Assembly: GCA_037367355.1 (NCBI GenBank)
Contig: CM074700.1
Coordinates: forward strand, 2,604,001 to 2,668,000
Source of the DNA: Neoscytalidium dimidiatum
Lineage: Eukaryota > Ascomycota > Dothideomycetes > Botryosphaeriales > Botryosphaeriaceae
Length of the DNA stretch: 64,000 nucleotides
Reading direction: 5' to 3'
This document shows, piece after piece, positions 1 to 64,000 of this stretch. The notes below the pieces were generated by a model. The model worked only from the letters and a program-made list of their open reading frames with translations, made no database searches and had not been told where the DNA came from. Each line of letters starts with the position of its first letter. The first letter of the stretch is position 1. Made by a program: the position numbers and the translations under genes.

Positions 1-2
1 TC

Positions 3-659
3 GATTCTTCATTATTGACCCAGGACCCCATTCCCTCCAAGGAGTCGCCCGAAGGTGTGGTAGAGATCCAGAGTAGACCTCGTTTGAAGCGCAGCGAAAG
101 TGATTCAAGCCGGGAGCCTTCTGGTCGACTCTTCAGCAAGAGCACCTCCGGGACTGCAGAGCCGCAGTCGCAGCAGACGCAACAGCAACAATCATCAGGC
201 GTCAAGAACGAGAGCAGCCCAGGTTCCCACTCGCCCGAGGACGCTGGTGGTAACGCGCAGGGCGCGGACACCGGCGACGGAAAGGGTAAGACCCGCCGCC
301 GTTTGCCACATAATCAGGTGGAGCGCAAGTACCGTGAATCCCTGAACACACAACTGGATTCGCTGAGACGAGTTGTACCCGCTCTTCAGCAATCATCCAG
401 GGGCTGTGAGGGTGGCGACATCGAAGATCTGCCCACGCCCTCGAAGCCCAGCAAAGCCGTCGTTCTGGCCAGCGCGACCGCATACATCAAGCAGATGGAA
501 AAAGACAAGAAGCAACTTGCAGACGAAAATCAGCTGCTCAGGACACGCATCAAGGCGCTACAGGCTCTCGTCAAATGCGAGGACTGCAGTCTGATGCAGT
601 ATGTCATGGATCTGAAACTCCACAACGGCCCACCCGCTCCTTCTGGCTGCCCTGGCTAA
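3..659 (+). CDS. bHLH transcription factor, 5'-truncated by the window
   Basis: The frame is open from the first bases and stops at TAA 657-659, so the start lies outside the window and 218 residues are visible. The N-terminal part is low-complexity, rich in Ser, Gln and Gly, with a run of Gln. A bHLH domain is encoded at about 290-510: a basic region with H-N-Q-V-E-R-K-Y-R, helix 1 through R-R-V-V-P-A-L, a long Gly/Asp/Pro loop, and helix 2 with A-S-A-T-A-Y-I-K-Q-M. It continues into a Leu-rich heptad-like helix to about 570. His, Glu and Arg at the DNA-contact positions predict E-box binding as a nuclear dimer. The Tyr in K-Y-R aligns with the SREBP-specific Tyr of the basic region. No membrane segments follow the helix, so this is not a membrane-tethered SREBP in the visible part. 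Targets are unknown. Confidence 0.9.
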   Translation, partial: DSSLLTQDPIPSKESPEGVVEIQSRPRLKRSESDSSREPSGRLFSKSTSGTAEPQSQQTQQQQSSGVKNESSPGSHSPEDAGGNAQGADTGDGKGKTRRRLPHNQVERKYRESLNTQLDSLRRVVPALQQSSRGCEGGDIEDLPTPSKPSKAVVLASATAYIKQMEKDKKQLADENQLLRTRIKALQALVKCEDCSLMQYVMDLKLHNGPPAPSGCPG

Positions 660-2344
660 ACCCAGGCCTGCATCGAAAACCGAAGAATGCCTGTTAGATG
701 CTGTTTGCGTTCGTCAAAGCTATACGACTACTTTTTGTTCTCCGCTATCTTCATCGTACATGCAACCACCCCCCACTCCTGCACACTAACCGCCACATTT
801 ACACGAACGAAGCGCAAATGAGCATTTACGGCGCGCACACATCTCTACTATACTTTTCTGTTTTAGTCGCTATTGGCGTTGGATGGCTACGAAGAGCGCG
901 CTAGTAAGCTTTTCCTTGTGTTGCTGAACGCGCTGAGGAGCACGGCGTTGAAGGGGCCACCTGTTGAACATTTCACATCTCCTATTACTCTCCTTCTCAA
1001 GTCTCAGACGACATCGATTTCTTGGCTGATGAACGGTCTCTCGGATGATGAAAATGGCACAGACGCGGAGATATGGGAGGATACGAAAGGGAAGAAAAAA
1101 CCAAGAAAAAAGGGGGACAACAGACTGATGGTTGAACGTTTTCCCGGATTTTCCTCCTCCTCCTCTCGGCTTTTCCGGCATGGGGAAACTTGACGGTCTT
1201 TTCGTCTCAAGCCTGCATCTCATAATTGACTGTCTGGCTTTTCCTTTTGCAAAAGAGCAGGACCCGCAAAAAGGTAATGTTAGAAGAACGAGAAGTGTTC
1301 GGGTTCTGCCGATGTGGATGGTGGATAGCATGACAGTTCCCGGAAACCTGTTCTGCAGGCGCCAGAATCGATCGTTAACTTTTTTTTTCCTGCAATCTGC
1401 TCGAAAGATGGCAAATGCGCGCGTCGTCTTTGCTGGCATTGGTCAGCAATCAAATTTGCGGCCCCGTCTTTTTGGTCTGCTGCTGCTAACCGCAAGACCC
1501 ACATTCTCCCTTCCGTTGCGCGTCCGCCCTCTGGCTTCTTCTCTTCCATTCTTACCTCATTACTCATGTCCCCCAGCCATTGCCTGGGTGACTTCGCGTA
1601 GTGGAGAGATCGCCGATGCGTCCCCTTTCCTCGTATTAATGCGGTCAAAGTAGCCGCGCAGCCCGTCTCTTCCGATCGCTGAGGCATGGCCTGAAGCCCG
1701 ACACTGCGCCCCTTCTCTTTCATACCCGATGGTGGTACCCATGTTTCCCTCCTCTCAACTCCACTCTCCACTTTCCCGCCCGGCACAACCAGGCAAGCAG
1801 GCGCCCAAAGCACACGCAAGAGGTTGCACGCCGTATAACGCCCTCTCTGTGCAGACCCCACATGCTTGTTCCGCGGTTCAACCTTCCCCACCGCTGCACA
1901 CACACACACACACACCTACTTTTCTTGAGCGAACTTTAACAAGCGCAAAAGCCCGAGATTATGCCATTGTTTATACCTCGCTGGCTCCTCCCTCCCTTGA
2001 CCCCCGAACCTTCATCATCGTCATCCTTCCGGCTCCACAGTACCCGGTAAAAGGAAAGCTGTCGATCACATGCGTTGGCGCCCGTCGTTATTATTATCTC
2101 GTCTCGTTGCCGTCTTGTTGCCGTGATACCCGCATTTCTCGGATTCATCGGGATGATGGACCCTTTTTCCTTTTTCTGTCTTACTCCCTTTTTTTTTTTT
2201 TTTCAATCCGATCAAGTGCAATCTTAACCTTAATCGTACATGCTCAAACGCTTCCCCTTCCTCAGTTGTGCCGCTGCGACCTCGTCGACGACGACGATGA
2301 TGATGATGATGTAATCATTGCTGCTTGTTCGCGGGCGATAAGAG

Positions 2345-2348
<4 letters not shown>

Positions 2349-2396
<48 letters not shown>

Positions 2397-2414
2397 TGTG
2401 TGTGTGTGTGTGTG
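2349..2414. repeat. Compound (AG)n-(TG)n microsatellite
   Basis: About 23 AG dinucleotides are followed directly by about 10 TG dinucleotides, an uninterrupted purine-rich tract and then alternating purine-pyrimidine. Such tracts are length-variable and can form triplex or Z-like DNA. Confidence 0.95.
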
Positions 2415-2450
2415 CATGTGCGTGTAGATAGGTAGGTTCGTTCGATCTGT

Positions 2451-2496
2451 CGGCCGGCCGGTCGGTCGGTCGGTTCGGTTCGGTTCGGTCGGTCGC
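2451..2496. repeat. GGTC/GGTTC short tandem array
   Basis: A run of CCGG, CGGT and CGGTT units lies about 40 bp after the AG/TG microsatellite. It looks like slippage-generated simple sequence. Confidence 0.8.
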
Positions 2497-2774
2497 GATC
2501 GATTCCTTCCTCAGCCAGAGTGTGTATGTGTTTTCTCTCTACACGACACACAAAGAGAGTCCCCTCGTTCGTCGACATCGTCATCGCAGCGTCGCTTCCA
2601 CTCATCATCACCCCATTCCATTTCCAGTTGTCATCCTTTGCCGTTTGCAGTCGTATAGAGGATGGACACACTGAGTCCTACCCCTCCTCTCCCTGTCCTG
2701 CCGAAACGGTCACCCCCCCTTTCGCCCTTCACCGCTTCTCCTCTCTCCTTGATCCAATCCGTTATCATTGTTTC

Positions 2775-3670
2775 CTAGTGTCTCGTACTATTGCTACCCG
2801 AGCGGCTCGGCGGCCGGCTGTGGTGCGAGGCGGTCGTCTTGTCGGACGGGGCGGGCGTGGACGCGGAGAAGGTCACGGAGTGGCGGGTCGGCGAGGGCGG
2901 GATGGTCGAGTCGGTGTTCGCCGTCTGGACGGCGGGACTGGAGGGCGACGATGGGGTCTGTCGAGGCGTCTGAGGGTTAGCGCACGGTGGGTTTGGATGG
3001 GCAGGAAGGTGTCGGAAGAGGCGGAAAGGGTTGGTTGAGGGAGGATGGGTAAGAGGTGGGGTTTGGGTGCAATTTGTGAGGATGCTAGTGAGAGGAGAGG
3101 GTGTGAAGCTGGTTGAGGACGCGATGGTGGGAGAGAGGTAGTATTGTGGAAGCCGGAAAGAGTACAGGGACGATGAGGCAGGCATTAAAAGACAAGGGGA
3201 GAGGAAGTCTGAAAGACGACGACGACGACGACGACGACGACGCGGAGCAGAGATTATCGATTATCGCAGACTGCATTCTGCAAGTCGGGAATGTGTTCGA
3301 TCAGCTCGCCCCATGGTCATTGTTGTTGTCGTCTTGGCTGGACGGAGCTTACCAGCGCTTCGCCCAGGCAGCTACCCAGCGTGCCATGTTCGAAAGAGGT
3401 CGGCTCGAAGATGGTGGTTCGAAGAGACGGATGCTGGTGGAAGGTAGCCGAGTAGGGTGGTGGTGGTAGTGGTGGTGGTGATGGTGGTGGCTGGCCCGGC
3501 TGGTGTGGCTTCTCCGGGTGCTTGTCCCCCTCCCCCTGTTGTGCTACCGTGACAGCATGGGACGAGGAGGTCGAGGGTCGGGACGAGGACGGGGACGGAC
3601 GCGGGAACGGGCACGAAGAGACAGGAGACGGCGCGTCGAGCAGGGCTGTATACGGATCGTAGACTGTCAT
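2775..3670 (-). CDS. Pro/Ser-rich 170-residue protein with a PPxY motif
   Basis: I do not recognise the family. The model has two exons, 3670-3353 and 2969-2775, joined across an intron at 2970-3352. The donor is GTAAGC and the acceptor follows a GCTAACCCTCAG branch/acceptor block. Both splice ends are phase 0 and the joined frame is open. Exon 1 starts M-T-V-Y-D-P-Y and contains a poly-Pro stretch ending P-P-P-Y at residues 70-73, a PPxY motif of the kind bound by WW domains such as those of NEDD4/Rsp5 ligases. Exon 2 is Ser/Thr/Pro-rich with strongly GC-biased third positions, which supports coding. No signal peptide or membrane helix is seen. A TATA element lies about 113 bp upstream. The 383-nt intron is long for this genome, so a small internal exon cannot be excluded. 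Confidence 0.6.
3215..3242. repeat. (GAC)9 trinucleotide run inside an intron
   Basis: A perfect GAC run on the plus strand (GTC on the sense strand) lies inside the 383-nt intron of the minus-strand PPxY gene. It may explain why that intron is longer than others here. Confidence 0.9.
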
Positions 3671-3782
3671 GCGCTTGGTAGACCAGAAATGGCAGTTTCG
3701 AGAGGCGGTTGGATTTTTCCCTTTTTTGGGTATTGGTGTTTGGGTCGGTGCTCAGGTGTCAACACCGGGTGAGGCTTGATGG

Positions 3783-3789
3783 TGTATAT
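3783..3789 (-). promoter_or_regulatory. TATA-type core promoter element
   Basis: Read on the minus strand this is CTATATAC, about 113 bp upstream of the ATG at 3670. That spacing leaves a 5' UTR of about 80 nt and independently supports the minus-strand PPxY gene. Confidence 0.5.
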
Positions 3790-6248
3790 AGGAAGCTCCC
3801 GCAAAAGGGAGGGAAGAGAGGACGCCTGGGACAGCAGTAGAAATATTCTATCGATCTGCCTCTACTCCTTCCACGCCGCCCCCTCACGGTCCAGTCAGAG
3901 GGAAGGGCACCCGAGCGAGGTGCCGCTCAAGTCCGTGGTTTGGCGAGAAGTTCCCATGCCCCTCCCCTCCGCGGTCAGCCATCTCCTCCGTGCCCGATAC
4001 CGGGTTTGGATGCTCCTTCGCTCGCATTCCGCGAATCCCTTTATTCCAAGAGCCCAAGAGTCGGCAGGAAGAAAAACAGGGCTTACGAGCTAAGCAGCGC
4101 GGGCCGTGCCACACGACGGCGTTTCCACAAACAGTTGGTTGGGGACGTTTTGACTTGGTTGCCTGCCCGTCCGGCCTGGCGGAGCAAGGGCTGGGCTGTT
4201 CATCAGCCGCCGCTCGTCATCATCATCAGGCGATGTTGGCGGTGGGCCCACTACCACGTGTTTATAGGGCTGGAGAGGGGGGGTGCGTGCGCGTTTGCAG
4301 CAATCTTCTGGTGGTGGCTTTTCCTCAGCGAGAGGCGAGAGGTCGCGGCAGTTGCGGGAATATTGTGAATGGGGCGCGGCACGGCTGGAAGCGTGTCGAA
4401 CGCATGAGCGAGGCAGAATTTCCCCGGCGAACCAACCAGCAGGTGGGAATTATTCTTGCTCAGCTGTGTTGTTTTGCAGTGGCGGTCGAAACGGGCAAGC
4501 AGGTGTTGTTCGCGAGCGCGCGAGCCGGATGGGGCAGGCATCTAGCTGAAACGGGCAGTGCGGCATTACGACCGCCTTTCTCGCGCTTTGGCTTTCTGGT
4601 GGTGTGACATTCATCTGGGGTGATGATGGTGCGCATGGGGGGCTTGTTCCCTTCGCTTCCCGCCCCGTTCCCTCATTCAGCCCTCTTTCCTGACTCCTGC
4701 CCTTCAACCACCGAGCCGAATCCTTCAATCTCGCCCTCCCGGTCCCTTTTTTTTTTTTTCCCTCTCTCTCTGTGTGTGCGTGTGTGCTTGTTTCCCTGTT
4801 ACTCAACTCGAGCCCTCACCCGAGCCAAGCGGGAGGGGTTGCGCGTGCACACCAAGGCCCGAGTGATTTGGAATTGTTTGGCTGCCCGTTTGCAGTTCGC
4901 CTGACGATGGGTGCTCTGGAAGAGGGGGGGCCATGTGTTGCTGTGTGCGCTGACCATGGTGCAATGCGGCGTTTGGCCATGTCGATGCAGTGTTGAGACG
5001 TGGTGTCGAGGGTTCGGGTCACGTCACGCCTCGCTCCCCAATTATTCTGACGTTGGGCAGATGCAAGGCGGCGAGTGCGATCAGCAGCCTTCATCCAGGC
5101 CGTTGGCGAATCGTTCGCTTGCGCTGCGGAGTTGCGGGGAGGGGAGGGGAGGGGAGGAGGCGAGAGAGAAGGAACAGCGGGCGGGGGGTCGTCACAGAAG
5201 GCCCAAACCACCACTACCACCACCACCAGCACCAAGACATGCACGCCATGACGACTGACGTCGCGGTGCCGTGATCTGTTCACGATGCGATGGCAGCCAT
5301 GGTATCGCGCATGGCCTGCCCCCGGCCGCGTGCGTCGCATCTCGATTGTCCACTGCAGCACATTGGCCTGTTCCCAGCCTGGCGCTGTCGGTCGTCAGGC
5401 AGGGCTGTTGCGCGCGGGTGCTTCGACGATGGCCTTCGCAGGGCCGCAGGGCCAGGCCCGGGCCAGAGGGGGCCAAGCTTTTTGTTCGGCCGCTGTGGCT
5501 CGGGGCCTCTCTCTCTCTCTCTGTCTCTGTGCCCGTGCCCCGCCGGTCCCTTTTTCGCCGCTGCCCTGTTCCCTGAGTCGCTTTTGCCTTTCGTTGGCCT
5601 GCCCGCTCCCCATCTCACGCCATCTCTGCCACAACAAACGCCTCCCGTCCCTCGTCAACCCACACGCTATCCATTTCCCGTGTGCGGAGTAGGCGGGAAT
5701 GGAGCGAGCATGGTTCGGCGGCTGCGCGCAGCGTGGAGTGCAGCACACCAGACGTCAGACCATGCGCACCAGTCGCCCTGCCCGACCCCCCGGCCAGCAG
5801 TTCAGCCTACCATCGTCGCGGTCCTGTTGTATAAGGGCCGCCGTGGTGTTTCCACCGCCCCCCGAATCAAACAGATTCGCACCCTCTCTCCTCTCTCATA
5901 CCATACATTCATACATATATATATATATACAACCTCCGTGCTTCAGTCAAACCCGCAGCCACGGCTGAATCATTCGGCTCCTCATCGCCCGCATCGCTCC
6001 GATAAATAAACCCACCAACCATCCAAAGCTTACCCAAAACGGCAATAAAACTACCACCACTACCGGGTCTCTCCCCTCCACCCACACCCACAACCTCCCA
6101 CTTCTCCTCCACGCTCTCCCAACAGAGCACCCCTCAATCGCCCTTGCGCCACAAGACCCGTCTCTCAAACCTCAAAACGGCGGCCACGAGCATCACCCTC
6201 CCGCACCCGCGCGCCCCGGCCTCCACCACCAGCAGCACCCCAGCCGCG
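3790..6248. other. Long intergenic region and Hsp20 promoter/leader
   Basis: This stretch of 2.4 kb separates two divergently transcribed genes. The longest open frames, such as 5290-6009 plus, run through pyrimidine-rich DNA and encode low-complexity Pro/Ser/Arg text with no family signature. The last 300 bases before 6249 contain no ATG and are CA/CT-rich, as expected of a fungal 5' leader. A CT run lies at about 5508-5525. Confidence 0.6.
5915..5929 (+). promoter_or_regulatory. TATA tract upstream of the Hsp20 gene
   Basis: An alternating AT tract of about 15 bases lies 320 bp upstream of the first ATG of the Hsp20 gene. It is the best core-promoter candidate, with a second TATAAG at 5830. 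I did not find a clear array of nGAAn heat-shock units. Confidence 0.45.
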
Positions 6249-7172
6249 ATGGCGCGCCTCCCCTGCACTAGCCACCACGCACACACCATGACGCGCTCGC
6301 CCTCCGCCACCGCGACCGCGACCCACAACCACAAGACCACCACATCTTCCTCATCCTCCTCCTCCTCCTCTTCTCCCCCGCACCACCCAACCACCACCAC
6401 CACCACTACTCCGCCGAAACCGACACCCCAGCAACAACAGCAGCACCTCCGCCGCATCCTCAAGACCATCGACCCCTACGGCGCGCACGCCCACGCCGTC
6501 GCGCTGCAGCAGCGCCTGCGCTCGCGGCGCCGCGAGGCCCTCGCGCCCGACTTCGACGTGCGCGAGACGGCCTCGGCCTTCTACCTCGAGGGCGAGCTGC
6601 CCGGCATCGGCGACCGCGATGCCGTGCGCCTTGACTGGATCGACCGGCGCACCCTGAGCGTGGAGGCGACCATCGAGCGGGTGGACCTGGAGGTCGAGTG
6701 GGGCTTGCTGCGGCCGATACGCGGGATGGTCGAGGGAGGAGGCGCCGTCGTGAAGGAGGAGGATGGTGGTGGTGGTGGTGGCAGCGATGCCATGAGGATG
6801 GCCTTGTCGTCGAGCGGCACCAGCAGCAGCAGTGTGAGCAGCGCCTCCTCGGCCATGTCTTCGGCCTCGTCGGCGTCGTCGATGGCGAGCGAGCACGGAG
6901 AGGACGCCATGGCGGTGGACGACGAGAAGGACAAGGAGGACGGCGGCGACACGAAGATGGGCATCGAGGCCCAGCCGACCAAGCCGCTGGTGAGGGAGTG
7001 GCTGAGCGAGAGGAGGGTCGGGCACTACCAGCGGACCTTCACCTTCCCGACCGACGTTGATGCCTCGGCCATCAGGGCGCGATTGGGGCAAGGGCTGTTG
7101 AGGGTGCTGGTGCCCAAGGTGGTGCTGACCGGTTCGAGGGCGAGGAAGGTGGACATTGAGGACTGCGAATGA
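6249..7172 (+). CDS. Small heat shock protein (Hsp20/alpha-crystallin family)
   Basis: Predicted ATP-independent holdase chaperone that binds unfolding proteins in the cytosol. It is a single exon of 307 residues. I chose the first ATG at 6249; an in-frame ATG at 6288 has a better context and could be used. Residues 1-70 are Ser/Thr/His-rich and disordered. The alpha-crystallin fold starts near residue 100 with P-D-F-D-V-R-E-T and E-G-E-L-P-G-I, typical of fungal Hsp20 proteins. It is interrupted at about residues 158-247 by a Gly/Ser/Asp-rich insert, then resumes with G-H-Y-Q-R-T-F-T-F-P and G-L-L-R-V-L-V-P-K, the conserved C-terminal strands. Fungal Hsp20s often carry such an insert, but about 90 residues is long. 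The following gene is convergent. Confidence 0.92.
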   Translation: MARLPCTSHHAHTMTRSPSATATATHNHKTTTSSSSSSSSSSPPHHPTTTTTTTPPKPTPQQQQQHLRRILKTIDPYGAHAHAVALQQRLRSRRREALAPDFDVRETASAFYLEGELPGIGDRDAVRLDWIDRRTLSVEATIERVDLEVEWGLLRPIRGMVEGGGAVVKEEDGGGGGGSDAMRMALSSSGTSSSSVSSASSAMSSASSASSMASEHGEDAMAVDDEKDKEDGGDTKMGIEAQPTKPLVREWLSERRVGHYQRTFTFPTDVDASAIRARLGQGLLRVLVPKVVLTGSRARKVDIEDCE

Positions 7173-7972
7173 TGGACGGGCGCACGCACTGGGGCTTCGG
7201 ATTTCTTTGGTGGTTGCGAAAGGCGTTCAGGTCTGCTTTTTGATACCGCGGTTCAAGATTTACGCTTTGCATCATGAAGGGCTGGGCTGGTAATGGCGCA
7301 CATACCTGGACGGATTGCATATCGGAGCCCCGGCTAGGCTGTAAGAGGGTTACGCACTTTGGGTATCGCATTTGGGATCGTCTGTAAATATTCGCGATCG
7401 GTATATACGAAGCGGCATTGATTGCTTTCATGACACGATTCTGGCTTTGCATGCGTTCAAACATGGTGAAGTAAATAGATTCCGCCCGATTTTCAGGATT
7501 AATCCGAATTTCGAAGTGTCTGTTGCTAATTCCCTCTATATTCAGTGTATATGCTGTGTTGTGCATAATTTCCAGCTGATGCCAATCTACTTCGGCGACG
7601 CGAAAAGATGGGACGTCTTCAGCAATCCATCCCCCATAACGCGCCACGCTCGATGCTTGTCGGGCAACTTCAATGAGGAGGCCAAGGACGTTCAGGGACG
7701 TCAGGCCTCTCGTACCTTGCATTGATTGTCTCGCGCAAGATCTCATGACCGCTGCTTTCCTTCAATGCCCGCAACACGAAGTGGGGGCGAGGCGACATGT
7801 CACACAAGGCACCCCGCTGCATCGACCAGGAGAAGACAAACCTGGTTGGAGGACGGCCACGACAGGATTGAACTTTCCTTCGGCCGACCGTGAGCTCGTC
7901 ACCGGCCCACATGGCGTTAGCCTCAGGGGATCGTGGTGGTGGTAAAGTGGAATCACAGAACATCGTCAGCTT
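7173..7972. other. Convergent 3' region between Hsp20 and the DNA glycosylase
   Basis: Shared 3' flank of two convergent genes. A minus-strand ORF with a true ATG at 7746 stays open for 224 codons to 7072, running antisense through the end of the Hsp20 CDS. It has no recognisable domain, so I do not call it a gene. Confidence 0.5.
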
Positions 7973-8983
7973 TCAGCAAGATGACGTTGCCACGCGCTCT
8001 TCCCTCCTTTGCTTGACCCACTGGCCAAACGGTCTCCAGATGGCCTCTTTCTCAGCCGGCTTGGTGGAGGCCGCCAGACCACTGGTAGCCGTGGCGACAA
8101 AGACACGCGCACCTGGCCAGACATTCGCTTTATCATCCGCTGCGCTCGCGAGCTCGGGCTTGCCCATGTTCTCCTTCTCGTCCTGCCACCCGTACTTGAA
8201 CTCAGCCTTGGAAGGGTTGCGGCCGTAGCGCCATCGCCATACAGCCTCCCATATGCCCTTTCCGACGATGCACACGGCTTCGGGTTTGTATTCCCGGATT
8301 TTGGCCTCCAGAATGGGCGTGCCGGCGGCCATTTCGGTCTTGGACAGCTCGGCTTCGTTCTTGCTTGGGCGCGACACAAGGTTGGTGTTGCCCATCGCGT
8401 ACAAGCGCGGCAGATCGACGTCCTCTTCCGGGCGGCACAGCCGGTCGGTACAGCCCGACGAGTGCAACAATTTCCAAAACAGGTTTGAAGGATGGGCGTA
8501 GGCGTGACCGGCGGTCGCCGTCCGCACGCCCGGATTGAATCCCACGAACACGCAGATCAGGTTCGGCTCGAGGATGTCTGTCAGGGGTTTGAGGTGGGCA
8601 TACTTGGACGGCGGGGCGTATTTGCTCGATGCGCGTCGCCGTTTCGCAGGCGAGGGCGAGGGCGAGAGCGAGAGCGAGGCGGCTCCGTCGGTACCAGCCG
8701 TAAGACCTTGGGTGGTCCTGGCGCGCTTTAGGCTGGGTCTGGGGGTGTTCGCCTGGGGAGATGCGGGTTGCCCCGGACTTGCGGACGGGCTCTCGGAGTA
8801 CTGGAACTGCTGAAGACGGCCATTGAAGGTGGAGGCAGGTCGGGTGATATCTCGTTCCTCGTGCAGGGTCTCGTCAGACTCGGAACGAGTGTCGTCGCCG
8901 GGCGGTGTTTGCTCGGAGATGGAGCCATTGGCGGCAGCAGACAGCTCTGCTAGCTGGGCTTTGCTGGCGCGCGTCCGGACCAT
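7973..8983 (-). CDS. G/T(U)-mismatch DNA glycosylase, TDG/MUG family
   Basis: Base-excision repair enzyme that removes uracil or thymine from G:U and G:T mismatches in the nucleus. It is a single exon of 336 residues. I chose the ATG at 8983, which starts M-V-R-T-R-A-S; frame further upstream lacks an ATG-initiated extension. Residues 1-120 are disordered, Ser/Pro-rich, with a K-R-R-R cluster near residue 114 as a candidate nuclear signal. The catalytic core follows: G-F-N-P-G at 148-152, equivalent to the family GINPG motif with catalytic Asn150; F-W-K-L-L near 169; G-N-T-N-L-V-S-R-P at 198-206; and T-S-G-L-A-A-S near 300-306, the DNA-intercalating loop. The order matches MUG/TDG. The N-terminal tail is longer than in bacterial Mug, as usual for eukaryotes. 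Confidence 0.95.
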   Translation of the reverse strand: MVRTRASKAQLAELSAAANGSISEQTPPGDDTRSESDETLHEERDITRPASTFNGRLQQFQYSESPSASPGQPASPQANTPRPSLKRARTTQGLTAGTDGAASLSLSPSPSPAKRRRASSKYAPPSKYAHLKPLTDILEPNLICVFVGFNPGVRTATAGHAYAHPSNLFWKLLHSSGCTDRLCRPEEDVDLPRLYAMGNTNLVSRPSKNEAELSKTEMAAGTPILEAKIREYKPEAVCIVGKGIWEAVWRWRYGRNPSKAEFKYGWQDEKENMGKPELASAADDKANVWPGARVFVATATSGLAASTKPAEKEAIWRPFGQWVKQRREERVATSSC

Positions 8984-9880
8984 GACTTTGGTCGTTGCAG
9001 CGAGGACATAGCAAGCGGACGTGGCTGGGAAAGGCGTGGAAGGAAAGTCGAGTGACAGTTGTGTGACGTGCTGCCTGGCCGGTGCACAGCCGTTTGCGCT
9101 AGCCGCATGCGGAATGGTTGACGCTCTGCACCACCTCCCGCCCTGCCAACCGCAACCCCTTCTTTCCTCGACCAATATTATCATCTCAAATCATGAGGTT
9201 CTGCAAGGACCCGGGAGTAACATCCCGTACGAGATTATTCTTCCCGCTGTCATCCACGGTCCAGATGCTCCTTATGCATCTGCTCACAAAACTGTGCGCT
9301 TTTGTTTGCTGCACGGGAGTTTACTATCCAAAGCCATGGGAGTTCTCACTGTCAACCTCAAGCCATGCACCCAATGTATTTTCCTATTTTCTATTGTACT
9401 GCCGATAGTTGCATACCTCCCTAATTTGGCTATGACTCTACTACCATTAGCGGCGCACTTGTTTCCCAAGGCTACCACACAAATAGTGCAACTTTACATC
9501 CAATATTTTGCTTCCTCCAACGGACTTCAGAAATCCCTTCAACTTGACTATACTTCGTTACACATTGGCCGCTCTGGATGCCGGAAATGAAGTATCCCTC
9601 CGGTTGACACCCTGGGTACCGTCGCAGTTGCGTATCGTTACCTATGATAGGCTCGCGCATTTTCCAGCCACACGTATTCCTACAGCAGAAAGAGAAACTT
9701 CGTTCCCTTACTTGGGCTTCCTGATCTGTCCATGCGTTTCCAGCTCTATGGCCAGTCAAGTTCTCAGGCCTACTGCCTGAGGGCTATAAAGAGGGCGGCA
9801 CTCAGCACGCCATACTCCTCCTACATCAGCAAACAGAAGTAAAAGTAGTATAAAAAACAGCTCCAAACACTCGTTCAATC
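8984..9880. other. Divergent intergenic region, glycosylase and secreted-protein genes
   Basis: Promoter space between the minus-strand glycosylase and the plus-strand secreted protein. A plus ORF at 9021-9590 begins at the glycosylase 5' end and encodes nothing recognisable. A TATA box near the right edge is listed separately. Confidence 0.6.
9785..9790 (+). promoter_or_regulatory. TATA box of the small secreted protein gene
   Basis: GGGCTATAAAGAGG sits 96 bp upstream of the ATG at 9881, leaving a leader of about 60 nt. A second TATAAAA at about 9850 is too close to the ATG to be the main element. A strong TATA box suggests regulated rather than constitutive expression. Confidence 0.7.
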
Positions 9881-10212
9881 ATGCGCCTCTACACAATCGT
9901 CTCCGCCATTCTCTCCGCCACTCTCGCCCTCGGCGCCTCTCCTGACGCCCACTCTCTCCGCCACAGAGCTCCTCCGCCGCCACCATGCAACAAGGACTTC
10001 TCGCCCGAAGCCTGCGGCGCATGCCACTACTGGCGCGAGTGCCTCGACTCCCGCACCCACGAATGGATTACCCCGTGGTATGTGTGCACGTCCAGAAGAC
10101 GAGCCCTCAAAAGTGACCCAATGGATGTAGCCCGAAGTGTGACAACACCTCCTGGTGCAACTGCACCGCGCCTCCGGACCACAACGGCATGATGCAGCGC
10201 TTCGTCTTCTAG
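9881..10212 (+). CDS. Small secreted cysteine-rich protein (effector-like)
   Basis: Two exons, 9881-10077 and 10131-10212, with a 53-nt intron (GTATGT donor, GTGAC branch candidate, TAG acceptor). Splicing is in phase 2 and creates a Cys codon at the junction. The product is 92 residues. Residues 1-18 form a signal peptide (M-R-L-Y start, Ala/Leu core, A-L-G end). After a short Pro run come eight cysteines at 36, 45, 48, 54, 66, 69, 75 and 77, giving C-x2-C, C-x2-C and C-x-C spacings. Two N-glycosylation sequons lie near residues 71 and 76. Small size, an even Cys count and secretion fit the candidate-effector or antimicrobial-like class of fungal proteins. I recognise no family, and function is inferred only from architecture. 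Confidence 0.8.
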
Positions 10213-11269
10213 CGAGGCTCTCTGCCTTACAATAGGCCTGAGCATCCTCGAAATCTCCCGCTTTGCAGAAGCGTCATGAAGGGGGGGGGGGGATCGGGTG
10301 GGTTGATCGGACGTTCATTTCCTACACTGTACTGCGGCAGCCTGGATATTGAAGTACTCGAGAGACACGGGGAATACCTACCGCTGCCATAGCTTTGCCA
10401 TAGCCGAAGCGCTTCACCGAAAATAATTCAATACATCCTATCCGCGTTTGCTGCCTTCCCTGCTGCTCTATATGCAAAGGGGGGCACAAGTACATTGGAG
10501 ATAAAGTGAGGCTGAGCGGATCAGTTTGATTGGTGAATAGAGGATGGTTTATGATCCGGAACATGAGCCGAGTTCTCTGCGGTTACACGAAGCGAATGAT
10601 GGTGGGTGCTTCATAGCGAAACACCCTTTCCCGTAGGATCTCACGATTGAACCTCTCGTTCAACTGGTTCCATTGTGAAACCAATTGTTTGATATAGTAG
10701 CACCCTTCAAGCTGTCTTTTGGAGAAAAAGAAATCAGTTCATCAGTCGCCCCGTCATAACCACCGTGCCTCTCCATTTCTTTTTTTTTCCCGTAACCACC
10801 GATAATGCCAAGCAAAAGGTCTTCCATCGTGAACGTTACAGCGTAAATTGGAAGCAAGAAAGAGAAGAAGTCAAAGAGTGTCTCTGAAAGGCAATCTTTC
10901 AGTGATTACAATCCTCCAAAATTAATGAAAACTGCGTCACCAGAACAGCTAGAAAGTGGAGACCAAGTGAGAGTCTAGCCCTGGAAACTATATTCTAGCG
11001 GCTTTAAAAAGACAAATTACCAAAGAGAGTCATTAAGTCGGACGTCTGGATACAATTTGAGGGAAAGAAACGCAGTAAGAGGTTGTCAGCCGCCATTATG
11101 GTCAAGATCGAAACTTTCGGTCAAAGCATTGCCCACAGTGACGGTGTTCCATCTCCAGTACAATGGACCAGAGCTAATCGTTTTGAGAAGGGCGGGAATA
11201 GAAGCGACTTCGAGTCTTATGAGGAGTGCTGGAGCGAATATCCATCGCAGTTGGCATCTTGTGAGGAGA
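10213..11269. other. 3' flanking region without recognisable genes
   Basis: A 1 kb stretch between two convergent genes. It contains a run of 12 G at 10281-10292 and a run of T near 10780. Open frames are below 100 codons and lack features. Confidence 0.6.
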
Positions 11270-14200
11270 TTACTGTTCCATCGTAGAGGGCCGGGAAGTC
11301 TTCCGTCGGAGGTTGGTCCGAGAGCGTGAAAGAGCCCCCAGAATACCAGGTGAATTTGCGAGTACCTTGTTGATCGCGATGAGGCTTTGACGGGTCATCT
11401 CCTGGTGCATACTAGCCTCTCGAGCTGCTTGTGCGGCTTGCTCCGCCGCGATCTTAGCGTGTTTTGCGCTATCTATGGCGCCGAGCATAGCTGTCGCGAT
11501 GGACAGTAGCTGGTGTCTCTTGGATTCGTCTTCTTCTTCGCGAGCCATGGTGGTGATGTGCATTGCCAACGCAGTCGTCTGAGTGACTTCCGAGACCTGC
11601 AGTTCAGGAGGAGGCGATGCAGCGAAGCACTCAGCAGGATGGTTGTGGCAACTCTTTGTCAAGGTTCCTGGCCTTCCAGGACTACCTCGACCTGTGGGAG
11701 CCTTGATAGACCTACAAGCAGATACCTTGTTGAGGCCCGGCACAGGGCTTCCAGTTGAGCTGACCTTCAGGTTCGTACGCTTCTTCTTTTCTCCTGCCTT
11801 ATTACCATTCTTCACGTCAGTCCTCTTATGAAAGAGTCCACGGAAGCCAGACATTGTAAGCTTGGCCCTTGACATGGACCGCTTCTCACCAGACGCAGAG
11901 CGTGCCGCCTCGGTTGTGGTGCGACCTGAACTTAGACGACCAGATGATCTGCAGCCATTGATTGGCTGAGGGATGTTTGAGGGTATGGCACTATAACCAT
12001 TGGAAAGACCGTAAGGACTCCGGCGGTTTATAGATTCGACCCTGCCCAATGACTTGCGCTTCTGAATTGACGGATCCTTCAATGGAGCCTTTGCGGCGGG
12101 CCTATGATCCTTAGCCGGCACTGGTGGACGTGATGAAGCAATAGAAATGACTGAGGAAGAACGCTTCAAATTTCCTGGATCTCGAGAAATGCTTGCCTGG
12201 CGCTTGTTGCTGTTGATGCTGCGGCCAGAGTCGGAGCGTACAAAGTTGCCGCTGCTATCCCGAGGCATCTGACTACGCCTGAAGATTCCGCTGGACTTGG
12301 CGATGGACAAAGCCGACTTGTTCTTTTCTCCGGAAGATGTGGTAAGTGGCGCATTCCGGTCAAACTGAAAGTCGTCATTTCCGTTCCCGTAGCCACCCTC
12401 AAGCATGGCGAGCGTCTGTGACACGGCAGCGGTCCTAGCCGCATCATTGGGGCTGTTCGCTTCAATTTGGCTGGCATTGAGAAGCCGAAGCGACTCAGTA
12501 TCCACTGGACTCGAAGAAGCCAAACTTGAGGGTCTATGTTCGCCAGAGGATCTGACAGTAAAGGTCTCGGCCTGAATAGAGTCGCCACTGCTCTGTCGAC
12601 GAGTCTCGATGGCTGCTGTGTTTTTCATTTTAGCACGATGACTGCCATTCATACCAATCTGACTAGAAGCCTTACAATGCTCATTAGTCACAGCCATGCG
12701 GTGTAGATCCCGAGCTTTTTGTCCCGAGTTCCTTGCAGGTAAAACACCAAGAGGAGGTACAGGAGGCGAAGGAGTTGTCTTGCGGCCCATAATCAACTCA
12801 TCTGCATCTGGAGAGATAGTCAGCGTGGGTCCGTAGTCAGACACCATTCCACAGGAGGAAAAGCGCTTCGTACGTGTGCCCTCAGTGTTATCCGTCTCCA
12901 CCCAAAGCGAGCTTTCAGTACGAGTTGAAGGCCGTGCAGCGCTGACTTCAGTCTGAGCAGACACCGTAGTTGGGTTAGTGTCAGTATCCGCACTAAGGTG
13001 CTTGTAGTCTCTCGCAGATTTGCTCAATGTGGGCCGACGCTGCGGGCCGTCTCTCATGACGGTGCTGGTGTCAAGACCCTGGTCCGTTGCTCCAGTGTCG
13101 ACGCTCTCAATGGTAGACAATGACTTCCCTCCCAACGTTGAAGGCGTAGACACCTTGGCCTTTAGAGTAAAGACTGCCGGGCCGGGTGGGATCGTTTGCG
13201 GGGACGTGGCGCGAGCAGGCACTGGTATTGCGCTCTTCTTACGTTGCATATTTCCGACCTCGACGTAGGCGGGTGAAAGTGGGGTAGCAGAACCGTCGTT
13301 TACTGATTGAAGTTCAGGAGAGGTGGCGGTCGGTGTGTCCATGCGAGGATAGCCGCGCGGGTGGTCGGAATGGGGTTGCTGGAAGATCTGACGCGGAGCG
13401 TTGCCGTGCACTGGGCCGCTCGGGCGAGGGATTCCACGAGCACGGGGGATGCCGCCGTAGTTAGTGATCGGTGGGCGGCGCCCGAGCCTGGACTTGGGAG
13501 AGGGGATGTCAACCAGTCGCGGCTTTGGCTGGGGAAGAGTGGTTGGCAGTGTGCTGGATGCAGCGCTGTCCTTCATGCATGTACTCTTAGACGGAGAAGA
13601 ACGGCCTCCGATTTTTCCGTTCTGGCTGAGCGAGGCTTGAGGTTGTGAAGTCGAGGCAGTTACCATGGTTTGACCAGTGCGCAAGATATTCTCACTGCTT
13701 GTTTGAGGGACCATCTTGATCGTTGGGCGTTGCTTACTCGGTGAAGCAGGACTGGCGTTGATTGTAGGCTCCATGGAGATTTGAATGGGTTTCGGTTCTT
13801 GCTTCGGGAATGAAGGTGCGGAATGGGATGCAGAAAAGTCTTGGAGAAGGCCGGGAGTGGCGGGCTGGGTAGGAAAGAGCGTGGGCCAGTCTTCCTCGTG
13901 CGGGGTCCCAGGTGAGCGGCGAAGCGGCTTTTCTGAAGCGTCGATCAAGGTACGACCCTCCTTGTACGGGCTGGTGGTCACAACTTGGGCGACGGGATGA
14001 CTCGGCAGTGGTTTGCCGTCATGGGGTTTGGGAGATGGGGGTTGGGTGGCGGACTGCGTAGGAAGCTATGTGGTTGTCAAATGAGATGCGAGTATCAGAA
14101 TATCTGGAACATACCAAAGAAGTGCCGTCGCTATCTCTACTTGAACCCGCAGTGTCGTCGGCAGGCTTAGGGCTAGTCTGTTTGGAGTCGAGCGAACCCA

Positions 14201-14474
14201 AAGCTAGAAGTGCGTGGGGGGTGGGAGCACGGCGGGGCCTGGTCGATGCAGAAGGTGGGGTGGAGGGGATGATGCTGCGCGAGGAAGAGGCGGCGGTGCT
14301 CGCCATGAAGTGCGGCTCAAGGTTCTCCTCTGGCTGGTTGGCTGGAAGCGGCTCGTGCTCGGGAAGGCGTTGGTGCGAGAGCCGCGACTTCGGGCGAAGA
14401 CTCTCGAAAACCTGCACCGAAGAGCGTCTCGAAGCGTCCACGTTCGGGTCCCGCTCCCTCAGCGGGCCTGGCAT
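11270..14474 (-). CDS. Large Ser/Pro-rich protein of unknown function (1051 aa)
   Basis: Two exons, 14474-14115 and 14065-11270, with a 49-nt intron (GTATGT donor, TAG acceptor) in phase 0 at both ends. The ATG at 14474 begins M-P-G-P-L-R-E-R-D. Most of the protein is disordered: Ser, Pro, Thr and Arg-rich, with many S/T-P sites and basic patches, as in cell-cycle or cytoskeleton-associated phosphoproteins. The only clearly structured part is near the C-terminus, an Ala/Lys/Glu-rich helix around A-I-D-S-A-K-H-A-K-I-A-A-E-Q-A-A-Q-A-A-R preceded by T-T-M-A-R-E-E-E-D-E-S-K-R-H-Q-L-L. A basic Arg-rich end follows. No catalytic motif, signal peptide or membrane helix is seen. I do not recognise the family and infer no function. 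Confidence 0.85.
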
Positions 14475-15860
14475 GATGGCAAGGCTGGTTGAAGACAGAG
14501 TATACTGGGCCGAGAGGTAATGTTGGTCGGCAGGCAATGGAAGGCCTCGATTACAATATGAAAAGAGCGTAAGCAACGAGTGGAGCTGGTCGGTCGTATG
14601 AGGCTGGCAGAGGGGGGAGCGGTGACGGGAGAGCGGGTCGTCGATTGCCGAACGAGGGAGGGAAGGATCGAGGGCGGTTGTTGTGGACGGCAGCGACGAG
14701 ATGCACACAACCCCACCAAAGACACCCATCTCAACATCAATCTTGCCGTCCAGGAGCTTGCATATGGTTACAAACCCCCCCTTCGACGTGCTTGCTCGTT
14801 CCAAGCTCTTTAGCTGAACCTCCATTTTCCCTTAGAATCATGCAATCGGCAACGCACCTTTCCGCGATACAGACGTAATTAGAGCCTCGGTCTTCCGCAG
14901 AACACATGGGAGAAGTCGGCTCGCCCTGGGTGGATGCTGCACTTAAACAGGACGTCGCAGAAGGAACGAGCGCACAGCTGGGAAAATAAGAAATGGGCGT
15001 CAACATCCAGGGAACAGCCACGGCTTTATTTTTTCTTCTATTTTGCTTTAATTGGCAGCTTAGAGGGTTGATTAGGCTTATTAGGTAGCGCAAGGCTGTC
15101 TCATGGCGCTCTGACACGCAAACGATGGGAGCGCATGCTCATCCATCCTTATGACGGGTTCCTACAGGACAATGCATACAGATGGGCGCCCTGTCCCACC
15201 CAGCCGTCGTACAAACATGGTTCAGGGCCATGCGCATTTTCGTTTGGGCTGGTGGGGGCGTACGCCAGGGGGGCCGGCATGCTTGATAGGCCACGGTTCA
15301 GAGCTCACGCTCAGCTCAAGCAGCGGCGACTCGAGGCGGATGACAGGCTTGTCTCAGAGAGATGGATGATAGCAAATGATGAGGAGGATGGCAGGCGTGT
15401 GGGGAGTCGAAGCGGCCATCCGAACATGCCCGTGGATGTTCACCGTATCTGCAACACTTAGACTGCTTCGACTGTCCGTGAGCCATGACGTGCGAGAGGT
15501 CTGCTCCTGCAATAATACTCGAGGAGCGGAGGTAAAGCGCGACGTCTGCTACTTTCTGCTACTGCAGCCGGCTGAGGGACGCGGCGCGTCGGCGAATGAT
15601 TTTTCCCGCCGACTGACGCGTCGCGGGCGCGCGGGCGCACGGGCGCGCTGGCGGCTGATCGGCGCTGTTACTGAAGCTCGTGTGGAGCTTGCGCCGCTTC
15701 CTGCCTTACATTTCAGGAAGAGGACAGCTTGAGCCTCTGCTCTGCTCTCCTTCTCGAGCTTTCCACTCAGTCGCGCCGATTTGGCAAAACCTCGCCCTAC
15801 TGCTCCCGAAGTCATGTAAAGCGATCGTGCGAAGCTGTTCGTGTCTTGTTCCCAGCAAAA
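14475..15860. other. Divergent promoter region, Ser-rich gene and GWT1
   Basis: Intergenic space of 1.4 kb between head-to-head genes. The minus-strand frame is open upstream of 14474 to 14825 but has no ATG that would extend exon 1 convincingly. No TATA box stands out. A GC-rich block at 15580-15660 precedes GWT1. Confidence 0.55.
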
Positions 15861-17510
15861 ATGGTTCACGACAAGGCCGCAAAGGAGGCCTTCGTCTCCA
15901 ACCTTCTTGGTGGTTCCGTTTCCGAAATCAACCTTGTAGCCCTCGTCGCGCCGGTGCGTCCATTCCTGCTACTGTTGCTCTAGAGCTAATAATCTCTGCA
16001 GTCGGCTCTCCTTCTTTGGTCGGTTCTTCAAGCCCGCCAAACTTTTTTCACCCCATACACTCCCGCCGCCTGCGCGACCGATATCCTCCTCAACTGCGTC
16101 GCTATACTTCTCGCAACCACCCTGTACTCGTGGTCTCCACTCCTACTCAATGGCCTCCTCATATCTCATGCCATCTTTGCTGCTTTCACCTCCGCGCCTC
16201 CGAATACCCACAGCCACCCCAGAATTCCGCCTGAATCGAGAACTTCTGCGCCTGCAAAAGACCCGCTTCCCCAGAAGCCCTTTGTAACAGCATGGAGGGG
16301 AGCAATGATGATTGTTACATGTGCCGCGATCCTGGCGGTTGACTTCCATGTCTTCCCCAGACGCTTCGCCAAGGTCGAGAATTGGGGGACCTCTCTGATG
16401 GACTTGGGGGTTGGCTCTTTTGTCTTCTCCGCCGGCCTTGTCTCGGCCCGTCCAGTACTGAAGCAGCAAGCCAGTGGCAAGTCACTGCCGCTGGTCGCAC
16501 GCCTTTACGCATCTATCAGGCATTCATTGCCTCTGCTCGTCCTCGGTTTGATCCGACTCTACAGTGTCAAGGGTTTGGACTATGCTGAGCATGTAACGGA
16601 GTATGGCGTACACTGGAATTTCTTCTTTACTCTTGGATTCCTGCCTCCTTTTCTGGCACTCTTCGACTCCGCCTTCGCGTTCCTTCCTTCTTTCACAGCA
16701 TTATCATTGATCCTCGGCGTTGCATATGAGATTGCTCTAGACTTCACCGATCTCACAGCTTTCATTGTTACAGCTCCCCGGACCAACCTCTTTAATCAGA
16801 ACCGCGAAGGAATTTTTTCTTTCTTCGGATACCTCGCCATCTTCCTCTCTGGCCGAGCCACCGGGATGTTTGTTCTCCCGAGAGAAACCGGCACAGACGA
16901 TACTCCCCGTCGCGGCAACAACCTCCGCAAAAACGGGCTCAAGCTTGCAAAAGATTCGTCGAAAGAACTCCGCTCTGAACTTGCCCGCGTGCGCTTCAAC
17001 CCTTTCCGCGTCTCCAGATCTTCGCTGCCGCAAACAGTACAGCTCTTGAACATCGTTCAACGTTCCACCTTTGGACGGCTGGTTTTCTGGACCTTCGTTT
17101 GGAGCGCTCTGTACATCCTCAGCACCAGTTACTACGGCCTGAATTTGAGGGTATCTCGTCGCCTTGCCAACCTTCCCTACTTTCTCTGGGTCACCGCCTT
17201 CAATTGCGGCCAACTGTCCTTGTTCTGCGCCATCGAAACGCTATTCTTCCCTGGGATCTACGCAGCCAAGACGCAGGAAGAGGAGAAGAAGAGGGCAAAG
17301 GAGGCAACTAGCCGGGTGTTACACGCATTCAATAGGAATGGGCTGGCGTTGTTCTTGCTTGCCAATCTACTGACCGGGTTGGTGAATTTGACTATTCCGA
17401 CGCTCGAGGTTACTCAGATGCAGTCTATGGCCGTGTTGGTAGCGTATATGGGCATTCTTAGCGGTGTGGCACTGGCGTTAGACGCTTATGACATATCAAT
17501 TAAGGTCTGA
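15861..17510 (+). CDS. GWT1: GPI-anchored wall transfer protein 1 (GPI inositol acyltransferase, PIG-W)
   Basis: ER membrane enzyme that acylates the inositol of GlcN-phosphatidylinositol during GPI-anchor synthesis. Exons are 15861-15953 and 16002-17510; the 48-nt intron has a GTGCGT donor and a CTGCAG acceptor, phase 0. The product is 533 residues. It begins with K-E-A-F-V-S-N-L-L-G-G-S, a GWT1-type luminal start. Many hydrophobic helices follow. The family block D-F-H-V-F-P-R-R-F-A-K-V-E-N-W-G-T-S-L-M-D lies around residues 140-160, followed by G-V-G-S-F-V-F-S-A-G. A further conserved-looking block reads Y-G-V-H-W-N-F-F-F-T-L-G. GWT1 is the target of the antifungal gepinacin/manogepix class. 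The gene is complete, and its exon-intron layout is simple. Confidence 0.96.
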
Positions 17511-17552
17511 AATGTGGGCCGAGTGATATAATCTCCTCACAAATCAGCGTAG

Positions 17553-17579
17553 TTTTTTTTTTTTTTTAAAAAAAAAAAA
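17553..17579. repeat. T15-A12 homopolymer palindrome
   Basis: Fifteen T are followed at once by twelve A, 43 bp after the GWT1 stop. As RNA it could fold back on itself; it may sit in the 3' UTR or act near 3'-end formation. Confidence 0.9.
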
Positions 17580-18614
17580 GGTTTCTTCCCATAGATCCCC
17601 TTATAGAACCTTGCATTCCTCTTTATGCTTCAGATAAGCCTAGCAACGTTTGTCCTTGGTCATATTCGCGGTGTTATACCGCAGATCCTGAATAAGCGAA
17701 TAAAAAATCTTTCGAAACAGACCTATACCTACGCTCAGGAATCGGAAGCAGATATCACCCGTCACAGTACCAATCGGATCTACGCCAAGCTCAAGGAGAA
17801 TAGATTTTGAATTCGCCGAGCACTGAGCCGGCACGCGGCATCTTCAATCTAAGTTTCGAAAACTTTAATAACAGACGAGCTACTAGAAAATACTTTCAGA
17901 CCACTGTTGTCTCCTACTCAGATGAAGGGAGTCAATGATCATGATAGCAGCTACTCTTCTTTCTCTCTAAGTGCTGGCTTAGATGAGACTCCACCCTTCC
18001 TAGGAGAGTTGCGGTCCTCCTCGTTGCCAAAAATCCCAAGGTTGAATGATGCTAGCTTTGTTCCAATGATGTTACAATTGGTAATGCGTGTTCAAAATTT
18101 TGGCTACTAATTTATTCTTCTCACCTGACGATATCTGCAACCCGGATCGGCTCGCGAAGGACTCTAACACCAGAAGATGGACGATGAAGCCCAATTCCGC
18201 TTTAGAGCGTTCAGCTTCATGCTGGAATTCACCGCACATAGCATGATGCGCTTAAAGCTCCACGCCGGTGACAATCGCAGATATATACGGTGGAAATAGC
18301 TGCTCCAGTGTGACGAATTAAGTCTGTTCTCCGTGCACAACAGGCACTGCCATGCGGTACAGACTCAGCATATATGATATGGGCTTTGCCATCCACGACA
18401 AAAGGAATGGTCCTTGAGCGATTCTGGATGTGCCAGCTTTGATCTTTGCCGCTGGGAGCAAGCCAGTCCTTGAGGTACATGTCTCGAAAATAGTAAACAT
18501 CCACCGCGCGTCAATTTCGCGCAGGACTGCCAACGCGCTACGGAGCGCATAAATCCCACTAATCGTCCAAACTCCCCTCCTCTCTGCTGCAAACACCCAC
18601 CCCACTCCTCCACT
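17580..18614. other. Gene-poor segment
   Basis: No convincing gene. Short open frames at 17625-17810 plus and 17907-18110 plus, and three overlapping minus-strand frames at 18229-18688, look partly protein-like but match nothing I know. They could be relics. Confidence 0.45.
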
Positions 18615-19189
18615 ATGAGAGGCAGGCCCCCCAACAAGGCGCCGTGCGAGGCCACCTCAGCATCCGCCAACATGGAGCGCAGCGACATCTATTTCCAAGG
18701 CTTCCATGCGGAGCTCCCTCTTCTCAAACGTCTCGATCCATCCACCTCCGAAGGCCGATTGTCCATGCTCACCGAGGAAACCCGCCACGTGCTGGACTGC
18801 ACGCGGGAAATGATCGCGGCGGGAACCCTCCTCGACCCAGGCTTCGCCTCAGTCGTCCACGAAGACCTGGCGAAGAGCGGTCTTGCTTCAGCTTCCATCC
18901 TGGAAGAACTGGGGCTCGGCGCCGAGACGGAGCAAGGCAGCGTCCGCGGTGCTCCATCGGACGCCTGTGGAGGATGGATGCGTCGACTGTCGAAGTCATG
19001 GCGGATGAGGCCACCAAAGGGGAATTCAGCCTCGGCGATGCGGTGCAGTGCACCTGGACGTTCGAACTGTCTACACTGTCAGGTTCAGAAGGAATCGTGG
19101 TACAAGGGGTTGAAGCACCGCCTTCGACAGGCTTTGCGACGTTCTTAACTCTTCACCTGGATCAAGAGCTAGCCCAGCGCTATGTTTAA
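18615..19189 (+). pseudogene. Frame-disrupted hypothetical ORF pair
   Basis: An ATG at 18615 opens a frame starting M-R-G-R-P-P-N-K-A that reads as ordinary acidic/hydrophobic protein for about 112 residues, with E-E-T-R-H-V-L-D-C-T-R-E and I-L-E-E-L-G-L-G-A-E. It then degenerates into Arg/Ser/Lys-rich text. From 18974, another frame reads M-D-A-S-T-V-E-V-M-A-D-E-A and stays protein-like to a TAA ending at 19189. The change of frame lies at about 18945-18975, where no GT-AG pair of normal intron size joins the two. A one-step frameshift (mutation or assembly error) is the simplest reading; two separate short genes or chance ORFs are alternatives. No family is recognised. Confidence 0.35.
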
Positions 19190-21178
19190 GATGATACTTT
19201 ACCTAGGACTCTCTACCCGGGCATCGCAATGACATGTGTGGAGGTTGACGGAGCGTCGGGAAAAGCGTGTGTTGAAGAAGTAATGTCGAAGGAGTTTAGG
19301 AATGGTCCAAGACGTTTGTAGATCACGACTACTATCCCGTGGAGGCGTAAGCTCAATACATCATGTGTGAAAACGGGCCTTCGAGTATAGGACGTAAAAT
19401 TATAACACTAGCAATGAAGACCAAGTTGAGTGCCTACGGAATTAGTGATTGTTGAGAATTAATCTTGCAAAGCAAGCCACTACCAGTAGCTGCAATGAGC
19501 TCTTTGATGAGCAGGTTAGTTCGGCTTCAAACTATGATTCCTGCATGCACCATCAACTAACTAGGACGTACTACTGAAAACGATACATGTTTCTCTGCAT
19601 CTCCAAGAAGAGGTCCAGGTTAGTGCATTCGAAGGGGTTAGAGGTACCACAAGTCAAAAGAGAATGATTCCTGCATGTGATGGACATGAATAAGAACCGC
19701 ACAGCATACTCTGTACAGAGAACCCCGTAGTAGCGTGACCTACCAACGGTGAGGCCCAACTTTAGAGAGTAAGACCGACCTACTCGCGCCCACCTGCCTC
19801 TTGCCTCCTACGCCCCACCTCCGACCATAGCACAAACGAACGCAAGTCCTTGAACCCCTCTCCGGCCACCTCACCGCGCTTATCGCGGCGCACAAATTCC
19901 CCAGCCTTTCCACCGAAACGGCCGCCGAAAAAAGAATCTCGAAGAGGCACGCCCTACGGTTTTGGGCAGGCCGGATACTTCGAATCGGGCCACGGCGCGC
20001 AATGCGAAGAACCCGTTTTCGGACAGGTGGACCCTCTATTTGAAAAGAAGACCGAAAGCGATGGAGGGTTCGGTGATGCCCAACACCGTTGTAGAGCCGT
20101 TGACGAAGGATCCCTGAAGAGCAGGCGCCGCCAATTTATCATGCGCATTTCAGGTGCGGCGGACCTCACGCTGCCTTGTGACACATTGATCCGTGCCGCG
20201 AGGCAATGCGTTTGAGCGGCACATCTTGCAACGCGTGCCTAGCTTGATGTTTCATGGGAAGAAAAGTCTGGTATATGCAAAAGGATAGAAGCACGTGAGT
20301 TGAAGAATTGGGACGCACCTTGTGGAGCGGAGTCGCACGATCAGTGCCAAAGCATCCCGCGATGTCGGTGGTGGGTTGCCACCAGCCCACTAAGACGCCA
20401 TGGCCGGCGGCGACGAGGGACAGGGAACAAGGTTGTGGGCGCCTTCAGTTACGTGAACATGTTGATCCCGTCTGCTTGAGTTTTCCTTTGGCGTTTACCT
20501 GTCCAGGAAACCCTGGCAAGCCCGACCTGGAGGCTGGTGCAGGAAGAAGGCATTGCGACGTGTGCCCAGTGGGCCGGATTGGCGAACGCGGCTCTTCCCG
20601 GAATCTGGGTTGTTGCTGGCTGGGAAAACACTTCGCTGGGGTGTTGGTGGCTGGCTACAGCCCGACAACTTCCCGAATGTCAGAGAGCTGAATCAATCTA
20701 CACGAGTCAAACTCTGCCCGGTTTTGTCCAGCATTGGTAATTGTAAGGCGGCCATTCGGAGGGCGTGAATGTCCGCTAAGACTCTGCACCTCTACCTCTG
20801 CACTGATAGCGATGCATCCAAGACAGGTCGATGACATAGCCTCAATATGCTCGCCACCGATTACGCAAAAGCTACAGCTTCCCGCGTGGCGCTGTGGGCC
20901 TCCATCATCGACTGAGGAAAGATATGGGCGAAGAGCTTGAAAGATGGAAGCCAAAATGAAACGTATACAAGAGTTTACTCATTGTTTCACTGTATAACTC
21001 TGATGAATGGAAGGAAAACGGAATAACCCACCAAGCGCCGTTGCCCAATTACCAGTTCAGGGCATCCTAATCCCGACTACGCCAAGTGTCGTAAACGTGA
21101 ACGCCGCCGTGGACGAATGCATCTTCTCATCACGCCATACGCCGGTGCATGCAGAGTCGCAGTAGACCGTATCGCATC
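19190..21178. other. Gene-poor segment with a possible relic near 19831-20215
   Basis: No intact gene is seen. At 19831-20050 one plus frame begins after a CATAG that could be a splice acceptor and reads L-I-A-A-H-K-F-P-S-L-S-T-E-T-A-A-E-K before stopping. The 19850 frame, with no ATG, continues to 20215. Both lack an identifiable first exon. The rest, to the RMD5 stop, holds only short unrelated frames. Confidence 0.4.
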
Positions 21179-22593
21179 CTACAAGAACACCTTCTTCGCA
21201 TCTCTCGGATGGCTTTCACCGGGGCAGTACGGGCACTTGAACCTTGCACCCTTGCTGATCCTGTCCAGCGACTCCTTGGCAATGACGTGACCGCAGGGCA
21301 TCATCATCGGCGGATTTTGGTCTGTTGTTTGTTCCTTCGAGACAGGGCACACGAAAATGGAATGAAAGTAATAAGAGGGTGGGAGGGGGATTTCCACCTG
21401 ATCCTGTTAGAGTTGCACAAAGTTCCGCATAAAACGTGATGTGCGCAGATGACTTACCGGAAGTTCGTTCTGTGACGTCCACTCCGTCTTCTTCTCCCGC
21501 ATGATGCTCTGCAATTTCAGTAAAGTCGGAAGGGCGATGGCACCAGCGGTAGCGGCAATGTAGAGCGGTGAGTCAGCAGAGAGGCCAAGAAGTGAGCAGA
21601 ATTCCCGAGTGAACGAGCTGGCAACTTCCTCAAACGCGTGCTCATTATAGAATGTTCGCTTGTAGGGTGAGTCGTTCATGTTCTGCCAGAAGGCCATAGC
21701 GCCGATCAGTTGCTGGATTTCCCGCGAATACCGGGACTGGAAAGCACCAAATTCGCTCCTGGCATAAGCCCACGCTCTTAGAGGACCTTGATCAGGCTGA
21801 GTGACCGAGCCGTCCAGCTCATGGCCCATGAAGAGGCAGACGTATTGCAACCTGCAGAGCTCAAACTCCAGGTTGCTTCCACGCGCCTCCAGCTGCGCGC
21901 TATGTTGGCGGCTCCATGCAATAGCTGGTTGGAGGTTCTGTTGTTGCTTCAACTCGTGCAGTATGTGGTACATCTCGGCGAACTGTTGCTGCAAGGCGCC
22001 GCTATCCATTTGGCCGCCAGTGAATGCTTTCTCCCATTGTTCGGTCGTGTATGGTTGGGAGTTGTTTGTAGTCGTTGAAGGATTTGGCGGACGAGCTTTC
22101 GATTCCTCGATGAATGTGGATGCCACGCCAAACTGGCCTTCGCGGAGGAGGTGCATGGCTATGGCTCGGTTCACCAGGGACGGATGTGCCGAGAGAGCAT
22201 CGTTACCGGCATCGGGCAGCGGCTTATCTTTGAATTTCTGTTGCATCATGAGCACGCGCAATCTCCAAGCTTGACAGCGGGTGATCGCGAACCTTATCAA
22301 GAGCTCTTCCGTACTTGCCGAGGGCTTGGTGAACTTCTTTAAGGTCATCGTTGACCTTTTCGAACGACTGCTTGACGGGGACTTGCAGTTTCGCAAGCGT
22401 TATCTGCGCAGACGCCGGGTCTGCCGCCAGGTTAGCTGCGAGCAGAGTGGAGTCGGCAGCGGGCGGATATACCTTCAGCAATCTGGGCGCGAGCCTTGGT
22501 GAGCAGGTCAATAGTCTTCTGCACATCATTGACGCTCTTGTTGAGGTTGCCCTTCTTCTGGAGCTTTTCGTGTTCGGTCTTCAGCGAATCCAT
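21179..22593 (-). CDS. RMD5: GID/CTLH E3 ubiquitin ligase subunit Rmd5 (Gid2)
   Basis: RING-like catalytic subunit of the GID/CTLH ubiquitin ligase, which degrades gluconeogenic enzymes in yeast. Four exons, 22593-22473, 22420-22293, 22237-21458 and 21403-21179, give 417 residues (the yeast protein is of similar length). The three introns are 52, 55 and 54 nt and keep phase; the second has an unusual GTTCGC donor. The protein begins [11 protein letters not shown] and continues with [21 protein letters not shown] helical region includes [17 protein letters not shown]. The C-terminus holds the degenerate RING: C-P-V-S at 362-365, P-C-G-H at 379-382, and C-P-Y-C at 400-403. The second zinc-ligand position is Ser, as known for Rmd5. 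It is divergent from the STB6-like gene. Confidence 0.96.
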
Positions 22594-23077
22594 GGCGGCG
22601 GACGTGGTATGCGGTGGCGGCGCGACTCAGGGACGGCACAGCGCAACGAGAGGAGCAGCAAGTAGAAGCAGCGGGGGCTGCCCGGATGAAGTGTGTTCAG
22701 CTGCAGATGGTCGCGTCACATGGGCTGTTGCCATGTTCAGCGGCAGGGCATGGTGTTGAGGTGCAACTGAAGGGGAATGGCGAGAGCTTGTGACCGGGAT
22801 GTGACGTTGCGGGGGACAAGCAGCGGCGCGCGCCGCGACACACCACGCCGCCTGTCAACGCGCCAGCCCGAGCCCTGCAGGCCCTGCCATCACAAGCTAC
22901 CCTTCCGCCCAGCAACAGAGGCCCCGGGACGACCTGTACGTCCGCACTGACCTGTCTATCTCTGTGTCAACATGGAGACGCACGATCGGGCGCGCAACCA
23001 CCGCTACCGTGCGCTCTCCTAGGCTCGCCGAGCTCTGAATCAACCAAACACTCGCCTCCTCCTCCGAGGCCGCCGCA
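22594..23077. promoter_or_regulatory. Shared divergent promoter of RMD5 and the STB6-like gene
   Basis: Only 484 bp separate the two ATGs. The region is GC-rich and lacks a TATA box in either direction, as usual for housekeeping bidirectional promoters. No specific operator was identified. Confidence 0.6.
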
Positions 23078-25775
23078 ATGCCGCGAAACGTCTCAGAGCT
23101 TGAACCTCACCAAAGCGCGCCTGCAGCTGCTCACAATGGAGCTGCTGCGAGAGATGCCGACCCACGCTCCTCCCTGGACGCCCGCCAGGACTTTGCTGAA
23201 GTTGGCCAGCCCGCCGAACTACCGTCAAGGGGCCCCGTTCAAGCTGGCCACCAGCGCTTCGTCTTGACAGACAGCGTAGCCTTTAGGTGTGCACATCCAG
23301 TACTTACAGCTCCACCCTGAAGCTGACACGGCCAGGTATCTCGAGGAAGACCCATCCACCGTCGTGCTCGATCGTCGGAGAGTCCTCGAAGGCTACGAAT
23401 GCTACATCGTGGAGCAGTGGGCTTGCTCGCGCACCCATCCGACCTTTGTAATTACCACCTATACCGGCGATCCCTCCCACAAAGTAGTCGTCGGCGTGCT
23501 CAGCGTGCCAACCGATGAGAAGGCCTGGTCTGTCCGTCTCCGCATATACTTCAAGGCTTTGAGCCAATACCATGCCCGGTCCCGAGATACCCCTCTTGGC
23601 ACCCTCATGATCACCAACCTCAGTGCATTTCCATCCTCTTTGACCGTGATTCCTGTGCCAGATGGAGATGTCAAAAGGCACAGGGAGTCTTTCTTCGTGA
23701 ACGAAAATCTGAAGAGATTGGGTTGTTCTGGCAGAGTCGGCATTACACTTGCTCCCCCAAGTGGTGCTACCGAATACAAATTCCACCAACTCTACCGAAC
23801 CAGTGAGAAGATCCCCCTTTCCAGCGCTGTCATTGAGCTCGTGAAACTGTGTCAGGTGGCGTTGGTGCTCTTTGGCAAGCTTGAACCCGAGTACGCCGAC
23901 GGTCTGCTGTGCGACGTTACTGAGAGGGCTGTCAACGACTGGTGGGTCGAAATTGGAAACGAGTATTACAGCATCGAACCCCATGACGGCATTTTGGGCC
24001 CGACAACTGTGGCTGCTTTACTTGGCACCCTGATGGGCGCCCGGAATCGCCTTAATGCTTATGGAGCGCCCGTCGGTAAAGATGTATTCGACATCGAGAA
24101 CACGAAACGAGGTATCGCATACTTTCAGAAGTCACAACGGATCCAGAAGACGCGCCGATTGGACCGAAAAACCTTGGGGTTGCTGCATCGTGCCACCGCG
24201 AAGACAGCAAGTGGAGAGGGCTGGACTGTCCCCAAGGCGGTGAAGTCCACGGTTGCAGAACTGAGTGGAAAGGGTGGAGAGATGGTGATGGACATTGTCG
24301 GCGGAAGAGACAAGGCAGGCATCGCCGAAGTTGAAACAGTGGACATTGAAAGGTTTGTTCAATTGGTTCACGGAGAGCGATCCAAATGGCTGTGGTATGG
24401 AAAACCAAGGAAACATGGAGGAAATATGTTCAGCAGACTGCCAGATGAAGACGCAAAGGCAAAACGCCGGGAATCGAAGCACGAGGATGACTTGGAGGTC
24501 CCACCTATTCAATACAAGGACGTCACTGCAGAACCCGCAGGATTACGCAAGCGCGAGACAGGAACCTCGATCGATAAATATTCCCCGGATGACAAAGAGT
24601 CAAGGATCAAGAGAGCTACGGGGAAGCTTGGAGATGCCCGCAGTGGAATTGGAGGGCGTATCAAAGATGTCGTCGGGCTTCGAGGCCATCAGCACAAACA
24701 TTCGAGAGTAGAGAGCGACCTGATTCTTCCAGGGAGTGATCGAAGCGAAAGCGTTCTGCGGCAGCCCAGTGCTGCGGATGATCGCAGCCAGTACCAGCAA
24801 GATCCAAGTCCTCGAGGTTCTATTGAACTTTCGAGTGCAGCAGAGGAAGCAGTGAACGATAGGACGAAGAAAGGGCAGCCTCAGTTCACCAAGCTCCTGT
24901 CAGAGACACCCCAAGACTCGCAACCAGTCACCGCTGTCGAAAGCAAAGATACCCTGCCGGCTGGAGACGACCAGCCGGAGCTTGGTGCAGTGCTAACGAA
25001 CGAAGACACTATGATGTCGCGAGCGGATACGGCGGAAGGGTCAATAGCAGGGTCCATCTACCGGGGAATTTATCTGGATGAGTTGTTCGAGGCCAATGCG
25101 CAGTTCGAGCCTGGGACGCTGCTCCGCCGCACCAACAGCTTCTCTAATTTAATTACTCGGCGCACTTACGAGAACCGAAGCGACGAACGCTGGCCACGCC
25201 GGCTGTCGCTCAGCATTGCCGAAGAGAGTCTGTTCAGGTGGCAAGATGTCACTGAAGACACGGACGATGACGAAGCCGAAGCCACGGATCCGAAAGAGCA
25301 GCTAGCGTGTGAGCAGCTCGCGGCTGAGGAAGCGCGCCTCAACGGTGAGCGCCTCGCGCGTTTGGGCAACGTGGTCAACGCCTGGGTGGAGAGCACCATC
25401 AACCACGTACAAGGCCTGAATGTGGAGGCTGAACGTGATCAACAAGAACTGGAAGAGATCTACTACCCACGACTCGAAGAGTATAACTCGCTTCGAGAGG
25501 AATCAAGGGAAATCATCTCACAGGAGCGGGCAGCGCTGCAAGAAGCTATCAAGGACATCGAGACCCTGGGAGCAAAACTCGAATACGAAGTCAACGCCCT
25601 GCGCGGCAAGGTCGAAGACGTAGAAGATGGCGTGACGGAATTCGAGCGGCAGGTTCTCGTCGTCGAGGACATGGTCCAGATGCTGGAGGACGAATGCCAA
25701 CCGAAAGAAGGGTGGCTGGGCTGGATATACAGGCGCGTAGCAGGCGGCGGCGAAAAAGCAAGGGCGGAGACATGA
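23078..25775 (+). CDS. STB6-like protein (SIN3-binding-type N-terminal domain)
   Basis: Two exons, 23078-23286 and 23336-25775, with a 49-nt intron (GTGTGC donor, GCTGAC branch, CAG acceptor) in phase 2, giving 882 residues. The intron falls inside the conserved block F-V-L-T-D-S-V-A-F-R / Y-L-E-E-D-P-S-T-V-V-L-D-R-R-R, followed by L-E-G-Y-E-C-Y-I-V-E-Q-W-A-C-S-R. I recognise this as the STB6-like N-terminal domain of fungi; yeast Stb2/Stb6 were found as Sin3 interactors. The middle (about 400-640) is charged and disordered. The last 170 residues form a long coiled coil, starting near L-N-G-E-R-L-A-R-L-G and ending before W-L-G-W-I-Y-R-R-V-A. A role in chromatin repression is inferred from the yeast names only. 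Confidence 0.85.
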
Positions 25776-26851
25776 AGTGGTATGTCCCGGGCGGCAGCCG
25801 CACCGCCTTTTCGTCACACGCGAGGTGCCGTGACTCGCAGGCCGTTGGAGATACTGCGAAGACGACGCAGGGCAGGGACGAGGGTTGCTGCAGTCTATCG
25901 GCGACGGCGCCTGGCATCGGCACCGGCATCGGCCTAATTACGTCGGCGGGGCCAGATGCAGTCTTTTCTCAGGAACGCTGAAACCGGGCCTTACAAGGTC
26001 GATTGTGGTTCGCAGAGCTCAGAAGGTCCAATTCAGCATCAGAAACGCTCGAGCAGACCCTTTCACGGAGGCTGTGTGGAATGAGGTCATGGCGGCCGAC
26101 CTTGCCGCGGTGTCCTAACAGCCGCAGGATCTACGCACGTCATCCGATCCCTTTGCTCACATCCCGAGACGCCCGTTTCTTGTCTCCTCGTGTTCCGCCG
26201 AGCTCCGTCCAGTGCGCTGCCGACTGCTGAAAGCGGAAGCCATGGATGGGCCTGTCTCTCTGCATCACGTGTGGCGCCAAGCGGTCCGCGCACCACTCAG
26301 TGCTGCCGGACGGGTCGCTCTGACAAGGATGTGACAGAGCTGCAGTGGTGAGTTTCAACCACGCATGCTAGCCTCGCGTAATCCACCCTACTGGGCCCTA
26401 CGAGGATCAGCACCACCTCGTCCAGCTACCCGGCCTATGCTTCTCCGGAGAACCCTGGATCCCCACGGCGTGGCTTGAAGTTAGTGGGCATACCCCTTTT
26501 TGTGAGCCCCAATCTAGCATACACTTGCCCCGACCGCTTGAAGATCTCATCTCTTTTTGTCACGATCGTAATGAAACCGCCGCCTTCGTATGATCGGAGG
26601 CGGCATGTCGTCGTCACAAGGGAGCATACGGCCGCCAAGCCCCAACGCGTCTGGACGAGCACTCGGGATAAGCGGAGGGTAAGGGTCGGCGGCGCGGAGA
26701 GGGCTCCATCATGCTGGTCTGCTCCAACTGGGAAGTTATTTAGACTGCCGCTCCAATTCAAAACCTTTGAGGGTCCGTCCACTGTCCTACTCTTCTCCTG
26801 CATGCCGTTGATGTGAGACGGCCTCCGCCGAAGTACTCCTCTTTTCTCATC
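25776..26851. other. Intergenic region upstream of the aquaporin
   Basis: About 1.1 kb with no recognisable gene. A plus ORF at 26475-26816 and a minus ORF at 26435-26872 overlap each other and lack features. The last 90 bases are CT-rich, consistent with the aquaporin leader. Confidence 0.55.
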
Positions 26852-28501
26852 ATGTCTCAAGAGCCGCAGCAAGCCCTTCCAAGCTTTTATGGTGAGAGGA
26901 CGCCGGATGGGCGCATCGTCAAGCGCCCCTCAAGTGAGATGCCGGACATGGCGCCCATGAAGTCCCCACCCCCACGAACCAGTTCGGAACAGTTACCCTC
27001 TTCCACCGCGATGCCTGAAATCGAGTCGGCTTCAGACATCTTCTCCCACCAGAACTCGTTCAGTACTCCCCGCCCACCTAACGCCATCCAGCGCTGGGGT
27101 CCTTTGCCAGATCCGCGGGCTGAGCATGGTTGGCGGAGCACTCCAAGCAAGCGTCGGCTCAACGATGAGTATTACTACCCGGAATACAACGGGCCTGAGC
27201 GCACACCGTACTACGACTACGAGGACGAGACCCCTCTCCGCCGCAACGGCACTGCCAGCGGCCGTTCCATGAGGGAGTATCCCGGAGCTGGACCTCTGAC
27301 TTACCGTCACACTTCCTATTCTGAGAGGCCTCGTCGTCCCCCGTCGCCTCCGCGGCCACATGCCCCACGCCAGTATTCTGATGGCAGCTACGAATACACT
27401 CCCAGCCCAGGTGGTGGTGGTGCTCGCGGCCCGCCATCTGACGTTGGCAAGGTCATGCGCCTTCCACTTATTTGGTGGATGAACTCTGAGGCAAAGAACC
27501 GTGAGTTCTCCGATCATTAGACACACTGAACACACACTGACTTTGAGCAAGACTTCGTCGCGGCTCTAGGAGAGTTTGTTGGCACGTTCATGTTCCTGTT
27601 CTTTGCCTTTGCTGGCACTCAGGTCGCGAACATCGGTTCACAGGATAATGAATCGAACTCAACCACTGGCGAGTCTACCGGCTTTGACGTGACTGTCCTA
27701 CTCTATATCGCGCTTGTCTTCGCATTCTCCCTCATGGTCAACGTATGGATATTCTTCCGTATCTCGGGTGGACTGTTCAACCCTGCTGTGAGTCAATTAC
27801 GCCCCACGGCTGAGTCTGATCTAATCTCCTCTAGGTTACTCTCGCAATGGTGATGGTCAAGGCGATGGGAATTGCGCGTGGCCTTCTCCTTGTCGGCGCG
27901 CAAATTGTGGGTAGCATTTTCGCGTCGTACATCGTCTCGGTCATGTTCCCAACCCCTTTCAACGTGCGCACTACACTCTCACAAGGCACTTCAACGGCGC
28001 GTGGTGTGTTCATCGAAGCTTTCCTGACAGCCGAGCTTGTCTTTTGTATCTTCATGCTTGCGAAGGAGAAGCACAAGGCTACCTTCATTGCGCCTGTTGG
28101 TATCGGCCTTGCTCTCTTCATCGGTGAACTGGTTGGTGTCTACTACACTGGTGGTAGCTTGAATCCCGCCAGGAGCTTCGGACCATGTGTCGTCAACGGT
28201 CAATGGGATCCTGAGCACTGGATCTACTGTAAGTGCCCCGGGCCATGCGTTGATGAGTTGGTACTGATCCTTAGGTACAGGGCTTGGACCTGCGCTCGGC
28301 GCCCTCATGGCAGTGCTTTTCTACAAGTTTATCAAGATCCTCGAGTACGAAATGGCCAACCCAGGTCAGGACGCTGTTCATGAGGAAGAGGCTAGGCACG
28401 AGGCCGAGTCTCTAAAGAATAAGGAAAGCAAGATCTCGCTTGCTGCACGCGAGCGTGCTAACTCCATTACGCCTCCGAAAAAGAGGTACACCGGTGATTG
28501 A
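26852..28501 (+). CDS. Aquaporin (MIP family) with a long N-terminal extension
   Basis: Membrane channel for water or small solutes. Exons are 26852-27500, 27552-27787, 27835-28228 and 28275-28501; the introns of 51, 47 and 46 nt all keep phase. The annotated stop gives 501 residues. Residues 1-216 are a cytosolic extension rich in Pro, Tyr, Arg and Ser with no known domain. Six membrane helices follow, beginning F-V-A-A-L-G-E-F-V-G-T-F-M. Both pore motifs are canonical: G-L-F-N-P-A (Asn293) and G-S-L-N-P-A-R (Asn405, with the selectivity-filter Arg408). Intron 2 splits the first NPA from V-T-L-A-M. The cytosolic tail ends K-K-R-Y-T-G-D. The stop is TGA followed by CTA, and the frame then stays open for 71 codons (separate entry). 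Confidence 0.95.
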
Positions 28502-28717
28502 CTATCTCGCGTCATGAAGCGCTTTGGTTACATGTTCGACGAAGAACAGAGCAAGCGCATCAGTCTCCACGCAGCAAATGGCAACGGCAAACCCGATGAC
28601 GGAAACGGCAGCAACAGCGGCGACGAGAACAGTCCGAGGCCTTCACCACGGGAGCGCCGCGGCTCCACCGTCCGCTTCTCGCAGGACGTGACAACGCTGC
28701 GCGGTACTGCAAAGTAA
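28502..28717 (+). other. In-frame extension after the aquaporin UGA-CUA stop (candidate readthrough tail)
   Basis: After the TGA at 28499-28501 the same frame runs through 71 sense codons to TAA 28715-28717. The text looks coding rather than random: R-F-G-Y-M-F-D-E-E-Q-S-K-R-I-S-L, then an Asn/Gly/Asp-rich linker, then R-E-R-R-G-S-T-V-R-F-S, with mostly C or G at third positions. The stop context UGA CUA is the best-known inefficient-termination context. Insertion of one amino acid at the UGA would give a protein of 573 residues. R-R-G-S fits a protein kinase A site. Alternatives are a recent nonsense mutation, a sequencing error, or a weak 51-nt in-frame intron at 28494-28544 (GTGATT donor). 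Confidence 0.6.
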
Positions 28718-31700
28718 CAAGAGGCCGACCAACTTTTCTTCCTACCTTCCCTAATTGAAAGTCCGAGACGACTTGATGTACATTCGATTTGGAACTTTGC
28801 CATTCCTCAAGCTCTCGATGCAACGGTTGCTTATGGATTGGAATTTTATGTTTTGGATCTCGAGCGATAACGTTACCCCAAGCCAGTTAGAGCTCACTCC
28901 TCAGGTGCTACAGGCGTTCATTCAGACTTTGGAGATATTATTTGGATAATCCTATCCTGCCCAACGCATACCCACGCTTCACGTCTGTGAAAGATGTAAC
29001 GGCCGCCAGTACGATGGAATGTTTTAAGTTGCATTCGCAATACACTTTTCTTTTTGCGACACGTCTTGAACGTCTCTGTTTTCTATTTCCGTTGATTGCG
29101 AAACAAGCGCGTTCATTTCAAATCTTATTTACCACTAACACCAAATAAAGACATCATATCCTTCCTCCGCGGAACCACCGAGAGTGTACTGTACAAGATG
29201 CTAATCCGCCCACACGCTCATGTCATTTAGACTTGCGTACAGGGACCTAACGCAAACCCTCCAGCTTGACCAGCAGAAGTTTGATTGCAGCAACCCCTCC
29301 TCGACCCTAGACCACCCCTGTCCCTGTCCTCTTCCCTCTTTTCCGCCCCCCGCCATTCGCATTATCGCAAGAGGCACAAGCTACATGCAGCCTACACACC
29401 ATCTCGCCTATGGACGCACAGTTGCTACACATCTCTGACCATGCCAACCTCGGCCTCCTAGCCTTTCCTTTCTTCTCCCCCCCCCCCCCTCTCACCCCAC
29501 CGCACATCTTCCGCCTCGCCTCGACAAACCATGTAATTACACAACAGCAGCCCTCAGGATTGATCCGCAACAGCCACGGTGAAACGACAATCCTCGGAAC
29601 AAAAAAAGAAGAAGGAGCAGCGATCAGTCACTGCAGATCGCCAGGGTCGTCCTTATTACAAACAAGTCCAATCTAGAGCGCCGCGCGGAAAACCGGGTAG
29701 CGGCTGACGCGACGCGAATAGTCCAGCGTTATCATGGACAAATACGGGGAGGGGCTCTATACGCACCCCGCGCGCGGTGTAGGTCCCGAGATATGAGCGC
29801 TCATCTTTCCATCCCTCCCCCCTTCCTTTCTTCCGAAGGTAAAAGGGGTATGCGTGTTCTACGACGTTGGTTTCCGGTAAGGAGGGCGAGCGTTGATCAG
29901 GGCTGATCTTTCAGGTACGCCGTCGGACGGGACGCCGACCGGCAAAGGCGCGCGCGCAGGACGGGACCGAGGATTAAAGATGTTCGGGACCGAAGTGCGG
30001 CTTTTTAGTCGCAGCGCGGCTGTCGGCTGCGCTATGATTTTCCCGTACTGTACCGCTGCTGCGCGGGTTCCTGCACGGGATGCTACCAAACCGTTACAAT
30101 ACTGCTGCTGCTGCTGCTTCCTGCAGCATGGCCGAATGTGGCAATTTATGCTCATGCAGGTCGCGCGTGCGCTGCGACGCTTGCGCAGGTTCGTCACACG
30201 TTTTGGTTTGCGTGCTAAGGCTGGTTTTGGGATGGCGGGTGAGTATGACGTTAGTGCGCGAGAGAGGAGGGAGTTGCTGGGGGATCGGCACATCTGCTGA
30301 CGATCATCTTTCTTCGTATCAAGGGCTGCACGCTATCTGGAGCACGGCAGATGCGGTCGTCGTGTTTTCCGGGTAAGAATTCAGTGAGATGGAGGGAGCA
30401 GCAACTGGTATTCGGTGCAACGCCCTTTTTCCCGGGTCGGCGGCGTCCCGTCGTTCGCCTATCAGAGGCGGGGAAGTTCGGCGGTGCTGAATCAATGGGT
30501 CTTACAGTGGCAAGACGCGTCGACCATGGGATTGGCCCGTGGCAGGCCGTATCCGAGATGGAATGATCATCGACTGCGTGTAGAACGAGCACGAAACAGG
30601 TGGTGTTGGTGTGCCGCAGGACTGGATTGGCAGGAGATGGTCGGATCGACAACGGCTGGCGAGCGAGCTCCGGGGAAGCATTCCAAGTGGCCAAAGGTAG
30701 GCTTCGCCCCTGCGCCGATGAAGCAAGCACTGCATCTCTCCTGATCTATCTCTCGCTTACTTCGCGTGCTTATGTCCGGCGGGTTAGCGCAAAGGTCGCC
30801 ATGGAAGGCTAAGAGCGGGCTTGCGATGCTTCAAGTCCGGCGGCACTGAGCGCTGAGCACTGAGAGCTGAGCGGGGCTCAAGATGCAAGCGAGTCAGCGA
30901 CACCATGTTCGACACCATTCCTGCGATATTTCCGGTGCGGCGGTTCAGGGTTCAATGAGCCTCATTGGCCAATCGAGCAATCAATGTCTCCAGCTGCTGA
31001 TGAAAGGATACGAATGCGCCGGCAGGTCGTTCACAGATAAAATGGCTGCGGTGGGGGATGATCCTGAGGCAGTGGAGCGTTGGGTCGGCATCGTTTCAGG
31101 CAGAGGGCGGCCGAAGGATTGTGCTGCGCAGCACTCAGGCTCCGTGGAGCCCGAGCAAGGCGGCTGATTGGAGAAAACGAAGTGGTCCGGCCGGCTTCCA
31201 CACCGCATGCGAGCCTTCGCACTCATCAGCAGTTATAATGCACAAGGCCAGCCTTGCCGCCAATTCGAACACTCTCCTTCTCTTCCTCCTCGTTCCTGAC
31301 GCCTGCAAGGGACCCGCCGCTGGGCCCCAGGCGGCAAGGCACACGTGCGATGGCTGAAGCTGTGGCTTCCCCAACAGCCACTGATTGATGAAGATGCGAT
31401 TAAAGTTGTTCGCCCCCCACACAACCTCCACAGCCACGGACCAACTGAGCACGTGTCATACCTGTTCGCCGTTTGCGGTTTAGCCGAGGGTCGCAGGAAG
31501 AGTGGCTTTGCCGCCTGTGCTGTGATATCACCACTGCTGCGGCCAGTAAGACCGCCCTAGACCGCACCTTCTCAGCCTTGGCTACAGTCAGTCATCCTCT
31601 ACGCCTTCACCGGCCCATCAGCGTTCATCCTTCGCCCGTTCCTGCCTCATCCGCCCTACCGACATTGCCTGATTTCACTTGCGGACCAAGGCATATATAC

Positions 31701-31887
31701 ACATCATTGCCTGCGCCGTGACGTGGTTCCACATTAATTGTGTCGCACAATTCATACATCACCGGTTTCCACCCAAACGATTCCCCGCAACCGACCAAAT
31801 CAAGCCACCACATACATACATCTCCTCTGCCAGTTTAGACGCCTGCAAATCGTTTCTGCCTTGCGCGCATATCACTAGCGTTGAAGT
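28718..31887. other. Long intergenic region
   Basis: 3.2 kb with no gene I can support. A pure C run lies at about 29479-29489, and a CTG/CTGCAG-rich patch at 30101-30127. The plus ORF at 29893-30300 has a run of Cys made only by the TGC repeat and no domain. The promoter of the next gene is at the right end. Confidence 0.55.
31694..31699 (+). promoter_or_regulatory. TATA box of the Gly/Ser-rich secreted protein gene
   Basis: GCATATATACAC lies 189 bp upstream of the ATG at 31888. A leader of about 160 nt follows, with no intervening plus-strand gene. Confidence 0.5.
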
Positions 31888-32862
31888 ATGAGATTTCTCC
31901 ATACCCTCGTCGCCATCTATGCGGGCGCGTCCGCCGTCTCTGCGCTCTCGCTACCGCGTGATGTCAGTGCGGTTGCGCTCCGCGCCGCCGACGATGTCGC
32001 CAACGTCGAAGCCCGCGCCGCATCGCTCCTCCACTCCAAGGCACTTGAAAAGCGCAAAGGCGGTGGTGGCCGTGGCAGTAGCTCCAGCGGCAGTTCATCA
32101 AGCGGAGGTGGTAAGTCCAGTCCCCCTTGCCAAGCAAGCGCACGATCCAGCGCATCACTTCCAGTCTTCACACCAAAAAAAAAATAAGGAAACAAAAATC
32201 CAAGAAAAATAAAATACTAACACTTTGGTCCTACCACAGGTCGCAGCAGCTCCGGCAGCAGTGGCTCCTCCAGCGGCCGCACATCCTCCACCTCCAACGC
32301 CGGCGGCCGAACCTCGTCCGGCTCGGGCGTGAGACCCGCGTACGGCGGCGGCGCATACTACGGTGGCGGCTCCTCCGTCCCTTACACCGCGGGGCGCGCC
32401 TCGCCGCGCGGTATCAATCCGCTGCTCTTCCCCATCGCCGCCCTCGCCTTCCTGCCTGCCGCCTGGCTGGCTGCCAGCGCGTACGGCGCGTACGGCTACC
32501 ACTACACACATCCGTACATCTTCCGGAACACGTCGGACCCGAACAACAACGGCACGAACACGACGCTGCCGGTCGACTGCTACTGCCAGCAGTACAGCGT
32601 CTGCGGATGCGACGATAATAACGACACGGCGTACTACTCCAGTTTGGTGGGCAACGGCAGCTACGAAGCGCTGAACAAGAGCTTGGTTACTGTTGCGCGC
32701 GTCAATGGGACGGATACGCTTGTCATCAATGGTGTGTTGCCGAACGGTACGACGGCAAGTGGCGGATCCGATGACGATTCTGCGGCTTCACAAATGGTGA
32801 CGAAGTTTGGCGGGTGGTGGGCCTTCGTCATGCTGGCCACTTACGCCGTGTGCTTTTTGTAA
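31888..32862 (+). CDS. Secreted/membrane Gly-Ser-rich protein with CxC...CxC domain (DUF7732-like)
   Basis: Exons 31888-32110 and 32240-32862 are joined in phase 1. The 129-nt intron is the second longest seen in a supported gene here and contains an exact TACTAAC branch site near 32214 followed by CCACAG. The product is 281 residues. Residues 1-19 form a signal peptide. A Gly/Ser-rich linker covers about 58-130. A hydrophobic helix lies at about 134-156, then a domain with P-V-D-C-Y-C-Q-Q-Y-S-V-C-G-C-D-D (Cys 188, 190, 196, 198) and several N-x-T/S sequons. A last hydrophobic stretch ends at the C-terminus, so a GPI anchor or second membrane helix is possible. From memory this matches a fungal family of unknown function (DUF7732); that assignment needs a profile search. 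Confidence 0.82.
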
Positions 32863-35663
32863 AGAGGGAGGCGGATGCTCATGGATCTTTGCGGAAGATT
32901 TCTTTGTGCATATTCCTGACACTTTATTTTTTTTTTCCTTCTATTTTGATTTTACGAGCGACGACATCATTCGCTATGGCGTTTTTTTCTTGTCTTCGTT
33001 CTTCTAATCATGAGATACCCTTGATGACTCGAACGTTGCTGGATGGGGAAGAGGAAAGGCAACTGGGATGATTGAGGAATGGTTTCGCTACAGGCATGTA
33101 TTCTTATGAATAACTTAGACTCATCTCACCCTTCGCACCTAGTTCGTAGTATAGCTCAGTTGCAGAGACGACGTTCTCGCGATCGTGCCTTCTCACTGAG
33201 CTCTCATGTACAACGAATCATACGTTACATTATCAAGGGCGCTCTCTATGACAAGGTGGCGACAGTGCATAATTGTCTCATCTCGAAATTCTTAAACACC
33301 TGAAACAGTTGACCCTTGAGAGTTCAAACTGTGCTACAAGAGCCAAGGAAAGTTAGAAAGGGTATCTTAGGACGGTTCGATTGACCAGTCTGGACTGGCC
33401 CGTCCATCAGCCCTACCTTATCTTAAGCTTTATGCTTTTTTCGCAGTGGTTGCCTGTTCCATGACCTCCCTGATCTCAGCCCTTCCCGCTGCAAGGGAGG
33501 TATGAGATCCCCTTATATTTGTTATTTTTTTTTATTTTTTTTTTTGGGTGAAAAGCTTGTGAACGGATACGGAGTATGAGGTCTGATCCCAAACGACTGC
33601 TTCGCCTACCAACGCGACTTTCTTCTGATGATAGGGTTTTTTGGAACCGGCTCGGTAGAAGTGGAGAAAGCTTGGGTTCTCCGGGGAAGAGAACAAGGCT
33701 GATGCATTTGGAATATACGTTGCAAGGTCCACGTTACAGGTTTGCTCACTTGGCCTCTGGACCGGACTCGAGCACGCTCGCATGGACGCCACAGCCGTGG
33801 CCCCCTGGAATTCGTTAATGCTTGATAGATGAGCCGCGTCTCTTTTTATTCGTGTCCATCTGCACTTTTTCCTTCGGCCGAAGGTTGCGCATCCGATACA
33901 ATTTTACCGAACATGGTTATATCTCTGGGCAGCTTTTGTCCGCTTACAGATGGTGCCTGGAACTTCAAGGTCAGGCCAATAGATATGGAGATACGGGTAA
34001 AAGGGTTTTAAAGCATTGTCTTCATCATCGCCTGCTTTCACTGCTGTATATGTTTTCAGACTTTTCGAATTTCTGCCCCCCCCCCCAAAAAAAAGGCGAC
34101 ATATGTGGTAGATACCGCTGTCCTTCTACAACGAGGTATGACAGGTATTCTGAGTCCCTTGGTCCTTGATTGGCCATGAACCGCGTATTTGTTCCTGCTG
34201 TACCTCAGATCATTGATCTTCCCGTCCCGCATCCGTAATACGGCGGAGGTTTTCGCTGTAGGGCTGTTCCGCCCCAGCCGCTCCCGCGCACCCGTCATGT
34301 ACTGGCATTTAGCGCGTGCTAGTATATGATCCAGAATCTCAAGGAAGCAAGGCTCCCGTGTTTCCTAGGAGAATTCCGGCACGGTCATGCGTCAAGAGTG
34401 CTTCACGTTCTGCTCTATGCTGATAAAGCAGAAGCTTAAAAGACTTCACCAAGGTCTCCGGATGACTACAGTTCAGCCGAGGCTTATGCTTCTCAAATTA
34501 TCCCGAAATAGTTGAAAATTTGTGGTCGAAGTCGAGCTCGTATAGGAATCTACCATTTTCCCGGGACAGAAGAGTTAAGCTTGTCCACCGTGTGCTTCAT
34601 GCAGGGAAATCAGCCAGAGTGCCATCCGAAACTCCACCAAATAAGCACCATTACATACGGCCCGACAATGATACACAAGATCTTCTGTCCATCTGAAGTA
34701 TTCCACAATTAAAAGAGAAAGGACTGCGCTCTATGCAGGTGGATTGTCCTTGCGTTGAGAAACAATAAAAACCATTAATTTCTCCTCTCACTCCAACAAA
34801 TGAGACTATCATCAAAGCTTAAGTGAGAGGTGGAACATCTGAAAGAAAGGTATCCTGAATCAACAGAACTCGTCGGCCATGGGTCATTTGCCCAAGGTCT
34901 ATATTTAGGTCTTCTCTGGTAACTTCCACTGGACGATAGCTGTATGTGAAATAGTGTAAATAATTCTCTTCCGAAGAGGGGGACGAGCTGAGTACAGCAC
35001 AGATCATGCACAAAGCGTCAATGGGTATAGATTACCGCGTAGTAAATCATGAATTTCCAAGCTAACTTCCCCTTAAGTTGATGGAAACTCTAACCTGGAG
35101 GTTTCGAGACTAGTGGAGGATGGCGACATCAATGAATCTCGATTATTCTTAAATGACCTACTATTGTAGGCGGCCTATGTGACTTGCCGTGGATAAACCC
35201 GCAATTTTCAGTGTACATCGGCAGGGCGTAATTATCACTTGCTAGGTAAGCAATTTTTAGCATGTTTGACCCAATTCAGCTAGTTCTTGCGGCTAGAGTG
35301 CAGCAACACAGGTCAGGGAAACGAGGGAACTGAAGAACATTGAATCGACCTCTGGCGAGAGGCTCTGGGGGGTTTGGGGGGGTTTGAAGATAAGCTGGTA
35401 GTCACTGACGTGATGACACATGGAGCAAATTCTTGAATTCAGAAAGGATGAGTTGCAACCGATTGCTGCAAACATATTTCTCTGTTTCTTACCCTTCCGA
35501 CTTCCATTTGGCCGAGCGTATATGGTGGATCTCACAGAATGGTTAAACTTAGCTTGAACCCTTTGTGAGTCTGAACCGAAATGTAGAATAGCTCTGAACA
35601 GCCACCTCTTTGAGTATTCTCTGGATTTCTTGCCGTTGAGGCCGAGGTAAAGTTTGAGTAGGC
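32863..35663. other. Long AT-richer intergenic region
   Basis: 2.8 kb without a supported gene; no open frame exceeds about 115 codons. It holds T/A homopolymer runs at 32928-32938 and 33520-33545, and a C13-A8 block at about 34077-34094. Nothing resembling a transposase or reverse transcriptase was seen. Confidence 0.55.
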
Positions 35664-36455
35664 CTATAGAAACATTCGGCCAAACTGTTTCTCTAATTGG
35701 CGGAAAGACACGTCCGAGATATGTGACTCGCAGGTGGTGCTACTCTCTAGGTGCTGGCAAAGTCCGCTGAGTAGGCGGAATATGTCGCCGCACTTCATGC
35801 ACTCGAACGGGAACGCGCGACCGTAGACCTGTGGAATGTTGACTCCTTGGCGGAAGTCGGAGATGTAGTCTTCAGTGACGAAGGAACGTAAGTTGTTGCA
35901 TTTGGTCATCAGAGCGAAGTTGATGTCGCCAAGGCCGCAACCGGAAGGGCAAGTTCCGGATTCGAGGTGCAGGATCATATGGGACATGCGGATGAACTTG
36001 CGGTAGCAGCCCCAGCATTCGATCTTGGCGGCTGTGTGGGTAATCATGTGCTGGGTGAGGTTGTTGTCGTTGATGCAGTGTTTGTCGCACTTGTGGCAGG
36101 CGACGACGGCTTCCTGGTGCGCCTTGTATGAGGAGTGGTTGCGGAACCAGGTATCGCAGCCATAGCAGCAGTACGGGTAGCAGCCCTCCGTGCGGAAGTG
36201 GTCTTCGAGCTCGTCCCAATCTTCGCCGTCGAAGCCACACTCTAGGCAGAGGTTGTGGGCGTAGGAGTTCTCCCAATGCATCTGCCGAGCACCGACTGAG
36301 ACAAAGTCTCGGTCACATCGCTCGCAGTAAACGTGACGGGAGGAGTTGATGTAGTGAGCTCGGATATTGCGGAACCAACGATTGCATTCGTCGCAGTAGT
36401 CCCTATGGAATCTCGGTGAGCATGCTTTCCTGCTGTAGGAGCTGCAAACTTACAT
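35664..36455 (-). CDS. Multi-zinc-finger (C2H2-type) protein, start codon split by an intron
   Basis: The main exon is 36402-35664. Reading from D-Y-C-D-E-C-N-R-W-F, successive Cys/His units follow: Y-C-E-R-C-D-R-D-F with a downstream H; C-L-E-C-G-F with an H pair; C-Y-G-C-D-T-W-F with a single H; C-H-K-C-D-K-H-C with H-M-I-T-H; C-W-G-C-Y-R-K-F with H-M-I-L-H; and F-E-C-M-K-C-G-D-I-F. These are degenerate C2H2 fingers. No ATG precedes them in the exon. A 51-nt intron at 36403-36453 (GTAAGT donor, CATAG acceptor) would join AT at 36455-36454 to the G at 36402, creating AUG directly before D-Y-C and a 246-residue protein. The alternative ATG at 36281 would drop the first two finger-like units. 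Nucleic-acid or protein binding is inferred. Confidence 0.72.
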
Positions 36456-38564
36456 GATGAGGACAGCGGCCTCCGCGGCCGCAGTGTTCGGTCAGTACGT
36501 GATTGGGTGTTGGTGCAGATTCGGGCCGTGATGAAAAAGTGAGAAGAGTGAAAGAGCCATTGGAGGCCGGTTGCAAACGAACGGGGTGAGGAGGCAGCCG
36601 TTGCCCGTGCCCTGCGGATCCAGCGCGGCGCCTCCGTGTACAGTGAACCTCGATTGAGGCCGTGACCACCAAGACATCCACTCCCCGACCCCACAACTAA
36701 TTCGTCTCATTTAGTCGATCAACGCCCTGCGCAAAGCTGTCCTTTTTGGACGCCCGAGATGCTCTACCGTGCGCTGACAGTCTATGCGCGCCCAGTGGAA
36801 GCAATAAGTGAGGTTGCAGCGCCACGCAAACAAAAACGTCGCCGTCACTCCGTGAACCTGACAAGGTGCTTTCTCCTAGGTGCAAGCTGACTCGCGGCAA
36901 CCTCCATAGGCCCGGCATGCGGTCGTGCAGAGACTATACTGACACGCTTGTATACACGTTTCACCCACCGGAGGAAAATAGACTTGCCTGAGCGGTCCTA
37001 TCTTGGGCAGGGCTGTATGGGCTTCGGCTGCATTGCAATTTCTACATGACTCGAGATAAGAAAGCTAGATAACCAGGTATTCCTGACGTCATGTCCTGGT
37101 GGTTCTCAATCTCAAGGTGCTCGACGGTGCGCGAAGGCAGCAGTGCAACACCAAAAACATGCAAACACCAGCCGTCGCTCTCCCGCACCAGCAGCGGGGC
37201 CGTACCGTGGGCTCGGATCCTGAGTGGCTTCGGCAATGCTCCGCTCTCCGCATCGCCAGGGTCAAGCGGCGTCTTGCGACTCGAAATGGCCGAGATGGAG
37301 GAGAAGGTCTTGACTCGCAGCCCAGATTGGAGGCTGCCCCGGATGCTCTCCACAGCCGAGAGCACCGCCATCCATCGTACACACACACACCGTACCTGCG
37401 GTTTCAGAAGACGGACTGGCTCGGACGCCTGACGGGCGCTGTGGGCCAAGGTGGCTTTTTCGGTGGCTTTCTGTGTGTCTCCAAGGGGATATTGAAAAGC
37501 AAAAGAGGGCCGTCAGTCCACAGCCGAATGAGGTGCATGTGAGAGGGGTGTTGTTCATTATCAACGGCGCGGCAGGGGCAGTATAGATGAGCGGGCCAAT
37601 GGCAGAGCGCAGCGCGGCTTGCTTCTCGTTTGCCAAATTTCCACCCACCCTCCAGTACCGCAGATACGCTCCGGGCCGCCCTCCTCATTTTACCCTGCGC
37701 CTGCCGCATCTCGGATGCGTTTCAGCTTGCTCGAGGCGCTCGGCTGGGCGGCGCATGAGGACGAGATGCCGACCTTGTGTCCGTTGCTTTTTGGCCAGCC
37801 TCGCGGGTGTCCCGGGATAAGGTTCGGCTCACACGGCGCATGGGGATTTGATTTTTCGAGGCACTCCAAGTCACCGGCGCGCACAATGTTCGAGAATTTC
37901 GAGCGAAAAATTTCTTGCGCGGCTTGCGGCCTGATCAGCAACGATGTTGATGGACAACTCTCGGCCGTCGTGGTAAAAAAATGGCTGGCACGTACCAGGA
38001 GGCGTCCGATGGGCGTCGAAGCGACGCACGGCGCTCCGGATGGCTGCTGGCAGCCCATGTCAGCTGCGCCTGAGCGGATGCACCGGGGTGATCGCTGTAC
38101 CTCGCGCTGCGCCGATGCCGTCATGGCCAGCGCAGCATCTGTGACGCTGAGCTGCTGGCGGCGACAGAGAGCGCGCTGGCCGCTGCTCGGGCGCACGCAT
38201 GGCTCAACGCCGGCGGCGGTTCCTGAAAGGCGCAGGGGCGATTATATTAAGGCGCGAGGTGTAGCTGAAGTGCACGAGGATTGGGGTGATCATTCCAGCC
38301 ACGGTCCGCCGCGGTCCATAACGCCTACGTCAGTCAGGCGGCTCTCGAAAGGGTTCGCAAGCGTCAGCCAGCCGTTGGGAGCGAGGCCATCCCGGCAGCC
38401 TGCTGCAGCTGCCCGCATTTTGTACAACCCATTGCACTCGCTCCCTTCCTTCTCTCCCAAAGCCCTGCATTCCCCCAACCCTTTAATGTATATCTCCGCA
38501 GCCCCCGCCCGCCCTCTATAGCTGCTGCACAACATCCCGAACGGCCGCTCGAGGCCCGCCCAAC
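36456..38564. other. Divergent intergenic region, zinc-finger and SYLF genes
   Basis: 2.1 kb. Several frames are open together at 37042-37542 on both strands (up to 147 codons), which fits stop-poor GC-rich DNA better than any single gene; none has a domain. The plus ORF at 37619-38521 is Arg/Pro/Ala-rich and probably fortuitous. A TATATTAA at 38243-38250 and TGTATATC near 38490 are candidate core elements for the SYLF gene. Confidence 0.5.
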
Positions 38565-40710
38565 ATGTGGCAACGAACCAAACACAACAGCAAGGCCGGT
38601 TTCGACAAGCTGTGGTCGTGGGCAGACAAGTTGGGCGCTCCCGTCAACAGGCTGTCCAACAAGCTTGGTTCGGAAGCCTTCTGGCCGACTACGCTGGACA
38701 AAGAGAGCGAGAAAGCCGCCCGCATCTTGCGCAGCTTTTGCAGTGAGTTCCATCTCTCGCGGAACCTCGCGGAGTGGTGTGCTGACCAACGCGAACAGAG
38801 GACGGTTTCTACGAAGAAGAGGTGCTATCAACCCTCGATGGACCTAAGCAAAAGCAAAGGGTGCTCAAGAAGATCCCGTCAGAGGTATGCGCAGCCTTGC
38901 GTCGCTGTTGTTCTGCTGTTGCGCGCCCAATGCTGACACCTGGCTGCCCAAGGTTATTCGAAATGCCGTCGGTCTCGCCATCTTCACGACCATGCGCAGT
39001 GGTCTCTGGGTGTCCGGCGCTGGCGGAAGCGGCATTCTGGTCGGACGCACAGAAGACGGCTCATGGTCACCGCCCTCGGGTATCATGCTACACACGGCCG
39101 GCCTCGGCTTCCTCGTCGGCGTCGACATCTACGACTGCGTAGTGGTCATCAACACTCACAATGCATTGGAGGCCTTCTCGAAGGTGCGATGCACAGTTGG
39201 TGGCGAAGTAAGCGCTGTCGCCGGCCCGGTGGGCGTCGGTGGCATCGTCGAGTCAGAGGTGCACAAGAGACAGGCACCCATATTCACCTACATGAAATCG
39301 AGGGGGTTCTATGCTGGCGTCCAAATCGACGGGACAGTGGTGATAGAACGAACGGATGAAAACGAGAGGTTCTACGGCGAAAGGATAGGCGTTGCAGATA
39401 TCCTCGCCGGGAAGGTGCGGCACCCACCTCCGGAGATCCGAGCTTTGATGGAAACCATCCGAGCGGCACAAGGCGACACCGATATCGACCAAAGCCTGTT
39501 GACCGAAGAGCCGCCGCCTGGAGACTTTGAAATTGACACCGAGGGCCATCAATTTGGTGTTCCAGATAAACTGGACCCGGATCCGTACGGAGTGCTTGCG
39601 TTGGAGAAAGAAGGGTTTCACATCGTTGAGGCAGGCACCGGCAAGCGGCCAACGAGCGAGGCTTTTGAATTCAATCCCAGTCCACACAGTCCCATTTACA
39701 GCACTTTCAGCAGGAGAAGCATTGATAGGAGCAGCTACAGGGACAGCAAGACTATTAGCAGGAGGAGCAGCTGGAGGACCAGCACGCTCAGCAACATGAC
39801 TGATCGTGGCACGCAAACTGTCGACATGGGCGTCCAGGCTGATCTTGATGCGCCAAGTGCAAGCAGCCGGAGGGTTTCGGAGTCTGAGACCCGTTCACCT
39901 ATGGCGGAGATTCCTGAGAACGAAGTTGCGAAAGCCGAGCCTCTTGCGCGACCCCCAATGTCGAGGACAAGCTCCAATGCTGCTTCGATGAAAAGCATAA
40001 AGGAGGAGGCGAAAGAGGATGAGAAGGATGATGAGAAGGACGGCGAGAAGGAGAAGGAGCAGGAAAGTCAGAAGTCAGCAGACAACGCTGAGGGAACGCA
40101 GACGGAGGAGATTCATGTCACACTGGCGATGGAAGACGAACGAAAGCCCACGGACGCGGCGAAGCCAAAGAGCGAGCAAACTGACGAGACCTCCGAGACG
40201 ACTATAAGCGAACAGGCGCCCAACTTCGCTAGGTTCTCGACGTATGACTATGAGAACGTTGCTGTCGAGGAACCTGTTGTGCATCAGGTTCGACAGGCGG
40301 CCACCCCACAGGCGATCCGTGCAAGGCTTGTAACAGTAAAGAAGCCAACTCCTCCAAGGATCCCCCCGCGTAACCCCGTCCGAAACAGGAGAGGTCCTCT
40401 GATCATCAATGCCGAGCCCTATAACGCCGACATTTCTCGCGACAGCATGTCCCCTCGCTCACCGCCATCTTCTTCTGAGCATCCGTCCGTCAGCACCATG
40501 GACAGTGCCTCGACCGTCAGCTCCAGGGATTCTTTTTCTTCTGATGAGGGGATCGACGCTATGAATAAGCGAATTAGCGTGATTCGAATGGCCGACGACG
40601 AGATGGCAAGCTCGCTAAAGGAGAAGTCGAGGAGCTCTGAAGAGCTTCACTCGGCGGCTGCCGCTCCTGTACAGCAGGCGAAGAGCCCGATTGAGGAAGA
40701 TTTTTCTTAA
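38565..40710 (+). CDS. SYLF (YSC84-type) domain lipid/actin-binding protein
   Basis: Three exons, 38565-38742, 38799-38884 and 38953-40710, give 673 residues; the 56- and 68-nt introns keep phase and the first has a GCTGACC branch site. After an N-terminal helix (W-S-W-A-D-K-L-G-A-P-V-N) comes A-A-R-I-L-R-S-F-C-K-D. The SYLF core follows: I-R-N-A-V-G-L-A-I-F-T-T-M-R-S-G, G-G-S-G-I-L-V-G-R, G-L-G-F-L-V-G-V-D-I-Y-D and G-P-V-G-V-G. SYLF proteins bind phosphoinositides and actin at endocytic sites (yeast Lsb3/Ysc84). Here the yeast-type C-terminal SH3 domain is absent. Instead, residues from about 340 to the end are disordered, Ser/Glu/Lys-rich with a charged K-E-E-A-K-E-D-E-K-D-D-E-K-D block. 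A scaffold role in endocytosis is inferred. Confidence 0.92.
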
Positions 40711-42033
40711 GATGTTAATGATGTTCAGACCACTGACGCTATTTGTACTGTCTAATACGGCCTTCATTTCTTTTCGGTCCTAAGCGCTGGCATATATTGA
40801 CTTGGAGTCTGGGACGAGCTTTGAACGACACTTCGATTCTACGCCCATCCGGCGGACTTTTGGGTAAGGTGGCTTATGGTGTTCTTACGGACGATTATGC
40901 GTACGCGCAGACATGAGGACTGGAATTAGGGTCATTGGACGATACATATTCCCTTTGTGTTGGATTTGGAATTGCGGCTTACCCAGCTCCCCCATCATTC
41001 TTCTTTACGAGTTTCTCTTGCCTTCTCTCTCATGACGTCTTTCACGTTCAGTCGAGAACGATCTTTTCTCATAGATCTCTTCAAGCAGAGTCTCTTGCTT
41101 ATGTCGATTCTAGTCAATTCATCAGTTCGACATGCACACTTCCGTCATGTTTTTGGCGCCATGGCCTCGGCCTCGTGAACAAGCGCAAGCACATGTTTGC
41201 CACAGTCCGGGCCGAAGGGCTTGATGGAGGCATTCCGGATGGGCGTCTCGGAAGCAAGCGTCACGATGGTTGCGGTGCCGCAAGAGGCTCGGCAGCGCGT
41301 GAGTCTTTCACCGCTAGCAAAGCATGTCAGCATTGGTGGTGCTGCAAGGTGGGAGCCGCCGTGTTCCGATTGTGCGGGCAGCGGGAGGTTCAAGGCTTTA
41401 CAGCGTTTGAGAAGAGCCCTGGCGGAGGAGAAAGCGGCTTTACACCGCGTGTCCAAGGGCGCGGCCGTCTTTATCGGGGATTTGTAACTTTCTCAAAGCG
41501 GGCAGGGCGGACGACGTGGACCTATTGTTCTCCTGGAGCGGCGGGTTCCTAAGCTTATCATATGTCATTATGCGCTGCTAGAGGTTGAAGTCAGCAACGG
41601 GGACGATGTCAGCCCCCACCTGGTGTACTATTGCAATGTCACGAGAGCGGACGAGCAGGAGGGCGCAGACCGCCCGGAGTCGGTGTCGTGGTCGCGGGAT
41701 GCGGGCTCAGACGCTGCAGTGCGGGCGTGGGCAGCGGGAAGCGCGGTGGGTTCCGGCCCACAAGCAGACACGGCGGCGGTGACGTCTGCACGATTTGAGC
41801 CTCATTGCGCCGCGGGAGCCAGTAGGAAGCGTGGCCGCGTGGATCGTGGAGCAGCGCATCCCACGCACGTAGCACGATCCCTCCGCCTCCAGTGATGTTC
41901 GCCTCGCCGCAGCCATGCAGGTGTTTCTCGTTGCCCGCCGCCGGCCGATTGCCAGGCCGCCAGGAACTGCAGCGGTGCGCGTGGCCAACCCTCGACCCCC
42001 TCCCCTGGCAGCGAGCGGGAGTGCGGCTCTCAC

Positions 42034-42049
42034 GCTGCTGATGCTGCTG

Positions 42050-42084
<35 letters not shown>
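42034..42084. repeat. CTG trinucleotide run, interrupted twice by ATG
   Basis: About 17 triplets of the form CTG with two GATGCTGCTG interruptions, so not perfectly uniform. Confidence 0.9.
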
Positions 42085-42085
<1 letters not shown>

Positions 42086-42540
42086 GGTCCTGCTTGGTCC
42101 TGCTTCTCGCAGTGTCGGTGTCGGTGTCGGTGTCAGTATCGCGCTCCACCACTGGCAACCTCGCGGATTGCGCTTCCCTTCGCGGACTCGGGGCAGGGCA
42201 GGGCAGGGTCGCTGCGGTGGGGCCGAGATTTTGGGACAGGATCCAACGGGCGCTGGCGCAGACTGTCAGCATACCTAGCGGAGGGGGAGTGGTGACATGC
42301 CGCGAGGAGTATTGTAGCAGCAGCATCACTGGCCGATCTGGGCCCCGCCAAAAATAGCTGCCGCCGTGCTTGCTTGCTTGCTTGCTTCAAGCGTTGCCCA
42401 TCACGGCCGCTGGCCAAGCGAGAACAGAGGTGTCGCGTCACGCACGCCTTCCCTCTTCCTCTCCGCCCGCCGTCTCACACCGCACGATTCATCGCAACCG
42501 CCACATGACGGTGCCCCCGGCGCGCGTCACGATCCGGCGC

Positions 42541-42597
42541 CCTCTGCCCTTCCGACTGCCTCTGCCCTTCCGACTGCCTCTGCCCTCTGACCTCTGC
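42541..42597. repeat. 18-bp minisatellite, two full copies plus partial
   Basis: The unit CCTCTGCCCTTCCGACTG occurs twice in perfect tandem at 42541-42576, followed by shortened CCTCTGCC copies. Confidence 0.9.
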
Positions 42598-43265
42598 TGC
42601 CACCCGCACCCACATCCGTACCCGCTCCCGCACCTGCTCCCTCTGCCACCGCGGCAGCGCACGGTCGCCGATTATTAACCCCTCCTGCTCTCACGTAACC
42701 TCCAGCAGCCACTGCGCCGCAAAACTCCGTCTCCACTCGCCGTTTCTTTTTCCAGCCGGCAGAGGCGTGGCTGACCGCGGCACTATGGCCTAGCTGTACC
42801 TGCTTCGCGTCGCGGCCATTGGCACACGGCCCTTTCATGGTGGTGTGCGAGGATGGCGCCCCCGGCCGTGCTGCTCACCACACATGCCCGCCGCGCGCCC
42901 CCATTCGCGCCGCCGTCCGCGCCGTTGGAGTCAAAGCCCAGAGCCGCGGTAGGGATGCCCGCGCGGATCTGGCGCCAGCTGAAGACCCCGAGAGCCTCCC
43001 CATTGCGGTCCGCAGTCGTCGTGTAACCGAACGCCCGCTCGTCCCCATTGATTGGAACCACTGCTGGGCGGTGCTAACGCGACATGCAGCCCTATCTAAG
43101 CATCTGTGCTGACTGCTCTTCTTCCTTCCCTTGTAACTGACCTCTCCCCATCTCGTTGCCTGCCGTCCACCTGCATTATGCACACCGTAGGGCTGCTCGC
43201 CGTCGAGAGAGAGCCTCCCTCCTCATCATCATCATCGCCGCCTGTCAGAAACAGCTAACATCTGC

Positions 43266-43273
43266 TATAAAAG
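43266..43273 (+). promoter_or_regulatory. TATA box of the small Cys protein gene
   Basis: CTATAAAAGCCC is a near-ideal TATA element, 224 bp upstream of the ATG at 43490. The expected leader of about 190 nt is CT-rich and has no upstream ATG from about 43300 on. This suggests strongly regulated transcription. Confidence 0.7.
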
Positions 43274-43489
43274 CCCGCTGCCTGACCGGACGAAAAGCCA
43301 TCCTGATCATCAGATCAGCCCGTTCACAGCCTCTTATCAAATCCTCTGCTTCCTCGGCTTCCTTACTTCAGCTCCTCAGTTCGTCTCTGGACCATCCTCC
43401 CTTACAGTCTCTGTTCTTACCGTCTCATCCTCCTCCGCTCTTCTCTCTCTCTCTTTCTCTCTCTGTCTCACGGCCACCCAACCGCCAGG

Positions 43490-43759
43490 ATGTGCTATCA
43501 AGTCGTCGAGCGCTACGCTGTTTGCCGTTGTCTGTACCATAAGCACGCCATTGACCCTTGTCCGCAATACGGGCAGTATGGCCATTCGGTCCAAGAAAAG
43601 ACGGTCCTCGTCGGTTACGCCTGCAATGTGCACACCAACTACAGCCTTGGAGCCGCGTCAAGTCCAACATACAGCAACGAGCTCCACCCGGATTCTGGGT
43701 ACTCGAGCCTCTCCAGCCTCGACTCCTGCAGCTCGCACCACCGCTATCACCGCTTCTAG
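43490..43759 (+). CDS. Small Cys-containing fungal protein of unknown function
   Basis: Single exon of 89 residues, from an ATG in the context CAGGATGTGC to TAG 43757-43759. The first 45 residues look structured: M-C-Y-Q-V-V-E-R-Y-A-V-C-R-C-L-Y, then D-P-C, Q-E-K-T-V-L-V-G-Y-A-C. Cysteines at 2, 12, 14, 24 and 45 could bind a metal. The second half is Ser/Tyr/His-rich and ends H-H-R-Y-H-R-F. There is no signal peptide. From memory, short proteins with a similar C-R-C-L-Y opening recur in filamentous ascomycetes without known function; a database search would be needed to confirm. The preceding TATA box supports the gene call. Confidence 0.72.
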   Translation: MCYQVVERYAVCRCLYHKHAIDPCPQYGQYGHSVQEKTVLVGYACNVHTNYSLGAASSPTYSNELHPDSGYSSLSSLDSCSSHHRYHRF

Positions 43760-46700
43760 ATGTCGAGGCACCATCTGGTCATGATGCAGGGCGACGATGC
43801 GGAACTCCACGGATTGGGCGTCTATGATCCCGTCCTTTACTCGGGACGGTCAAAGCTCACCTTTGCTTGGCCGGTTTTCGGGTGTCTGAGAGCATAATTT
43901 TGCGACGGCTGTCCCAAGCTTCGTCGTTGAACCCTGCGGTCCTCGGCGGCTCGGAGAGATGCCGACCGAACACGACCCACGGCTACCGGCACGAGCGAAA
44001 GACTTGACGAGCACGTTTTTAGACGCATTTTGACTCGTGGTCTCGCCTGGTGGACTCCGCAAGAAGCGCCTTCAGTTTCTGGTTTCTTTTTTTGGTCTAT
44101 GTTCTTTACGAATGCATGAGTAACAGCAAGCGATCTGAACTCGGTCTAAGCGTTTTTCGGGAAAACGGTTATTGGTCTAGGCATTTGCATTTGCATTCGC
44201 TTCGCTTGGAGACCGGAGTCGGGTCTGTCGGGATATCGGGAAGCAGATGGCAAGGGAATGGGAAGCATAAATCGTTTTGGAAAGCATGGATCTTGGAGTC
44301 TGGGATTGCTGCAGGGAACCAAAAAAAAAAAAAGAGCAGGTGGGATGGGCAGGCACAATCCTCTCTCTCTCCCTTCTTTTTTTTTTTTCTTTTTTTCTTC
44401 TTTTCTTTTCTTCTGTCATCGGCCTGGAGTGGGCGTTTCTTTTTTTTTTTTTTAGTCTTTTAAGCTTTGATGTGCATTTGGGTTTGTTCGGAAGCTGGTT
44501 TAATGCTCGATCTGGGCTTTTGCAGGCTCGCTCTTCCACAACACGTACTTGTTTCTGAACATGGTCAATATCCTCAGTCGCTCTGCACTTGTCGCGTTTG
44601 ATATGACGAAGTTGAGTCATGGACGGGATGGCGTGGACGATGGCGCAGCTGAGAGCTAGAAAGCAAGGCCATGGAAGTGCGCGTGCGCGTGCGCGGTGGC
44701 CCGCGGCCCGGTCTAAGCAGGCAGCGAGATGGCGCGCAGCATGTGCCCCGTCCTTCCCGCTCTCCAATTACGCATACGCACCCCACGCCGACAAGACAAG
44801 ACAAGACACCACGCAATGGCAAGGCTCTCGTCTCAAGCCCACTCCCCCAGCTCTCTCACAGTGGCAAAGAATTGCTTCGCCTGGTCATCGGCAAGTGCAA
44901 ACCATCCTCAGCTCAGCAGATTCACACAGAGCGCACGCGCGCAATGCTGTCCCGCGCCTTTCCAGACCGGCATAGCTCAGCTGAGGCGTGCGGGCTCAGC
45001 AGGAGCAGGAAACGCAGTCGTCACCACCTCCTCGAGGCGGCGGACCAGGGTGTTCACCGCGGAGCTAGCTAGTACAGCAGCATCTTCGGCCGGGTGGGCG
45101 AGGCCAGAATGATCCCTGTCCACAGCTCTCGGATAATCAAGCCACCCGGCAAACCATCACCGCTGGGAACCGGGGCCATGGTCGTCATTGCTGGGGTGGT
45201 TTTCTCGGTGCGAACAGTGATCGATGCCCTTCCCTTCCGGCCTTCGCGTGATCACTGTGATTCCAGTCGCCCACGCAGATCAGACAAGGTGAGCTGTAGT
45301 CCTGGGACGAGGACGCGGTACCCAGCACTGACCTTGGTTCTTTTTGGTTTCATGGCACCGGCGGACGTTGCTGTTTTTACTTCTGTCAAGAAAGGGACCT
45401 GCTCCCACGAGTTTAGCTCCTGGACAGCGCGTGCCTGTTACAGATAAATCGTCGATACGACCAGGAATCACGAATGGACGGGCACGGTCGCGGCGACGGT
45501 GACATCTCGAGGATTATGGAATCTCGGGAAACAAGGAACGCAGATCATTGGCGATTCACCACCAGCGCGGCATCATCTTGCGCCGGCAAAGAATCCTTTC
45601 TCGGATCGCTGCCAGCCGGTACTCTCGCCGCTTCACTCTTCGTCCCTAGACCGGCAGCGTTGAAGCAAGATCGAGGAATGAGCACCTGCGACTACCCACT
45701 TCCTGCCTGGTGTGGAGCGTGTGATTGCGGGCCTCCGGTCGCATGGCAGCCAGGCCCTATTTTTAGGAACTTCCTGGGGTCCCTGCCCCGTACCCGCGCC
45801 CGTGCCCGTCTCCGCCTCCGCCGCGGTTCCTTGGTGCTGTCGACCGCCAAACAGCAGGCCTGCATCGTGACAGAGAGACGCCAGACAGGGGTAATGCACT
45901 GGCTTCTGTCGCTACTGTGCACGCTCCGCCAAGTCATCTGATGCGAGACTTACTGTTTGACTTCCCACCTGCTTTTTGTCCGTTTCATCTTGTCTCGGAG
46001 CTTGGTATTGGGCAGCAAAGCAGCCTTCGAGATGTAGCTTTTCGTCTGCACTTCTTTTTCGGTGTTGCAGCATGATGGGTTTGCTGCGCTCTGCACTGCT
46101 GCTGCACTGCACAATGCTGCTGGCTGACTAGGCGTCAAATACGTGTCTTTCCCTGAGACGAAATACACTGACAACACCGCAGCGACTGCCGCAGTGGCAG
46201 CGGCAACAGCGACAAAGCAGAAAAATTGGTCTCTCTTGCTCCCACGCAGGCAGACAAGCAGCAAAGCATGGTACCCAACGAAATGCCGGCTCGCGAAGCC
46301 CGAAGGATCTTTACGGGTGCGAAACGCAATCCCTTCGCTGCAGCAACCACGCTTTCTGGTGTTCGCCACAACCAGACCGCAGCAGCCGAAATTCCACAAC
46401 AGTGTGCATGTATGGATTCTTGTACGATGCGTCTAACTGTGGCATTGTCTTCTTGGCCCTCTTGCCGCCCTGCTACCAGTCGGCTAGTGCTAGCTTCATC
46501 ACTCCTTCTCACGTCTCATCTCACCAATAATCCGTCGATCTTTACTTCTAGCCCCAGTCTACGCATATACAAGCCCACACTTCACACAGGAGCATTGCCT
46601 GGTTATCACAGGTCTTGCTTATTGCTCAACGCATTATTTGGATTCTTCCAGAGTTTGCAGAGCCCGAGAGTGAGTTTTCCCGCGTATCTGGGAGCGATGC

Positions 46701-49312
46701 GTCCCTGTAGGCGGGATTTCTTGTATTGCCATTTTGGGTCTTGGAGCATTGCCAATACCGGTCATCATTATAGATCGCCCATCCAACGAACATGCAGAGC
46801 AACATGGGCACCGCCTCTTCCTCCTTATCTACTGTATTCTATGACTGACTCCGCCTTTCCCCCCCCCTTCCCTCTCTTTTCTTTTTCCTCTCTGCTGATT
46901 CTGCCTGATTACGCCCCTCTTCTTCTTCTTCTACCTCATTTGGCCCCAATATCTCCCCTCCCTCCGGGACCAGGCTCAGAGGAAAGATGGCCCCCACCGC
47001 TACCGACGGGCATCGAAAATCCACATCCTTCCCCGCTTAATGGATTAACCGATCGCCCGGGTGCCCACAGTACTGGACAATTCCGGGAAAGACGGGCCAG
47101 TTTTTCCCAGATCCCAGTTCCTTCTCCACTGCTTTGGAGCGGTGGCGATGCAAATGGCGTGGATGCCGAAGGATCCTTTCCCACGCGAGAGGCGCTTCCG
47201 GTGCCCCCCCCTGCGTTTGGTAGGCCAATAGCATCCGTGGACACCCGCCTTTTTGAATAATTCGTCCGTCTTTGCGGCTGTTGTTGATCCTCATCCTCGC
47301 ATCATGTTTCCAATTTTGGGGGAGAGGGGATGAGCCACCCGAGCAGATGCTTACTCAACAGCAATTGTTTTTGGACACCGTTTACGATAGTCTCCGTCTT
47401 CACAGAGCTGTTGCGTAGCGTCGCTAAGGCTACACCCGTTGTTGCTGCCTGGAGATCTGGACCTCTAGCGCACATGGCGTGCTTCTCTTCTTTACTATCA
47501 TCCTTAACGAGCCTTACGTCATAACGACTGTTTAGGACATCAGGGCTCGTATCTTGCAAGACCATCAAGCCGTAGGCGTTAGTTTGCACTGACGAACGCT
47601 TTTGCGTCAAGAGCGAAGCTTTTCTAAGACATGGCTTGGATCCTCTTTTTCCTTCCGTATACTGTATTCATCCCTCAGTTACTAGGAGCTCGACCTTCCG
47701 AGTTTCGCGCACGGTGGGTGACACAAACTCTTGCTTTTGCATACTGGATCGTAGCAACATGGACTATAGGGCGGCGGTGGAACGACGGGAGGTGTAACCT
47801 CTCGTATTATCGCCCAATCTGCCATTCCTACCGCCATTTTCGCTACATCACACTCGAGAAGAGTGTCGAAAGGATGCATCCTCGTGATCAAACTATCCCC
47901 ACCGCCCATTTCCAAAAGACGAGGTAAACCTCCCGAGACCCTAGAAGCTCTCGTGAAGCTGAACGACGATGCAACCTACTGTTGAGCTATCGCGAAGTTG
48001 TAGACAAAGGTCATGCAGTTGCTCGAAAGTGGAGAGATATCATGCTTATACCGCCTCCTCGCATCAAAGGCGGCGGTGGCACTGCAGCAAGCAGCAGCAG
48101 CAGTATCATGCATTCCCTCTGTCGCTCTGTTTGCCGACGTCACCAGTGAGTGCTACGCGAGAATCGCCTTTACTGATCACGCCCGGGAGCCTCGGAAAAC
48201 GACAGGCGCTGCTATTCTGGGGCGAGAGGAAGCGCCCACGCCCCCCCCCCCGGGGGCGCGCAAGAGAAAAACGGTAAAGTTCACGAGAGCAATGGCGTTC
48301 TCGCATCGACACGATTTCCTGCATCGACAGCTGAACGGCTTCTTCCGTTGACTTCAGATCTTCTTGATGCCCTTCGATGCCTTTTTTCCTTCCCGCTGCG
48401 TCATCGAGGGCTGGGAGTCCAGGTCGTTCGACGGGCATGCGCGTCAGGATTTGGTAAGCAACGAAGCCTGCAGCTTCTCTGCGGACTAATATTTTCGCAT
48501 CATCACCATCACGAACTGCATTTGTCGATGCCAGAGAAGAATTTCCATCAAGCAAGGCAAGTTCGCCCTTTTCTTTCTTTTTTTCCTTTTCAGAAAAAGG
48601 AAACTACCTAAGTGCCTGTTTCGTCAAGCCGTTCAGAAACAAGCAAGAAAAAGGCTAGACTTTCCTGCATCCCATCCCATCCCATATTCCTCCACTATAT
48701 TTTCCTCCTCCCATAAAGGACCTAGGCGAGTAGTAGCAGTAACCCAAACAACTCGTGTCCACGCTTTTCATGCAATCCATCATTCCCTCATGATATCCAT
48801 CGTAACTTCATAAATGAAGAACCAGGTAGTGGTGGCGATCGCCGGTTTCCTCCCAGCGTGTACAGCATGGACCAGGAACGCGATGTCAAAGTATTGTCGC
48901 AAAGTATTAGTTTCAAAAAAAAAGAGGCCGCCTACTACCAGCGGAAAGAAAACCTCACCCCTTCTCCAAACATCCCCAAGCTTGTTACGCTTCCCCAGAA
49001 CCAGCTGAACGGAAACGAAGCTGGGGAAGGGATTAGGAGCATTAAGAAGGTTTCTATCCGAAAATACTGGCAGATCGTGGGTCGAGAACCTCTCCTCGAA
49101 AACTGCCCAAAGGAGGGTCAAGTTGAAGTAGACACACACAATGTCGTAAAGTGAGTGGTTGGCAACTAGAAAAATAGCTCAACCCTCAATTTCTCCGGTC
49201 ATAAGCAGACTGTGGCAAAAAGGCAGCACAAAGCAGCTGAGGAGACCGAGATGCTGGAAGAAGGAATTCTTTGAACGGCACTGGCACCGCCGGTCCGGGT
49301 CTCATCGTTCAT
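43760..49312. other. Large region without supported genes
   Basis: 5.5 kb. The longest ORF, 46226-47260 plus (344 codons, TTG start), lies in strongly pyrimidine-rich DNA and lacks any domain, so I treat it as fortuitous. Homopolymer T runs occur at 44378-44388 and 44440-44452, an A run at 44319-44331, and a C run at 48241-48251. A short plus ORF at 48814-49008 has a hydrophobic start like a signal peptide but then becomes Lys/Ser-rich; unsupported. Spliced short genes or noncoding RNAs cannot be excluded. Confidence 0.5.
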
Positions 49313-50098
49313 CTAGCCACGGATGACGACTCCCTGGCGGCGGGTGGTGCGTTCACGGTAGACCTCATCGTCCTCGGAGGAGCACTCAGACGAGTCGTCC
49401 GAGTAGCCGCAGCGGCTGCCGCCGCAGTCGAGCTTGACGCGCTCGCCCGCGCGGGTGATGCCGTAGCGCTCGCAGGTGCAACACGAGCTGGAGCTGCTGA
49501 CGCTCGACGGCGAGCTGGAGTTGGAGCTGCGCGACGTCAGCGACGGCACATCCGAGTCGATGTCGCTGTCCGAGTAGTCGTCCTCGCTGCTCTCCTCCAG
49601 GTTCGTCCGGCTGAAGCGCGACGTCAGCGCCTCCACCGTCGCCGGCTCGTACGTGCCGTTCACGATTGTCTTGTGCTGGTTGGGCTTGACGGGGCGCGGC
49701 GACTTGATCTGCGAGGGCGACAGCGACCGGCCCTTGACAACCTCGGTCGAGTAGCGGCGAGAGGAGCGCTTCGCGGCCACGTCCGGCACGGTGGCTGTCT
49801 TGCCGGGCGCGGGGATGTCGAGGATGTTGAGCTTGCGGCCGGTGGTGGGCTCGGTGGTGAACTCGCGGGCGGGGTCGTGCGAAACGTGGTAGCCGTCGAT
49901 GATGTAGTAATACCAGTAGCGCTGGCCCTGCTTCAAAGTGCTGCCCTGGAAGCGGAAAGTGCCCTTCCAGCCACCCGTCTTGGAGGGATCCTTGGAGAGC
50001 GGGAGCTGCCCATTGTAGTTATCCCACGAGCCAAGAAGGTGGACGGTCTTGCAGTTGGCGGAGGTGCGGAGAGTGAAGTTAAGCTGAATGGCAGCCAT
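49313..50098 (-). CDS. Protein with AMPK-type glycogen-binding (E-set/CBM48-like) domain
   Basis: Single exon of 261 residues; ATG at 50098. Residues 1-95 form a compact beta domain: F-T-L-R-T-S-A-N-C-K-T-V-H-L-L-G-S-W-D-N-Y, then L-S-K-D, G-G-W-K-G-T-F-R-F and Y-W-Y-Y-Y-I-I-D-G-Y. G-S-W-D-N-Y and the W-K-G turn are the hallmark of AMPK beta/CBM48-type carbohydrate-binding folds, so glycogen or starch binding is inferred. The rest is Ser/Asp-rich and disordered. Near the C-terminus is a Cys patch, S-C-C-T-C-E-R-Y-G-I-T-R with two later Cys, which could bind metal. No kinase-association domain is seen, so it is not a normal AMPK beta subunit. Confidence 0.85.
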   Translation of the reverse strand: MAAIQLNFTLRTSANCKTVHLLGSWDNYNGQLPLSKDPSKTGGWKGTFRFQGSTLKQGQRYWYYYIIDGYHVSHDPAREFTTEPTTGRKLNILDIPAPGKTATVPDVAAKRSSRRYSTEVVKGRSLSPSQIKSPRPVKPNQHKTIVNGTYEPATVEALTSRFSRTNLEESSEDDYSDSDIDSDVPSLTSRSSNSSSPSSVSSSSSCCTCERYGITRAGERVKLDCGGSRCGYSDDSSECSSEDDEVYRERTTRRQGVVIRG

Positions 50099-52547
50099 TG
50101 TGGTGTTCCTTTGGGATTCGAGAACTGTCGTTGAAAGTTGTGGTGGTGGTGGTGCGGACTGAATCCACGGTGGCTTTGAGCAAGCAAGAGCTGTAATTAG
50201 GTTTGGACTGTCGTTATTGGATGTCGGCCGGCGACAAAAAGGGGAATTAGAATATCGTGAAGTGGTGGATTATTTTGATCGTTTTTTGTTTTTCGTGTGT
50301 ATATCGTGAGAAGCGTCAAACGGGGGAAGAGTGCCAGACTCTTGTGATCGTGAAATTAGTGTAATAGGGGGGTAAAAAGAATTAGAACAAAAACAACACC
50401 AAAAACCAAAGACAGCTCCTGAGCTTTGCGGGCTTGCTGAAGAGAAAAAGAGGAGTGCATGTTGCGCAGGACACGGGTATATATAAACTTTGGCGCAGCT
50501 GCGCAAGCCGGGACTCGCAGCTGTGGCCCCACCGCGAAAGCTTCCGGCCCAGCTGACGGACGGACCAGGATGCTGCCATGCCTGCAGGACGCATGGCCTC
50601 GCGCATGGAAGAGAGGCAGCAGGCACGGCGGTGCAAGCGCTTCGGGTCGGGCGTCGAGTGGAGGAGGTCGTGGAGAGATGGGCCGGGCGGCTGCAGTGGG
50701 GGCGCTGATTGGGCGGCGTGCGGCGGGCGCGCGGTGGGGGCTTGCAGTGGGCTGGTGCTGGGGTTCAGTGCCCACTCGCCAATGGTAGCGCCGCGTCCAC
50801 AGCCCGGAGTGACACGCTCTGCAGTCCCGCTCCCGCTAGCTCGATCACGCTGCAGCCTCTGTTTGCTGCTCGCCCTCTGGCTGGCTGGCTGCTCGACAGT
50901 CCCAGGCCCGTTTGCAGCGCCCGGCGAGGCAGCCCGCCCGGCGCGCCCGACCTCCCAAACCGTCCCGTTGCTGCTTTGCGCGCCTGCGTCTCCCGCCACG
51001 CCCATGTCCCCCAGCCCTCGTCGTCGCCGTCGCCGTCGACGGACGCCGCATTCCAAGCCCGTGCTGTGTGTGCTGCGAGTACCTGGAGCCCGCAGCGCCC
51101 TCTGCAGCCTGCAGCTCGCCAATGGCCATCCATCGGCGTGATCACAAGAGTCGAATCATCGCGCCGCCTGGCGTTTACTTGCAGCCCCCCCCCGACGCTA
51201 TCGATCTTTCGATGCATACCACCACGCCTGCCTGCTTATCCAGGTAGCACAGCGCCAATTCGGCCTTGGAACCCACGGCAAGGGGCCCGCCACCGGTCAA
51301 AGGAGCTCAATCACCTCTGCCGCCGCCAAAGGCCTGAGCAGAGCCCACCGTCGTCGCGCCCCGGCGCCGCCGCGCAATCTCCCCTCGCCGACGACTGAGA
51401 GCCGTCTTCTGGGATCTCGCCTCCATCGTCGTCCTGGGCGATCTCGTCCGTGATTGGCCTGCCGTTTCGATGTTTCCACCAAAGTGCCTTTTCTTAGAGC
51501 AGCACCCTGCCAGTGCGCCCAGGCCTCTTCCCCACACCACGGCGGCTGCGTGATATCAGCGTGCGAACATTGCGCGACTTAAGGCCCGTTTCGGCCCTTC
51601 CACCTGCGAGCCTTGTCCGTAAGGTTGTTCCCTGCAACGGGTCAATCGTCCCATGCGACAGCTGCAGAACGAGGCGAGAGCTCCAGGCTCCGTCCACCCC
51701 AAGCTCCTGCACCACCTACACATGCGCGGCCCGACGCTCCAATCCGTCAGTCGTCGCGCCACTCACCATGCAGCTGTCTGATTACTCGCAAGCTCTCATG
51801 TTGCCGCCCGGCTATGACGACGCCCTTGACATTACCCGCCAACGGCCTGCGTGCGCGATCCTTCGGCGCGGGACGCGGGTTGACGCACCGGGCGCGATAA
51901 CGGCTGATAACCTTGATGTAGATAGAACTCTGCTCGATGGGGCAACCCAATATGTTTTCCATTGAAGCCTCGTGCGTTGCAATAGCAACAATGCTCGCCT
52001 AATTGCATGCCACCGACTCTTTTCGCTCTAGCTCCTTTTGCCAATTAGCTGGAGCTCGGATACCTACCCATGCCACTATTTTTGTTTTGCTCTGTCGAAG
52101 CGCCCTGAGCTCAGGTGCCCACCCTCTTCGCAACCTCCGGGAGGGGCCCATACCCTCGGACCTCCCACTTCTAGCCATGATCAGAACGCGCAACCGCCAG
52201 CCTCGAGTCAAGACGCGCATCAGCCTGACTAGCAGCCTGACGAAATATGCGACATCATATTCATGCGGTGCGACCGCAGCGCTTCCGGATTCTAGTCTTC
52301 GCAGCTGTGGGAACGCCGGCTGTGTGCCCTCCCCGAGGAAAAAGAGGCGGTGAAGCAACATGGTTTTTTTTATTTGACGGAGAACGCAAGACGCGCCTGT
52401 CGCGTGTGTTGGCAGCAAATTCAAGATAAAAGCCCTTGCGTGAGGCGCGATCTGCGTGCGCGTGCGAGGCTTCCTGATAGCAACCGAGGGGTCACCGCTG
52501 ATTGCGGCATACCGGTCGAGAATGGTTGTAGCGGATCCTCGGCCAAC
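50099..52547. other. Intergenic region between the CBM-like gene and SFR1
   Basis: 2.4 kb. The two longest frames (50382-51122 minus and 50709-51398 plus) overlap on opposite strands in GC-rich DNA and are Arg/Pro/Ala-rich, so chance is likely. A plus frame at 51513-51965 is partly protein-like but unrecognised. The left 400 bases probably hold the leader of the CBM-like gene. Confidence 0.5.
50478..50487. promoter_or_regulatory. TATA element, orientation ambiguous
   Basis: TATATATAAA on the plus strand is nearly palindromic. It lies 380 bp upstream of the minus-strand CBM-like gene, the only nearby gene it could serve, but its better consensus is in the plus direction, where I see no gene. 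Confidence 0.4.
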
Positions 52548-53527
52548 TCAGTCAACCCACCGCTGTCCCTCTTTATCCCATCCGATCGTCTCGGGGTCAA
52601 TGTTGAGTGTCTTGAGCATCATGTCCATCGTGAAACTCTGTTGCGCGTCAGCCTAGAGCTTGTGACCTCGAGGCTGTACCATCGAAATCGGAAATCGACA
52701 CTCACGTCGTCGTCGTCGTCTCCGCCGCCATCGGTACGACTTGGCTTCAGCGCCGCTTCCTCCGCCTCCTGTTCCTTCCGCCACTGCCGCTCCTTCTTTG
52801 CTTCTGCCCTTGCTTCTGCTCGTTGCTCCCGTGCAATCAACTTTGCTTCTCTCTCTTCCGGCGTCAGTTCTTTCTTTTCGTCCTCGTCCTCGTCCTCGTC
52901 GGGTGTTTCATTAAGATCAGGCTCGTCTTCTTGAGCATAGAAGCCCTGTCTCCAATCCTGCTGACGTTGTTCATTCTGTTTCCAGGCACTGATACCGCCG
53001 TAACTATCCACGCGGTCTCGGGTGGTAGCGAAGACCTCTTCTGCTGCGGCACGAGTGGTGTCTCGCCATTTCTTGGTTAACGCCTCCAATTCCGAATCTT
53101 GGTTCGATGTTGCAACTGTGAAGGCCTGACTGAGCGTATCGAGCTCAGTTCGTAAAATCCGTATTTGCTTGCTCAGAGCTGCCTGCTTGTCCTCTTCGGC
53201 ACGAATGGCTGTTGCGAGAGGGTCGTCGGGCGCAGGAGTTCGTCGGGCGAATGGGCGGGGCTTGGATGGGGTGGACAATGTGGTGGAGCTGCGAGAGTTA
53301 CGCAGCGTCCGGAGCGAGGAGACGTTGAACGACTGGTCTGCGGACGAGTCCGGGAGGGTGCTCTGCACGAGTGGGCTGGGCACTGCGGTGCTGCTGGCGG
53401 TGGTATCTGCACTGGGGTTCTCCAATTCCAGCTTGCGGTTGGGCGTCTTGAAGGGAGAGCGAAAGGGCTTGCGCAGGGTGCTTTGGGCGTCTTCCAGACG
53501 ACGCCGCTTGGCTGAGGGCGTCGACAT
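52548..53527 (-). CDS. sfr1: Swi5-Sfr1 recombination mediator subunit Sfr1 (Mei5-like)
   Basis: Nuclear partner of Swi5 that stimulates Rad51/Dmc1 strand exchange in DNA repair. Two exons, 53527-52706 and 52637-52548, give 303 residues. The 68-nt intron has a GTGAGT donor and a GCTGACGCGCAACAG branch/acceptor, phase 0. The N-terminal motif R-K-P-F-R-S-P-F-K-T-P-N-R near residues 19-31 is typical of Sfr1. A long coiled coil begins near A-I-R-A-E-E-D-K-Q-A-A-L-S-K-Q-I-R. The tail is highly charged (E-D-E-D-E-D-E-K-K-E, then Arg/Glu/Ala helix and a Gly-Asp run). Exon 2 ends with S-F-T-M-D-M-M-L-K-T-L-N-I-D-P, the conserved C-terminal helix, and stops after R-W-V-D. It is divergent from the permease. 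Confidence 0.92.
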
Positions 53528-54252
53528 CGAGCTGAAGACGTATTAGTGCTGGGACGGTTAGTGGTGAGAGAAATTGATGTCAGGACGATCGTCGATCTGA
53601 CGTTGCGATGCGATGCCCGACCACGGATGCGGAGGCGTGGAGACAACAGAGCGCATGAGCGTGTCGACCTGCGATCAATGAGCGGATGTGCAGAGCTCGA
53701 GCTCGTGCTCGTGCTCGTGGCCGACGGCAGGAGCAACAGACGGGTGGCCGGCTGCGGGCTTGGCAAGGGTCTGCAGGCGGCCGGCCTGCCAGGCGGCTCA
53801 CGGCGCTCGGCCCCTTTCTGGCATCGTCCCCGCCCTCTCCCCAAGTCTTCCCGTTTAGTGACAAGCAGCTTTGAGTAAGGAACGTCTCGGCTAACATGGC
53901 ACCCCATCTTATCAGCCTATCGCGCGTGCTCATCTGTCCGCTCCAGCAGGGGCTGCTACCGTTCACTCCCAGATTCCTGTGCGATGATCCTTCGCTGGGC
54001 GCCATCAGCGGCCTCTTGTCTCCATAAGGCTCGCTCGCGGCCTGCCGCTGGCCGCCGAGATATCTGGCACTTGCAAATCTCATATCAATCTTCATGAGCC
54101 GACGCAGCTAGGGCTGAGCACGGGTGCTGGCAGTTTTTGTATATTATCAGCCTCAGCGCTGTCCGCTTACTCGCGCACTGTTGTTCTTTTTCCTCTTTGT
54201 CCCCTTCTCCAGGCGGCTGCGTCGTTGTTCGTTTCGTTTTGCCCGCGCCGGT
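53528..54252. other. Divergent promoter region, SFR1 and APC permease
   Basis: 725 bp. It contains a short GAGCTC/GTGCTC repeat at about 53694-53721. No clear TATA box for either gene and no additional gene is seen. Confidence 0.55.
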
Positions 54253-56079
54253 ATGGATACCATCAAGCCGAAGGATGACTACCCGTCGGATACGGTGACG
54301 CCACAGCTTACGGCCGACGAAGGGCACGTAAGCGCCCCGATCAACGCCTCCGGCCACGTCCAGGAACTCGAGCGGAACTTTAGCCTTTGGAGTGCCGCCT
54401 CTGTCGGCATCTGCACGGGAAATACCTGGGTTGCGCTCGGCGGCAGTATTGTGCGTTGATCGATCCTACATGCAGCGTGCATGGAACTGCAGGACTGACC
54501 TGACTGGGCAGGTTATCTCCTTGTACAATGGCGGCCCGCCTGGCGTCATCTACGAGCTGGTAGATCATCCCAATTATCCAGCCGCCAGTTTGTTGACTGA
54601 CACTTGAGCCTTGCAGTTTGCCGCCTGGTTCTTCTACGCTTTACTTGCTGCCTGCATAGCAGAGCTCGTCTCGGCCATTCCCTCAAGCGCCGGCGGTACG
54701 TGAATTCCCCAAAGTGGCAATCTTTAATATCCTAGAGCATTACGCGCTCGGGTCATGGTGTCAACACGGGACCTGAACTCACACCTCTCACAACAGTGTA
54801 CCACTGGGCGTCAGTTACCCCTGGGCCTCGCTATGGAAGAGTTGTCGGATACTTCGCAGGATGGTGGAATGGACTTGCTTACATTTTCGGCGCCGCCTCG
54901 ATGAGCTCCATCATGGCAAACCTCATCCTTGCCATGTATGGCCTCTTCCACCCCGAATACGTCTGGCAGCGCTGGCACACCTTCGTAACCTACCTCATTT
55001 GCACCTGGTGCTGCTGCGCCGTGGTCCTCTTCGCCAACCGCGCCCTCCCCCTGGTCAACCAAATCGGGTTGTTCCTCATCGTGGCAGGCTGCTTCGTTAC
55101 CGTCCTCGTCTGCGCCATCATGCCTAGTACTACCGGCAACGGGCACGCCTCAAACGCTTTCGTCTGGCGGGACTTTCTGAACCAGACAGGCTACTCCTCT
55201 GACGGCTTCGCCTTCCTGGCCGGCATGCTGAACGCCTCGTTCGCTGTCGGTGTGCCAGACTGCGTCGCCCACCTGTCAGAGGAGATTCCCAAGCCTCGCA
55301 TCAACGTGCCCAAGGCAATTGCCATGCAACAGCTGGTCGGCCTCTTCACCGCCTTCTTCTACTTAATCTCCATCTTCTACAGCATCCAGGACTTCGACGC
55401 GCTCCTCGCAAACACGTATACCGTTCCCTTGGCTGAGCTCTACCTGCAAGCCACGTCCTCGCGCGCGGGCGCCCTCGGCCTCCTCATCGTCGTCTTCCTC
55501 CCCATCGTCTGCACGTGCATCGGCGTGTACATCACGGCCGGGCGCATGCTCTGGACGCTGGCGCGCGACGGCGCGACGCCCTTCCCCAACCGGCTGGGCC
55601 GCATCTCACCCACGCACAAGAACCCGTTCAACGCGACGCTCGCCTGCGGGCTGGTCATCACCGTCCTCGGCGCCATCTACGTCGGCTCCACCACTGCCTT
55701 CAACGCCTTCGTCGGCTCCTTCGTCGTCCTGACCACCCTCTCTTACCTCGCCGCCATCCTGCCGCACCTGCTCAGCCGGCGCCGCCACATCGCCCCGGGC
55801 CCCTTCTGGATGCCCGACAGCGTCGCGTACGTCGTCGGCGCCGTCGGGTGTGCGTACATCTGCGTGTTCGTCGTCATCTACTGTTTCCCCTACGCGATGC
55901 CGTTCGATGCGGCGAGCATGAACTATTCATGCCTAATTACTGGCGGCTTGACGATCTTCGTTGGCGGCTGGTGGTTCTGGATCAGGAAGAGGGGCTATGT
56001 GGGACCGCAGGCTTTGATCGAGGAGGAGACGCAGATGGCTGCGGGGCACCATGCGAGGATCAGTAGTGATAAGTCGTAG
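54253..56079 (+). CDS. APC-family amino acid/choline-type permease
   Basis: Plasma-membrane secondary transporter. Four exons, 54253-54450, 54512-54559, 54617-54695 and 54797-56079, give 535 residues; introns of 61, 57 and 101 nt keep phase (0, 0, 1). The N-terminal cytosolic part ends E-L-E-R-N-F-S-L-W-S-A-A-S, the start of helix 1, followed by S-L-Y-N-G-G-P-P-G-V-I-Y-E-L, the broken first helix and re-entrant region of APC transporters. Other family blocks are A-E-L-V-S-A-I-P-S-S-A-G and Y-H-W-A-S, then C-V-A-H-L-S-E-E-I-P-K-P-R-I-N-V-P-K-A, and G-R-M-L-W-T-L-A-R-D-G-A-T-P-F. About 12 membrane helices are visible. The pattern fits the fungal choline (HNM1)/GABA permease subgroup; the actual substrate cannot be read. 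Confidence 0.93.
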
Positions 56080-58113
56080 TTAACATTGTGATTATGTGCT
56101 TGTAAATATTGTAATTGACATGTACGTTCAGGTAGCTTATCTTCAACGCATCCGCTTTGAATTGCTAACTGTATATGTTCGTACAAATGTCCGTACGCAT
56201 TTATTACATTAAAAGAAAAGAGCCAAGAAAAAAATTCCAAAGAAAATCAGCTTGCAATTTAGTGCCTGGAGGCCATGATTGGGCAGCTTACTGGGAGAAC
56301 TGACATGTTGGACCCTTCTGCTACTGTGCCTTGAAGTTCTTCGGGATTTTCGAGTCACTGATCCTGGCAACCTGGCGTTAGCTCAATATCTTTTTGTGTT
56401 GGCACTGGCGTTGACCGCATCAGCATAGAGTGGCTCTGCTAGTGACCTCGCAGTGATGTTTGCACATCTGTTTTCCAGTAGAATAGACTTTAGCATTGGC
56501 ATTGCAATGCCATTAGCCCAGTGGAACCAACACATGAAATTCACACACAGAATCTGGCAGGTAAGTGGGTTGTTCGGGGGGAGATTAGTTGGACACAGAG
56601 ACACACTTACGCGGACTGCTACGGAGCCCAGCCAGCAAAGTTAGCACAAGGCTCAAACATGCAGCCACCAGAAGTGTGTGCAGCAACTTGGTGTGCGTGA
56701 ATCCAATCCAGGCAGTTCCACGATCGGGAAGCAGCAGCCTCGGTATGCATAGCATGTACATCAACCACGTAAATGAAAGGGACTTTTACACCCTAACAGA
56801 ATAGCTTTGACCGGAGGCGAAATGACAGAAGCATGAGAGGTATTAGCATCTTCTCATAATCAAAGCCATGAGATCATTCTACAGGTCATGAGAGCATCCC
56901 GAAGGGCAGCGAAGTCCTTCAGCACGCAGTCAGCACGGCTGCTTCGGATGGCCATGGTGCGGATTGGATTCCTTAACCGCATCCGATCAAGCCCTTACAG
57001 CCGTGTCTCACGGGCGAATTGAAAGTCTCGATCTTTTCTCGGTGGCGATAAAGAGGCAGAGCCGGAATAGAGGATGACCGTCGGGACGATGAGGGAGCGG
57101 CGGTCCCGAAGCCGCCAAATCCGGCATCATGTGGACCGAGCATGGACGGACGGCAGTATCTGAATCCCTGGTAGCCGCACGCGGGCTGACCCGTCGAACG
57201 AGTCTTAAGGGTCAGACTAGGGGATGAGTGGCATCCGGTCGATCCCGGGAGGAAGACGGTAGAAGGGTTGCCGTGACGTTAAAGCAGAATGACTCAACAA
57301 TGAACCGGTTTGGCTGTACGGATGCGCTAGGGTAGGAGAGCCGGCGGGCGAGGCAAAAGAGACATGCCGGTAAGCTCTTCGGGCGGTTGCAGCCGTAGGG
57401 CTGACATGCACATGAGCACGGCGCCAACCCACGACTCGGAAATGAGGCCAACCAAAGGAGCGCTTTTGTGGTTGCCTGGAGCAGTGCTGCGCGTTCTCGC
57501 ACATGCTGCTGTGTACGCACTTGGACACGGACACGGACACGGACAAGGACCGCGGTGCGACTTAAGCGGGCGTGTGAGGGCTGGTGGAGGTGGACGAGGG
57601 GCTCGGCGTCGGGTGATGGTCTGGGCTAGCACTAGGCGTGGCTAGAAGCTAGACAGAAGGCAGAGCAGAGGGGCAGCGAGCTTGCACCAGCCGGGCGCAC
57701 GGGGCGAAGGCAGAGATGTGCGTCGCACGCGCTGAATGACGTTTTGCAGCACCCTCGTCGCGCTCCCCACGAACGCGCATGCGCCCAGCATTCAGCAACG
57801 GCCATCAACTGGCCAGCCATCGCTTTCTGTGGACTGGCGACTGCATCACATGTGGGTGTAAACAGCCTGTAAGGACCACCCGTTGCAAAACCGGCTCGCC
57901 GCCCGCTACATGAGACTCAGCCATTGACGCGGGGATCAAGCTTGCACCGCCACGTCGCGGCGGCACCGACCTCTAGACTCTCCGCTCCATCTGTATATCT
58001 GCCGCTGCGCCTTGACTCAGGTAGCCTCCCGGCTCTTTTTTCAGCTGCCACATTGCTTGCTTTCCATGATTCTGCCGCCCTCCTGAGCGCGAGACCTGAC
58101 CTGCCGCGACACC
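56080..58113. other. Intergenic region between the permease and glucosyltransferase-like genes
   Basis: 2.0 kb with no supported gene. It contains a GGACAC hexamer run. A CTGTATATCTG near 57990, 120 bp before the next ATG, is a candidate core promoter. Confidence 0.6.
57523..57546. repeat. GGACAC hexanucleotide repeat, about 4 copies
   Basis: Four near-perfect tandem copies of GGACAC, the last changed to GGACAA. Confidence 0.85.
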
Positions 58114-61100
58114 ATGGCTTCTGCCCCGCCGCCTGGCGATTCGCGGGCTGCTGCTGCAGAGCCAAACCCGCTCAGCCAAGCCGCTGAAGCTATTGCCGCT
58201 GCCGAAGGAGACAATGGTTTCCCCTCTCGCCAGCCTACTCGCGATGATGCCTCGTCTACTGCGCCTGCTGGTGCCGACCCTCAGAGCGACCCCGAGAGAG
58301 TTCCCACAGGTGGATCGTAAGGCCTCTGAAAGCCATTAAAATTGAACATGAAGCTTATATACCGCGAATACAGTCGAAGGCATCAGGATCCAAACCCCCA
58401 GGCCCTTGCCGAAACGATTCCTGTCGAGCCACCGCCACCATACAGCGAGACTCTTGGGAATATAACGGAGGATGGTGAACTGGGCACTCGAGCAAGCGTT
58501 GCTGGTGAGTTTTTGCAAAGGCCCGCCATGTTAATCAAGGAAATACTCTAAGTACCTTTTTGCAGACGACGGTCGTGTCAATATTCATATCGATCAGAAA
58601 AACCGCCGTTTGTCAACACTGCTAGTGCCCGCGCTCCGTAACCAGGTCGATGCCGTTGCTCGAGAGCCTGCCCTCCCTACCCCCTACATTCCCCCTTCGC
58701 TCGGAGGCGAACCGGGAAAAGAGCCTCCGCCGCCGTTGAATATTGTCATACACGTCGTAGGATCTCGCGGAGACGTTCAACCATTCGTTGCGCTGGGCAA
58801 AGTGCTCAGGGAAACATACAATCACAGGGTCCGCTTGGCCACGCACCCGACATTCAAGGAGTTTGTTGAGGAGAATGGCTTGGAGTTCTTTAGCATTGGA
58901 GGTGATCCAGCTGAGCTCATGGCCTTTATGGTTAAGAATCCTGGACTTATGCCAGGTTTTGACACGCTGAGAAATGGTGACGTTGGAAAGCGCCGGAGAG
59001 GAATCGCAGAGATCATTGAAGGCTGTTGGAGATCCTGTATTGAGTCCGGAGACGGATTCGGTGTTGATTCTGAGCAGCGCACCGAGGCTTGGGTGAACGA
59101 CCCCAATCACGACCCGCAAGTCCCGTCGAATACGACAGGTCGGCCTTTCGTGGCTGACGCTATCATCGCGAACCCTCCTAGCTTTGCCCATGTTCACTGC
59201 GCTGAGAAGCTGGGTATTCCTTTGCATATGATGTTCACGTATGATCCTGATTCTATCCAGAAGAAAGTAAGGTGCTAATTCGAAGCAGTATGCCCTGGTC
59301 GCCTACACAGGCTTTCCCTCATCCGCTCGCGAATATTCAGTCCACAAACGCTGATTCCACGCTTACCAATTACATGTCGTATGCCCTGGTCGACATGTTA
59401 ACTTGGCAAGGCCTTGGTGACATTATCAATCGATTCAGACAGCGAACTCTTCATCTGGAGGCGGTGAGCTCGCTAGCAGCTCCTGGAATGCTACATCGAA
59501 TGCGCATTCCCTATACCTACTGTTGGTCTCCAGCGTTGATCCCTAAGCCTCAAGATTGGGGCAACTTCATATCCATCTCCGGCTTCTACTTCCTCTCGTT
59601 GGCATCGAATTACACGCCCGACCCCGAACTGGTTGCCTTCCTGGAAGCAGGTCCGCCACCAGTGTACATTGGTTTTGGAAGTATAGTCGTGGATGATCCC
59701 AACGGCATGACAAAGCTGATATTTGACGCTGTCAAGAAGGCCGGCGTCCGAGCGCTCGTCAGCAAAGGCTGGGGAGGCTTTGGCGCTGACCAAATTGGCA
59801 TCCCTGAAGGAGTGTACATGCTTGGCAACGTACCTCATGACTGGCTCTTCAAACATGTCTCCTGCGTTGTTCACCATGGAGGCGCAGGGACAACCTCGGC
59901 CGGTATTGCTTGTGGAAAACCAACCGTAGTTGTTCCTTTCTTTGGAGACCAGCCATTCTGGGGCGCCATGGTCGCCAGAGCAGGAGCCGGACCAGAGCCT
60001 ATTCCTCACAAGCAGCTCACCTCGGAAAATTTGGCAGAAGCTATTCAGTATGCGCTTAAGCCTACCTCGCAAGAGAGGGCGCAGGAACTAGCGTCCAAGA
60101 TTACTCAAGAGAAGGGTTGCGACATCGGTGCGCAGAGCTTTCACCAGCAGTTGAAGGTCGACGAACTCAGATGCTCTATCTTACCCAATCGCGCTGCTGT
60201 GTGGAGGATAAAACGGACAAAGATCCGTCTCAGCGCTCTTGCAGCTGTGGTGCTTGCGAACGAAGAGCTTATTAGCTTTTCTGATCTTAAACTGTAAGTA
60301 TGAAACACATGCAGGACAAGTGTGGTATGCTGACTACGAGAATAGGTACCGCCCTCGCGAATATGAACCAGACGCTGGGCCTTGGGACCCTGTAACCGGT
60401 GTCACGAGCGCAGTTATGGGCACAGTAACTACAATGATGATGGGCGTCGCAGATCTTCCCGTCGAAACTCTCAAAGCGCTCCATATCCATCCTGACAGCA
60501 GAAGTCAGGGTCATTCGAGGACCGGGTCTAACCCGCCTCCAACTGGCACCAGCTCCGGTGAAGGTTCCAGCAGTGCGAGGAACAGCACCGACAACAGACA
60601 ACCGCTCACACCGGGTTCGTCCGCTTCGGGTGCGTCTTCGCCGCTACATGCGGACGGGCCACAGGTATCAGTAACAGAAAACTATTCGGAGCTTCACGAG
60701 AGAGCGAACACCTCCCTGCAGGGATCTGTCAAGGCCGGAAGCTCATGCGGCCGTAGCCATAAATCATCCCTTGGCCATGCTCTTGGACACATGCGTAGCC
60801 GATCCACTTCGAGATCGAGAATGTCTACACCGCATACGCATGATGACTCTCAGACATCCAAGACTACGGCCGATACCGAACATACCTCATTCTCCGTTGA
60901 GAGCGCTTTGCAATCTGGCAAGGGCGTGAGCCGGATAGTGGGTGCTGGAATGAAGGTGCCAATGGATGTCATGCTAGGTCTTCAGAGAGGATTCCACAAC
61001 ACGTCAAAGTTGTATGGAGAAGAACCACGTCAAGTTGAAAAGGTTACCGGCTTTTCAAGCGGTCTCAAAGTTGCCGGGAAAGTATGTCTTCTTATCCTTC

Positions 61101-62605
61101 CCCTCCCCTACCGGTGCTGACTTTATTCAGGAATTTGGCACTGGCCTTTATGAAGGTATATCAGGCATCATCACGCAGCCTTTGAAGGGTGCAAAGGAAG
61201 AGGGTGCTGGCGGCTTCATTAAAGGTGTTGGGAAGGGTATCGCAGGAATCGCGCTAAAGCCACAGGCTGGTGAGTTCTACTGCTGCTGGTATTAGTCACT
61301 AATTGCCATTAACTAAAACTCGGCATAGCTGCGTTTGCCATCCCCGCGTATACCATGAAGGGCATTTATATGGCCATCCGCAAGCCATTCGGCGCCACTA
61401 TTCAGAACTACATTATCGCCGCCCGCACGGCCCAAGGCTGGGAAGAGTACAACAAATCCACTGCTGAAGAGCGCGCTCTCATCCTGGAGATCTATCGCTA
61501 CATCTCTTCTCACGTCAAGAAGAAGAAGAACCCAGGCGAGAAGGAGATGGAAGCGATCCAAGCCCTCGTGCAGAAGCGCAGGCAGAAAGCCTGCGAGCAC
61601 CGCCAGAGCCTGCAACAATTCTTAGGGTGGAGGTCTGCAGGCGAGAGTTCTGGAAGTACCTCTGCCGCAGCTCCACAGCCAGCATCCACACAGCCGCAGC
61701 AACAGCAGCAACAGCCGCCACAGTACCAATACTTCCCTCAAACCGGGGCGCAATCTCCCGCACCCGGCCCATCCCCGCAGCAACCCAACACCTCAACCGC
61801 GCAGTACGACGCCGCCGTCCTCCAGAAGGCCGAGGACGAAGACCTGGAGGAGGCGATCCGCCAGTCGCTCGCCGAGGTCTCGCGCGGCAACCCGGACGAG
61901 GACCGCCTGATCGAGCGCGCGATGCGCAACAGCATCAAGGAGATGGAGGCCAACCCGCACAGCGGCGAGCAGCTCAGCGTGGAGGAGGAGGCCGAGCTCC
62001 TGCAGCGCGTGCTGGAGGAGAGCAGGATGGAGGCCGAGACGCTGCGTGCGGCGAGGAGGAGCGCAGGAGGAGATGGGGGGCCCACCGCGGATGCCGAGCA
62101 GCTGGAGGAGGCGGTAAGGAGGAGCAGGCTCGATACGGGCGGCGGCGTCGCGCGTGTCCAGCATGGCACGGATAGCGAGTGGGATACGGACAGCCCGCCC
62201 GGTAGCCCGCCAACGGTGGGCGAGGTCGACACGGGCACGCTGGCGAGTCATCGGAGCACGGTCATCGGGGAGATAGTGAGTCCGGTCGAGCGTCAGCACG
62301 ATGGGCTGTCGTCGGCGGCAGTGGCTCGTGCGGTGCAGGGAGGGTTGCAGCAGGAGGGTGTGCTTGGGACGGATGAGGAAGAGGAGGAGCTGTTGAGGCG
62401 GGCAATGGCGGCGAGTGAGCGGGAGGGCAGGGAGAGGGCGGAGGAGGAGGAGAAGGCGCGGAGGGAGGAGGAGATCGTGTTGGAGTACGTGAAGAAGCAG
62501 AGCTTGGCGGAGGAGGAGCATCGGAGGAAGATGTTGGGTGGTGGTGGCGGCGGCGGTAGCGGTGAATGGAGCGGTGCTGGAGCTGAAGCGGGGTCTGGGC
62601 CGTAA
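58114..62605 (+). CDS. Sterol-glucosyltransferase-like GT28/GT1 protein with PPxY and UIM-like motifs
   Basis: Seven exons: 58114-58316, 58374-58504, 58566-59238, 59289-60293, 60346-61081, 61131-61269 and 61329-62605. All six introns (49-61 nt) keep phase, giving 1387 residues. The N-terminus is disordered with P-P-P-Y at 88-91. The glycosyltransferase N-lobe starts at about 170 (I-V-I-H-V-V-G-S-R-G-D-V-Q-P-F). The nucleotide-sugar-binding C-lobe holds H-H-G-G-A-G-T-T near 531 and G-D-Q-P-F-W-G near 555, as in UDP-glucose:sterol glucosyltransferases. A helical G-T-G-L-Y-E-G-I-S-G-like region follows at about 920-1000. The last 270 residues carry repeated UIM-like helices, including E-D-L-E-E-A-I-R-Q-S-L near 1133. 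The yeast-type PH/GRAM domains are absent. Glucosylation of a sterol or lipid is inferred. Confidence 0.92.
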
Positions 62606-63140
62606 GAGAGCTGAAACTGATGTGTGTGGGGGATTGAACGGTTATGGTGTTGCTTTCTTTAAAGAGCGATTTGGTGGATTGAGCATCAATGATACCCCGG
62701 TTATTTATTGTTCGAACCTCTGCGCGGTTCATCGTCTGTTGTCTCGAGTACCCCCTACTAGTATCCTGAAAAGGAATTATATGAGGCCACACGGATATGC
62801 ATAAATCTGAAACAGATGAAGACTGGATGTCGGATGAATTGGAATATCTCAGAGATCGGCACCTGGGGTCCAGAAGTGCCGACTGTAAGTACTGGAAGGA
62901 CGTAGCACCTGAGATGTGGAACTGATGCAGCTAGGACGGTAGAAGTTTAGTGTTGGCTGAAGTGTGGGGTAGTGGAACAGGACCCGGAGCTTTCAGAGCC
63001 AATATGGGGAGACATTGTCTTGTGTGGCTTCACGGCCGAGATGGGGCATGCGGGGGATTCTGGAACATAAAATGGACCTTACATACCGGCCCTGATCTGC
63101 AACGTACCACGCCTTTGCACCGGGGAGCAAGTTGACCACC
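62606..63140. other. Short intergenic region
   Basis: 535 bp between the glucosyltransferase-like gene and the MFS gene. Nothing recognisable beyond presumed 3' UTR and promoter. Confidence 0.6.
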
Positions 63141-64000
63141 ATGGGCCTAGGTGTACTTGAAGGTAGTATTTTCTACGAATGAAGAGCCTTCCAATCGCTG
63201 ACCGCTACAGACAACAGCAATCTCCAGCACGTTCCTGGAACGGTGCTGCTGGACGATGAAGCCGCCCATACTGAGGATGCTACCCAGGAGCTGAAGCATG
63301 GGACGGGTAAAGACGCCCACATAGTGCTATCTCCTCAACCAAGTGATGACCCGAATGATCCATTGAACTGGCCAATGTGGAGGAAGGAGCTTATTACTGC
63401 CATTCTTTGCCTTGGAGCTATGCTCAATGCTGGCACCAATGTAAGTGGGGATTTTTTTTCTCTGCGGACAAGGCTCATCGACCAAGGGACCGTTCCTCAA
63501 TGCTTCTTACTTCTCGATCGCACAAACCATCAACATGCCTCTCACGCCAGTCGTGCTGGTTTCGGGATACAACCTCCTCGCCGCCGGCTGTATCGGCCCC
63601 TTCGTCTGCGCTTTCAGCCGTAAGTACGGAAAACGCCCGGTCTTCTTGGTATCCACGCTCTTCGACATCGTCGGAACGGCGGTCGGAGAGGCCAAGATAA
63701 GCTACCACTACCTGCTGGCCGCGCGCATCATCCAAGGGTTCTCGACCAGCGCCTTCGAGTCGCTCATCGTCGCCACCGTAGGCGACATGTACTTCGTGCA
63801 CCAGCGCGGGCTCCGCATCTCCGTCATCAACTTCATTCTCAACTCGGCATCTAGCTTGGCCTCGATCATCTGCGGACAGGTGTTCGCGGACCTGGGCTGG
63901 CTGTGGCTCTTCCACCTGTTCCAGATCTTCCTGGTGATCCAGTTCATCACCATGTTCCTCTTCTGTCCTGAGACCACTTATATCAGAGATACGAAGTACG
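63141..64000 (+). CDS. MFS transporter (DHA1-like), 3'-truncated by the window
   Basis: Plasma-membrane proton-coupled transporter, incomplete. Exons are 63141-63162, 63211-63440 and 63487 to the window end; the introns (48 and 46 nt) keep phase (1, then 0). The ATG has the context CCACCATGG. The N-terminal tail has L-K-H-G-T-G-K-D and the typical fungal D-D-P-N-D-P-L-N-W-P-M-W-R-K-E block before helix 1. Helices 1-6 follow. The loop 2-3 motif appears as S-R-K-Y-G-K-R-P-V-F-L-V, the MFS signature G-x-x-x-D-R/K-x-G-R/K-R family in modified form (Ser-Arg-Lys-Tyr). The helix 4 region has A-R-I-I-Q-G-F-S-T-S. The visible sequence ends just after E-T-T-Y-I-R-D-T-K-Y, near the start of the central loop. 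The substrate (drug, polyamine or nutrient) is unknown. Confidence 0.93.

Follow-up and report, generated by a model that had tools for sequence, protein, structure and literature searches.

The aquaporin gene described here from Neoscytalidium dimidiatum closes on a UGA codon followed directly by CUA, beyond which the same frame stays open for 71 coding-like codons, and the peptide that these codons encode recurs in two related open reading frames (ORFs) from metagenomes. We hold with reasonable confidence, short of proof, that UGA-CUA readthrough is the likeliest reading of this stop and its extension. The proposal of the original prediction, that two channel isoforms arise from one stop in this manner, is supported in that sense by the conserved peptide, by the lack of a good intron across the stop, and by the annotated protein end in relatives.

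The gene lies on the plus strand of a window of 64,000 nucleotides, by which we mean the whole stretch of DNA analysed (contig CM074700.1, positions 2,604,001 to 2,668,000), itself part of a 43.8-Mb, 40-contig genome. Exon 1 (26852-27500) carries the start codon and a long N-terminal tail, exon 2 (27552-27787) runs as far as the first NPA motif, exon 3 (27835-28228) continues from the VTL after that motif to NPARS and HWIY, and exon 4 (28281-28498, or 28501 with the stop) encodes the last membrane segment and a C-tail ending ITPPKKRYTGD. Splicing these four exons, as originally proposed, yields a single open protein ending in TGA at 28499. Its translation contains two NPA motifs (NPAV and NPAR), as is characteristic of the MIP family, and the orthologue from Botryosphaeria dothidea (P0001), which is 92% identical to it, matches the Pfam MIP domain with an E-value of 2.9e-50; two Diplodia proteins are 83% and 81% identical. 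Intron 3 (28229-28280) offers tandem acceptors 6 bases apart, a TAG ending at 28274 and a CAG ending at 28280. The exon 3/exon 4 join reads WLGPALG, matching relatives, and the sequence HWIYW[L/V/I]GPA, present at this join in all five relatives checked, requires the acceptor at 28280. The canonical protein is therefore 499 residues long, equal in length to P0001, and the extended one would be 571 with one residue inserted at UGA; the lengths first given, 501 and 573, are each corrected downward by two residues. A second aquaporin was found elsewhere in the genome through DNA similarity (L002, 1-1962, G000:C5). Its long C-tail ends in a proline run and its stop reads TGA GCG; by eye, that tail is unrelated and resembles those found in Apiospora proteins, P0066 among them. 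Downstream of the aquaporin gene, a pyrimidine-rich stretch includes 13 consecutive C (29477-29489).

At the end of exon 4, TGA occupies 28499-28501 and CTA 28502-28504, the 71 sense codons of the extension span 28502-28714, and a second stop, UAA, follows at 28715-28717, all exactly as first reported. The aquaporin stop thus presents the sequence, UGA then CU(A), by which readthrough genes are recognised. In Ustilago maydis, CUA as the three nucleotides after UGA is enough for readthrough, UGA CU being the core, and a G after CUA belongs to an extended motif outside that core, as described in the available text of PMC4207609. The base after CUA is U at the aquaporin stop, so the stronger CUAG motif is absent. 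RNA structure prediction downstream of the stop gave nothing notable (z -0.50 and -0.04), and an Rfam search over 26700-29600 returned no match at E up to 1. Four codons, CTA TCT CGC GTC (LSRV), separate the stop from a Met codon at 28514, and there is no alternative start codon among them.

The composition of the extension was scored with a codon model trained on the 66 long frames (each of at least 250 codons, some perhaps ending inside introns) found in 264 kb, that is, 200 kb of sampled sequence and the window, with the aquaporin gene left out of the training. Under this model the extension reaches 0.248 bits per codon, and a background of 1040 stop-to-stop frames, each 60-85 codons long, averages -0.064 (sd 0.112). 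Only 5 of these 1040 frames attain its value, and 2 of 1040 do so with a wrong-frame background, which bears out the coding-like composition noted at the outset. For the remaining five frames of this DNA the scores lie from -0.16 to +0.02, and 348 of 422 chunks of 71 codons cut from the long frames, which themselves trained the model, score no higher than the extension.

Further evidence comes from a survey of the 74 stops in the same 264 kb that close a run of 60 or more coding-like codons, with thresholds that were chosen after the aquaporin gene had been seen. The aquaporin stop is the only one of the 74 to read TGACTA and one of two to read TGACT. Coding-like sequence continues for at least 60 codons beyond the stop in three of the 74, and the aquaporin stop is the sole case in which this is combined with TGACTA; the other two look by eye like ordinary introns, each with a donor, a branch-like site and an acceptor. 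As such, in-frame stops that lie within introns can imitate readthrough, and L018 and L024 serve as examples. At L018 (near base 1690, minus strand, G000:C6) coding-like sequence goes on in frame beyond TAG GCT, and at L024 (near base 5829, plus strand, G000:C5) it does so beyond TAA AAA; a short intron is apparent by eye in both. Enzymes known to undergo readthrough in fungi served as a positive control, and the CTA context was found in none of the three examined in this genome (PGK and two GAPDH): PGK ends TAA AAT, one GAPDH ends TGA AAC, and in the other an Ile codon follows the stop. When the extension was searched for elsewhere in its own genome, its own place was followed by three weak matches (E 0.048, 0.41 and 0.46), which appear by eye to be low-complexity.

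The most direct support for a protein-coding extension is the recurrence of its peptide. A search with the extension alone, over proteins of 39-124 residues, returned two matches among three candidates, P0121 (64 residues, E 1.2e-16) and P0122 (67 residues, E 1.1e-15), both of which come from metagenome contigs without annotation. Identical residues number 44 of 63 aligned positions for P0121 and 45 of 64 for P0122, and the two differ from one another at 25 of 60. Both alignments start with the Met at 28514 and reach the last residue, the ends of the two ORFs sharing a single alignment column with that of the extension, and the variable linker differs by indels of whole codons that preserve the frame. 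The expectation that the frame after the stop is conserved in relatives is thus borne out at the protein level, in that the same peptide with the same C-terminal end is found in two sources. Two blocks stand out within it. The first, MKRFGYMFDEEQSKRISLHA (28514-28573), is identical at 18 of 20 and 17 of 20 residues in the two relatives and contains a KRxS site; the block highlighted earlier, FGYMFDEEQSKR, proves to be the conserved part of the extension. The second, STVRFSQDV (28664-28690), follows an RxxS site, which reads RRGS here and RQNS and RRGS in the relatives, and STVRFSxD is invariant across all three. KRxS and RxxS may be kinase sites of the basic-residue-plus-Ser kind. The shared peptide is the one feature that would tie P0121 and P0122 to an aquaporin gene. 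Both begin at the same Met, four codons past the position of the aquaporin stop, and a stop is probably conserved there in both, since a gene caller would otherwise normally have extended them into the aquaporin exon.

This common start also lends itself to a different explanation, namely that the 67-codon ORF beginning at AUG 28514 is a second cistron, translated by itself through reinitiation or from its own transcript and never fused to the channel. The AUG of block 1 is a possible reinitiation start, positioned 12 nucleotides past the stop with G at -3, and reinitiation there is the strongest rival to readthrough because the available alignments start at that very codon. If a stop lies upstream, however, a gene caller has to begin the metagenome ORFs at this Met, and their common start so gives this explanation no preference over readthrough. 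Neither P0121 nor P0122 bears an annotation or a name, and the CTA context and the match of phase with the channel would both have to be coincidence. Reinitiation after long ORFs is presumably very rare, to go by the accessible part of PMC5972666. On balance we regard a separate cistron as unlikely.

The stop itself can be traced through the annotated relatives, which are cluster representatives with one sequence per cluster. The B. dothidea protein ends KKRYTGD, identical to the end seen here; one further residue makes this KKRYTGDA in D. corticola and D. seriata, and KRRFTGDV closes a partial Saccharata protein. Over the canonical C-tail, identity is 94% with B. dothidea (44/47) and 91% and 89% with the two Diplodia (43/47 and 42/47), with lower identity in the N-tail of each (89%, and 75% and 73%, respectively). 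Given that B. dothidea shares the canonical end and the two Diplodia proteins stop one residue beyond it, the aquaporin stop is not recent; judging from that later end (GDA), the context of the Diplodia stop may be different. Many other Dothideomycete relatives (P0013, P0019, P0022, P0047, P0070 and others) have a short tail closing in KKE[TS]V, which we take to be PDZ-ligand-like. The type of end in this aquaporin family thus differs between groups, with KKE[TS]V in those relatives and KKRYTGD in Botryosphaeria and Diplodia.

The age of the stop bears on the notion that the extension is accidental, either a 3' untranslated region that happens to be open and to look coding or a former C-terminus that was severed by the TGA and is now decaying. 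Openness by itself is ordinary, at least 71 open codons following the stop in 9 of the 66 long frames. Drift is likewise compatible with a neutral simulation taken alone, which was matched for identity, run over assumed divergences and left out frame-keeping indels. In that simulation the frame remained free of stops in 40-70% of runs across the distances tried, about 1-7% of the matched stop-free runs retained 17 or more of the 20 residues of block 1, and substitutions as mild as those observed arose in 4-5% of cases for P0121 and 16-28% for P0122. By itself, then, the simulation supports selection on the peptide weakly. Against an accident or a relic stand the rarity of the coding score, the retention of a common peptide and of its frame, through indels, by two ORFs as divergent as P0121 and P0122, and the end shared with B. 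dothidea and displaced by one residue in Diplodia. Furthermore, were P0121 and P0122 as distant as Diplodia, neutral sequence would be expected hardly to align. We judge an accidental or decaying extension to be quite improbable.

Alternative splicing could also join the extension to the channel, if a minor intron were to take out the stop. Fungi make peroxisomal glycolytic enzymes by splicing as well as by readthrough, and an AAG acceptor at 28519 is accompanied by a branch-like TTGAC, intron 1 of this gene also ending in AAG. Donors are the difficulty for this explanation. No pair among the 33 frame-compatible GT-AG pairs that span the stop combines a good donor with retention of both the channel and block 1. 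Three frame-compatible GT donors are available to the acceptor at 28519: splicing from the donor of intron 3 (score 6.06) would lose the last membrane segment, from the donor at 28313 (-3.1) part of that segment, and from the donor at 28376 (-6.18) the conserved C-tail. The weights behind these scores were assumed and applied to GT donors only, and the scores accordingly rank the donors without amounting to a calibrated test. At the protein level, 30 word-sharing annotated proteins of 315-1002 residues included none that matches the extension at E up to 10. The protein searches covered lengths of 39-124 and 315-1002 residues, and an ORF of about 150 residues fusing the last exon to the extension, with the stop as a sense codon, would escape them. 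The DNA collections in which relatives were sought are bacterial/archaeal and viral, not fungal; scans of the genome contigs with the extension and with the canonical C-tail, and of the viral contigs once, gave 30, 86 and 35 pattern matches, none of which was confirmed. An intron at 28494-28544 was considered separately and rejected, with a donor scoring -0.01 (5.53, 5.53 and 6.06 for the known donors) and no match to the branch-site pattern; it would remove MKRFGYMFDE, the best conserved part of the extension. In our estimation a stop-removing intron is a very unlikely source of the fusion. Least credible by far is an assembly or base-call error, in which the TGA would truly be a sense codon within a protein of about 571 residues: no supporting point was seen, the annotated B. 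dothidea protein stops at this very residue and those of D. corticola and D. seriata one residue on, and the metagenome ORFs begin after the TGA.

If readthrough is indeed what occurs at the aquaporin stop, the majority of ribosomes would halt at UGA and release the 499-residue aquaporin, while a minority, owing to CUA, would decode UGA with a near-cognate tRNA and go on for 71 codons to give the 571-residue isoform. We infer that this takes place, and at a rate of low percent, as no RNA structure stands out and the G of CUAG is missing; a role for the tail would follow. The longer product would be expected to enter mixed tetramers as an occasional subunit. It is reasonable to postulate that the basic and aromatic block MKRFGYMFDEEQSKR and the basic, Ser-containing end (RxxS-TVRFSxD) act as a module for binding, to protein or lipid, and for phosphorylation, and that this module alters the location, clustering or gating of the few subunits that carry it. 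The added tail is probably disordered. Structure prediction from three sequences gave no confident fold (mean pLDDT 57.4, pTM 0.12), and no Pfam domain was found in the extension, the one hit, to P0122 alone (E 0.11, 13.2 bits), lying under the cut-off of 25. A PTS1 is absent from its end, which reads TAK here and AAR and IAK in the relatives.

The core of the protein is that of an orthodox aquaporin of the MIP family, for which the nearest solved structure is PDB 2w1p, which we take to be a yeast aquaporin. Orthodox aquaporins differ in being without a counterpart of the extension, insofar as a profile of the extension gave nothing significant among the 120 of 2136 matches listed (best E 0.75). 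The closest parallel is mammalian AQP4, which is likewise an aquaporin with UGA then CUA (in the available portion of PMC4132726) and a conserved in-frame C-tail extension, AQP4ex. AQP4ex is phosphorylated at Ser335 in that extension, according to the accessible text of PMC9138620, and the fungal tail has conserved basic-residue-plus-Ser sites. The two differ in that AQP4 has CUAG where this gene has CUAU, and in that the AQP4 extension comprises 29 residues (as given in the part of PMC6444679 available) in contrast to 71. The likeness to AQP4 that was suggested at first therefore holds for the arrangement and for the stop context, and homology of the tails is not claimed. Among fungi, Tpi1, Rpe1 and Art1 of U. 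maydis have the same short UGA-CU(A) context (PMC4207609, available text), and they differ in that readthrough there exposes a peroxisomal PTS1, whereas the gene described here encodes a membrane channel with a TAK end. No account of readthrough in a fungal aquaporin came to light in the open-licence papers searched. The mechanism of readthrough is itself already known, and this aquaporin is a probable new member of the genes that undergo it at UGA-CU(A), an unusual one as a membrane channel of a fungus that carries no peroxisomal signal.

Whether the reading extends further is more evenly poised: we see roughly equal grounds for and against the independent evolution, in Botryosphaeria-related fungi, of a regulated readthrough aquaporin in which UGA-CUA gives a constant minority of subunits a conserved, phosphorylatable tail that controls the placement or activity of the whole tetramer. 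If true, the fungal channel would have converged with vertebrate AQP4ex and would represent the second arrival of an aquaporin at that solution. The fungal UGA-CUA cases described in the available text of PMC4207609 serve peroxisomal targeting, and fungal readthrough at this context would here serve something else, the same leaky stop diversifying membrane channels. One stop codon and a 71-residue tail would then constitute a small system in which to follow the effect of an occasional extended subunit on a tetrameric channel.
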